Virus record (IMG/VR): IMGVR_UViG_3300032083_000290
Coordinates: 1-38,761 of that record
Length of the DNA: 38,761 bases
Direction: 5' to 3' (one strand)
DNA from: a virus
Shown: one piece after another, positions 1 through 38,761 of the stretch
Layout of the letters: each line of letters begins with the position of its first letter
Position numbering within the stretch: position 1 is the stretch's first letter
The notes under the pieces: model-generated
Databases searched by the model: none
Seen by the model: the letters and a program-made list of their open reading frames with translations, nothing else
What the model was told of the DNA's origin: nothing
Program-made: the position numbers and the translations under genes

Positions 1-1507
1 ACACAGTAGTGCTATCAGGCTTCATAACGTCAGGCTCACTAGGTATGCCACTTTCTTTCATAAACTGTGTGAGTGGGTCTTTGTTGTCACCCCGTACAGT
101 CCTGATGTAGTAGTCATTATGTCTAGCATGAATACCTGAAGCACTGTCAACTAATTGACTAACTGTACCACTTGGCTTTACACAAGTAATAGCTGTTGAC
201 TGTGGTATACCTAAGTCTTTAGCCATCTTCTTATTAGTTTCTACTGCCACATCTCTTAGTATGGTTAGTATTTCTTCTGTCCATATAGGGCAGTCAAGAA
301 TACCTGTTAGGGAAACTCCTAACAGTCTTTCTTCTTCTGTATTATCTTTCCAAACCTTACGTAAGTACTTAAAGTTAGTAAGAGTAGATTGAAATGTACC
401 AAGTATAGTAGCCATACGCACCTTTTCTGTTAAAGAGTTAAGGTCATCTGTGGCTCTACAAACTACCTCTGTGAGGTTACAGAACTGATAAGGTCTAAGT
501 ATAATCTCACTGCATGGATTACAACCGAAGTAATGGTCTGTCTCACGTCTGCCATTCTCAGAAGCCTTGACTTGAGCAGCCTTTCTATTGAAGATACCAC
601 GTTCACCTGACTTAGATTCGTATAAGGATGTCCATTCTCGCATGAATGTACCCATCTCAGGCTTACCTTTAAATGCTACAGAGTTATTAGCTAGTGCCCT
701 TTGTCCTTCATTCTCCCACCATTGACCTGACTTAGCATGTCTCATTTGGTCATCACCTAAGTTAGATAAAGATATAAGTGCAGACCTACGTACTCCACCT
801 ACAACTACAACTTCTCCTATCTTACACATAATGTCATGACATTCAATAGGAAATAGTCTTCTACCTTTAGCACCCTTGAACTTCTGTATACAGAACTGAA
901 ACAACTCAACCAATGGTGCAGGTCCTGATGCCCTACCACCAAATGTCTTTAGTCTTGCACCTGCTGGTCTAACCTGTGACACATCCCAAGTAGGTACTTG
1001 ACCTACGTATAACATAGCAATAAGTTCTCTCAATGCCTTTGCCCACCCGGGTCTGCTGTCACCAACAGTGATGATAGTAGTGCTGTCTTCAAAGTGTTCA
1101 TTAACTATAGGTAGCTTATCTACATTCTCACGTTCTACAGAGAAGCCAACACCTGTGCCACACATAAGTATGTACATACATTCATCAAATGAACGTGGAC
1201 TATCTACAGGTATGTAGCTACAGTTGTAGCCACCTACATGGCAACGGTCTAAGGCAGGTCCTGCAGTCATTAAGGCTCTCATGCTAGGCATGACACCTAA
1301 AGATATTACCTGCTCTGTAAGCTTTTCTTTGAGAGCTTTTGTGATAGTATATGAATGATTCTTAGTAAGATGATTAGTCATGTAACCAAAATATCTATCA
1401 ACAGTCTCTCCCCAATTCTCTCTACGTTGTTCATCATCCTTCCACCTTGCATAGCGAGAGAGTGCTATAAAGTTTTGGTAGTCGGTAGGTAAATAGTTCT
1501 GTATCAT
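1..1507 (-). CDS. nrdJ: Class II (adenosylcobalamin) ribonucleoside-triphosphate reductase, C-terminus cut by window edge
   Basis: Reduces ribonucleotides to deoxyribonucleotides for phage DNA synthesis, using a B12-generated radical. The 502 visible residues have the monomeric RtpR-type layout. N-P-C-S-E at 330-334 gives the thiyl-radical Cys332 and Glu334. Cys343 follows at the spacing of Cys408/Cys419 in the Lactobacillus enzyme, and Cys96 (N-C-S-Y) fits the other redox Cys. V-K-P-S-G-T at 443-448 is a family signature. The C-terminal shuttle cysteines lie outside the window. Start ATG has a GGAG box in the end of the upstream 49-residue gene. No intein is seen in the visible part. B12 dependence is family knowledge: the enzyme needs no partner subunit but relies on host cobalamin. 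Confidence 0.93.
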   Translation of the reverse strand, partial: MIQNYLPTDYQNFIALSRYARWKDDEQRRENWGETVDRYFGYMTNHLTKNHSYTITKALKEKLTEQVISLGVMPSMRALMTAGPALDRCHVGGYNCSYIPVDSPRSFDECMYILMCGTGVGFSVERENVDKLPIVNEHFEDSTTIITVGDSRPGWAKALRELIAMLYVGQVPTWDVSQVRPAGARLKTFGGRASGPAPLVELFQFCIQKFKGAKGRRLFPIECHDIMCKIGEVVVVGGVRRSALISLSNLGDDQMRHAKSGQWWENEGQRALANNSVAFKGKPEMGTFMREWTSLYESKSGERGIFNRKAAQVKASENGRRETDHYFGCNPCSEIILRPYQFCNLTEVVCRATDDLNSLTEKVRMATILGTFQSTLTNFKYLRKVWKDNTEEERLLGVSLTGILDCPIWTEEILTILRDVAVETNKKMAKDLGIPQSTAITCVKPSGTVSQLVDSASGIHARHNDYYIRTVRGDNKDPLTQFMKESGIPSEPDVMKPDSTTV

Positions 1508-1657
1508 TTATGTCTCCTCACTAACTAATTTCATATTCTTAATCTTAACACCTTCTATTTCATGGAAGGCTTCTCTTACATATTCTTCAATCTCCTCGCT
1601 GACCATGCCATCGGCAGGTACAGCATAATCGTCAGGGTCTACAGAGATTGTCATCAT
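1508..1657 (-). CDS. Small acidic hypothetical protein, 49 aa
   Basis: Begins Met-Met-Thr-Ile-Ser-Val-Asp-Pro-Asp-Asp and is rich in Glu and Asp. Its stop codon abuts the reductase start (TAAATG), and its last codons carry the reductase ribosome binding site, so the two are probably translationally coupled. It fills the gap between the DUF3310 gene and the reductase exactly. Not recognised as a known family; position suggests a nucleotide-metabolism accessory at most. Confidence 0.7.
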   Translation of the reverse strand: MMTISVDPDDYAVPADGMVSEEIEEYVREAFHEIEGVKIKNMKLVSEET

Positions 1658-1661
1658 TATC

Positions 1662-1961
1662 TTAACTCTTATCATCGTAGACCTCAATGAGTTTATTCAG
1701 ATACCATTGTGCTTTCTTTAAGTCTTCAACACCATTCTTATATCTAAATCTCCATAAGTATTTAACTATATTACCTTGTAAATAATAATCAAACCCATCA
1801 ACTAACATAGCTTCTAAGGCATCAATGGTTTCAATACCTGCTTTGTTATAGTGTATAGGACTATTAACCATATCTTGTTTTGCCATACCTTTCTCCTTTT
1901 CTGCTCTGTAACTCATGTACTCTAAGTGTCTCATGTCTTTTATATACTCTTCTTGTGCCAT
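1662..1961 (-). CDS. DUF3310 protein, T7 gp1.7-like
   Basis: Shows the DUF3310 pattern: H-Y-N near the middle, G-I-E-T-I-D-A-L-E-A, then Y-L-Q-G-N-I-V-K-Y-L-W-R-F-R-Y-K-N-G and D-L-K-K-A-Q-W-Y-L. T7 gp1.7, a nucleotide kinase, belongs to this family, so a role in nucleotide phosphorylation is plausible but not shown here. ATG at 1961 is chosen. An in-frame TTG at 1967 overlaps the upstream stop and would add two residues. Position beside the reductase fits nucleotide supply. Confidence 0.85.
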   Translation of the reverse strand: MAQEEYIKDMRHLEYMSYRAEKEKGMAKQDMVNSPIHYNKAGIETIDALEAMLVDGFDYYLQGNIVKYLWRFRYKNGVEDLKKAQWYLNKLIEVYDDKS

Positions 1962-1963
1962 TG

Positions 1964-2314
1964 TCAATGTGTAGTTTCTTCTTTTCCAAAAGAAATATGA
2001 ATTACATTATCATCTGTATCTTTTACTCTACCCTTTTTCTTGTCAGGTATATCAAACACATCTTCTATAGGCAGATGCTTGTTTGCTTCTTCTTCTACGG
2101 CATCTCTGAATATTTTATTCTGCTCCATCAAAGGAACAGTAGCACATATCTGCCTAGTAAAGTTTAACATAGCTTCAAAGTCTTCATCATTTAAAGGATT
2201 CTTTTTGCCTACCATTATACTAAGTGATACATCACCTGTCCAACCCTTACTGTCTATATGAGGTTTTATCTGTATAACAAAGTCTTCTTCTTCTAAGTAT
2301 TTATCATTAATCAT
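1964..2314 (-). CDS. Hypothetical protein, 116 aa
   Basis: A mostly charged, soluble protein without membrane segments or a recognised motif. It overlaps the endonuclease I stop by 4 bases (ATGA type) and runs up to the DUF3310 start, so it is an integral member of the replication operon. Function unknown. Confidence 0.75.
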   Translation of the reverse strand: MINDKYLEEEDFVIQIKPHIDSKGWTGDVSLSIMVGKKNPLNDEDFEAMLNFTRQICATVPLMEQNKIFRDAVEEEANKHLPIEDVFDIPDKKKGRVKDTDDNVIHISFGKEETTH

Positions 2315-2769
2315 TTTAATCTCCTTACTTTTTTACCTGTGAATTTAATCATCTTTGGATGTTTGTTCTTACCTTTTTCTTTTAGCCAATCTTCAGGAAT
2401 TATTCTGTCATAATATCTGAATCCATACTTATCACACCACTGACCATACGTAGACTTAGCACCTTTACTTAACTTACGTCTGCTATTTTCAAAGACAAAT
2501 CTGATATCTAATCTTGGATGTTGTTTCTTAATAGCTAGATGTTTACGTCTATCTATAGCAAGAAACCTTCCCTTTGTCTCAATGATAATCCCATTATTTA
2601 ATATGAAGTCAGGGGTATAGGTTCGGTAGGCTAGGTCTTCCCACTCAATCTTAATACATTCGTAACCATACTTGTGTTTACGTTCTGTAAGATAGACGGA
2701 TACCTTATGCTCTAGTCCACTCCTATACCCATGCTTTAAGGCTGCACGATAAGCCTTATGAGGAGACAC
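2311..2769 (-). CDS. Endonuclease I, T7 gp3-type Holliday-junction resolvase
   Basis: Cuts branched DNA; in T7 it resolves replication and recombination intermediates and helps degrade host DNA. The catalytic set of the T7 enzyme (Glu20, Asp55, Glu65, Lys67) is matched by Glu20 (S-G-L-E), Asp54 (T-P-D-F), Glu64 and Lys66 (I-E-T-K-G-R-F). Downstream D-I-R-F-V-F and K-L-S-K-G-A-K-S-T-Y are also family hallmarks. The length of 152 is close to the T7 protein (149). Sits next to the exonuclease, as expected of a recombination and DNA-turnover module. Confidence 0.93.
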   Translation of the reverse strand: MSPHKAYRAALKHGYRSGLEHKVSVYLTERKHKYGYECIKIEWEDLAYRTYTPDFILNNGIIIETKGRFLAIDRRKHLAIKKQHPRLDIRFVFENSRRKLSKGAKSTYGQWCDKYGFRYYDRIIPEDWLKEKGKNKHPKMIKFTGKKVRRLK

Positions 2770-2988
2770 CTAAAAGTTTCGCCACGTGATTCCTGTAAAA
2801 GGACTATAAGAAGTCTGATAACCTAAGTTCTTTAACTCTTCCTTTACAGCTTCATCAGCTACCTTCCTAGCTTCCATAGCATCACGCAAACCTGCTGTAC
2901 GCATCTCACGATACTGCTTTTTTGCTTCTACTAGTTGCTTCTCCATTTCTTCGATGTCAGATTTTAATTCATCTAATGATTTACTCAT
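2770..2988 (-). CDS. Hypothetical coiled-coil protein, 72 aa
   Basis: Residues 1-55 are a highly charged amphipathic helix of alternating Glu, Lys and Leu, probably a coiled coil. The tail is aromatic (Y-S-P-F-T-G-I-T-W-R-N-F). The start overlaps the exonuclease stop by 4 bases and the stop is directly adjacent to endonuclease I. A small oligomerising partner of the flanking nucleases is possible but unproven. Confidence 0.7.
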   Translation of the reverse strand: MSKSLDELKSDIEEMEKQLVEAKKQYREMRTAGLRDAMEARKVADEAVKEELKNLGYQTSYSPFTGITWRNF

Positions 2989-3848
2989 GCTATTTTCTCC
3001 TTTCCTAGCTTAATATACTGAACCATCTTAGGTTCTTTTGCTAATGACTTCTGTGCAGGTAGCTCTTGTAGAGTATCCCAACAACTATATCTGAAGTCAC
3101 AAAAGGTGCAGTTCTTATTAAGAACGAGATTACCTGTGGCTTTACCTCTAAAAGTTTCTGCTTCAGGCTCAAAGCACCTAACTAATTCTTTAGCATTGGC
3201 TTGCTTTATGGTCTTCTCAATGTTACCTAAGACGTGAGTTGTGTCTGCACTTCCTGCTGATACGTATTTGAACTGTCCATTAGACTTGTTCACTACCCAC
3301 CAACCACCTATGTTTTTACCACTCGCTTTCGCATACCCAACGAGTTGACCTACATAACCAAAGCTATCTCCATTAGCTACTGATTCAAATGAAGCGAACT
3401 TATTCTTGTATGACCAATCTGATGCAGACTTTATATCGTCAACACAGTCATCTAGTACAAGGTCATAAGTTCCTTTTACGTTAATACCATCTTTTAGTTC
3501 TAACGTAACCTCTTCACTATCTTGATATTCAATCTTAGCTTCCTTCAATAAACCTTTGAAGATAGCTTCGACTATATCACCAATCATCATTGTCATCAAG
3601 AAACTATTACCTTTCGGTAATGCTTTCTCAGGATGGTTCTTATCAAACCAAAGCTGACAGGAAGGCTTACCTATGTTAGACATACGTAATTTAAAATCCT
3701 TCCTATCATTCTTTGTTCCGAACTGACGAACCATAGCTTCCTTTATATCAGATGCTACACCTTCAATAGTCTCTATCGACATCTGCTTCTTAGATGCAAG
3801 TATATCTTCTAGCAACTTATGTATCGCCAATTCAGCACGGTGATTCAT
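2985..3848 (-). CDS. PD-(D/E)XK exonuclease with Cas4/AddB-like Fe-S cysteines
   Basis: A RecB-family nuclease, probably the functional counterpart of T7 gp6 exonuclease. The core runs through G-T-Y-D-L (Asp129), D-D-I-K-S-A (Asp138, Lys140) and the QxxxY motif G-Q-L-V-G-Y (Gln168). One upstream cysteine (Cys64) and a C-terminal triad C-x2-C-x5-C (Cys247, 250, 256) reproduce the four-cysteine arrangement that holds a [4Fe-4S] cluster in Cas4 and AddB. No helicase domain is present, and no CRISPR genes are nearby. ATGA-type overlaps occur on both sides. Confidence 0.88.
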   Translation of the reverse strand: MNHRAELAIHKLLEDILASKKQMSIETIEGVASDIKEAMVRQFGTKNDRKDFKLRMSNIGKPSCQLWFDKNHPEKALPKGNSFLMTMMIGDIVEAIFKGLLKEAKIEYQDSEEVTLELKDGINVKGTYDLVLDDCVDDIKSASDWSYKNKFASFESVANGDSFGYVGQLVGYAKASGKNIGGWWVVNKSNGQFKYVSAGSADTTHVLGNIEKTIKQANAKELVRCFEPEAETFRGKATGNLVLNKNCTFCDFRYSCWDTLQELPAQKSLAKEPKMVQYIKLGKEKIA

Positions 3849-4759
3849 TAGCTTGCATCCACTTCGATAAAGTCTTCAACTATATCTTTCATGTCTGCAT
3901 CTGCATTACCACCTACATTGGCATCCCACTCACTCACTATATATTGATTATAGTTTTGTATCCATGACATGAAGTCACCAAAGATAACTTGGTCTTCATC
4001 AGACAGGTCAATCTTATTGGCTACATCTAGTGTAGATACAGGTAAGTAGAAGACATTACCATTAGGTAACTTACGTTCTTCAGTTTCTAAGGCTATAGTA
4101 TGCTGAACAGGAAGTCTCTTCAACTGTGCCAACTTAGTAAAAGGTTGACCTACAGTCTTGAAAGCATCTCTATTATCTATCTCCCATATGAATGGTGTAG
4201 TTTTAAAAGATATCTTTTCACCCTTGTCATTACATGGGTCAAGTAAATCAACAAGACCGAATATGACACGCACTCTTTTAATCTGCTTGATTAAGTCTTG
4301 AGTCTTCTCAGGTAATGCTTTGAAGTCCTGAATATAACCTGCTGGTTTACCACAGTTAAACCCACCTTGATTATCCTTTAAATCTAGGTTAAGTGAATCT
4401 GCCATAACAGTCTTATGATAAATGCCCATAGGCTCACCCATCTTTGCGTTCATATTCTTAACGAACCTCTTATACATATACCTTTGCATGAAAGGTCTTA
4501 TCTTGGCAGACTTACTGTAATACGTTTCACCATCAGGTATCTCAAGCTTATAAGTACCACCTTCAACTACCTCTACGTTTACATTCTTGCCATTCATCTT
4601 GGTCTCACCCATGATTGCTGAATGGTTTATTCTGAAACGTGGTAGCTGTTGAGTCTTCTTAGTATCTGAAGACTTAGTACCTTCACCTGCTATACCCATT
4701 GCTTTAGCCATAGCTTCGTAGTTATTTGTATCAATCGTTACTAAATTATTATTTTCCAT
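3848..4759 (-). CDS. Putative single-stranded DNA-binding protein (303 aa)
   Basis: No domain was recognised with certainty. The gene lies between polymerase and exonuclease, where podoviruses usually carry their ssDNA-binding protein. The C-terminus is acidic (from about residue 285: D-A-D-M-K-D-I-V-E-D-F-I-E-V-D), the usual partner-recruiting tail of such proteins. The middle is rich in basic and aromatic residues. The role is inference from position and tail. A strong AAGGAG box precedes the ATG. Alternatives are a recombination mediator or another replication accessory. Confidence 0.6.
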   Translation of the reverse strand: MENNNLVTIDTNNYEAMAKAMGIAGEGTKSSDTKKTQQLPRFRINHSAIMGETKMNGKNVNVEVVEGGTYKLEIPDGETYYSKSAKIRPFMQRYMYKRFVKNMNAKMGEPMGIYHKTVMADSLNLDLKDNQGGFNCGKPAGYIQDFKALPEKTQDLIKQIKRVRVIFGLVDLLDPCNDKGEKISFKTTPFIWEIDNRDAFKTVGQPFTKLAQLKRLPVQHTIALETEERKLPNGNVFYLPVSTLDVANKIDLSDEDQVIFGDFMSWIQNYNQYIVSEWDANVGGNADADMKDIVEDFIEVDAS

Positions 4760-4801
4760 ATGTATTGCTCCTTTCTGTGAGTCAAATGTTGTATAGTTAT
4801 A

Positions 4802-6811
4802 TCAGCTAACGTCTTTAGTGTCAAGCCAATTATCACCTATTTTTGCTTCAAGTAATAATGGTACATTGAACTCGATGTTAAACTGTTTCTCAACAATAGA
4901 TTGGAGACTACTGTTGAGCAGTTTGATGAGGTATAACACCTGTGTTATCTCATCAGGGTGTATATCAACCACTACAGAATCGTGTACCGAATTAACAATA
5001 CATGATTTGTAGTTGGCTAATAAGTTCTCCATCTGTATAAGTACGATGGGAACTATGTCGGCAGTAGCAAAACTCTGCACAGGATAATTCTTTATCTGTG
5101 TGAAGAAGCTTACTGTGCCATTCATTCTTCGTTGTACATCAGGAAAAGAAAACTCCCTGCCTGATGGTGTGGATATCTTGCCTGTCTCTAAAGCTTCTTT
5201 AGCCAATCTGGAGTGCCAAGCTTTGATTCCTGTGTACTTTTTGGTAAAGTGTTCATAGTATTCTGCTTCTGCTTTACTTCTGCCAAAGCCTGTTGCTCCG
5301 TAGAGTGGTGCGAATGTGTGTGCTTTCGCATCTTGTCTAGAAGTCGGTTGACCTGCATCTGTAATAACTTTAGACGTATACGAGTGAACATCAAACCCAG
5401 TAGAAACTTCATCCATTGCCACCTTGTCTTGAGATAAATATGCCGCAGCTCGAAACTCTAGCTGTGCAAAGTCAGCTTCAAGTATCTTGCCACCCTTCCA
5501 ACGTGATACGAATACCTTCTTAACAGGAAACGTACCACCTCTAGGCATATTCTGCATATTAGGGTCAGCACCACTAAACCTACCTGTCGCTGTCCTGTGT
5601 TGTAATAACCTCACATGAAGCTTACCATCAGATTTAACGTGTGCTTTGATACCCTCTACAAATGAACTTAGGTATGAATCCAAAGCTGATAAACGTTTAA
5701 CATCTGTCAAAAAGTTGACAGCATCTGTCATGTTGGTACGTTTAGCCATGCTCTGTAACATATCTAAGTTCGTCTTAGAAACACCAAATCCATTAGCAGA
5801 TATCCACTTAGAACTTGGTGCTTTAAACTTCAATCCTGCTACTAATCCAAGAGATTGAAGAGTATAACCATTACCACCACAGTCAATGTGCTTAGTGGTA
5901 TTTGCGTAAGGAGTTCCATTTACTCTAACCTTTCTTATCTGTCCTGTGCCATTACATTCTCTACATGACACAGCTTTTGTTTTTAATACAATATCAGAGT
6001 TTCTTGATACAACGTCATTGAAGTGTGCCTTGTCCATGTAAGGAGTAAAGGCATTTGCCCACATAGTTTTATCATGTGGCTTTCTGCTGTATATAACCCA
6101 AGACATCTGCTCTGGACTATTAAGATTAATAGGTGTGTCACCCATAAGTTTTCTTATCTGAACTTGCAATCGTTTCTCTATCTCAAGCTTCTCTGCTTCA
6201 AACTGAAGCTTAACCTCATCCAACTTCTCTACATCTACAGCGAATCCTGTATTATATATGTGAGCAAGAGTGACACATACCCTATTAGTAAGCACAACAC
6301 ATTCCATCAATGCTGAATCTGTAGTCATCAATCTTCTTGTTATCTTCTCAGCTAACTGCTGTGTTGCATGTAAGTCTGCTGACAGGTAAGAGGATAACTC
6401 TTCAGGTGGTATCTCATCAACACCCACACCTTGCTTGAAGTATTCTTTCAAGGTATCCTGCTTCTTAGTATCTAACTCATACCTTTCAGCACAAGCTTCT
6501 AGTGATAATGGTTCTTTCTGTCCACGTTGCAAGACATACTCGCCTAGCATTGTGTCAAACACAGGACCATCATACTTGAAGCCACACTCCCATAGCCACA
6601 TTAAATCATATGCTATGTTGTGTCCTATTAATATTGTAGCTTCATCTAGGTGTCCTTGTACACCATCGAAGTTGTCTCTATATAAATATTCTTCTCCTTT
6701 ATCTGTCAAACATCCTACCATGACAAGCTTATTGTCAGGCTCGAATGGGTCGAGATACATCTTGCCATCACGTTTAGTGACAGTGTTTTCTACATCTAAT
6801 GTAAGTTTCAT
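4802..6811 (-). CDS. polA: Family A DNA polymerase with inserted DnaJ-like zinc finger
   Basis: Replicative polymerase of 669 aa. The N-terminal 3'-5' exonuclease has Asp6/Glu8, Asp69 (H-N-I-A-Y-D) and Y142-x3-D146. Polymerase motifs are A (D447-F-A-Q-L-E-F-R), B (R492, K496, F500, Y504-G505) and C (H610-D611). Phe occupies the E. coli Pol I 762 position. Between the domains, residues 283-316 contain C-x2-C-N-G-T-G and H-x2-C-G-G-N-G, a DnaJ-type zinc finger in which one Cys is His308. This insertion is the hallmark reported for HMO-2011-type phages. No 5' nuclease domain is present. GAGGAG box upstream; the helicase gene ends 11 bases before. Confidence 0.97.
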   Translation of the reverse strand: MKLTLDVENTVTKRDGKMYLDPFEPDNKLVMVGCLTDKGEEYLYRDNFDGVQGHLDEATILIGHNIAYDLMWLWECGFKYDGPVFDTMLGEYVLQRGQKEPLSLEACAERYELDTKKQDTLKEYFKQGVGVDEIPPEELSSYLSADLHATQQLAEKITRRLMTTDSALMECVVLTNRVCVTLAHIYNTGFAVDVEKLDEVKLQFEAEKLEIEKRLQVQIRKLMGDTPINLNSPEQMSWVIYSRKPHDKTMWANAFTPYMDKAHFNDVVSRNSDIVLKTKAVSCRECNGTGQIRKVRVNGTPYANTTKHIDCGGNGYTLQSLGLVAGLKFKAPSSKWISANGFGVSKTNLDMLQSMAKRTNMTDAVNFLTDVKRLSALDSYLSSFVEGIKAHVKSDGKLHVRLLQHRTATGRFSGADPNMQNMPRGGTFPVKKVFVSRWKGGKILEADFAQLEFRAAAYLSQDKVAMDEVSTGFDVHSYTSKVITDAGQPTSRQDAKAHTFAPLYGATGFGRSKAEAEYYEHFTKKYTGIKAWHSRLAKEALETGKISTPSGREFSFPDVQRRMNGTVSFFTQIKNYPVQSFATADIVPIVLIQMENLLANYKSCIVNSVHDSVVVDIHPDEITQVLYLIKLLNSSLQSIVEKQFNIEFNVPLLLEAKIGDNWLDTKDVS

Positions 6812-6822
6812 ATCTTACTCCT

Positions 6823-8046
6823 CTATGCTGTGAACCTTGCGATTCTATAATCAAGGTTACAATTAATCATACCATGCCATCCTGTTACTTTATTCTTAAC
6901 AACATTAATATGTCTTAAAGTTGACTGTTCGTCAACCCCTTCTACTTGAGCAGGTTGTCCAATCAATAACATCAAGTCAGCTTCCGCTGCCTTACCTGTA
7001 CGTGAGCCTTCCATCATAGCTTGGTTAAGAACCTGTCTACCTTCAGCTTCAGCAGACAACTGTGACATATAGAATATAGCACATCCATACGTCTTAGCTA
7101 TCTGCCTAGCATATATAGCATTAGCTTTAAGCATCTCATCAGGTCTAGCATAGCTACCCTGCCTAGCAAACTTATCTCCCATATCAAGTACAACTATGTC
7201 AGGTCTCTCTGACTTACACATAGTCTCAACCCAAGTCATGTCTTCGCCACTAACATCTTTAATCTTTACATCTTTAGTGACATCTTGATAGATACGTTTA
7301 GCTTCATGTATATTAGCCTGTATCTTTTCTTTAGGGAAACCTGTTGATGCTTGTATGTATCTGAAAGCAACTCTGTCATACGACTCTTCATTACATAACA
7401 CTACACACTTAGCACCCTGCCTAGCCATACCATTAGGTCCTACCAACATAGATGCATGGAAAGAAGTCTTACCTGTATTAGGTCTTGCTCCTACTTCAAT
7501 AAGGTATCCTGCGTTGACACCTTCTATCTTACGTGCCATCTCAGGTATGTTGAATGTCCACTTCATCTGTACAGATTGTTTAGCCATGATGGTATCAAAA
7601 GATATATCATCCCATTCAATCTTTACTTCAGGCAAGAAGTTGTCATTATACTTCTCTAGTAAATCACGTAATGGCTTAAGACTTTTCTCTGCACCATTGA
7701 CGTAATCAAATCCTAGATTAGCTATGTCTTCACCTATGACCTGTTGGAATAGCTTAGACAACACATCCTGTGCCACGTCAGTACCCATAGGTTGCTCACG
7801 TTTTACTGTGTTGAACAGAGAACTATAGCCTTGCTTCTGTGCAGTAGTCATAGATGGATTGTTCGCCATGAACAATGCTTCCACCTCATCAGGTGTTACA
7901 TCTCGTTTATATTTATTCATAGCATAATCAATCGTGTGCTTTAACTTCCTAGCATCTTTACTAAATAGTCGGTCAGGACATTTAGAGCCACGATGGTCGG
8001 TATAAAACTCTTGATTCATCAAGCTACGTAGTAGGGATAGTTCCAT
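6823..8046 (-). CDS. Replicative DNA helicase, DnaB/T7 gp4 type
   Basis: Unwinds the replication fork as a hexamer. The RecA-like core shows Walker A (G-A-R-P-N-T-G-K-T, 186-194), a C-N-E-E segment with probable catalytic Glu220, Walker B (V-V-L-D, 285-288), the H3 motif (M-S-Q-L, Gln329) and the H4 region with Lys384. The N-terminal ~140 residues are helical, like a DnaB N-domain. In T7 primase and helicase are one protein; here they are two genes overlapping by 23 bases. A strong AAGGAG box inside the primase end supports this start. Confidence 0.94.
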   Translation of the reverse strand: MELSLLRSLMNQEFYTDHRGSKCPDRLFSKDARKLKHTIDYAMNKYKRDVTPDEVEALFMANNPSMTTAQKQGYSSLFNTVKREQPMGTDVAQDVLSKLFQQVIGEDIANLGFDYVNGAEKSLKPLRDLLEKYNDNFLPEVKIEWDDISFDTIMAKQSVQMKWTFNIPEMARKIEGVNAGYLIEVGARPNTGKTSFHASMLVGPNGMARQGAKCVVLCNEESYDRVAFRYIQASTGFPKEKIQANIHEAKRIYQDVTKDVKIKDVSGEDMTWVETMCKSERPDIVVLDMGDKFARQGSYARPDEMLKANAIYARQIAKTYGCAIFYMSQLSAEAEGRQVLNQAMMEGSRTGKAAEADLMLLIGQPAQVEGVDEQSTLRHINVVKNKVTGWHGMINCNLDYRIARFTA

Positions 8047-8791
8047 ATTGGTTCTCCTTTGGGGTTAAGTTAATTAAGTTTTCTATATCGTTCCTCTTCT
8101 TATATTTCAAATCGTCTTCTAGTCTTAGCACCTTGACATCATTTACATAGGCTCGTAGTTCCTTTGCAAATGCCATAGTCTTGGGTAGAGCATCAGGGTC
8201 AAGTGCTATTATTGCTGTTGAGAATCGTGAGAGATACTTCTTATGAGATTCTGACAATGACGTACCCAATACTGCTACCCCAACATATACTTCACCATCT
8301 AAAACGGAAGCACTTACACAATCCTCAACAACTACTGCGACCTTACCATGTCCTGCGACAAAAGGCAAGTCACTTTTTCCATATCGTTTCCATTTAGGTA
8401 TTCTTTTTCCTAGTGACCTACCATTGGCATCAACAACCCTGCCTTCATGTACTACAGGAAACACAACTCTATGTTCCTTGACATCATACATGAGCCTATC
8501 ATTAGGTATTCCATAATAACTTTCCCTGTCGTAAGGCACGATGTACTCAGGCATTACGAAGGGTTCACTATTCCTTTCAGTCACTTGCGTATGCATCTTG
8601 ATGTCATTAGCTGACAAGGGCATACGTTTAGAGCCTGATAGTTGACAAGAAGATTTGTAACAGTTCCATAGCATCTGACCCATGTTATTGGTCACAGTAA
8701 ATGTTTTGTAACCATTACATGCAGGACAGTTAAGACGTTTACTCTCTCCTATTCCTATATTTAAGTCACTAATGTATGTATTTATATTCAT
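8024..8791 (-). CDS. DNA primase, T7 gp4-type zinc finger plus Toprim
   Basis: Makes RNA primers for lagging-strand synthesis. An N-terminal zinc finger (Cys22, Cys25, Cys44, Cys49) is followed by a Toprim fold with Glu156 (V-V-V-E-D-C) and the D-x-D motif Asp198/Asp200 (A-L-D-P-D-A). The length of 255 covers only the primase half of T7 gp4. Overlap with the helicase gene suggests coupled, near-equimolar synthesis. AAGGAG box upstream of the ATG. Confidence 0.9.
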   Translation of the reverse strand: MNINTYISDLNIGIGESKRLNCPACNGYKTFTVTNNMGQMLWNCYKSSCQLSGSKRMPLSANDIKMHTQVTERNSEPFVMPEYIVPYDRESYYGIPNDRLMYDVKEHRVVFPVVHEGRVVDANGRSLGKRIPKWKRYGKSDLPFVAGHGKVAVVVEDCVSASVLDGEVYVGVAVLGTSLSESHKKYLSRFSTAIIALDPDALPKTMAFAKELRAYVNDVKVLRLEDDLKYKKRNDIENLINLTPKENQYGTIPTT

Positions 8792-8813
8792 ATATCACTC
8801 TCCTTGTCGGCAT

Positions 8814-9716
8814 TTAAATGCTTTTACCATGATTATTTCGCATTGTCAATGCACTTTCTGCACTAGCATACGTATTTTTCATGTAAGGTTTCACGGATTG
8901 TGGGTTAGCATGACCTGTAACTGACATAATCTGACCCATAGACACCCCTGCTTCCACCATTTCTGTAGTTCCTGTCCTTCTCAGGTCAGAAATACGTAGG
9001 TCATCAGGTAATCCTGCCTGTTCTATGACCAATCGTGCTACCTTTGATAGCCTTTGCATGGTATATGGCGAGTATTTACCCTTCATTGCAGTAGGATAGG
9101 GTGCAACGTAGGGTTGAAAATCATATTCATCCTTCTGTTGCTTAAGCATTTCCAATAAGTCAAGAGAAATCGGCAGGTGTACTACACTTCTTCTCTTAGA
9201 CTGTTGCAAATTTAACACACATTTATCAAAATCTATGTTAGAAAACTGTAACATTCTCATATCGCCCACCCTCTGACACCATTCGTAAGCCATTTGTACT
9301 ATCAATCCTAAGTTTCTGTACTTAAAATCAGCATAAGCTACATCTAAGAACTGTGTCACTTGGTCTTTTGTCCACACAGTATTACGTGCATGAGGTGTCT
9401 TCCTCTTGTAGGTAGCAAACGGATTGCTCTCAGCATAACCCATCTCCATGCCAAAGGAATACACCTTACGTGCTACAGATGTGATAGCATTAGCCTGATA
9501 GATTCCTCGACCAAGCCATTGCTCGTAAGCTCTTCGAGCTATCGCACCTGTCATTTTAGTCAGCCTTATTTCTGACAAACTTTTGCCATCAACTTCAGTA
9601 GCCAATAAAACTCCTGCACAATATTGATAATCATGTTTAGTTTTATCGGCTAACACATTGAAATCATTAGACAAATAGTACTTGTGTACTAGGTCATTCA
9701 AATTTAATTGTGTCAT
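8814..9716 (-). CDS. int: Tyrosine recombinase / phage integrase
   Basis: Site-specific recombinase expected to integrate the phage into the host chromosome. It has a SAM-like arm/core DNA-binding domain (about 5-105) and a catalytic domain with Arg149, Lys174, Arg246, His269 and nucleophile Tyr278. The usual H-x2-R box reads S-D-L-R, so Ser243 replaces the first catalytic His; this substitution occurs in some active family members. It sits inside the replication operon between the primase and a short unknown gene. No excisionase or attachment site was recognised beside it. Confidence 0.9.
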   Translation of the reverse strand: MTQLNLNDLVHKYYLSNDFNVLADKTKHDYQYCAGVLLATEVDGKSLSEIRLTKMTGAIARRAYEQWLGRGIYQANAITSVARKVYSFGMEMGYAESNPFATYKRKTPHARNTVWTKDQVTQFLDVAYADFKYRNLGLIVQMAYEWCQRVGDMRMLQFSNIDFDKCVLNLQQSKRRSVVHLPISLDLLEMLKQQKDEYDFQPYVAPYPTAMKGKYSPYTMQRLSKVARLVIEQAGLPDDLRISDLRRTGTTEMVEAGVSMGQIMSVTGHANPQSVKPYMKNTYASAESALTMRNNHGKSI

Positions 9717-9981
9717 TATTTACTCCTGTAATAATTACATCTTTGGTTGTATTTAAAGTGTGTCCTATACCATGACCTATATCTACTTGTTTGATATGTC
9801 CTTCTAGATAAATTACCTCTCCAATTACCCCTTGTATTGCCCAACTTTTCATGTGCTTTATGTGTTCATCAATAGCTATGTCTAAAGTTTCTCCCTGTAT
9901 ATATTCTACTCTACTAGTAGGTTCATCTATAGGGGAATCATATCTATCATTTGCAGTATATACTACTGTATATTTATTCAT
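9694..9981 (-). CDS. Hypothetical protein, 95 aa
   Basis: Starts M-N-K-Y-T-V-V-Y-T-A-N-D. The ATG at 9981 is chosen because it overlaps the stop of the upstream 43-residue gene (ATGA), although the frame stays open for eight more residues. The 3' end overlaps the integrase start by 23 bases. No family recognised. Co-translation with the integrase is likely; it might help control integrase, but nothing in the sequence shows that. Confidence 0.7.
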   Translation of the reverse strand: MNKYTVVYTANDRYDSPIDEPTSRVEYIQGETLDIAIDEHIKHMKSWAIQGVIGEVIYLEGHIKQVDIGHGIGHTLNTTKDVIITGVNNDTIKFE

Positions 9982-10109
9982 ACCTGCCATGCTATGTAAA
10001 TACATAGTCCTATGATTAGTAACTTGCCATAGTCAAGGTCAAACTTTGTACCCTCACCATATTTTTTATTAAAGTCTTTCTCCATAAAATCTGTTATTCT
10101 GTGCCACAT
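9978..10109 (-). CDS. Small single-pass membrane protein, 43 aa
   Basis: Translates to 43 residues: a charged N-terminal half followed by a C-terminal hydrophobic segment (about 28-43, L-L-I-I-G-L-C-I-Y-I-A-W) that reads as one membrane helix. A near-perfect AAGGAG box precedes the ATG, and the stop overlaps the next start (ATGA). Function unknown. Confidence 0.72.
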   Translation of the reverse strand: MWHRITDFMEKDFNKKYGEGTKFDLDYGKLLIIGLCIYIAWQV

Positions 10110-10110
10110 A

Positions 10111-10764
10111 TTAATCTCCTTTCTTTGCTTCAATATATATTCTCATGTGAGTAGATTCATTCAAACCTTGACCCCAATAGGTAGCACCTGTACCTTTTAA
10201 CTCAGGCTTGATGTGTTGTCCTCGCACTCGCATCTTATATGATTCTTTGTTAAGATACCTCTTCATAGTGTCAACAAACTCTTGTCCATCTGTGTCGTTA
10301 GGTATCTCGCTGAATACATAGCCACACCCTTTCTTAGATGTAGCCTTCTCGTATTCCTTTCTCCACATTTCTGCTCTTGCTTTCCATCGTTCCCATTCTT
10401 TCCATGCTACATCATATGCTTCCTTAGACACTACAGTTTCATCATGCTCAAGTCGTTGGACAAGCCGTTGGTTTTCTAACTCAAGTTCTTCATGTGTACT
10501 TTTCTCAACCATGTTCATGGCTTTCTCTTTCCACATGTCACGTTCTTTGGCAAGTTTACATATAACATCAACAGTAAGCTGTTTAGTTAGTTTACGTTCT
10601 TGATGTCTAAATGCTCTGACTAGATGCACCACATCCATGTCTGCAATACGTATGGGTTCATCGTGAGTTGTTGAATGATGTTCTACCTCATCTAACTCAT
10701 ACATATCTGATGGTAGTTTATCATCTACTGCTTCTAATATTTTGATTAACTGTTTTACTTTCAT
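10111..10764 (-). CDS. Hypothetical protein with coiled coil, 217 aa
   Basis: The start at 10764 (M-K-V-K-Q-L-I-K-I-L) follows an AAGGAG box and overlaps the upstream stop (ATGA). Residues about 55-145 are helical and dense in Glu, Lys and Arg, with two Trp-rich repeats of the form W-K-E/W-K-A-R-A-E-M-W, and likely form a coiled coil. No family recognised. Confidence 0.72.
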   Translation of the reverse strand: MKVKQLIKILEAVDDKLPSDMYELDEVEHHSTTHDEPIRIADMDVVHLVRAFRHQERKLTKQLTVDVICKLAKERDMWKEKAMNMVEKSTHEELELENQRLVQRLEHDETVVSKEAYDVAWKEWERWKARAEMWRKEYEKATSKKGCGYVFSEIPNDTDGQEFVDTMKRYLNKESYKMRVRGQHIKPELKGTGATYWGQGLNESTHMRIYIEAKKGD

Positions 10765-11261
10765 GCTACTTCTCCTTCTAGCCATTGTGGTTTATTTGTA
10801 AATGTATACCTTGCAAATCTAAGTTTGTCAACTCTGTAAAATGCACGATATGCTTCAATAGGGTATCCTTCATCTGTCTTGAGGTCATCATGCCCACTAA
10901 AACATTGTGGGTGTGGTGTCAAACTACCATGAGGTACAAACTTAGTGCCATTGTATAGTGCATCGTAATGCTTACTTGCACCATGTACCTTGTGATATCT
11001 ATTAGTGTACTCTCGTAACATCGCATCATATAAACTAAAGGCAAACTCATAGTTCATCTGTGTTTCCATAGCCCATAATGTGCATGGATGCTTTTGATGT
11101 ACAGGTTTGTACAAGTTATGCTCCTCTGCATACTGTGGTGCATGATGCCATAGTGTAGTGCATAACATCTGTGCTTCTTCTAGTGGCATCTTGACTATGT
11201 GTTGGTCACATAGAGACTTAGCAATCTCATGTGGTGTTTGTTCTATAATAAATCTATTCAT
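10761..11261 (-). CDS. Conserved phage protein with C-D-x-H-I-V-K-M motif
   Basis: This 166-aa protein begins M-N-R-F-I-I-E-Q-T-P and contains C-D-Q-H-I-V-K-M-P-L-E-E-A-Q-M-L, then K-P-V-H-x-K-H-P-C-x-L-W-A and a central R-Y-H-K-V-H-G. The combination is typical of a phage family seen in cyanophages and coliphages. Members are sometimes annotated as DNA-repair glycosylases, an assignment I cannot confirm. The conserved His and Cys would suit metal binding or catalysis. ATGA overlaps tie it to both neighbours. Confidence 0.72.
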   Translation of the reverse strand: MNRFIIEQTPHEIAKSLCDQHIVKMPLEEAQMLCTTLWHHAPQYAEEHNLYKPVHQKHPCTLWAMETQMNYEFAFSLYDAMLREYTNRYHKVHGASKHYDALYNGTKFVPHGSLTPHPQCFSGHDDLKTDEGYPIEAYRAFYRVDKLRFARYTFTNKPQWLEGEVA

Positions 11262-11452
11262 TATTCACTCTCCCAATCTTTACCATACAGTTCATTGTAT
11301 AGTGTTAAACCAAAATCATAACCTTGTTTGTAGTAATGATGTGATTGTTCTTCATTTCTTTCTCCATCAATCAAGGCATCTGTTACACCATCTTTAAATG
11401 CTGATAATACTTTCTGCTCTTTGATTTGCTTATCAAGTTCTATTAAGTTCAT
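11261..11452 (-). CDS. Hypothetical protein, 63 aa
   Basis: A short charged protein (M-N-L-I-E-L-D-K-Q-I-K) containing H-H-Y-Y-K-Q-G-Y-D-F-G. It overlaps the SleB-like gene by 4 bases and touches the next gene by 1 base. No function can be assigned. Confidence 0.68.
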   Translation of the reverse strand: MNLIELDKQIKEQKVLSAFKDGVTDALIDGERNEEQSHHYYKQGYDFGLTLYNELYGKDWESE

Positions 11453-11883
11453 TTCTTACTCCTTTCAATATCCCACCTATAAAATATGTGGTCATCTATT
11501 CTTGTTACATAAGTCTTAGTCTCTGCCCAACTAGGATTCACATAGTAGGCATGGTAGTGTGTCGCACCTTCAACAAAGTCATCTAGGTTGCCCTTGTATA
11601 CACCACTTGCAACTGTCAATGCTTGCTTGATAGCTTCCTTGTTCTTAGGCTTGTCACTCTTGCCATCACAGTACCAACTGAATTGGCATTTGTTTTTGAT
11701 AGGTATAGATGGATTCCATTTGTATGTCAAACCTTGTTTAACTACGTCACATACATTGTTAGGATACCTTTCATCCTTTACTCTATTCATAACAACTTGT
11801 GCTACTGCTACTTGTCCTATGAAACTTTGATTCTTAGCTTCATGGTACACGTTGAGTGCTAGACACATTAGTGATTCAAGCAT
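11449..11883 (-). CDS. Cell-wall hydrolase, SleB/Hydrolase_2 family
   Basis: A peptidoglycan-cleaving enzyme of the spore-cortex-lytic SleB superfamily. The hallmarks are present in order: C-L-A-L-N-V-Y-H-E-A (catalytic Glu15), G-Q-V-A-V-A-Q-V-V-M-N-R-V, Y-P-N-N-V-C-D-V-V and C-Q-F-S-W-Y-C-D-G. The domain fills the 144-aa protein, with no signal peptide, so export would need a holin. It is the second lytic enzyme in this phage; the other is the T4-type lysozyme in the rightward lysis cassette. Its place in the leftward arm is unusual for a classical endolysin. Confidence 0.88.
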   Translation of the reverse strand: MLESLMCLALNVYHEAKNQSFIGQVAVAQVVMNRVKDERYPNNVCDVVKQGLTYKWNPSIPIKNKCQFSWYCDGKSDKPKNKEAIKQALTVASGVYKGNLDDFVEGATHYHAYYVNPSWAETKTYVTRIDDHIFYRWDIERSKK

Positions 11884-12124
11884 CTTGCTTATCCTTTTTG
11901 AATACTGTATTCCAAGTCTCTTCTATTTCATCGTCAAGATTACCATCGTCAATAAATTGTAATTGGTCTTTGACATATTGCATACGACATTGTTCAAGTG
12001 TCCAAAAGTCTGTTGCTACTTCTTCAAAGAATAACACAGGTTGCAATTCATCTTTGCTCATATTTATTGCTTGGTAAAATAAAATATTAACCAATGCTTT
12101 TTTATATCTTGTCTCGTTTGTCAT
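11876..12124 (-). CDS. Hypothetical acidic protein, 82 aa
   Basis: Begins M-T-N-E-T-R-Y-K-K-A-L-V-N-I-L and has an acidic C-terminal half (D-D-G-N-L-D-D-E-I-E-E). Overlaps the methyltransferase stop by 4 bases and the hydrolase start by 8. Not recognised. Confidence 0.68.
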   Translation of the reverse strand: MTNETRYKKALVNILFYQAINMSKDELQPVLFFEEVATDFWTLEQCRMQYVKDQLQFIDDGNLDDEIEETWNTVFKKDKQDA

Positions 12125-13290
12125 ACTAACTCCTTGTTATTGTTATACATTTCATGCCATGTCTCAGCTAATGGTATGCCCTTGAGTATATGTGCAATCA
12201 CATCAACTGTCCACCCATTACCAATCATCTTGTATCGCTGACTATTGGATACATGATTGGTGTAGTTGTCAGGTAGTGTTTGTAATCGTTCACACTCAAG
12301 TGGTGTTAGCTTTCGCCACATATCTTTAGACACTAGAACATTATCTTTCTGCACAGTAGTGAGACAGTTAGACTTCTCATCAACACGTACCTCTAGTTGC
12401 CTAGTGAAAGGCAAGTCTAGTTGGTCATCTTTCCTAGTACCATGCTCATCTAATCTACGATTAACAATCCTACCTACTGCAACCTTTGGTTCTCTATGTC
12501 CACCTTGCATTGTAGTCAAGGTAGGTGCTTTACCTTCTTGTGCATACACTCGCTTGATTGAGTCATGCCCTTTGAGGTCAGCAGTACCAACTCTAATCAA
12601 TCCATCTTTAGACATGGTAGGATTATCCTTGAGTACCATAGTACGTTGCTTACGTTCAATACTATTCCACCATACTGCACCATTGTATCTTGCAGTAAGA
12701 CAATGAGACTTACCATCTTGACTAGTCATCTCATCTGTAGCATAGCCATCTTCTAGTATGTCTTGCATAGTAACACCCTTATCAATCATAGGTGGTATAG
12801 GTATCTGCTCATAGTAATCGCCTACAAGTTTACCAAACCAATACAATCTGTATCTGTTTTGTGCTGACACTTTGCTTGAGTTCAATGCTTGTGGTTCAAA
12901 CCCCATCGCTTCAGACATAATATCTTGAGACTTCTTAGCCATACGTACATTCTCTAGCAGTACATACTTTGGTTTAACTATCCCAAGTATGCCCACAAAG
13001 TTGAAGAACAACTTACTACGTGGGTCATCAAAGTTAAGCTGATGTCCTGCGAATGAGAAACCTTGACAAGGTGAACCACCCATCATCAAATCTATATCCC
13101 AATATGATATCTCATGTGGGTCTAAGTCTGTAACATCTCCTAGCTGTCTAGTGTTAGGAAAGTTAGCTTGTGTAACCTTGATTGCATACTTGTCAATCTC
13201 ACTTGCATAGTAGTTGTCTACGTGGATACCTGCCCTTTGCAAGGCAAGTTGTCCACCACTACAACCATCAAATAAACTTAGTACGTTCAT
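12121..13290 (-). CDS. DNA cytosine-C5 methyltransferase (orphan)
   Basis: Methylates cytosine C5 with S-adenosylmethionine. Motif I is F-D-G-C-S-G-G-Q at 7-14. Motif IV G-G-S-P-C-Q-G-F-S contains the nucleophile Cys75. Motif VI E-N-V has Glu113; motif VIII is Q144-N-R-Y-R148; motif IX contains L-T-P-L-E-C-E-R-L-Q; motif X is G-N-G-W-T-V. All core motifs appear intact at 389 aa. The target-recognition region between VIII and IX is about 170 residues; its specificity cannot be read. No partner restriction endonuclease is nearby, so self-protection against host restriction or a regulatory mark is likelier than restriction-modification. Confidence 0.94.
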   Translation of the reverse strand: MNVLSLFDGCSGGQLALQRAGIHVDNYYASEIDKYAIKVTQANFPNTRQLGDVTDLDPHEISYWDIDLMMGGSPCQGFSFAGHQLNFDDPRSKLFFNFVGILGIVKPKYVLLENVRMAKKSQDIMSEAMGFEPQALNSSKVSAQNRYRLYWFGKLVGDYYEQIPIPPMIDKGVTMQDILEDGYATDEMTSQDGKSHCLTARYNGAVWWNSIERKQRTMVLKDNPTMSKDGLIRVGTADLKGHDSIKRVYAQEGKAPTLTTMQGGHREPKVAVGRIVNRRLDEHGTRKDDQLDLPFTRQLEVRVDEKSNCLTTVQKDNVLVSKDMWRKLTPLECERLQTLPDNYTNHVSNSQRYKMIGNGWTVDVIAHILKGIPLAETWHEMYNNNKELV

Positions 13291-13516
13291 TGTAAAACTC
13301 CTCTGTTTCTTTTATAGTTTCTATATATTTATTTTTATCTTCATCAGATAATTCTGACATAGATACATACTCGCACCCTTCTTTCATCAACCTCTCATTA
13401 AAGTCATTGATGACTGATGTATAGTGATATATAATTTCATATCCTTCCATAGGTTTCTTGGTCTCGCTGTCTACAAGAACGTAGTCTGTATCATATAATT
13501 TAGTTGTCAATGCCAT
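13268..13516 (-). CDS. Hypothetical protein, 82 aa
   Basis: Soluble, with a Glu/Lys-rich C-terminal helix (E-T-I-K-E-T-E-E-F-Y-N-E-R). Its 3' end overlaps the methyltransferase start by 23 bases and supplies the GGAG box for that gene. No family recognised. Confidence 0.68.
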   Translation of the reverse strand: MALTTKLYDTDYVLVDSETKKPMEGYEIIYHYTSVINDFNERLMKEGCEYVSMSELSDEDKNKYIETIKETEEFYNERTKFI

Positions 13517-13531
13517 GCTTATACTCCATAG

Positions 13532-13939
13532 TTAAATGTAAACTTTAGGATTACCATTCTGTGTGGAATCCATGTGTATCATACCAACCCAATCCCTTGG
13601 AATCTCATTCCATTCTTTAGGTTTGTACTGATTATCATCTAGACCTTGATGCATGAAATAGTCATCAGTATAAGGGTTATACTTTACTCTATCCCAATCA
13701 CCAAACTCTTTCTTCAAAGATTCTGATGTGGATACAAAATACTCACTCATATAGCCTACTGCAAAGGCATGAACATTCTTCTTACCTTCTTGTCGCACTC
13801 GCTTCTGTCCACCTTTACGAACAACGAAGTTACCTTCAAGCACTACACATTTTCTATGGTCTATTACTAGACCACTCTTGCAATCTTGTATGCTCCAAGT
13901 TTTCTTGTGTAAGTTCCAATATACTCTAACCTTTTGCAT
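13532..13939 (-). CDS. Conserved phage protein, W-N-L-H-K-K family
   Basis: Starts M-Q-K-V-R-V-Y-W-N-L-H-K-K-T-W-S-I-Q-D and later has K-N-V-H-A-F-A-V-G-Y. This pattern recurs in many unrelated tailed phages as a small protein of unknown function. Good GGAG box before the ATG. It is basic in the N-terminal half and Asp/Trp-rich in the C-terminal half. Function unknown. Confidence 0.75.
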   Translation of the reverse strand: MQKVRVYWNLHKKTWSIQDCKSGLVIDHRKCVVLEGNFVVRKGGQKRVRQEGKKNVHAFAVGYMSEYFVSTSESLKKEFGDWDRVKYNPYTDDYFMHQGLDDNQYKPKEWNEIPRDWVGMIHMDSTQNGNPKVYI

Positions 13940-13940
13940 C

Positions 13941-14147
13941 TTATACTCCTATTGTATAGTACTTGTTATGTTCATCTTTAACTCTGACAATCGCTTCGTG
14001 ATTGGGCATAGAGGTTTGTACTATAAGCTTATCCACTTCGTAACCCATCTTACCTATGGTAAAATGAAAGTCATCAAGGCTTATAGCCTTTGCATTAACT
14101 AAGTCATCAAGATAATTCTTTATCTTAACTGCTGTTAGTATCTTCAT
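13941..14147 (-). CDS. Hypothetical protein, 68 aa
   Basis: Small mixed-charge protein (M-K-I-L-T-A-V-K-I-K) ending one base before the next gene. Preceded by GGAG. No recognised domain; probably an accessory early protein. Confidence 0.65.
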   Translation of the reverse strand: MKILTAVKIKNYLDDLVNAKAISLDDFHFTIGKMGYEVDKLIVQTSMPNHEAIVRVKDEHNKYYTIGV

Positions 14148-14148
14148 G

Positions 14149-14232
14149 TTATACTCCTATGTAGCATGAGAGGAATAGCACAGCTACCCCACTCACAATT
14201 AAAATTACTATCTCGTCATTATTATTAGGCAT
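14149..14232 (-). CDS. Possible 27-aa membrane peptide
   Basis: The frame reads M-P-N-N-N-D-E-I, then a run of about 17 hydrophobic residues (I-V-I-L-I-V-S-G-V-A-V-L-F-L) to the stop. It starts inside the end of the gene at 14225-14611, and its last codons carry the GGAG box of the next gene, as in the neighbouring coupled genes. The Shine-Dalgarno is poorly spaced and the length is minimal, so it may be chance. Confidence 0.42.
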   Translation of the reverse strand: MPNNNDEIVILIVSGVAVLFLSCYIGV

Positions 14233-14611
14233 CTTCCCATGCCCTTGTAGTGAATCCATGTCCATTAGATTCAATGAATCTCCTACCATGAAACGTAACC
14301 CTAGATTTAAGTTCCTCAATAGTCAAGTCTTTGACATCAGCAGAGTCACCTTCGTCATCACAACTAAGTACTATTGCATTGCCACTTATAACATAAGAAG
14401 CCACACCCTCTTTCAAATCTATGTCTAGACTTGCAAAGTAATTACTTTGTTTGAGTAAGCCTTCCTCGTCTACCCATATGTCATTGCCATTGATGGAACG
14501 AGGATATAGTTCTAACATTCTACAGTTAAGTAACTCTAGCTTATGGTGGTAGTCTTTACAGTCTACCTCTACAATGAGTTCATCTTTAGAGTTGATTAGA
14601 TATGCCTTCAT
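14225..14611 (-). CDS. DUF3846-like protein, 128 aa
   Basis: M-K-A-Y-L-I-N-S-K followed by N-G-N-D-I-W-V-D-E-E-G-L-L and a later I-V-L-S-C-D-D-E-G resembles the DUF3846 family of phage and plasmid proteins. The assignment rests on motif memory and is moderate. The family has no established function. The start overlaps the upstream stop by one base (TAATG). Confidence 0.68.
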   Translation of the reverse strand: MKAYLINSKDELIVEVDCKDYHHKLELLNCRMLELYPRSINGNDIWVDEEGLLKQSNYFASLDIDLKEGVASYVISGNAIVLSCDDEGDSADVKDLTIEELKSRVTFHGRRFIESNGHGFTTRAWEDA

Positions 14612-14772
14612 TAGTTGTACTCCTTTGTTTTTATGTGTTCAATCTCTTTTGGTGTTGATGATATAAAAAAAGATACCATGTCCTTTGCTTCTTGCAAAGT
14701 TTCAGCATCTACCGAATAAGTTAGATGTCCATCTAATCCTTCTATAGTAATGTGAAAAGTATATTCGTTCAT
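14611..14772 (-). CDS. Hypothetical protein, 53 aa
   Basis: M-N-E-Y-T-F-H-I-T-I-E-G-L-D-G-H then a charged helix, ending K-T-K-E-Y-N. It joins both neighbours by TAATG overlaps, and its end contains an AAGGAG box for the next gene. The next upstream gene also ends K-E-Y-N with the same junction sequence, so the two junctions may derive from a duplicated module. Confidence 0.65.
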   Translation of the reverse strand: MNEYTFHITIEGLDGHLTYSVDAETLQEAKDMVSFFISSTPKEIEHIKTKEYN

Positions 14773-14954
14773 TAGTTGTACTCCTTTACATATAAAAATT
14801 CTATTCTCTCTGTTGGGTGTACTGCTCTAGCAGTATCCATTGCGTGTTCAATCGCATACTCCCATGATGCATCAGGTAGGGCATCAGAGTGGACATTAAC
14901 TTGCCCACTCTCTGCACCTATCTTGATACCTACTTGCCAATATGGTATTGTCAT
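14772..14954 (-). CDS. Hypothetical protein, 60 aa
   Basis: M-T-I-P-Y-W-Q-V-G-I-K-I-G-A-E-S-G, with a central helix A-S-W-E-Y-A-I-E-H-A-M-D-T-A and terminal K-E-Y-N. The length and the last residues resemble the next downstream gene. AAGGAG box before the start. Unknown function. Confidence 0.66.
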   Translation of the reverse strand: MTIPYWQVGIKIGAESGQVNVHSDALPDASWEYAIEHAMDTARAVHPTERIEFLYVKEYN

Positions 14955-14955
14955 A

Positions 14956-15138
14956 TTAATCTCCTTCTATTACTTGCACTTGTTTTTTACAGTCATCACA
15001 TTTGTGATATTCATTTGGATAAGCTTCTTCATAAGGTTCGGTGTCATCATCAAACACCATCATAAAAGATATAGGATTGGCACGAACCCACATTAAACTC
15101 CATAGATTCGTGCCACCACATTGGTAGCATTTAATCAT
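14956..15138 (-). CDS. Small zinc-ribbon-like protein, 60 aa
   Basis: Two C-x2-C knuckles, C-Y-Q-C-G-G (Cys4, Cys7) and C-D-D-C-K (about Cys47, Cys50), separated by about 40 residues, suggest a zinc ribbon. The start overlaps the upstream gene by 4 bases (ATGA). Such proteins often bind nucleic acid or polymerase, but the partner is unknown. Confidence 0.7.
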   Translation of the reverse strand: MIKCYQCGGTNLWSLMWVRANPISFMMVFDDDTEPYEEAYPNEYHKCDDCKKQVQVIEGD

Positions 15139-15512
15139 GCTACCTTGCGTTTTCTACCTAACTTAGACTTGGCTAAGTCTTTTAGGTTGGACACCTTGAA
15201 TACACCAAAGCTAATGCTTTTGTATTCTTTACCCTTCCTTATGTGTCTACACATAGAGGTCAAGTCTTGCACTAATATCATAAATGCAGTACTTGCAGTA
15301 TTCTGTATGTAGAAACCTTCCTCATCTTTGGTTGCCCTTGATAAGGTTAAAGACATATCATACATCTTCTCTTTAGATAGTGGTAATCCTACCACTTCCT
15401 CGTAGATTGGCTGAAGAGTGTCAAAGATTTTCTGACCTCTTTCTGTAAGGCATTGACCTGTACGACCTGTAGATTGTTTCCAATATGAAACGTTGATTGT
15501 CTTATTACTCAT
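15135..15512 (-). CDS. Hypothetical protein, 125 aa, dyad in its leader
   Basis: The start M-S-N-K-T-I-N-V-S-Y is chosen at 15512 because AAGGAG sits 7 bases upstream; the open frame continues 12 residues further without a ribosome site. The C-terminus is basic (K-L-G-R-K-R-K-V-A). One copy of the TGTCCAA-N2-TTGGACA dyad lies 27-42 bases before the start, so this gene is a candidate target of that element. Not recognised. Confidence 0.7.
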   Translation of the reverse strand: MSNKTINVSYWKQSTGRTGQCLTERGQKIFDTLQPIYEEVVGLPLSKEKMYDMSLTLSRATKDEEGFYIQNTASTAFMILVQDLTSMCRHIRKGKEYKSISFGVFKVSNLKDLAKSKLGRKRKVA

Positions 15513-15538
15513 AGTATTCTCCTTTCGTTGAGAGTTAG

Positions 15539-15554
15539 TGTCCAACATTGGACA
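15539..15554. promoter_or_regulatory. Dyad 1, TGTCCAA-CA-TTGGACA
   Basis: Two perfect 7-base arms around a 2-base centre, lying just upstream of the ribosome binding site of the 125-aa gene. One of six copies between 15.5 and 19.4 kb. Reads either as a dimeric-protein operator or, in RNA, as a 6-bp hairpin with a 4-base loop. Confidence 0.75.
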
Positions 15555-15566
15555 GTTGCTTTTGCT

Positions 15567-15707
15567 TTATGCAAAATTCTTTTCTTGTATATTACGTTTA
15601 GCTTTACGTAAGGCTTGTCTGTCTCGCTTCCAATCATCACGTTTTTCTTTCTTGACTGTCTTCTTAACAGAAATCTTTTCAAATGTTTCGTATTTAATCT
15701 TTCGCAT
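15567..15707 (-). CDS. Very basic 46-aa protein
   Basis: Start at 15707 (M-R-K-I-K-Y-E-T-F) follows a perfect AAGGAG box. About 40 percent of residues are Lys or Arg and the rest is helical, so nucleic-acid or ribosome binding is plausible. It overlaps the ArfA-like gene by 14 bases, and the two may be expressed together. Not recognised. Confidence 0.68.
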   Translation of the reverse strand: MRKIKYETFEKISVKKTVKKEKRDDWKRDRQALRKAKRNIQEKNFA

Positions 15708-15822
15708 TGTTCTTCTCCTTCTTGCGATTGTATGAGCCTTTGCCTTTCTTGGCAAGAACTATTTGTTTACGAAAACCTCTAAGGCTTTTCGCTATTGGGT
15801 TAATAACCTTAAACTTCTTCAT
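15694..15822 (-). CDS. ArfA-like alternative ribosome-rescue factor, 42 aa
   Basis: Residues 8-34 align by eye with E. coli ArfA: N-P-I-A-K-S-L-R-G-F-R then K-K-G-K-G-S-Y-N-R-K, against N-A-I-E-A-L-L, F-R-Q-R and K-K-G-K-G-S-Y-M-R-K. ArfA enters ribosomes stalled on stopless mRNA and recruits RF2; its basic K-K-G-K-G-S-Y region occupies the empty mRNA channel. The phage version lacks the hydrophobic C-terminal tail of bacterial ArfA and has a normal stop codon, so it would not depend on message truncation for activity. GGAG box upstream, and hairpin A directly in front. Family call is by motif only. Confidence 0.72.
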   Translation of the reverse strand: MKKFKVINPIAKSLRGFRKQIVLAKKGKGSYNRKKEKNNAKD

Positions 15823-15838
15823 GGCAAACTCCATTATA

Positions 15839-15886
15839 ATAATATATATAATACTTTCATATACATTTAAGTATTATATATATTAT
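15839..15886 (-). repeat. AT-rich hairpin A before the ArfA-like gene
   Basis: Perfect 18-bp inverted repeat (15839-15856 with 15869-15886) around a 12-base loop. The stem is closed at the loop by CTT/AAG and is otherwise almost all A and T. Lies between the stop of the 244-aa gene and the GGAG box of the ArfA-like gene. Member of a five-copy family. Confidence 0.8.
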
Positions 15887-15891
15887 AATTG

Positions 15892-16626
15892 TTATATATA
15901 CTTTGCTCCATTGCCATGTGCTACAATAGCAATGCTCTTGGCATTGATATCTGAGCCACTACATAGCTTACAGCTATCACAGGTAGTACGTCTACCTGCT
16001 TCTTCTGATGCAGGACATAGTATCTCTTTGCCCTTTACCATTGCATTGACAGAGTTAATAACTCTGAATGTTCTAATGCCACTATCCCATGAAGCCATAG
16101 CTTCATCTAGACTGTCGGCACTCTTCATACATAAGTCATATCTTTGATTGACTGACTGATGAGTATAACCTGTTCTACCTTTTGAGTAGAACAAAAAGCT
16201 ATCCCATATGTAAGATGGTACTGCTGATGGGTCACCATAAGACCCAAGTCTTATGATATTATCTTTGCCAAGTTCAGCTAAATCATTATGTCCTTGAACA
16301 TAATCGTACTGACCCTTCTTGTATGTTTTCCAAACATTCAAAGGTGCTTGGTAGATTGCAACATAGCAAGCCCTATTCTCAGCTAACTTCCTATCGGAAG
16401 AAGCATCAACAGCAGTACCTCGAAGCTTACAGTCTCCACAAATAGAATAGTCCAAGCCAAGCTTATTAGCTTCACGTGGGTCTATGTCCTTGCAGAGTAT
16501 CCATGTCTGTATCATGTCACCTGTCTTGCTATTCTTAGAATCCTTATCAAATCCTGTTGCAATAACAACAATATCTTGACCATCAATCATTGATTGACCT
16601 TCATATAAAATGTAACCATTAGCCAT
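15892..16626 (-). CDS. Conserved cysteine-rich phage protein, 244 aa
   Basis: M-A-N-G-Y-I-L-Y-E-G-Q-S is followed by I-C-G-D-C-K-L-R-G, R-L-G-S-Y-G-D-P-S-A-V-P, G-Y-T-H-Q and C-P-A-S-E-E-A-G-R-R-T-T-C-D-S-C-K-L-C. This pattern recurs in phages and plasmids of proteobacteria as a family of unknown function. Two Cys clusters (about 63-66 and 205-221) suggest metal or Fe-S binding. The gene is framed by hairpin B before its start and hairpin A after its stop. Confidence 0.8.
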   Translation of the reverse strand: MANGYILYEGQSMIDGQDIVVIATGFDKDSKNSKTGDMIQTWILCKDIDPREANKLGLDYSICGDCKLRGTAVDASSDRKLAENRACYVAIYQAPLNVWKTYKKGQYDYVQGHNDLAELGKDNIIRLGSYGDPSAVPSYIWDSFLFYSKGRTGYTHQSVNQRYDLCMKSADSLDEAMASWDSGIRTFRVINSVNAMVKGKEILCPASEEAGRRTTCDSCKLCSGSDINAKSIAIVAHGNGAKYI

Positions 16627-16656
16627 TGTATTCTCCGTAATGTTTAAGTTATATAT

Positions 16657-16698
16657 ATAATAAATATACTTTCATATACATTCAAGTATATTTATTAT
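16657..16698 (-). repeat. AT-rich hairpin B, part of a 74-base direct repeat
   Basis: 15-bp perfect arms (16657-16671, 16684-16698), loop of 12 bases, CTT/AAG at the loop end. The surrounding block 16641-16714 recurs almost unchanged at 17452-17524, differing essentially in the loop and one flank base. It begins at the stop of the 42-aa gene and ends just before the GGAG box of the 244-aa gene. Confidence 0.8.
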
Positions 16699-16705
16699 TA
16701 TATTA

Positions 16706-16834
16706 CTAATCGTTAGTAGCATATATGCTACCTTCTTTTACAATTTTAATTGCTTCTTCTTCAGTCAAGCCTTCTTCAATAAGAGTTTGAACCTTATCTT
16801 CTTCTTGACTTTCTATCCAATGTTCTTTGGACAT
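16706..16834 (-). CDS. Small acidic protein, 42 aa
   Basis: M-S-K-E-H-W-I-E-S-Q-E-E-D-K followed by an amphipathic helix with a UBA-like look (L-I-E-E-G-L-T-E-E-E-A-I-K-I-V). GGAG box before the ATG; the upstream stop lies one base before the start. A perfect 16-base palindrome (16716-16731) lies in its 3' end. Function unknown. Confidence 0.68.
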   Translation of the reverse strand: MSKEHWIESQEEDKVQTLIEEGLTEEEAIKIVKEGSIYATND

Positions 16835-16835
16835 A

Positions 16836-17087
16836 TTAATACTCCCTAACTTTGTTATGAATATAAATATACTCTTTGATATCCATTAGGATATCTTCGT
16901 ACTCTCTTTTTGCCAAGTCATTTAGACCATCTTCAAAAGAGGTATAAGTCCAAATAAGTTTATTGGTAGCTATACAAGTAAGAACACAACTCCCTTCCTT
17001 AAGGTTGGTAACCTTTTCGAGTACGTATCTGCTACCTTTTGCTATAATAGAATCTTCCATATTTTGATATCCAAAATTAAAACGCAT
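16836..17087 (-). CDS. Hypothetical protein, 83 aa, dyad in its leader
   Basis: M-R-F-N-F-G-Y-Q-N-M-E-D-S-I; two Cys in the middle and a Tyr/Ile-rich C-terminal helix. The leader contains an AGGAG box and, 34-49 bases upstream of the start, dyad 2. A TTTAACTT repeat separates dyad and ribosome site, as before the next upstream gene. Not recognised. Confidence 0.66.
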   Translation of the reverse strand: MRFNFGYQNMEDSIIAKGSRYVLEKVTNLKEGSCVLTCIATNKLIWTYTSFEDGLNDLAKREYEDILMDIKEYIYIHNKVREY

Positions 17088-17120
17088 AGTAAATCTCCTA
17101 GATTTAAGTTAAAGTTAAAG

Positions 17121-17136
17121 TGTCCAATGTTGGACA
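17121..17136. promoter_or_regulatory. Dyad 2, TGTCCAA-TG-TTGGACA
   Basis: Both 7-base arms are exact. Flanks extend the symmetry (AAG and AGTT). Between the stop of the 91-aa gene and the start of the 83-aa gene. Confidence 0.78.
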
Positions 17137-17137
17137 G

Positions 17138-17413
17138 TTAGTACTCATCAGAGTACACTTCTCCGAAGTCTTCCCACTCCTGCTCCCATGAAGGCTGACC
17201 ATCATCTTCTTCTTCTTCGGAAGTACCGAAGTTTTCTTCCCACTCCGAAGGAGTTATTCCTGTCATAATGAACTCTCGTTCATCAGCAGAAATATGTGGC
17301 ATAGCCACTTGAATAAGAGTGCCACTCTCCCAAAGAGCAATCTGCTCTTGAGTTACATTAATGTCCATGACATTAGTTGTTTTAGTGAAAGGTGATATTC
17401 TTGTAATTTGCAT
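17138..17413 (-). CDS. Conserved small acidic phage protein, 91 aa
   Basis: M-Q-I-T-R-I-S-P-F-T-K-T-T-N-V-M, I-T-Q-E-Q-like core, and P-H-I-S-A-D-E-R-E-F-I-M-T-G-I-T-P-S-E-W form a signature I recognise from many phages with unknown function. The last 30 residues are strongly acidic and Trp-rich (E-E-E-E-D-D-G then W-E-Q-E-W-E-D). An acidic tail on a small early protein is compatible with DNA mimicry or inhibition of a host DNA-binding protein, which is inference only. Dyad 3 lies 24-39 bases before the start. Confidence 0.78.
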   Translation of the reverse strand: MQITRISPFTKTTNVMDINVTQEQIALWESGTLIQVAMPHISADEREFIMTGITPSEWEENFGTSEEEEDDGQPSWEQEWEDFGEVYSDEY

Positions 17414-17436
17414 ATTAAACTCCGTTTAAGTTAAAG

Positions 17437-17452
17437 TGTCCAACATTGGACT
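17437..17452. promoter_or_regulatory. Dyad 3, TGTCCAA-CA-TTGGACT
   Basis: One arm ends in T instead of A; otherwise identical to the family. It is immediately followed by the second copy of the direct repeat carrying hairpin C, so the two element types adjoin here, upstream of the 91-aa acidic gene. Confidence 0.72.
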
Positions 17453-17467
17453 GTTTAAGTTATATAT

Positions 17468-17508
17468 ATAATAAATATACTTTCATAAATTACAAGTATA
17501 TTTATTAT
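17468..17508 (-). repeat. AT-rich hairpin C, second copy of the direct repeat
   Basis: Arms 17468-17482 and 17494-17508 are identical to hairpin B, with an 11-base loop instead of 12. The complete repeat copy spans 17452-17524 and contains the stop codon of the 71-aa membrane protein. Confidence 0.8.
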
Positions 17509-17515
17509 TATATTA

Positions 17516-17731
17516 CTAATTGTTTCGGTAATGGTGGATTATAAATAATCCTGTCATTAACAAAGTTAATCCCATTGCTCCAATCAAACCAATGAAAGCA
17601 ATTCCCATAGGGAATCCTTGATTGATTGCTTCACTCATATAATAACCTTCCTCTTCTGATAAGGTTATCCAAGCCATTAAAGTTACAGGTATTCCTAAAA
17701 GGAATATTAATACTCCATCAAATTTATTCAT
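17516..17731 (-). CDS. Two-helix membrane protein, 71 aa, possible early holin
   Basis: Hydrophobic segments at about 6-24 and 42-66 flank an acidic loop (S-E-E-E-G-Y-Y), with a short basic C-terminus (H-H-Y-R-N-N). Size and topology match small class II holins, but also any small phage membrane protein. The lysis cassette in the rightward arm already has a better holin candidate. GGAG box upstream of the ATG. Confidence 0.68.
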   Translation of the reverse strand: MNKFDGVLIFLLGIPVTLMAWITLSEEEGYYMSEAINQGFPMGIAFIGLIGAMGLTLLMTGLFIIHHYRNN

Positions 17732-17743
17732 TTTAATCTCCGA

Positions 17744-17950
17744 TTAATTAAATCTACTATCATCATAAGAATAATATTCTAATGGTTTTAATTTAGCATA
17801 CTTGCTAAATATTACAATATCATTCTCTGTATCAATTTCTTGATACATTCTTTTGTCATGTATTTTGTGAACAAAATCAGGTTCACTCCATATCTTGACA
17901 GCATTTTGATACTCTGTATCATCTCTAAAATTCACAAAGTGAATAGCCAT
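17744..17950 (-). CDS. Hypothetical protein, 68 aa
   Basis: M-A-I-H-F-V-N-F-R-D-D-T-E-Y then a mixed-charge body ending E-Y-Y-S-Y-D-D-S-R-F-N. AAGGAG box upstream. No recognised family. Confidence 0.64.
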   Translation of the reverse strand: MAIHFVNFRDDTEYQNAVKIWSEPDFVHKIHDKRMYQEIDTENDIVIFSKYAKLKPLEYYSYDDSRFN

Positions 17951-17961
17951 TTTACTGCTCC

Positions 17962-18237
17962 TTAAACTCCGTTTAACATATCATTAATCATCTGAATAGC
18001 TTTGCTATTATCAGAGTGTCCAACATTGGACAGTTTGCCACCTCTCAAAGATTCTTTGAACATCTTTGCTTCAAGTTCATTCTTCCTTGAAACATAGACT
18101 TCCATTGGCTCATCATGGTCTTTGACCATCTGAATCCAATTACTACGTAATGGCTTATGATTATAATTAGAACCAAAACGTTTCTTAACATTAGTCTTGC
18201 ACCAAATCTTGCCTTTACGAATTTTGTTACCAACCAT
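17962..18237 (-). CDS. Basic hypothetical protein, 91 aa, with internal dyad 4
   Basis: The N-terminal 30 residues are strongly basic (K-I-R-K-G-K, N-V-K-K-R-F). Dyad 4 lies in frame and encodes S-N-V-G; the same peptide is encoded by dyad 5 in the gene at 18564-19163. Preceded by hairpin D and an AAGGAG box. A DNA-binding role is possible from charge alone. Confidence 0.66.
   Translation of the reverse strand: MVGNKIRKGKIWCKTNVKKRFGSNYNHKPLRSNWIQMVKDHDEPMEVYVSRKNELEAKMFKESLRGGKLSNVGHSDNSKAIQMINDMLNGV
18017..18032. promoter_or_regulatory. Dyad 4, TGTCCAA-CA-TTGGACA, inside a gene
   Basis: Exact arms; located within the coding region of the 91-aa basic protein about 200 bases after its start. 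The flanks match dyads 1 and 2 (G before, GTT after). Confidence 0.75.
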
Positions 18238-18261
18238 TTGAAATCTCCTTAAGATATATAT

Positions 18262-18299
18262 AATAATTAATACTTCTACAAATAAAAGTATTAATTATT
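18262..18299 (-). repeat. AT-rich hairpin D
   Basis: 14-bp perfect arms (18262-18275, 18286-18299), 10-base loop, CTT/AAG closing; a further AGATATA/TATATCT pairing extends the stem after a mismatch. Sits between the 65-aa gene and the AAGGAG box of the 91-aa basic gene. The loop is nearly identical to that of hairpin E. Confidence 0.76.
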
Positions 18300-18321
18300 T
18301 ATATCTCTAAATGTTTTAATT

Positions 18322-18519
18322 TTAATATTCAAAGTCTATAAAGACTTTCTTTGTTGCCTTAACTTCTTTCCAAGAACCAACATCTTCGTATTTAGAAATC
18401 GAATATGTTTTATAACCTTTGTTATAATGGTCAACTATCCAAACAGTATTGGATTTTTCATTTAACTTAAAGAAAGTTATATCATTAGATTTTAATTGAT
18501 TTACTTGTAAATATTGCAT
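18322..18519 (-). CDS. Hypothetical protein, 65 aa
   Basis: M-Q-Y-L-Q-V-N-Q-L-K-S-N-D-I-T-F-F, aromatic-rich (several Tyr and Trp), probably a small beta-strand protein. A GGAG box precedes the ATG, and the upstream leader carries TTTAACTT repeats like those at dyads 2 and 3. Unknown function. Confidence 0.64.
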   Translation of the reverse strand: MQYLQVNQLKSNDITFFKLNEKSNTVWIVDHYNKGYKTYSISKYEDVGSWKEVKATKKVFIDFEY

Positions 18520-18555
18520 TAATTAATCTCCGATTAAAGTTAAAGTTAAAAGATA

Positions 18556-18574
18556 AAGTAGCATTAAGCTACTT
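18556..18574 (-). terminator. Possible leftward terminator or attenuator
   Basis: On the minus strand a 7-bp stem AAGTAGC/GCTACTT with a 5-base loop is followed by a T-rich run. It contains the stop codon of the first leftward gene. Three GC pairs only, so termination would be partial; this may set a lower level for the genes beyond it. Confidence 0.42.
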
Positions 18575-19163
18575 CATCTAATTGAATGTTTTCTTCGATA
18601 AGCTCTAACTGCTCTTTTAGAGCAACAAGGAACTCTTGTTTTGAGATACCATTGGTATCTAAGGCTAAGACAGTTTCAAAAGCTATATCAGAAGCTGTAA
18701 GCTTCTTTTGAACCTTTGGTTCTTCTTTGACAGACTGTCCAACGTTGGACACTTCAGAAGATTTATCTTCTATTTGAAGAATTTCTTCTTGAGTTGAAGC
18801 TTCTTCTTTTGGCTTGTTAGCCAAGCTGTAAGCTCTTTGCAGAGCAGTTAAAGAGGTAAACCTCTTCTTTGGATTTTGTCTTAACCAAGTGACTATGTCA
18901 CTATGGTTTGAGAATAACCATAAAGCTTCGCTTTTTCTTCTTCTGTCAATGGAATTAATTCCATACTTTAAGGCTAAAGCCTTACTAATAATCTTAACAT
19001 TTTCAATGGTTAAGATTTGAGACTGTAGCTTTCCAAGCTCATAGTCAAAACTATCCTTGCTGAAAACCATCTTTGTAGTTTTCGCTTTCAAAGACTTTTG
19101 CTCTTTGTGATAAGCTTTGGTTAAGTTTGCACCGATTGATTGAAGTGTTGAAAGTTGAGTCAT
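18564..19163 (-). CDS. First leftward gene, hypothetical protein of 199 aa
   Basis: The promoter-proximal gene of the leftward arm, behind a near-consensus promoter, hairpin E and an AGGAG box. The N-terminal ~115 residues are helical and basic (R-R-R-K-S-E-A-L-W-L-F, N-P-K-K-R-F). A Glu/Lys-rich linker (about 118-155) leads to a C-terminal helical region (155-199) with acidic end. The layout could suit a regulator or host-takeover protein, but no helix-turn-helix was identified with confidence. Dyad 5 lies in its linker-coding part. Confidence 0.75.
   Translation of the reverse strand: MTQLSTLQSIGANLTKAYHKEQKSLKAKTTKMVFSKDSFDYELGKLQSQILTIENVKIISKALALKYGINSIDRRRKSEALWLFSNHSDIVTWLRQNPKKRFTSLTALQRAYSLANKPKEEASTQEEILQIEDKSSEVSNVGQSVKEEPKVQKKLTASDIAFETVLALDTNGISKQEFLVALKEQLELIEENIQLDEVA
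18736..18751. promoter_or_regulatory. Dyad 5, TGTCCAA-CG-TTGGACA, inside a gene
   Basis: Exact arms with CG centre, giving a fully palindromic 16-mer. Encodes S-N-V-G in the low-complexity linker of the 199-aa protein, where sequence is free to accommodate a DNA signal. Confidence 0.75.
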
Positions 19164-19194
19164 TTTGTTTCTCCTATGTTATATATATTTAAAT

Positions 19195-19220
19195 AAACTC
19201 TTTCACAAATAAAAGAGTTT
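19195..19220 (-). repeat. Hairpin E at the predicted 5' end of the leftward mRNA
   Basis: 8-bp core AAACTCTT/AAGAGTTT with a 10-base loop; one bulge allows AAATTTATA-type pairing to lengthen it. The predicted transcription start near 19221 puts this stem at the extreme 5' end of the RNA, the position where stem-loops commonly slow 5'-dependent decay. Loop sequence matches hairpin D. Confidence 0.72.
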
Positions 19221-19227
19221 TTTAAAT

Positions 19228-19255
19228 ATTATAACCTTAGTGTTTCGTTTGTCAA
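19228..19255 (-). promoter_or_regulatory. Leftward sigma70-type promoter
   Basis: Minus strand: TTGACA (19255-19250), 16-base spacer, TATAAT (19233-19228), both hexamers fully consensus. Predicted start near 19221. Drives the whole leftward arm by host RNA polymerase, presumably early. Confidence 0.82.
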
Positions 19256-19334
19256 GTCGGCATCAATAGACTTTGTCGAAGTAAGTATCGAGTCGATAAG
19301 TATTCAGACTATGTTTATTTAAGAAGACTTCAAC

Positions 19335-19350
19335 AGTCCAACATTGGACA
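19335..19350. promoter_or_regulatory. Dyad 6, AGTCCAA-CA-TTGGACA
   Basis: The first base of the left arm differs from the family. About 80 bases upstream of the leftward -35 box, and 7 bases from a separate 8-bp inverted repeat. The only copy in the control region itself. Confidence 0.7.
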
Positions 19351-19356
19351 CTTAAC

Positions 19357-19377
19357 TTACTACCACTAGGGTAGTAA
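19357..19377. repeat. Inverted repeat TTACTACC/GGTAGTAA
   Basis: Perfect 8-base arms, 5-base centre, next to dyad 6. Not followed by a T run in either direction, so not an obvious terminator; a protein-binding site is likelier. Confidence 0.5.
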
Positions 19378-19603
19378 AAATATGTACTCCTCCTCTTCCA
19401 AACTACCTTTGTTGCAAAAATGTCACACTTCTCATCAAAGATGAAGGGGAAACTGATAGTAAATGAGTTGCTTACTTAGAATAAGTAGTTGATTTTACTA
19501 CATTTTATATGCTTTAGCATATAGAACTTGGGAAGAAGTCTTCAAATCTATGACAAAAGTCTCTTTGAGATGAGAACTCTAGGCAAATCAGCACCCTCGG
19601 CAT

Positions 19604-19624
19604 GGGTCGGTGGGGGGTAGGGGT
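19604..19624 (+). other. G-rich tract
   Basis: Runs of 3, 2, 6 and 4 G within about 20 bases in an otherwise AT-rich region. Four G-runs allow a two-layer G-quadruplex but not a canonical three-layer one. Lies between control elements, next to AT-rich DNA on its right side. Confidence 0.5.
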
Positions 19625-19658
19625 TATATATGTATGTATATCTACACAGATTAGGTAA

Positions 19659-19690
19659 ATTCACTGTTAACTACAACAGAAACTGTGAAT
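19659..19690. repeat. Imperfect inverted repeat ATTCACTGTT/AACTGTGAAT
   Basis: Ten-base arms with one mismatch around a 12-base centre, in the AT-rich segment before the rightward promoters. Possible operator or origin element. Confidence 0.45.
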
Positions 19691-19722
19691 ACATATATGC
19701 ACAAGTACAGCTAAATAAAGTG

Positions 19723-19751
19723 TTGCATTTATATCACACGTATGTTATAAT
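19723..19751 (+). promoter_or_regulatory. Rightward promoter 1 (weak -35)
   Basis: TTGCAT, 17-base spacer, TATAAT. Perfect -10 with a poor -35; overlaps a TATGT/ACATA dyad. Tandem with promoter 2, whose start is about 54 bases further right. Confidence 0.5.
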
Positions 19752-19776
19752 CGTACATATATAAAAATAATTGGGG

Positions 19777-19805
19777 TTGACACGATTGGTGATTAGTGGT
19801 ATAAC
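19777..19805 (+). promoter_or_regulatory. Rightward promoter 2
   Basis: TTGACA, exactly 17-base spacer, TATAAC; predicted start near 19812. Should drive the rightward genes from 20004. The same -35/-10 pair is used before the capsid gene at 33476. Confidence 0.78.
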
Positions 19806-19824
19806 TTAGGACATAATCAACACA

Positions 19825-19910
19825 CACTTATATGTTACACTTAAATGTTTATTACTTATTCTTGTTAAAGTCACTTAAATGTATCACTTAAATGTATTTC
19901 ACTTATATAT
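19825..19910 (+). repeat. Five direct repeats of CACTTAWATRT
   Basis: Eleven-base copies begin at 19825, 19838, 19872, 19885 and 19900: three exact CACTTAAATGT, one CACTTATATGT, one CACTTATATAT. They fall in the untranslated leader of the rightward transcript. Iteron-like spacing (13, 34, 13, 15) suggests binding of a replication or regulatory protein. Confidence 0.72.
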
Positions 19911-20003
19911 GACTATCCTCCCTATACTAGTAACGGTTAATCTCCTGTACTCAGTAGCGACTTTATAAAAGAATACTCGTAATAAACAAAAAGATGCTTG
20001 ACA

Positions 20004-20216
20004 ATGAAACGAAAATCAGTAAAACTATATACACCAGAGAATATGTTAGAATCATTCTATGATGCTATCCGTACTAATAAACTAAAAGAGCTACATATTC
20101 CTCATAGTTCCGTATTCTATGTACGTTCTGCCATAGAAGCAGACACTGGAGTGCGTTACACTCTCAAGCATGTTGAAACAGCAATGAAAGCAGAAGGAAT
20201 GTTAAAAGATGTTTGA
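20004..20216 (+). CDS. First rightward gene, hypothetical 70 aa
   Basis: ATG at 20004 is preferred over an in-frame TTG at 19998. M-K-R-K-S-V-K-L-Y-T-P-E-N-M then a helical, basic body (S-V-F-Y-V-R-S-A-I-E, H-V-E-T-A-M-K-A-E-G) that could form a small helix-turn-helix. Directly behind the rightward promoters and repeat array. Not recognised with certainty. Confidence 0.7.
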   Translation: MKRKSVKLYTPENMLESFYDAIRTNKLKELHIPHSSVFYVRSAIEADTGVRYTLKHVETAMKAEGMLKDV

Positions 20217-20421
20217 GACACTTGTACTTGTATGCCTAATTGGTACTTCAAATATATGCCATACACTAGCAGATTTGGAAGGACCGTATAAAACTAAAGA
20301 TGAATGTCTATCACGTGCCTACGAAATAGCTGCAGACTTACCTGCGTATATGCCTAACTTCCAAGCAATGAAGTATAAATGCGTAGAGATAGATGAAGAC
20401 GAAGATAAAGTGAGAACTTAA
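20209..20421 (+). CDS. Small two-to-four-Cys protein with hydrophobic N-terminus, 70 aa
   Basis: M-F-E-T-L-V-L-V-C-L-I-G-T-S reads as a signal-like or membrane anchor, then a K-T-K-D-E-C-L-S-R-A pattern and K-Y-K-C-V near the end. The gene at 23501-23683 shares the plan (hydrophobic start, D-x-C-L-x-x-A, terminal x-Y-C). The pair may be distant paralogues forming a disulphide in the periplasm. Function unknown. Confidence 0.68.
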   Translation: MFETLVLVCLIGTSNICHTLADLEGPYKTKDECLSRAYEIAADLPAYMPNFQAMKYKCVEIDEDEDKVRT

Positions 20422-20715
20422 ATGGCACATGAAAGCAGAAGAGCAGCTTTACTAAAGAAACATGGACTCAAGGGTGTTAATAAGCCTAAGAGAACCCCTG
20501 ACCACAAAACTAAATCACATATGGTGTTAGCCGCTGAAGGACACAGTATGAAATTGATTCGTTTTGGACAGCAGGGAGTACGTGGTGCTGGTAAAAATCC
20601 TACCACAGCGAAGGATAAAGCACGTAAGAAGAGTTATTATGCTAGACATAATGCTCAAGGTAAGCCGACTAGTAAGTTGTCAGCGAAATACTGGTCGCAT
20701 AAGGTCAAATGGTAG
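20422..20715 (+). CDS. Conserved small basic phage protein, 97 aa
   Basis: G-V-N-K-P-K-R-T-P-D-H-K-T-K-S-H, I-R-F-G-Q-Q-G-V-x-G-A-G and the C-terminal A-K-Y-W-S-H-K-V-K-W are signatures of a family widespread in marine podoviruses and myoviruses. The family has no proven function. The conserved block near the late genes suggests a virion or assembly role, which is inference. Starts directly after the upstream stop. Confidence 0.8.
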   Translation: MAHESRRAALLKKHGLKGVNKPKRTPDHKTKSHMVLAAEGHSMKLIRFGQQGVRGAGKNPTTAKDKARKKSYYARHNAQGKPTSKLSAKYWSHKVKW

Positions 20716-20730
20716 GAAAGGAATATTACT

Positions 20731-21327
20731 ATGACTGAAGCAGAAAGAAAAAAGAAAATAAGAGAAAAGAATAAGAGTAGTGTAATTTCATTCTTTAATA
20801 AATATATTGCAGGTCGTAAGACTAGTATAAAAACTAAAAATAATGAAAATGCTAAGACACGTGTTGAGAGTAAAACAAAAACTATGGCTGATAAGTATAA
20901 GTCACAGATGTCTAAGATAGCAAAGAACTCTAAGTCAGTTGGTTCTTCACAGACACAAGCTCAAAAATCAGCTAAAGCTAAAAAAGATGCTATAGCTAAA
21001 CTAATGAAAAGGGTAAATACACCAACTCCTAAAGGTGTATCTCAAGGTAGTAAGACAAGTAAGTCTCCTAAAAGCTCATTAGGTTATCCTAAAGTATCAC
21101 AGGGTAGTAAGACTGCTGCAGGTAAAACTGGATACCCTAAAGTATCACAGGGTAGTACAACAAGTAAGAAAAGAAAGCCAGCTATTGTATCAAAGGCAGC
21201 TCTAGAAAAGTCAGGTTTATCTCTTCGTGATTACTTAAACATGAAACAAGGTAAAACTAGAAGAGACTATAAGGATGTCAAGATGGCAGCCGCTAAGAAA
21301 AGAAGAGCAAGAGGGAGTACTACGTAA
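20731..21327 (+). CDS. Lys/Ser-rich protein with G-Y-P-K-V-S-Q-G-S repeats, 198 aa
   Basis: Strongly basic and low in hydrophobics throughout. Residues about 98-148 hold three copies of x-V-S-Q-G-S-K/T-T, two extended as G-Y-P-K-V-S-Q-G-S. The large protein at 30513-32528 carries the same element as T-G-Y-P-D-V-S-Q-G-S-T-T-S. Sharing suggests a common partner or processing site in virion assembly. AAAGGAA box before the ATG. No known family. Confidence 0.72.
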   Translation: MTEAERKKKIREKNKSSVISFFNKYIAGRKTSIKTKNNENAKTRVESKTKTMADKYKSQMSKIAKNSKSVGSSQTQAQKSAKAKKDAIAKLMKRVNTPTPKGVSQGSKTSKSPKSSLGYPKVSQGSKTAAGKTGYPKVSQGSTTSKKRKPAIVSKAALEKSGLSLRDYLNMKQGKTRRDYKDVKMAAAKKRRARGSTT

Positions 21328-21842
21328 TGTCTTTAGCATCAGTACTATCAGGTAAAGGTGTAACAAAAGCTGTTAAAAAAGCCATTACTAAACATAAGAA
21401 AAAAGTCAATAAAAAAGATAAGTTAGACCCTACTCCTAGTTCTCCTAGAAGTGCTATTGTTCAAGCTCAACAATTTAAAAAAATACAGTCTGGGTTAGAA
21501 AAACAATATGATAAAACGTTATCTGCATACAATAAAATAAAAGATAAAAAAAGTGAAACAGCTATGTTAATGCGTAATAAATTAAATGACATGGCTAAAA
21601 AAATAAAAGGTAAGAAGCAGATACCTATGCTACCTCAAGGTAAAAACAAAGGTGGACTTATTGAACCTACAGCTAATCAAACAGGTTTAAAGAAATTACC
21701 TACATCTGTACGTAACAAAATGGGTTATATGTATGGTGGTGGTATGCCTAAGAAACCTAGAATGAGCAATATGGATTATCGTAAAGGTGGTCTTGTAATT
21801 ATGATAGGACAAGCAAAACCTATAAAGAAAGGAAAAAAATAA
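21327..21842 (+). CDS. Lys-rich hypothetical protein, 171 aa
   Basis: N-terminal 35 residues are very basic (V-K-K-A-I-T-K-H-K-K-K). A helical middle contains two Q/K-rich segments; the tail has Y-M-Y-G-G-G-M-P-K-K and Y-R-K-G-G. The G-G-M/K-G-G motifs resemble those of the next gene. TAATG junctions connect it to both neighbours. Function unknown. Confidence 0.7.
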   Translation: MSLASVLSGKGVTKAVKKAITKHKKKVNKKDKLDPTPSSPRSAIVQAQQFKKIQSGLEKQYDKTLSAYNKIKDKKSETAMLMRNKLNDMAKKIKGKKQIPMLPQGKNKGGLIEPTANQTGLKKLPTSVRNKMGYMYGGGMPKKPRMSNMDYRKGGLVIMIGQAKPIKKGKK

Positions 21843-22150
21843 TGGCTGGAAAAACTGACAAAAAACTTACTAAAAAAGATATGTATAATAAAAAAATATT
21901 AGATACATTATCTGATAAACAAATTATGGATAATCTTATTAGACTTAAACTAGTAGACCCTAAAGCTCAAGGTTTTAAAATGGGTGGTATGGCTAAAAAG
22001 AAAACTAAGTACATGGCAAAGGGTGGCATGAAAAAAACTAAGTATATGGCTAAAGGTGGTGCTACTAAAAAAACAAAGTACATGGCTAAAGGTGGTGCTA
22101 CTAAAAAAACAAAGTACATGGCTAGAGGTGGAGCAGTTAAACGTAAATAA
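21842..22150 (+). CDS. Tandem KKTKYMAKGG-repeat protein, 102 aa
   Basis: Residues 48-95 consist of four back-to-back units of the form G-G-x-x-K-K-T-K-Y-M-A-K, 11-13 residues each (DNA 21983-22126), ending G-G-A-V-K-R-K. The N-terminal 45 residues are a helical, non-repeated domain. The repeated basic and aromatic units would suit multivalent binding to DNA or RNA inside the virion or cell. Repeat number is likely to vary between related phages. Confidence 0.75.
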   Translation: MAGKTDKKLTKKDMYNKKILDTLSDKQIMDNLIRLKLVDPKAQGFKMGGMAKKKTKYMAKGGMKKTKYMAKGGATKKTKYMAKGGATKKTKYMARGGAVKRK

Positions 22151-22860
22151 TGTCCTATCTCATAAGTAACGTACCACATTTTAAATGTTGGGTACGGAGA
22201 GAATTCACTTGTAATCATTTAAACTATCACGGTGAATATCTCCATGCATTAGCTTTTGCAGTAAATACAATACCTGACAGGTCACTAAGCTTTCAGGTAG
22301 TATTTACAGGAAGCACTGAAGACGATAATGTACACGGTGGTGCAATGTGGGCAAGGATGCCTATACAAGCACTCGTAGCTGACATACCTGTAGATGAATG
22401 GGCAGAACCTATGGAAGACCATTTGTGTCAACCTTGGGATTGTGAATCAAGACATCATAGTATCATAGTCATGGACAGGGTAAGTTCCTCTCCGTGGTTA
22501 TGTAAGATAGGTAATGAGTTCTATACAGCCAAGTATATGTTTACTGTTGATTATACAGATAGTGATATAGCAGATGACCCTGCACAGCATAAACAATCAC
22601 ACGTGATGTATTTAATTGATGCAGGTAAATGGACAGGTAATATTGTAGCATTACCGAATAACAGAGTAAGAGCCACAAGCCCTGCTCTATGGGTTACAGG
22701 TGAAGGTGCTCCTGATTTTACTCCATCTCAATGGACACATTCAGCAGAGGCACACGAATCTTACCTAGACCCCTATACTACGTTTAATAATTTATATGAG
22801 GATAATAATGGGTCACTCACCAAAAAAAGTAAAAGCAACAATAAAAAAAGTAGCAAGTAA
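22150..22860 (+). CDS. Conserved marine phage protein, 236 aa
   Basis: M-S-Y-L-I-S-N-V-P-H-F-K-C-W-V-R-R-E-F, H-G-E-Y-L-H-A-L-A-F-A-V-N and H-G-G-A-M-W-A-R-M-P-I-Q-A-L-V form a pattern I associate with pelagiphage and cyanophage genomes, unknown function. Predicted soluble, with conserved Trp, His and Cys; the C-terminal 25 residues are Ser/Lys-rich. TAATG start overlap; the 3' end overlaps the next gene by 53 bases. Confidence 0.78.
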   Translation: MSYLISNVPHFKCWVRREFTCNHLNYHGEYLHALAFAVNTIPDRSLSFQVVFTGSTEDDNVHGGAMWARMPIQALVADIPVDEWAEPMEDHLCQPWDCESRHHSIIVMDRVSSSPWLCKIGNEFYTAKYMFTVDYTDSDIADDPAQHKQSHVMYLIDAGKWTGNIVALPNNRVRATSPALWVTGEGAPDFTPSQWTHSAEAHESYLDPYTTFNNLYEDNNGSLTKKSKSNNKKSSK

Positions 22861-23101
22861 ATTAAAGAAGGCTAGTAAAGCCCACGCAGGTCAGGCTAAA
22901 ACTTTGTCTAAACTTAAGTTAAATAAAGGTGGGAGTACAGTAAACAGTGCTGGGAATTATACTAAACCAACCATGCGTAAGAAATTATTTAGTCAAATCA
23001 AATCAGGTGGTTCAGGTGGTGCACCCGGTCAATGGTCTGCACGAAAAGCCCAAATGCTTGCCAAACAATACAAAGCCAAGGGTGGTGGATATAGAGGATA
23101 A
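22808..23101 (+). CDS. Conserved basic phage protein, 97 aa
   Basis: ATG at 22808 (M-G-H-S-P-K-K-V) has GAGGA upstream and is preferred to the ATG four codons earlier. N-terminal polylysine helix, then S-A-G-N-Y-T-K-P-T-M-R-K-K-L-F, G-G-A-P-G-Q-W-S-A-R-K-A-Q-M-L-A-K-Q-Y-K, a domain recurring in many tailed phages, usually near the structural genes. No function is established. Confidence 0.8.
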   Translation: MGHSPKKVKATIKKVASKLKKASKAHAGQAKTLSKLKLNKGGSTVNSAGNYTKPTMRKKLFSQIKSGGSGGAPGQWSARKAQMLAKQYKAKGGGYRG

Positions 23102-23409
23102 TGGCAAAAAAGAAAAAGGCAGACCCTAAAGTTGGCACAGGAAAAAAACCAAAAGGTAGTGACAGGCGATTATACACGGATGAAAATCCTAAAGACACAG
23201 TTAGCATCAAGTTTGCCACAGTTGCAGATGCAAAAGCAACCATTGCAAAAGTTAAGAGAATCAATAAACCGTATGCGAGAAAGATACAAATCCTTACTGT
23301 CCTTGAACAACGAGCCAAAGTATCTGGGAAGAGGGAGCAAGCAGCCCTCGCAAAACGAGCAAAAGAACAATTAAAAAGGAAGCATGAGAATGACAAAAGA
23401 AAAATGTGA
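23101..23409 (+). CDS. Conserved basic phage protein, 102 aa
   Basis: V-G-T-G-K-K-P-K-G-S-D-R-R-L-Y-T-D-E-N-P-K-D-T-V and I-K-F-A-T-V-A-D-A, then I-N-K-P-Y-A-R-K-I-Q-I-L-T-V are the family hallmarks, frequently found next to the preceding gene in other phages. Ends in a Lys/Arg/Glu helix. Unknown function; likely co-assembled with its neighbour. TAATG junction. Confidence 0.8.
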   Translation: MAKKKKADPKVGTGKKPKGSDRRLYTDENPKDTVSIKFATVADAKATIAKVKRINKPYARKIQILTVLEQRAKVSGKREQAALAKRAKEQLKRKHENDKRKM

Positions 23410-23497
23410 TACTTGTAAATGTTATGAATGTGACTGTGAAGAATGTAATTGTAAATGTCATGAAGAACAAGAGGAGGTACAAGGAGTACCTGTGTAA
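23390..23497 (+). CDS. Cys-rich metallothionein-like peptide, 35 aa
   Basis: After M-T-K-E-K the frame reads C-x2-C-x-C-x2-C-x-C-x2-C-x-C-x-C-H, eight Cys and one His in 19 residues, followed by an acidic tail. Dense CxC and CxxC spacing is the mark of metallothioneins, which bind Zn, Cd or Cu as thiolate clusters. The ATG at 23390 is favoured because AAGGA lies 9 bases upstream; the ATG at 23384 would be too close. Overlaps the end of the preceding gene. Metal binding is inferred from composition. Confidence 0.7.
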   Translation: MTKEKCDTCKCYECDCEECNCKCHEEQEEVQGVPV

Positions 23498-23500
23498 TAA

Positions 23501-23683
23501 ATGATTGAGTTTGTGTTAGTGTTTATGATGGGATTAAGAGTAGTAGACCAAACACAAACATTTGAAGACATAGATAGATGCTTGTACTTTGCAGAGAGAT
23601 TACACAAGCAACCTTCAATACCACAAAAGGAAGGACCTAATCTACAAATAACAGCGTATTGTAAACCCATAAGGAAAAAATAA
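23501..23683 (+). CDS. Small protein with hydrophobic N-terminus, 60 aa
   Basis: M-I-E-F-V-L-V-F-M-M-G-L-R-V-V is signal-like. D-I-D-R-C-L-Y-F-A and terminal A-Y-C-K-P-I give two Cys positioned as in the 20209-20421 protein. Likely exported or membrane-anchored. Ribosome site GGAG lies rather far upstream. Unknown function. Confidence 0.66.
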   Translation: MIEFVLVFMMGLRVVDQTQTFEDIDRCLYFAERLHKQPSIPQKEGPNLQITAYCKPIRKK

Positions 23684-23684
23684 A

Positions 23685-24128
23685 ATGTTGGCAGAATTAG
23701 CTGCAGCAAATGCGGCATTTAGTGTAATAAAACAATTCGTGTCCAACGGAAAAGAACTAAGTGGGTGTGCTAAACATATAAGCGATTTTGTATTCTCAAA
23801 GGAAGCAATAGAAAAAAACTTAAAGAAAAAGAAAGCTAAAGGTGTAGGTGGCACAGACTTAGAAGAGTTCATGGCTCTTGAGCAGATAAAAGAAAAAGAA
23901 GAAGAACTCAAGAAGATGATGATATATCTAGGTAGACCCGGATTATGGCAAGATTGGCAAGCCTTTCAAGCTGAAGCACGTAAGTCTAGACGTTATCAAG
24001 AAAAGATGGCACAGAAACGTCAAGAAGAATTAATGGAATACTTAGGATACGGAATAGCATTTATACTCGTACTATTCTTTGCAGGACTGTTAGCATGGGC
24101 AGCAGGTAAATGGGTAGGAAAGTTTTGA
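23685..24128 (+). CDS. Conserved marine phage protein with C-terminal membrane helix, 147 aa
   Basis: M-L-A-E-L-A-A-A-N-A-A-F-S-V-I-K-Q and L-E-E-F-M-A-L-E-Q-I-K-E-K-E, followed by M-I-Y-L-G-R-P-G-L-W-Q-D-W, recur in marine phages. Residues 60-118 form a charged coiled coil; 120-143 are a single transmembrane helix near the C-terminus. Proximity to holin and lysozyme suggests a lysis or spanin-like role, but it could be a virion membrane-channel component. Not established. Confidence 0.74.
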   Translation: MLAELAAANAAFSVIKQFVSNGKELSGCAKHISDFVFSKEAIEKNLKKKKAKGVGGTDLEEFMALEQIKEKEEELKKMMIYLGRPGLWQDWQAFQAEARKSRRYQEKMAQKRQEELMEYLGYGIAFILVLFFAGLLAWAAGKWVGKF

Positions 24129-24265
24129 GTCCTTGTGTAGGCATCTGTAAATTACAAGGTAATATCTGTATAGGATGTTTTAGAACAATAGAACAAATAA
24201 AGGAAGCGTATGAAAGCACCACAAAAATCACTAGTAAGTTGGACAAAACAGAAGTGGACAACTAA
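24125..24265 (+). CDS. DUF1289-type four-Cys protein, 46 aa, TTG start
   Basis: (M)S-P-C-V-G-I-C-K-L, C-I-G-C-F-R-T-I-E-Q-I is the DUF1289 pattern: C-x3-C-x6-C-x2-C (Cys4, 8, 15, 18), a probable metal-binding knuckle. The TTG at 24125 is the only possible start before an in-frame stop and has AGGAAAG upstream; it overlaps the previous stop. The 3' third overlaps the next gene in another frame. Bacterial members are small proteins of unknown function, so capture from a host is possible. Confidence 0.72.
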   Translation: MSPCVGICKLQGNICIGCFRTIEQIKEAYESTTKITSKLDKTEVDN

Positions 24266-24455
24266 AAGTGGCAAGCCTAGTACACAAGGGTCAAAAGCTA
24301 CCGGTGAACGTTATCTACCTGAAAAAGCAATTAAGGCTCTTTCTAGTTCTGAATACGCCGCCAGTACGGCTGCTAAACGCAAAGCAACTAGAGCAGGTAG
24401 ACAAATATCTAAACAGCCCAAAACGATTGCTAAAAAAACGGCGAGATTTAGATGA
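24210..24455 (+). CDS. Conserved basic phage protein, 81 aa
   Basis: M-K-A-P-Q-K-S-L-V-S-W-T-K-Q-K-W, T-K-S-G-K-P-S-T-Q-G, A-T-G-E-R-Y-L-P and K-Q-P-K-T-I-A-K-K-T-A-R-F-R form a family common to marine podoviruses and cyanomyoviruses. Strongly basic and probably disordered in parts. AAAGGAAG box upstream. Function unknown; a DNA-associated virion role is plausible. Confidence 0.78.
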   Translation: MKAPQKSLVSWTKQKWTTKSGKPSTQGSKATGERYLPEKAIKALSSSEYAASTAAKRKATRAGRQISKQPKTIAKKTARFR

Positions 24456-24577
24456 AAAAATACGAACTATATCTAAAATTAGCGAAGCCATTCCTGAAGG
24501 TAGGAAACTATCTTCACAACCTACACGTAAAAGAACTAAGGAAATGGCAAGAAAGCCAAGGAATTAGGAGACTATAA
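24452..24577 (+). CDS. Small basic protein, 41 aa
   Basis: M-K-K-Y-E-L-Y-L-K-L-A-K-P-F-L-K-V-G-N-Y-L-H-N-L-H, then a basic helix ending R-K-W-Q-E-S-Q-G-I-R-R-L. ATGA overlap with the preceding stop supports it as a real coupled gene. A longer frame at 24268-24567 in another register is judged a shadow. Amphipathic; may bind membrane or nucleic acid. Confidence 0.62.
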   Translation: MKKYELYLKLAKPFLKVGNYLHNLHVKELRKWQESQGIRRL

Positions 24578-24825
24578 TAGTCACAGTTGAGCAGTTTCTT
24601 AAATGGAAAATATTACCAAGATGTATGATGCTTGCTAGTACAGTTATGTCATGGAGATGTGCTGAATGGTTTATGGATTTAGATGCACCGACTGCTGCAC
24701 AGTCAGCCTTCGTATCAGTAGTTATGGGTGTGATGACAGGTGTCTTTGGCATTTGGATGGGTCACGAGCATAGAGGAGACAATAATGTTAACAGCGTTGA
24801 TAGGACCAATCGCAAACCTCGCTAG
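24577..24825 (+). CDS. Small membrane protein, possible holin, apparent AUA start
   Basis: In frame from 24577 the product begins (M)V-T-V-E-Q-F-L-K-W-K-I-L-P, like a marine phage family of two-helix proteins placed before the holin and lysozyme. Hydrophobic segments lie at about 13-35 and 48-67 (F-V-S-V-V-M-G-V-M-T-G-V-F-G-I-W-M). No ATG, GTG or TTG exists between the in-frame stop at 24565 and the internal ATG at 24625, but ATA at 24577 sits 6 bases after AGGAG. Either AUA is used, or a start base was lost, or translation begins at 24625 with no ribosome site. Confidence 0.62.
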   Translation: MVTVEQFLKWKILPRCMMLASTVMSWRCAEWFMDLDAPTAAQSAFVSVVMGVMTGVFGIWMGHEHRGDNNVNSVDRTNRKPR

Positions 24826-25177
24826 TTCTTGGATGGACAGTAAGGTTGAAAAGGTTAAGGCTGAAGGACAAGCAAAGGTAGCACAAGCTAAAGCTAAAGC
24901 AGTTGTAGCTGAAAAGATAGCAACAGGTGAAGTGGCATGGGAAAAGTCTATGGCTGATGCCACAGATAATAGCTGGAAAGATGAATTTGCCTTGACAGTT
25001 TTACTTTTACCTGCTATACTAGTGTTCATTCCTAGCATGACAGAATATGTAAGAACAGGGTTTGAGGTATTGAATACACTACCTGAGTGGTATCAGTACC
25101 TTTTGTTTATAGCTATTAGTGCATCATTTGGTATCAAGGGTGCAGGACAAGCTATGAAGATTATGGGGAAGAAATGA
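24785..25177 (+). CDS. Holin, GTA/3-TM type
   Basis: 130 aa. The start M-L-T-A-L-I-G-P-I-A-N-L at 24785 follows GAGGAG. An N-terminal hydrophobic helix and an Ala/Lys/Val-rich coiled coil (about 20-60) precede W-K-D-E-F-A-L-T-V-L-L-L-P-A-I-L-V-F-I-P and a final pair with A-S-F-G-I-K-G. The W-K-D-E-F and S-F-G-I-K marks match the 3-TM holin family known from gene transfer agents. It should permeabilise the inner membrane and release the lysozyme encoded next (ATGA overlap). Confidence 0.82.
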   Translation: MLTALIGPIANLASSWMDSKVEKVKAEGQAKVAQAKAKAVVAEKIATGEVAWEKSMADATDNSWKDEFALTVLLLPAILVFIPSMTEYVRTGFEVLNTLPEWYQYLLFIAISASFGIKGAGQAMKIMGKK

Positions 25178-25641
25178 ACTTAATAAAACTACAAGATGAA
25201 ATAGCAAATGACGAAGGTGTTAAGTACGAAATATACAAATGTTCAGAAGGATACCCTACTGGGGGTATAGGACACCTAATTACCGAATGGGATGAAGAAT
25301 ATTATGAAAAACCTATAGGAACAAAGATTCCACACGAACAAGTGGATGATTGGTTTGCGAAAGACATAGAAACAACTATAAAAGATTGTAACCTATTATT
25401 TTCGCAATTTAATAATCTACCTGATGATATACAACATGTATTAGCTAATATGTGTTTTCAATTAGGTAGACCTCGTTTATCTAAATTTAAAAATATGATT
25501 GCTGCCGTAGAAGATTTGGACTGGTATAAAATGGCAGACGAGATGGAAAATTCTCGTTGGTTTAAACAAACACCTAATAGAGCCAAGCGTTTAATAGCAA
25601 TCGTTGATAGACACTATCACAGAGAGAATGTACCAGTATGA
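25174..25641 (+). CDS. Endolysin, T4-type lysozyme (GH24), Cys at the Asp20 position
   Basis: Cleaves the MurNAc-GlcNAc bond of peptidoglycan. Glu14 (D-E-G) and Thr29 in I-Y-K-C-S-E-G-Y-P-T-G-G-I-G-H correspond to Glu11 and Thr26 of T4 lysozyme (I-Y-K-D-T-E-G-Y-Y-T-I-G-I-G-H). The T4 Asp20 position is Cys23. The T4 D20C mutant is known to stay active, so the enzyme is probably functional. No signal peptide, hence holin-dependent. Overlaps holin and small terminase genes by 4 bases each. Confidence 0.9.
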   Translation: MNLIKLQDEIANDEGVKYEIYKCSEGYPTGGIGHLITEWDEEYYEKPIGTKIPHEQVDDWFAKDIETTIKDCNLLFSQFNNLPDDIQHVLANMCFQLGRPRLSKFKNMIAAVEDLDWYKMADEMENSRWFKQTPNRAKRLIAIVDRHYHRENVPV

Positions 25642-26000
25642 GTAGACAATTAACTGAAAGACAACAGAAGTTTCTTGATGTACTATTTGATGGTGCAGGT
25701 GGGGATGTAGCACAGGCTAAAGTCCTTGCAGGATATTCTGAAACTTCTAGTACAACAGATATAATTAAATCTCTTAAAGAAGAGATTATGGAAGCCACAC
25801 AACTATATATGGGTAGAAACGCACCTAAGGCTGCTGTGGCTATGGTAAGTGGTGTAGATGACCCTACCCAGCTTGGCATACGAGACAAGCTCTCAGCAAG
25901 CAAGGAACTGCTAGACAGAGTAGGTTTAATTAAGACCGAGAAGGTACAAGTAGAAGCATCAGGTGGAGTAATGATATTACCTCCAAAAAATAAGGAGTAG
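25638..26000 (+). CDS. terS: Terminase small subunit
   Basis: 120 aa. L-T-E-R-Q-Q-K-F-L-D-V-L-F, A-K-V-L-A-G-Y-S-E-T-S and I-K-S-L-K-E-E-I form the usual N-terminal helix-turn-helix; L-S-A-S-K-E-L-L-D-R-V-G-L and a final M-I-L-P-P-K are typical small-terminase endings. It recognises phage DNA and regulates the motor. The large subunit lies two genes downstream. Confidence 0.85.
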   Translation: MSRQLTERQQKFLDVLFDGAGGDVAQAKVLAGYSETSSTTDIIKSLKEEIMEATQLYMGRNAPKAAVAMVSGVDDPTQLGIRDKLSASKELLDRVGLIKTEKVQVEASGGVMILPPKNKE

Positions 26001-26004
26001 AATA

Positions 26005-26406
26005 ATGGGTGGCATAGGAAGTTTTATAGGAAAAAAAGTTGCAAAGAAAGTAGTTAAAAAAGTTGCTAAGAAAGTTGCACCAAAAAAGAAAGTTGTGGAG
26101 ACTAAACCTAAAAAGAAAACAACAAATAATCAAAGTATGTGGGTTAAAGTACCTAACAAGTATTTTAAAGATGAAGAAAAGTATGAAGCAATGATAGACT
26201 CTGGAAAAAAACTTTCGGATGCTCAACTTAAAGCATATTCTAAAGCAATAAAATTTACTACTGATGAGTTGGCTTATATAGATGATAGAGCATACGTAAC
26301 ACGTAAAGCAAGAGACAACATATCAGGAACAGTAAAACATGCTTTAGAAAGCATGGATTATTTTGGTGCACCTAAAAAATATTTAAGCTTGTATAAAAGT
26401 AAATAA
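26005..26406 (+). CDS. Hypothetical protein with polylysine N-terminus, 133 aa
   Basis: The first 40 residues repeat K-K-V-A-K-K-V-V-K-K motifs after M-G-G-I-G-S-F-I-G. The rest is a mixed helical domain (Y-F-K-D-E-E-K-Y-E-A-M, L-A-Y-I-D-D-R-A-Y-V). AAGGAG box upstream. Lies within the terminase gene group; DNA contact during packaging is possible from charge only. Confidence 0.72.
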   Translation: MGGIGSFIGKKVAKKVVKKVAKKVAPKKKVVETKPKKKTTNNQSMWVKVPNKYFKDEEKYEAMIDSGKKLSDAQLKAYSKAIKFTTDELAYIDDRAYVTRKARDNISGTVKHALESMDYFGAPKKYLSLYKSK

Positions 26407-26407
26407 A

Positions 26408-26809
26408 ATGAATAGAAGTTTAGGTAAGTGGAAGTTACCACAACCAACAGATGTAAAAGATGAAGAAGGTAAAGAGTGGTCTAAGATACCACGTATATCA
26501 CGAATAGTACCTTTTGGTTATGAAAAGAATGAAGAAGACCCTGACATACTTAATCCAATACCCTTTGAACTTGAAGCCATTGAGATGGCTAGAAAATATG
26601 TAAAACAGTATTCCTTTAGACAAGTTGCTAATTGGGTTACTCAAAAAACAGGTAGAGAGATATCTCACGTAGGATTAAGAAAAAGGTTAATGCATGAGCA
26701 ACAACGTAAGAACCAAGCTAGAACTCTCAGAAAATGGTCTGAGTATGCCCAGAAGGCAATCGAAAAGGCGAAAGCCATCGAAGAAGAAAGACTCGGTTCA
26801 AAAGCCTAG
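26408..26809 (+). CDS. Terminase-associated helix-turn-helix protein, 133 aa
   Basis: P-R-I-S-R-I-V-P-F-G-Y-E, I-P-F-E-L-E-A-I-E-M-A-R and Y-S-F-R-Q-V-A-N-W-V-T-Q-K-T-G-R-E-I-S-H-V-G-L-R-K-R form a resolvase-like helix-turn-helix (about 67-95) seen directly before the large terminase in many marine phages. The Lys/Arg/Glu-rich tail overlaps the TerL start. Probably a DNA-binding packaging accessory. Confidence 0.78.
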   Translation: MNRSLGKWKLPQPTDVKDEEGKEWSKIPRISRIVPFGYEKNEEDPDILNPIPFELEAIEMARKYVKQYSFRQVANWVTQKTGREISHVGLRKRLMHEQQRKNQARTLRKWSEYAQKAIEKAKAIEEERLGSKA

Positions 26810-28241
26810 TGTAGTAGAAGTAGAACGTCTAGATGATGAAGAATCTCTTAACGTAATATTTAAACCAAACGCAGGACCACAAACGCAGTTTCTTGCTGCA
26901 AATGAAAGAGAAGTACTATATGGAGGTAGTGCAGGTGGTGGTAAAAGCTATGCCATGCTTGCTGACCCACTCCGATACATGGGTCATCCATCATTTAGTG
27001 GATTACTATTAAGACATACAACAGAAGAATTAAGAGAGTTAGTATGGAAGTCACAAGAAATATACCCTAAGATTTGGAAGGGTATAAAATGGTCAGAGAG
27101 AAAGATGCAATGGGTAGCACCATCGGGTGCTAGATTGTGGATGTCATACCTTGACAGAGATGATGACGTATTAAGATATCAAGGATTGGCATTTAGTTGG
27201 ATAGGGTTTGACGAGTTAACGCAATGGGCAACTCCATTTTCATGGAATTACATGCGTTCACGACTAAGAACAGCATCATCAGACTTGCCAATCTATATGA
27301 GAGCAACCACTAACCCGGGAGGTCCGGGTCACGGTTGGGTCAAAAAAATGTTTATTGACCCTGCACCATATGGAAAGACATTCGATGCGACAAATATTGA
27401 GACAGGCGAAGTACTTAAGTATCCAGCAGGACATAGCAAAGCTGGACAAGCATTATTTAAAAGGAAATTTATCCCTGCAAGATTATCTGACAATCCGTAT
27501 CTTTCTAGAGAAGGTGATTACGAAGCAATGTTGCTATCCCTCCCAGAGCAACAGCGTAGGCAATTACTTGAGGGCGATTGGGATATTAAAGAAGGTGCTG
27601 CCTTTACAGAGTTTAATCGTGATATTCACGTGGTTGAGCCTTTTCACATCCCTCATAATTGGGTCAAATTTAGGTCTTGTGATTATGGGTATGGTTCTTT
27701 TAGTGCAGTGTTATGGTTTGCTGTCTCACCATCTGAACAACTTATTGTCTATAGAGAACTCTATGTTAGCAAAGTCCTTGCCACAGATTTGGCAGATATG
27801 ATTAATGAATTAGAAGCTGAAGATGGTAATATAAAGTATGGTGTCTTAGATAGTTCTTTATGGCATAAACGTGGAGATACAGGACCTTCACTAGCAGAGC
27901 AAATGATTATGAGAGGGTGTAGATTTAGACCTTCAGACAGAAGTAAAGGTAGTCGTGTATCAGGAAAGAATGAGATACATAGACGTTTGCAAGTAGATGA
28001 ATATACAGAAGAGCCTAGAATAGTGTTCTTTGATACCTGTACTAATATGGTGTCACAATTACCAGCTATACCTTTGGATAAAAAGAATCCTGAAGATGTA
28101 GATACTAGAGCAGAAGACCACTTGTATGATGCCCTAAGATATGGTATAATGTCAAGACCAAGATTTAGTATATTTGATTACGACCCACATGGCACACCTA
28201 CTAGAAGTATGCCTGTAGCAGATTCAACATTTGGATATTAA
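26745..28241 (+). CDS. terL: Terminase large subunit
   Basis: Packaging ATPase and nuclease, 498 aa from M-P-R-R-Q-S-K. ATPase: Walker A G-G-S-A-G-G-G-K-S (60-68), Walker B I-G-F-D-E (Asp156, Glu157), coupling A-T-T-N-P-G-G (187-193). Nuclease: Asp313 (C-D-Y-G), Asp369 (V-L-D-S-S) and a late D-H-L-Y-D-A-L-R-Y. The ATG at 26745 is chosen; an ATG 17 codons earlier has a better AAGG box but adds residues that read as a shadow of the upstream frame. Basic N-terminal tail. Confidence 0.95.
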   Translation: MPRRQSKRRKPSKKKDSVQKPSVVEVERLDDEESLNVIFKPNAGPQTQFLAANEREVLYGGSAGGGKSYAMLADPLRYMGHPSFSGLLLRHTTEELRELVWKSQEIYPKIWKGIKWSERKMQWVAPSGARLWMSYLDRDDDVLRYQGLAFSWIGFDELTQWATPFSWNYMRSRLRTASSDLPIYMRATTNPGGPGHGWVKKMFIDPAPYGKTFDATNIETGEVLKYPAGHSKAGQALFKRKFIPARLSDNPYLSREGDYEAMLLSLPEQQRRQLLEGDWDIKEGAAFTEFNRDIHVVEPFHIPHNWVKFRSCDYGYGSFSAVLWFAVSPSEQLIVYRELYVSKVLATDLADMINELEAEDGNIKYGVLDSSLWHKRGDTGPSLAEQMIMRGCRFRPSDRSKGSRVSGKNEIHRRLQVDEYTEEPRIVFFDTCTNMVSQLPAIPLDKKNPEDVDTRAEDHLYDALRYGIMSRPRFSIFDYDPHGTPTRSMPVADSTFGY

Positions 28242-28242
28242 T

Positions 28243-30375
28243 ATGGCAGAAGACGAAATAAATATAGAAGATGATGCGATTGCATTAGAAGATTCTGAAG
28301 ATTCTAATGTAACGGATACTGAAGTAAAAGGTATTGCTAATCATGTTATGTCTCAATTTAAAAAATCAGAAGACTATAGATATGATGATGAAACAAGATG
28401 GGTTCGTGCCTATAGAAATTACAGAGGTATATATGGACCTGATGTTCAATTTACCGAAGCTGAAAAGTCTAGAGTATTTATTAAGATAACAAAAACAAAA
28501 ACATTGGCTGCTTATGGACAGATAGCTGATGTATTATTTGCAGGAAACAAATTTCCTATAAGTATAGAACCAACCGAATTACCAGAAGGAGTTGCTAAAG
28601 ATGTTAGTTTCGACCCTAAAGAACCTCAAGAATTACGTAATCAAGATAATGGACAAGATATGGTTTCTCCCTATGGTTTCATGGGAGATGGCAAGGAGCT
28701 ACCTAAAGGAGCTACAGCACAGAGTTTGCAAGATATGCTTGGTCCTTTGGAAGAAAAGCTTGGAGATATTGAAAACCTTAAAGAAGGCAGTGGACAAACT
28801 CCTACAGCGATAACATATAGTCCTGCAATGATTGCAGCTAAGTCTATGGAAAAACAAATCATGGACCAACTGCAAGAATCACATGCCAATAAACATCTTA
28901 GAAGTACAGCTTTTGAGATGGCATTATTTGGTACAGGAGTAATGAAAGGACCTTTTGCTGTTGACAAAGAATATCCGAACTGGAACGAAGAAGGTGAGTA
29001 TTCTCCAGTATTTAAAACGATTCCCCAAGTCAGTCATGTTTCCGTTTGGAATTTTTATCCTGACCCTGATAGTACTAATATTGAGCAAGCACAGTACATA
29101 ATAGAACGACACAAAATGTCACGTTCTGAATTACGTGCTTTAAAACGCAGACCTTATTTTAGAGATACAGTTATTGAAGAAGTAATAACAGATGGTGAAA
29201 ACTATACTAAAAAGTATTGGGAAGATGATTTAATAGATTATAACCAAGATAGCTATGTAGAAAGATTTGAAGTACTTGAATATTGGGGTCAGTTAGATAC
29301 TGACATGTTAGAAGAACAAGGTGTTGATATACCTAAAGAATTAAAAGACTTTGAAGAATTACAAGTTAATGTGTGGGTATCAGGTGGTAGATTACTTAGA
29401 GTTGTACTTAATCCATTTAAACCTGCTAAAATACCATACATGGCTGCACCATTTGAGTTAAATCCATATTCATTCTTTGGTGTAGGTTTAGCAGAAAACA
29501 TGGATGATACACAAACATTAATGAATGGTTTTATGAGAATGGCTGTTGATAATGCTGTATTATCAGGTAACTTGCTTATAGAAGTAGATGAAACTAATTT
29601 AGTTCCGGGTCAAGATTTATCTGTATATCCGGGTAAAGTATTTAGAAGACAAGGAGGTGCTCCGGGTCAAGCTATCTTTGGTACAAAGTTCCCTAATGTA
29701 TCAAACGAAAACTTGCAACTGTTTGATAAGGCTAGACAACTAGCTGATGAAAGCACTGGACTACCTTCTTTTTCTCATGGTCAAACAGGTGTATCAGGTG
29801 TAGGTAGAACTGCATCAGGTATATCTATGTTAATGAACGCAGCAAGTGGCAGTATTAAAACTGTTATTAAGAATGTAGATGATTATTTACTTAAACCATT
29901 AGGTGAAGGATTATTTAGATTTAATATGCAATTTAATTTTGACCCAGAAATAAGAGGTGATTTAGAAGTTCATGCTAGAGGAACTGAAAGCCTAATGGCA
30001 AATGAGGTTCGTAGCCAAAGACTAATGCAATTTTTACAAACTGCATCTAATCCTGTCCTTGCTCCGTTTGCTAAGTTTAATTATATTATTAGAGAAATAG
30101 CTAAAGCTATGGACTTAGACCCTTCAAAGGTCACTAATAATATGGATGAAGCAGTATTACAGGCAGAGTTACTTAAACAGTTTCAAGGACCTCAACCACC
30201 TCAAGGACAACAACCTGCAGCAGGTGCAAACCCAATGGACCCCACAGGAGCAGGTGGTGGTACAATAGGAACAGGTCAAGCACCTCAACCAAATGAACAA
30301 GGATTTAGTGGAAATGGACAAGCAAATACTGGGCAACCTCAAACCCCTAGTCAACCACCAGCACCAACTCAATAA
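28243..30375 (+). CDS. Portal protein
   Basis: 710 aa. Dodecameric DNA entry channel of the capsid; identified by place between TerL and scaffold/MCP and by portal-type features: P-A-M-I-A-A-K-S-M-E, F-E-M-A-L-F-G-T-G, W-N-F-Y-P-D-P, F-G-V-G-L-A-E-N-M-D-D-T-Q-T-L-M-N, and G-R-T-A-S-G-I-S-M-L-M-N. The C-terminal ~55 residues are low-complexity Gln/Pro/Gly. Start at the ATG (28243) rather than a TTG four codons earlier. Confidence 0.9.
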   Translation: MAEDEINIEDDAIALEDSEDSNVTDTEVKGIANHVMSQFKKSEDYRYDDETRWVRAYRNYRGIYGPDVQFTEAEKSRVFIKITKTKTLAAYGQIADVLFAGNKFPISIEPTELPEGVAKDVSFDPKEPQELRNQDNGQDMVSPYGFMGDGKELPKGATAQSLQDMLGPLEEKLGDIENLKEGSGQTPTAITYSPAMIAAKSMEKQIMDQLQESHANKHLRSTAFEMALFGTGVMKGPFAVDKEYPNWNEEGEYSPVFKTIPQVSHVSVWNFYPDPDSTNIEQAQYIIERHKMSRSELRALKRRPYFRDTVIEEVITDGENYTKKYWEDDLIDYNQDSYVERFEVLEYWGQLDTDMLEEQGVDIPKELKDFEELQVNVWVSGGRLLRVVLNPFKPAKIPYMAAPFELNPYSFFGVGLAENMDDTQTLMNGFMRMAVDNAVLSGNLLIEVDETNLVPGQDLSVYPGKVFRRQGGAPGQAIFGTKFPNVSNENLQLFDKARQLADESTGLPSFSHGQTGVSGVGRTASGISMLMNAASGSIKTVIKNVDDYLLKPLGEGLFRFNMQFNFDPEIRGDLEVHARGTESLMANEVRSQRLMQFLQTASNPVLAPFAKFNYIIREIAKAMDLDPSKVTNNMDEAVLQAELLKQFQGPQPPQGQQPAAGANPMDPTGAGGGTIGTGQAPQPNEQGFSGNGQANTGQPQTPSQPPAPTQ

Positions 30376-30520
30376 GTATTTAGATGCTTTAATAGAACAG
30401 CATCATAAAGCTATAGAGCAAGCAGAAGATACAGTTGTTATGTATAGAACTCAGGGTGCAATAGCAGCATTAAGACGATTAAAATATTTGAGAGATGAGG
30501 TAAATAAAAACAATGACTAA
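30293..30520 (+). CDS. Small conserved protein overlapping the portal end, 75 aa or less
   Basis: The conserved part is L-N-K-Y-L-D-A-L-I-E-Q-H-H-K-A-I-E-Q-A-E, Y-R-T-Q-G-A-I-A-A-L-R-R-L-K-Y-L-R-D-E-V-N, a helical hairpin-like domain. The true start is uncertain: ATG at 30293 or 30314, both inside the portal gene and without a good ribosome site. The 3' end overlaps the next start by 8 bases. Position suggests a head-completion or portal-associated role. Confidence 0.66.
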   Translation: MNKDLVEMDKQILGNLKPLVNHQHQLNKYLDALIEQHHKAIEQAEDTVVMYRTQGAIAALRRLKYLRDEVNKNND

Positions 30521-32528
30521 AAAATCTGTAAGTGACCAAATGGAATTGTTTGAAGATGGTGGGTTTAAAGACCAAGGTAAAACCAAAGACCCTGTATCTA
30601 AAAATCCTGTACCTATTGGCTCGACTCAAGAAGAAGTAAGAGATGATATACCTGCTCAATTAAGTGAGGGTGAGTTTGTATTACCTGCTGATGTTGTTAG
30701 ATATCATGGCTTAGAAAAGATTATGGGTATTAGAGACCAAGCTAAACAAGGCTTACAGAAGATGGAAGATATGGGTCAGATGGGTAACTCTGACCAAGCT
30801 AAATTACCTGACAATGTACCATTTACACAAATGGCAGAAGGTGGTGTAGTTCCGGGAGTTAATATACAAGGACCTACAACACAACTTACTAAACAGTCTA
30901 TGTTTGCTGCTCCTGCTCAAACACAACCACAACAAGTAGCACAACCTGTTACTGTACAAACACCACAAGCACCTGTGTATGCATCATCACAAGTGCAACA
31001 AAGGTCACCTTATACATTTGAGCAAGCTATAGGTACACCGTTTGGGCAACAACAACAATCAGAAACACGTGTATATATAAATGATGCAGGAGAGAAATTA
31101 TATATACCTTTTGTAAACGGAAATCCTATCTATCCTATTCCTGCTGGATATAAACCTGAACCTGTTGCCGAAAAAGAAAAAGAGCAAGAGCAAACAGTAA
31201 CCGATGTACGTGCTAGAAGTGCTACTCAACAAGACAGTGGGGATGATAGTGTAGGGATTAAATCTACAGCAGTATCTGAATTAGCTAAAGCGGCACAAAG
31301 AAAAGATTCAGGATTAGGTAAAGGTTTAGCTACAGGTTTAGGTGCTTTAATAAATCCTATAGCAGCTATTGGTGGAACTATTATTAGTAATCTTATGGGT
31401 AAAGATTCTGCTTATCCTACAGCAGATGCTGATAAAATATTAGGTGCTGAAGATGACGCAGAAGCTATGTTTGACACAGCATATGGACCAGAAGAAATAG
31501 CAGAAGCTAATTCACAAAAAGCTTTTCAGACAGATATAAGAAACTCTAGTGTTATGTTTGGAGCTACTCCTACTTTTAAATTTGGTAATGAAGCAGGTGA
31601 TGTAGATATAGTTAGTAATGGTGTATTCCATAAAAATGGTTTAGCTATGAACGCAGATGGTTCTGCTTCATTAACAGAACAAGGAACTGTATCATATAAA
31701 AGTGCGGCAGATTTTGCTAAACATATGTCAGCTAGTTTTAATACAGGTTGGCATGGTTCTACTGTATCTACAAAAGAATATAACTCATTAGGGCAAAAGG
31801 GAAAAGAAAGATATGATGCATGGGCAACAGAGCTAGGATATAAAACAGGTGGTGGTACTAAATTTGCTGACCCTAAAGATGATAGACTTACTAAAAAAGG
31901 AGATGAAATAAAAGGTGGAGACCAAAAACCTACTACTACTATAACAACAACGACTCCTACAGGAATAACACAAGGAAGTACAATTTCTAAAGGCAAGACT
32001 GGATATCCTGATGTATCACAAGGAAGTACTACATCTAGAACTAGTATAGACCCTAGGTCAGTAGACCCCACTGAATTTGCAAAAGGTGCTCCAAAAAGTG
32101 CAGGTGATTTTAGAATAGGAAGAGACCCTAAGTTAGCTGCAGGTGTTACTACTAAAGGGGATAGAAGCAAACCTTTAACTACAGATAGAGTATTTAAAGA
32201 AAGTCCTTTATATAAGAGTTTAGTAAGGTCAGGTTTAGCAGGAACAGACTTAGAACAAGCAGAACAAAAACAAAAAGACCAACGAGCAAAAGTAGAAGCA
32301 GATATAAAGTCAGGTAAAGCTGATACATCTATACCTACATACACAAGTCCAACATATAGTTATGATTATTATGATAGTGGAGATGGTAGTAGTGATAGTG
32401 GTGCAGACGCAACAGACCCCGGAAGTTCAGATATGGGATTTTCTACTGCATCAGGTGGTTTTATACAAAGAAAGAATTTACCTAAAGCTAATAAGAAGAA
32501 GCGAAGTGGGTTAGCTTCAAGACAATAA
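30513..32528 (+). CDS. Large virion-type protein with G-Y-P-D-V-S-Q-G-S motif, 671 aa
   Basis: The N-terminal block D-D-I-P-A-Q-L-S-E-G-E-F-V-L-P-A-D-V-V-R-Y-H-G-L-E-K-I-M-G and D-M-G-Q-M-G-N-S is common in cyanopodovirus and pelagiphage genomes. The middle (about 110-210) is Gln/Thr/Pro-rich; 250-300 includes a Gly/Ala-rich possible membrane stretch (L-I-N-P-I-A-A-I-G-G-T-I-I-S). Near residue 490 the motif T-G-Y-P-D-V-S-Q-G-S-T-T-S matches the 198-aa basic protein. Likely internal-virion or tail-associated; not proven. Confidence 0.75.
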   Translation: MTKKSVSDQMELFEDGGFKDQGKTKDPVSKNPVPIGSTQEEVRDDIPAQLSEGEFVLPADVVRYHGLEKIMGIRDQAKQGLQKMEDMGQMGNSDQAKLPDNVPFTQMAEGGVVPGVNIQGPTTQLTKQSMFAAPAQTQPQQVAQPVTVQTPQAPVYASSQVQQRSPYTFEQAIGTPFGQQQQSETRVYINDAGEKLYIPFVNGNPIYPIPAGYKPEPVAEKEKEQEQTVTDVRARSATQQDSGDDSVGIKSTAVSELAKAAQRKDSGLGKGLATGLGALINPIAAIGGTIISNLMGKDSAYPTADADKILGAEDDAEAMFDTAYGPEEIAEANSQKAFQTDIRNSSVMFGATPTFKFGNEAGDVDIVSNGVFHKNGLAMNADGSASLTEQGTVSYKSAADFAKHMSASFNTGWHGSTVSTKEYNSLGQKGKERYDAWATELGYKTGGGTKFADPKDDRLTKKGDEIKGGDQKPTTTITTTTPTGITQGSTISKGKTGYPDVSQGSTTSRTSIDPRSVDPTEFAKGAPKSAGDFRIGRDPKLAAGVTTKGDRSKPLTTDRVFKESPLYKSLVRSGLAGTDLEQAEQKQKDQRAKVEADIKSGKADTSIPTYTSPTYSYDYYDSGDGSSDSGADATDPGSSDMGFSTASGGFIQRKNLPKANKKKRSGLASRQ

Positions 32529-32589
32529 CCTACATACAGGCTACTTATCCCCCAACATAATGGCTACGATAACCCCAAGGAGAAACTAA

Positions 32590-33471
32590 ATGGCTGAACA
32601 AGCACAAGAGATGGTAGTAGATGCTACACCAAAGAAAAAAGCATTTATGGAAAAACCTTCTACTCACGAAGATAGAATTAAAAAAGATGAAGAAGAACTT
32701 AAACAGTTAATGGAAGAACAAAAAGGTGAAACCAAATCTGTTAAAGAAATGAAAGCAGAAGATGAGGAAGAACCGAAGACTGCTGAAGAAAGAACTTTTA
32801 AGAAACGTTATGGAGATTTACGAAGACACTCCCAAGAAAAAGAAAAAGACTTGCAAAAGCAACTTGATGATTTAAAAAGTCAATTAAGTAAAGCTACTAA
32901 AAAAGAAATGAAGTTGCCTAAGTCAGATGAAGATATAAATGAATGGGCAAAAGAATATCCTGATGTAGCAGCCATAGTAGAAACTATTGCCACTAAAAAA
33001 GCTAGAGAGCAATCAGAAGATATAGAAAAAAGAATTAAAGAAATAGACGAAAGGGATGCTAACTCTATAAAAGAGAAAGCAGAAGTAGAATTGTTAAGAC
33101 TACATCCTGATTTCGCAGATATCAGAGAAAGTGATGAGTTCCATGAGTGGGCAGAAGAACAACCTAAATGGGTGCAAAATGCATTATATGAAAACGACAA
33201 TGATGCAAAATCTGCCGCAAGAGCCATTGACCTCTATAAAGCAGACAAAGGACTTAATAAGAAAAAAGAGAAGTCAAATGATGCAGGTGCTGCTAAAGCA
33301 GTCTCAACAAAAAGTAAAACGTCTGTTTCAGAAACTAACAACACAGTAACTTTTAAAGAGTCTACTGTTGATAAAATGAGTGCCGATGAATATGCAGCTA
33401 AAGCTGATGTAATCATGGAAGCTATACGTTCCGGTAACTTTATATACGATTTATCTGGTTCTGCTAGATAA
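32590..33471 (+). CDS. Capsid scaffolding protein
   Basis: 293 aa, very acidic and Lys/Glu-rich with a long coiled coil (about 70-160), almost no Cys, lying between portal region and major capsid gene: the standard scaffold position and composition. R-L-H-P-D-F-A-D-I-R-E-S-D-E-F-H-E-W is typical of podovirus scaffolds. Guides procapsid assembly, then leaves. AAGGAG box before the ATG. Confidence 0.88.
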   Translation: MAEQAQEMVVDATPKKKAFMEKPSTHEDRIKKDEEELKQLMEEQKGETKSVKEMKAEDEEEPKTAEERTFKKRYGDLRRHSQEKEKDLQKQLDDLKSQLSKATKKEMKLPKSDEDINEWAKEYPDVAAIVETIATKKAREQSEDIEKRIKEIDERDANSIKEKAEVELLRLHPDFADIRESDEFHEWAEEQPKWVQNALYENDNDAKSAARAIDLYKADKGLNKKKEKSNDAGAAKAVSTKSKTSVSETNNTVTFKESTVDKMSADEYAAKADVIMEAIRSGNFIYDLSGSAR

Positions 33472-33692
33472 ATAGTTGACAAATAGTTATTTATACATAT
33501 AACTAGTATCAACTATAATGTGACCCCTCCACGTGGACAACTCACATACTACACGACACTTGAAAGCCTACCTGATGGTATGAGCCTACACTTGATTAGC
33601 TATCAAACGTACAACCTCAAATACTATTAGCCGATGACGAGTAAATTTTAGCACTTCGGTGCATTTGTTCAATTTTCAAAATGGAGATGAAA
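33472..33692 (+). other. Capsid gene leader with its own promoter
   Basis: About 220 bases without a convincing gene. It starts with a promoter (33476-33503). Later it has a GCAC-TTCG-GTGC hairpin (33651-33662) with a stable UUCG-type loop about 30 bases before the capsid start. A 16-codon frame from the ATG in GGTATGAGC is too short to call. Confidence 0.6.
33476..33503 (+). promoter_or_regulatory. Late capsid promoter
   Basis: TTGACA, 16-base spacer, TATAAC. Begins immediately after the scaffold stop. Same hexamers as rightward promoter 2; would raise capsid transcription above that of upstream late genes. Confidence 0.72.
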
Positions 33693-34766
33693 ATGGCATT
33701 TAAAACTGCAGCAGGTTACGGTAATCTGCCCAATGGTAATTTCTCCCCAGTTATTTACTCTAAGCAGGTTCAGTTAGCCTTTAGGAAAAACTCCGTTGTC
33801 GAATCTATTACAAACTCTGATTATTTCGGAGAGATTAGCAACATGGGTGATTCCGTTAAAATAATAAAGGAGCCAGAAATCACCGTTAAGGAATACGCTA
33901 GAGGTGCAAACGTGCAACCTCAAGACCTTGACGATGAGGACTTCACATTAACTATTGACAAAGCAAACTACTTTGCTTTTAAAATAGATGATATTGAAGA
34001 AGCTCACAGTCACGTAAACTTCTCTCAAATGGCAAGTGACAGAGCAGGTTACAGACTAAAAGACAACTACGACCAAGACGTTCTTGGTTACTTGTCAGGA
34101 TTTAAGCAATCCTCAAATAATGCATTAGCAGGAACAGCAAACGATGTAGTTAATGGTACTAAGTCAGTATCAACTGCTGGTTCAGATGAACTGCTAACAA
34201 GCATGAAGCTAAGAAAAGATAGCTTTGGTAACATCACTACTTCTAGTGCTGGTGACCACTCTATCCCAATAGCTCCAAGACTAGGTGGTGCAACTGCACA
34301 AGCAACTGCTACAGCTACTCCCTTACAGGTTATAGCTAGAATGGGCAGATTGTTAGATACACAGTTTGTAGACACTGATGGTAGATGGCTTGTTCTACAT
34401 CCAACATTTATTGAAGTACTAAAAGATGAAGATTCACGTCTTCTAAATGGTGACTTCGGTGAATCAGGTGGATTGAGGTCAGGTTTATCTGTTGGAAAAA
34501 TACATGGCTTTGACGTGTATATGTCCAATAACTTACCTTCAGTAGGTACAGGTCCGGGAACATCTGGAACTGCTAACCAAAACTCAAACTATGGTGTTAT
34601 CGTTGCAGGACATAGTTCAGCAGTAGCTACTGCCGAGCAAATCAACAAGACAGAGACTTACAGAGACCCTGATTCTTTTGCTGATATTGTTCGTGGTATG
34701 CATTTGTATGGTAGAAAGATTCTTCGCCCTGAAGCAATCGTTACTGCCAAGTATAACGTAGGGTAA
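33693..34766 (+). CDS. Major capsid protein, HK97-type
   Basis: 357 aa from M-A-F-K-T-A-A-G-Y-G-N-L-P-N-G; the ATG at 33693 has GGAG 6 bases upstream and is preferred to the ATG four codons earlier. F-R-K-N-S-V-V-E-S-I-T-N, an E-loop-like I-T-V-K-E-Y-A-R-G-A-N-V, and the C-terminal Y-R-D-P-D-S-F-A-D-I-V-R-G-M-H-L-Y-G-R-K-I are typical of podovirus capsid proteins. Own promoter and structured leader suggest high expression. Confidence 0.92.
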   Translation: MAFKTAAGYGNLPNGNFSPVIYSKQVQLAFRKNSVVESITNSDYFGEISNMGDSVKIIKEPEITVKEYARGANVQPQDLDDEDFTLTIDKANYFAFKIDDIEEAHSHVNFSQMASDRAGYRLKDNYDQDVLGYLSGFKQSSNNALAGTANDVVNGTKSVSTAGSDELLTSMKLRKDSFGNITTSSAGDHSIPIAPRLGGATAQATATATPLQVIARMGRLLDTQFVDTDGRWLVLHPTFIEVLKDEDSRLLNGDFGESGGLRSGLSVGKIHGFDVYMSNNLPSVGTGPGTSGTANQNSNYGVIVAGHSSAVATAEQINKTETYRDPDSFADIVRGMHLYGRKILRPEAIVTAKYNVG

Positions 34767-34777
34767 GGGAGGTATAA

Positions 34778-35308
34778 ATGGCAACTTATGATTTAACTTC
34801 TAAAGATACCACTGGTGTATCTTCCGATTCTATAGTGGCTATGCCATCAGCTAAAAATACTCACGTAATGAGAAATATCGAAGCTTACCTTGATATCGAT
34901 GCGTTAGTAGCGGCAGGTGGAAGTTTTGCAGACGGAGACATCTTTCAGGTGTTAGAAATCCCTGCAAATACTTTAGTCCTAAATGCAGGTGCAGAAGTAA
35001 TGAAAGCATTTACTTCAAGTTGTGCTCTTGACATGGACTTCGCAGCAGGTGATGACATTATTGATGGTGCAGATATAACCGGTACAGGTTTTTGTGCAGC
35101 AGGAACTAATGGTCAAACTAATACTATTGTAGGAGCAGCAGCTTCAACTTACACTCAGTTTGTAACTACTACAGACACTATTGACTGTAAGATTACAGGT
35201 GCGGCTCCAGCTACAGGTAGACTCAGAGTCTATGCAACTGTTATTGATTTAGCAGGTCATGGATTAGATGATAAGCCTGATGAGGTCGATAGAGACCAAT
35301 TAGCTTAA
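34778..35308 (+). CDS. Probable head decoration or minor virion protein, 176 aa
   Basis: Directly behind the capsid gene with AGGGAGG upstream and before a terminator-like hairpin, so it shares the capsid transcript. Ala/Thr/Gly-rich beta composition with I-F-Q-V-L-E-I-P-A-N-T-L-V-L-N-A-G, a pattern seen in marine phage virion proteins. Role inferred from position and composition. Confidence 0.72.
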   Translation: MATYDLTSKDTTGVSSDSIVAMPSAKNTHVMRNIEAYLDIDALVAAGGSFADGDIFQVLEIPANTLVLNAGAEVMKAFTSSCALDMDFAAGDDIIDGADITGTGFCAAGTNGQTNTIVGAAASTYTQFVTTTDTIDCKITGAAPATGRLRVYATVIDLAGHGLDDKPDEVDRDQLA

Positions 35309-35316
35309 CTTTTCTA

Positions 35317-35350
35317 GGGGAGCAGGGCAACTTGCTCCTCTACACTTTTA
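35317..35350 (+). terminator. Terminator-like hairpin after the capsid operon
   Basis: Stem GGGGAGCA/TGCTCCTC (35317-35324 with 35333-35340, one G-U pair), 8-base loop, then TACACTTTT. GC-rich for this genome. Probably a partial terminator giving more capsid than tail mRNA. Confidence 0.68.
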
Positions 35351-35359
35351 GGAATTATT

Positions 35360-36304
35360 ATGGCAGAAACTTACCTAACACTAACAAATAAAGTAATAGC
35401 AAGGTTGAATGAAGTTGCATTAACTTCTACAACCTTTTCTAGTGCTAGGGGTATACAAGTTCAATGTCAAAATGCAGTAAATGAATCTATACGATACATA
35501 AATCAAAAAGAATTTCAATATCCTTTTAATCATGCTGTAGATACAAAAACATTAACAGCAGGAGTTGTAAGATATTCAGTTGCAGCAACAACAAAAACGG
35601 TAGACTACAATACATTTAGAATAATAAAAGATTCTGATTTAAATGTATCAGGTGGTAATTTAAAAATATTAAACTATAATGATTACATTAATAGTTTTAT
35701 TACACAAGAAGATGAAATAAATAGTACAACAACAAGTACAACACATACAGATAGTGTAACAACTATAACTGTTTCAAGTACGTCAGGCTTTGATAGTACA
35801 GGAACTCTATTTATAGGTAATGAACAAATTACATATACAGCTATAGGTTCTGGTACTACATTTACAGGATGTACAAGAGGTGCAAATAATACAACAGCAG
35901 CTTCTATAGCTAGTGGGGTAACTGTAACACAGTTTGATGGTGGTGGTGTACCTGAATTTGTAGTAAGAACTCCTGATAATAATTATCTTTTATATCCATT
36001 CCCAAGAAAATCCTTAACTTTAAAGTATGATTACTTTTCTTTTCCTACAGATATGTCGGCTCACGGAGATACAACAACAATACCTGATAGATTTGCAGCA
36101 GTAATAGTAGATGGTGCTACAGCATTTGTGTATCAGTATAGGGGTGAAACACAACAGTATCAATTAAACTTTGGCAGATTTGAACAAGGTATTAAAAATA
36201 TGCAGACATTATTAGTTAATAGGTTTGATTATGTGAGGTCTACTTATATACCACAATCTAATTCAGGAAGTCGTAGCACTACATTAAATTTAAGAGTAAG
36301 TTAA
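35360..36304 (+). CDS. Tail adaptor protein, T7 gp11-like, with inserted beta module
   Basis: 314 aa. The N-terminal helix pair (T-L-T-N-K-V-I-A-R-L-N-E-V, V-N-E-S-I-R-Y-I-N-Q) and C-terminal F-E-Q-G-I-K-N-M-Q-T-L-L-V-N-R-F fit the head-tail adaptor family. It forms a ring between portal and nozzle. Residues about 132-190 are a Thr/Gly-rich beta module (S-G-F-D-S-T-G-T-L-F-I-G-N-E-Q-I-T-Y-T, then T-T-F-T-G-C-T-R) absent from T7 gp11 and repeated in the next gene. Confidence 0.82.
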   Translation: MAETYLTLTNKVIARLNEVALTSTTFSSARGIQVQCQNAVNESIRYINQKEFQYPFNHAVDTKTLTAGVVRYSVAATTKTVDYNTFRIIKDSDLNVSGGNLKILNYNDYINSFITQEDEINSTTTSTTHTDSVTTITVSSTSGFDSTGTLFIGNEQITYTAIGSGTTFTGCTRGANNTTAASIASGVTVTQFDGGGVPEFVVRTPDNNYLLYPFPRKSLTLKYDYFSFPTDMSAHGDTTTIPDRFAAVIVDGATAFVYQYRGETQQYQLNFGRFEQGIKNMQTLLVNRFDYVRSTYIPQSNSGSRSTTLNLRVS

Positions 36305-36305
36305 A

Positions 36306-38069
36306 ATGGCAGACCAATCGCAAGTTACTCCTAGTGCGTTTGTATGTGAAGGTGGCTTGATAGCTAACCGTTCTACATTTATTATGCAACCCGGACAGGC
36401 ATTACAGTTAGAAAACTTTGAGCCTGATGTTGAAGGTGGTTACAAGAGAATCAAAGGTTATCAGAGACACGTAAGACATGTTGTACCTCAGACATCATCT
36501 TCAGATGAGCCTGTATTACTAACAACAACATTTGCTAATAAAGTTATTGCAGCTAGAGGTCAAAAGATATTTAGTTCTGCTACTACATCTTTAGGTGTAG
36601 GTAGTTCAAATACTATAACAGCAGATGCTACCATGTCAGGTTCAGGTGTTATAACAGTTGTAAGCACTACAGGGTTTAGTTCAAGTGGTACATTACAGAT
36701 AGATGATGAGCAGTTTACTTATACAGGTATCACATCTACAACCTTTACAGGTGTGACAAGAGCTACTAATAGTACAACTGCCGCAACTCATAGTGCAAGT
36801 TCAGATACATCAAGAACAGTTGTATCAGAAAGTTGGACTGAAAGAGATACAGGTAGAAGTAACGCTAATAAGTATTCTATAGAACGATTTAACTTTGATG
36901 GTAATGATAAGATAATATTAGTTGATGGTGCAAATGCACCTGTAATATTTAATACATCTATAACAGCCACTGATGTAAGTAATAGTGCTGTAGCAGGTGC
37001 AAGTATAGTTACATCATTTAGAGAGCATATGTTTTATGCAGGTATGTCAAGTACTCCACAAGAAGTAGTATTTAGTCAACCCTTTGATGAGGATGCATTT
37101 AGTAGTGGTTCAGGTGCAGGTAGTTTTAAAGTTGATGATACTATTGTAGGACTTAAAGTATTTAGAGATAGTTTGTTTGTATTCTGTGAAAATAGAATAT
37201 TTAAACTTACAGGTAGTTCTAGTTCCAACTTTGCAGTAACTCCTGTTACAAGAGATATAGGTTGTATAAATGGTAAGACTATTCAGGAATTTGCAGGTGA
37301 CTTAATATTCTTAGGACCTGATGGATTAAGAACAGTTGCAGGTACAGCAAGGATTGGTGACGTTGAACTTGGAACTATAAGTTCTAATATTCAATCTTTG
37401 TTTGATGAAAACATAGCTAACGCTACAGCTTTTAATTCAATAGTTATACCTGAGAAAACACAATACAGATTATTTTTTTCAAAGGATGCAGGTTCTGAAA
37501 GTTTAACTGAAGGTATTATATGTGTACTCAAAGGTGGTTCAGGTGGACAATCTAATTATGAGTTCTCAAGAATAAAAGGAATTAAACCTGCCTGTACAGA
37601 TACATTTATTACAGCAGGAGATGTACTAGCATTACATGGTGGTTTCGATGGCTATGTGTATAGACAAGAAGAAGGTTCAACTTTTGATGGTAGTGCTATA
37701 AATGGTAAGTATCGTAGTCCTGATATGACATTTGGAGACCCCGGATTACGTAAACATATGCAAAGAGTTATTGTAAACTATAAACCTGAATCAACTATTA
37801 ATGCTGATTTATTTGTTAGATATGACTATGAAGCATCTGATTCAGCAAGACCATCTGCTTACTCTTTAAACTCTGAAGATATAGCAGGTATATATGGAAT
37901 ATCTACATATGGTAGTCCTACATATGGTGGTCCTTCACAACCATTATTAAGACAAGCAGTTGAAGGTTCAGGCTTTGCAGTAGCTTTAAGAGTAAACGAC
38001 AATGGTTCAACACCTGCGTATTCACTCAAAGGATTTCAACTAGAGTATCAGACAGGAGCTAGAAGGTAA
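36306..38069 (+). CDS. Tail nozzle protein, T7 gp12-like, with the same inserted module
   Basis: 587 aa, mainly beta. A-L-Q-L-E-N-F-E-P-D-V-E-G-G-Y-K-R-I-K-G-Y and V-I-A-A-R-G-Q-K-I-F are typical of the tubular tail protein B family, as are later E-H-M-F-Y-A-G and D-L-I-F-L-G-P-D-G-L-R-T-V. Residues about 113-172 hold the module S-T-T-G-F-S-S-S-G-T-L-Q-I, E-Q-F-T-Y-T, T-T-F-T-G-V-T-R found also in the adaptor. Forms the tail tip channel. Confidence 0.85.
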   Translation: MADQSQVTPSAFVCEGGLIANRSTFIMQPGQALQLENFEPDVEGGYKRIKGYQRHVRHVVPQTSSSDEPVLLTTTFANKVIAARGQKIFSSATTSLGVGSSNTITADATMSGSGVITVVSTTGFSSSGTLQIDDEQFTYTGITSTTFTGVTRATNSTTAATHSASSDTSRTVVSESWTERDTGRSNANKYSIERFNFDGNDKIILVDGANAPVIFNTSITATDVSNSAVAGASIVTSFREHMFYAGMSSTPQEVVFSQPFDEDAFSSGSGAGSFKVDDTIVGLKVFRDSLFVFCENRIFKLTGSSSSNFAVTPVTRDIGCINGKTIQEFAGDLIFLGPDGLRTVAGTARIGDVELGTISSNIQSLFDENIANATAFNSIVIPEKTQYRLFFSKDAGSESLTEGIICVLKGGSGGQSNYEFSRIKGIKPACTDTFITAGDVLALHGGFDGYVYRQEEGSTFDGSAINGKYRSPDMTFGDPGLRKHMQRVIVNYKPESTINADLFVRYDYEASDSARPSAYSLNSEDIAGIYGISTYGSPTYGGPSQPLLRQAVEGSGFAVALRVNDNGSTPAYSLKGFQLEYQTGARR

Positions 38070-38761
38070 ATGGGAGCAACCTATACAAGGCAGTCATCAT
38101 ATTCAGATGGTGACGTAATACAAGCAGCCGATACCAACAATGAATTTGACCAACTACTTGCAGCTTTTGCGGCTAGTTCAGGACATACTCATGATGGTAC
38201 TACAGGTGAAGGTGGACCTATTACTAAACTATTAGGTAATACACTTACACTAGGAGCAGGTACAGCAGGTACAGATATAACTGTAACATTTGATGGTGAA
38301 TCAAATGACGGTGTATTATTGTGGAAAGAAGACGAGGATTATTTTGAATTTAGTGATGACATACTTATTGCTTCTACAGAGAAGCTACAATTCAGAGACA
38401 CAGCTATATACATCAATTCAAGTGCAGATGGACAACTTGACCTTGTAGCAGATACAGAAATACAGATAGCCGCTACTACTATTGACATAAATGGTAATGC
38501 TGACATATCAGGTAATTTAGGCATAGGTGGTAATTTAACTGTCACAGGTACAACTACGTTTAATGGTGGTACAATGACGTTAGGTGATGCTGCTACCGAT
38601 AATGTTGTTTTTGGTGCAGATGTAAATAGTTCTATTATTCCTAACACAGATAATACTTATGACTTAGGTTCTTCTAGTCAAGAGTGGAGAGACATTTACA
38701 TTGATGGCACTGCCTACTTAGATGCTATCAACTTTAATGGCACAGCAATAACATCTACTGC
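38070..38761 (+). CDS. Tail fibre or spike protein, C-terminus cut by window edge
   Basis: 230 residues visible from M-G-A-T-Y-T-R-Q-S-S-Y-S-D-G-D. D-T-N-N-E-F-D-Q-L-L-A-A-F is an N-terminal tail-attachment-like segment. H-T-H-D-G-T-T-G-E-G-G-P-I and repeating strands such as G-N-L-G-I-G-G-N-L-T-V-T-G-T-T-T-F and Y-D-L-G-S-S-S-Q-E-W-R-D-I-Y follow. These are standard in marine phage fibres. Starts right after the nozzle stop (TAAATG). Determines host binding; the receptor-binding part lies beyond the edge. Confidence 0.85.
   Translation, partial: MGATYTRQSSYSDGDVIQAADTNNEFDQLLAAFAASSGHTHDGTTGEGGPITKLLGNTLTLGAGTAGTDITVTFDGESNDGVLLWKEDEDYFEFSDDILIASTEKLQFRDTAIYINSSADGQLDLVADTEIQIAATTIDINGNADISGNLGIGGNLTVTGTTTFNGGTMTLGDAATDNVVFGADVNSSIIPNTDNTYDLGSSSQEWRDIYIDGTAYLDAINFNGTAITST

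Follow-up and report, generated by a model that had tools for sequence, protein, structure and literature searches.

A 42-residue ArfA-like protein in an HMO-2011-type marine phage and a possible overlooked alphaproteobacterial branch of the ArfA family

Among the closest described systems is the ribosome-rescue factor ArfA of E. coli. Its C-terminal part occupies the ribosome's mRNA channel when this is empty, and RF2 is brought in and opened by the N-terminal half (PMC5378476, PMC8012679). The segment equivalent to KKGKGSYNRK lies within this empty channel (PMC5378476, PMC6299226). The A18T substitution abolishes the activity of E. coli ArfA (PMC5378476); the mutant protein can bind and can recruit RF2, which it then fails to activate (PMC5378476, PMC8012679). 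The idea of a phage-borne ArfA is not new, since the protein has been annotated before in pelagiphage HTVC027P (gp30, with expression at early as well as late stages of infection; PMC12753301) and as g10 of Citromicrobium phage RXM (PMC8953757). Records of Brevundimonas and Pseudoalteromonas phages also bear the name. For bacteria, an nhmmer-based survey reported arfA in none of 2,376 Alphaproteobacteria (PMC11633108).

The stretch of DNA analysed here (the window; 38,761 nucleotides) derives from an HMO-2011-type marine podophage, with a terminase, portal and DNA polymerase 68-81% identical to those of Puniceispirillum phage HMO-2011. Cultured relatives of this type have SAR116, Roseobacter and SAR11 bacteria as hosts, all of which are Alphaproteobacteria. 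No tRNA or tmRNA genes were found in the whole window. Its early genes are separated by six copies of an operator-like palindrome, TGTCCAACATTGGACA (at 15537, 17118, 17434, 18015, 18734 and 19332), and four palindromes resembling TTAATCTCCGATTAA lie at 17415, 17733, 17962 and 18523.

On the minus strand, the window carries an ORF of 42 codons plus stop, the ArfA-like product of which reads MKKFKVINPIAKSLRGFRKQIVLAKKGKGSYNRKKEKNNAKD. The features of this locus are:

15694 to 15822, minus strand: arfA-like coding sequence, ATG start and TAA stop (PF03889 above cut-off; alpha-type family alignment; pS/pN against the relative L026)
15721 to 15750, minus strand: KKGKGSYNRK segment (from the sequence; for its role in E. 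coli, PMC5378476 and PMC6299226)
15751 to 15822, minus strand: N-terminal half, bearing the NPIAK signature and corresponding to the part of ArfA that recruits and activates RF2 (family-level profile match)
15829 to 15832, minus strand: GGAG ribosome-binding site (from the sequence, 6 nt before the arfA ATG)
15567 to 15707, minus strand: downstream gene for a 46-aa Lys/Arg-rich protein of no family, overlapping arfA by 14 nt
15839 to 15886, minus strand: AT-rich hairpin ("hairpin A") directly upstream of arfA (fold z -4.7 for the stretch; alignment with the relative L590)

The coordinates of the original prediction held, with the strand now given as minus, and the K-K-G-K-G-S-Y-N-R-K segment reads exactly as it had been described. 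A second in-frame ATG, at 15834, would lengthen the product by four residues, but the 42-aa form is the likelier one because GGAG stands 6 nt before the ATG at 15822. The predicted pattern N8-x-I10-x-x-x-L14 with F17-R18 is indeed present in the window protein, but the F-R pair is changed in close relatives (to I-K in L026 and K-R in L049). Translation ends eight codons after KKGKGSYNRK; we looked in the ORF for an ArfA-like 3′ hairpin and hydrophobic tail and found neither, there being no stable 3′ hairpin. The 46-aa downstream gene has its own ribosome-binding site inside arfA and is kept with or without arfA (it is conserved in L026, L590, L591 and L592).

A profile search, as had been proposed, matched the 42-aa protein to the ArfA family PF03889 (E 1.7e-6, 27.8 bits against a gathering cut-off of 25.5, residues 17-37). 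Because a six-frame search of the genome gave 24.6 bits for the same stretch, membership by score is borderline. The score is carried mainly by the KKGKGSYxRK half, and the same motif on unrelated N-terminal halves reaches 23-26 bits, up to the cut-off. Since the motif is found, and scores similarly, behind unrelated N-terminal halves, its presence alone proves little and the PF03889 match alone makes a weak case. Among solved structures, only the E. coli ArfA-ribosome complexes match the window protein, and weakly (E 0.28-0.52). NCBIfam gave nothing for the ORF, PHROGs returned weak families of no assigned function only, and a search up to E 1 gave no match of the window protein to the DUF7230 profile (PF23876).

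We gathered relatives by degenerate DNA patterns for KKGKGSYxR, so that the motif is present in them by construction. Two scans found the pattern in at least 240 viral contigs, and among the matches listed 104 of 179 short ORFs also have the alpha-type N-terminal half. One rival explanation is that the window protein is a small basic rRNA- or RNA-binding protein with some other role, which shares KKGKGSYxRK with ArfA by convergence. Such a protein would fit the occurrence of the motif behind several unrelated N-terminal halves and inside proteins of 100-265 aa, some of them over the PF03889 cut-off, and the N-terminal half of the window protein is not, when taken alone, significantly ArfA-like (35 of 200 shuffles did as well). 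At the level of the family, however, the N-half profile of the branch, with the motif left out, matches the N-terminal halves of classical ArfAs colinearly (90% probability, E 1.5e-6), and the spacing from the Asn to the motif is fixed in most members. There are also transitive intermediates, such as KKQPRNVAARALADPLFRQRV, whose N-terminal half scores far above shuffles, and KRNPMAQRLANPLFRKRVVKQQKGKGSYARKGKH, a clear intermediate, and one protein of Pseudoalteromonas phage J2-1 matches both ArfA (1.1e-10) and DUF7230 (1.5e-6) above their cut-offs. We regard convergence as unlikely. The homology of the window protein to ArfA is well supported, and the case made by the sequences of the whole family is stronger than the lone PF03889 match.

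Further ArfA-like or motif-bearing proteins were noticed. In about 25 loci besides L053, L082, L051 and L105, the N-terminal half and motif form a module inside proteins of 100-265 aa, many ending PGQWSARKAQMLA..., one of which matches PF03889 at 8e-8; they might be virion proteins into which a rescue module is built. In L023, L065, L070, L110 and others, possibly T4-like phages, APPTKVHKxKKGKGSYxRK stands in the middle of longer proteins that have no ArfA N-terminal half. A short family with an unrelated N-terminal half, xEELQxYLxFRRRGxxxxxKKGKGSYxRK, is found in L134, L170, L211 and L225. Roseobacter phage CRP-212 (L001:3989-4114) has a 41-aa ArfA-like ORF out of frame in the acidic 3′ end of the annotated gene gp38 (1203 aa), a candidate for an overprinted gene or for a mis-called end of gp38. 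The Salmonella phage Arash protein annotated "ribosomal protein L2" (L004:1905-2129) is ArfA-like, sharing 65% identity with E. coli ArfA across 34 residues.

The window protein is colinearly similar to proteins encoded in SAR11 chromosomes. All of the first six SAR11 genomes searched match PF03889 at E below 1e-3, three of them over the cut-off. Searched with the branch alignment, 147 Pelagibacterales genomes gave strong matches in 79 cases (E 6e-11 or better) and weaker ones in another 47. Those of the weaker matches that were inspected by their letters are short relatives lacking GKGS, MSKKRKKVKKKNPMAKLLSSPMLRNKIVKNKKKIYNRKKFKLGNE being one example; a reading of them as ribosomal protein bL34 was rejected for this reason. 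The SAR11 KGKGSF gene (L374-L377, L491-L517) occupies a single conserved chromosomal locus, in which a YggS-like gene, a transpeptidase-like gene and a 189-aa gene are neighbours in 31/31 cases, PfkB in 30/31 and Nth in 27/31. Beyond SAR11 the branch has a scattered distribution: at E 1e-4 or better, it is found in 24 of 372 Alphaproteobacteria genomes. The published survey might have suggested that the phage supplies a factor missing in its host class, a reading that we rejected, as the SAR11 genomes themselves match.

These chromosomal copies also bear on the absence of a tail. The window protein does end naturally, at its own stop, as had been noted, but the tail-less form is not specific to phages, for all 31 SAR11 copies examined stop 3-10 residues after the motif. 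There is thus no sign of a phage escaping from tmRNA control, and regulation through non-stop mRNA, hairpin and tail does not define the wider ArfA family, given that the SAR11 copies lack it too. Classical gamma- and betaproteobacterial-type ArfAs, in our sample of phyla, do have tails, and mostly Ala or Ser at position 18. In some proteobacterial genomes (L541-L548) the tails have WEASxLLAA or similar ends, which resemble the ssrA tag degron.

The GKGS-less proteins match DUF7230 (PF23876), some of them over its cut-off. Compared by profile, the GKGS group and the GKGS-less group match at E 6e-14, a figure for two alignments that are not independent, because part of the second was found using the first. 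HMO-2011 itself has an unannotated ORF of the GKGS-less, DUF7230-like form (L011:1263-1445; MRIRNTINPVAKALLQSNRNRSQVVPDKTKYNRKK...), syntenic to arfA of the window. One form or the other is carried by 8 of 11 HMO-2011-type isolates, several with diverged basic ends. In the papers searched, subscription journals aside, we found no mention of DUF7230, of the arfA-like gene of SAR11 or of the link to DUF7230.

The signature of the alpha-type branch is N-P-x-A-[K/R]. Counting without gaps from the motif, 59 of the 80 distinct phage proteins among the matches listed have Lys or Arg where E. coli ArfA has Ala18; in the same gapless alignment the Ala of the branch comes one residue sooner. Between the Asn and the motif the window protein is shorter by two residues, and it keeps the equivalents of Asn14 and Phe25; Phe25 is lost in some HMO-type relatives. 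The change at 18 and the loss of Phe25 could mean either that the N-terminal fold packs in a shifted way or that RF2 activation has been lost. The latter leads to the proposal that the protein is an ArfA-derived plug, which binds the empty channel, cannot activate the release factor, and blocks tmRNA or initiation so as to shut down host translation. The retained channel motif, the Lys/Arg at 18, the missing F25 of close relatives and the behaviour of E. coli A18T (PMC5378476, PMC8012679) would all agree with it. It would be strange, however, for an inhibitor to be kept in SAR11 chromosomes, where the same N-x-x-A-K proteins with natural stops are found, and the N-terminal half is conserved as a family. 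Activity of the alpha type is favoured because SAR11 chromosomes keep the same N-half signature, and we consider it improbable that the phage protein acts as a plug.

To compare presence and absence at the locus, we chose relatives by the neighbouring gene instead of the motif. The closest relative found, L590 (a 55,179-base contig with the neighbour gene 80% identical), has the same hairpin and flanks and is arfA-less, with no arfA detected at the locus or, in a search up to E 1, on the rest of the contig. L591 and L592, by contrast, have arfA with no hairpin directly upstream; a hairpin at this place is also seen in L026, HMO-2011, L162, L171 and L178. The link drawn earlier between hairpin A and arfA did not survive this comparison: the pattern rules out a specific coupling, and since L590 has the hairpin only and L591 and L592 arfA only, the hairpin belongs to the locus and not to arfA. 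Similar AT-rich hairpins precede other early genes of the window (16649-16702, 17460-17512, 18254-18302 and 19181-19229), the last of them overlapped by a perfect TTGACA-16-TATAAT on the minus strand (19255..19228). arfA is an accessory gene which comes and goes and is dispensable in this group of phages.

Between the window and L026, pS is 0.77 and pN 0.21 over 41 codons, indicating purifying selection, and a low pN relative to pS was seen again in most other pairs of relatives. A chance ORF without function, as its 42 aa, its dense small-gene region and its absence in L590 might suggest, is contradicted by this test, by conservation in L026, L591 and L592 with synonymous saturation, by PF03889 over its cut-off, by the ribosome-binding site and by family-wide conservation, and is very improbable.

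We conclude that the ORF likely encodes an ArfA of alphaproteobacterial type that brings a release factor of the host to stalled ribosomes, a function deduced from homology. On a ribosome stalled at the broken end of an mRNA, the basic KKGKGSYNRK terminus would, by analogy with E. coli, go into the vacant mRNA channel, and the N-P-x-A-K half would bind in the A site and position the host release factor, presumably RF2, which would hydrolyse the peptidyl-tRNA and free the ribosome. With a stop codon of its own and no regulatory tail, the gene would yield its product each time the leftward operon is transcribed, and infected cells could thereby gain rescue capacity. Ribosomes on broken mRNAs probably become more numerous in infection; in T4-infected cells tmRNA remains abundant (PMC9697503).

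The overlooked alphaproteobacterial branch is the most interesting outcome of this work. We lean slightly towards a view in which this branch, including the DUF7230 form, is a standard rescue factor of SAR11 and some other Alphaproteobacteria, with marine phages carrying interchangeable accessory copies and release factors being activated through a re-arranged N-terminal contact (Ala 17, Lys/Arg 18). If so, SAR11 bacteria and their phages would have a back-up rescue pathway missed by the published survey (PMC11633108), and DUF7230, a Pfam family without a function, would gain a testable role. SAR11 are the most abundant bacteria of the ocean, and the short ArfA form has apparently gone unrecognised in their chromosomes. 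The question raised is how an ArfA works when it has no small residue at 18 and when, as in the DUF7230 form, GKGS is missing as well. Sister phages that differ in having arfA at one locus amount to a natural experiment on the benefit that additional ribosome rescue may bring to a phage.

Compared with bacterial ArfA (PF03889, E. coli YhdL), the window protein shares KKGKGSYxRK, the conserved Asn and F-R and a similar active length, and at family level the alpha-type N-terminal half is colinear with that of E. coli ArfA. It differs in having no tail or in-gene 3′ hairpin, in N-P-x-A-K with Lys at the Ala18 position, in 7 instead of 13 residues before the Asn, and in a 2-residue deletion. HTVC027P gp30 and RXM g10 are likewise phage-borne, tail-less or short, ArfA by annotation and with the N-P-x-A signature, but belong to other phage groups, and gp30 has 58 aa with an extra N-terminal stretch. 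Francisella ArfT is similar in its ~40 aa, basic end, own stop and freedom from ArfA-like control by transcript truncation (PMC6299226). However, it ends in KKGGSTNKK where the window protein has KKGKGSYNRK, and recruits RF1 or RF2; no N-P-x-A-K half is described for it, and it is considered independent of ArfA. DUF7230 (PF23876) shares the layout N-P-x-A-K-x-L ... R-x-x-V-V ... Y-x-R-K but lacks GKGS, and the window protein itself has no PF23876 match. The SAR11 chromosomal proteins share N-x-x-A-[K/Q], the motif and the natural stop soon after it, and differ in Phe for Tyr in KGKGS[Y/F], in keeping an aromatic residue at position 25 and in their single chromosomal locus.
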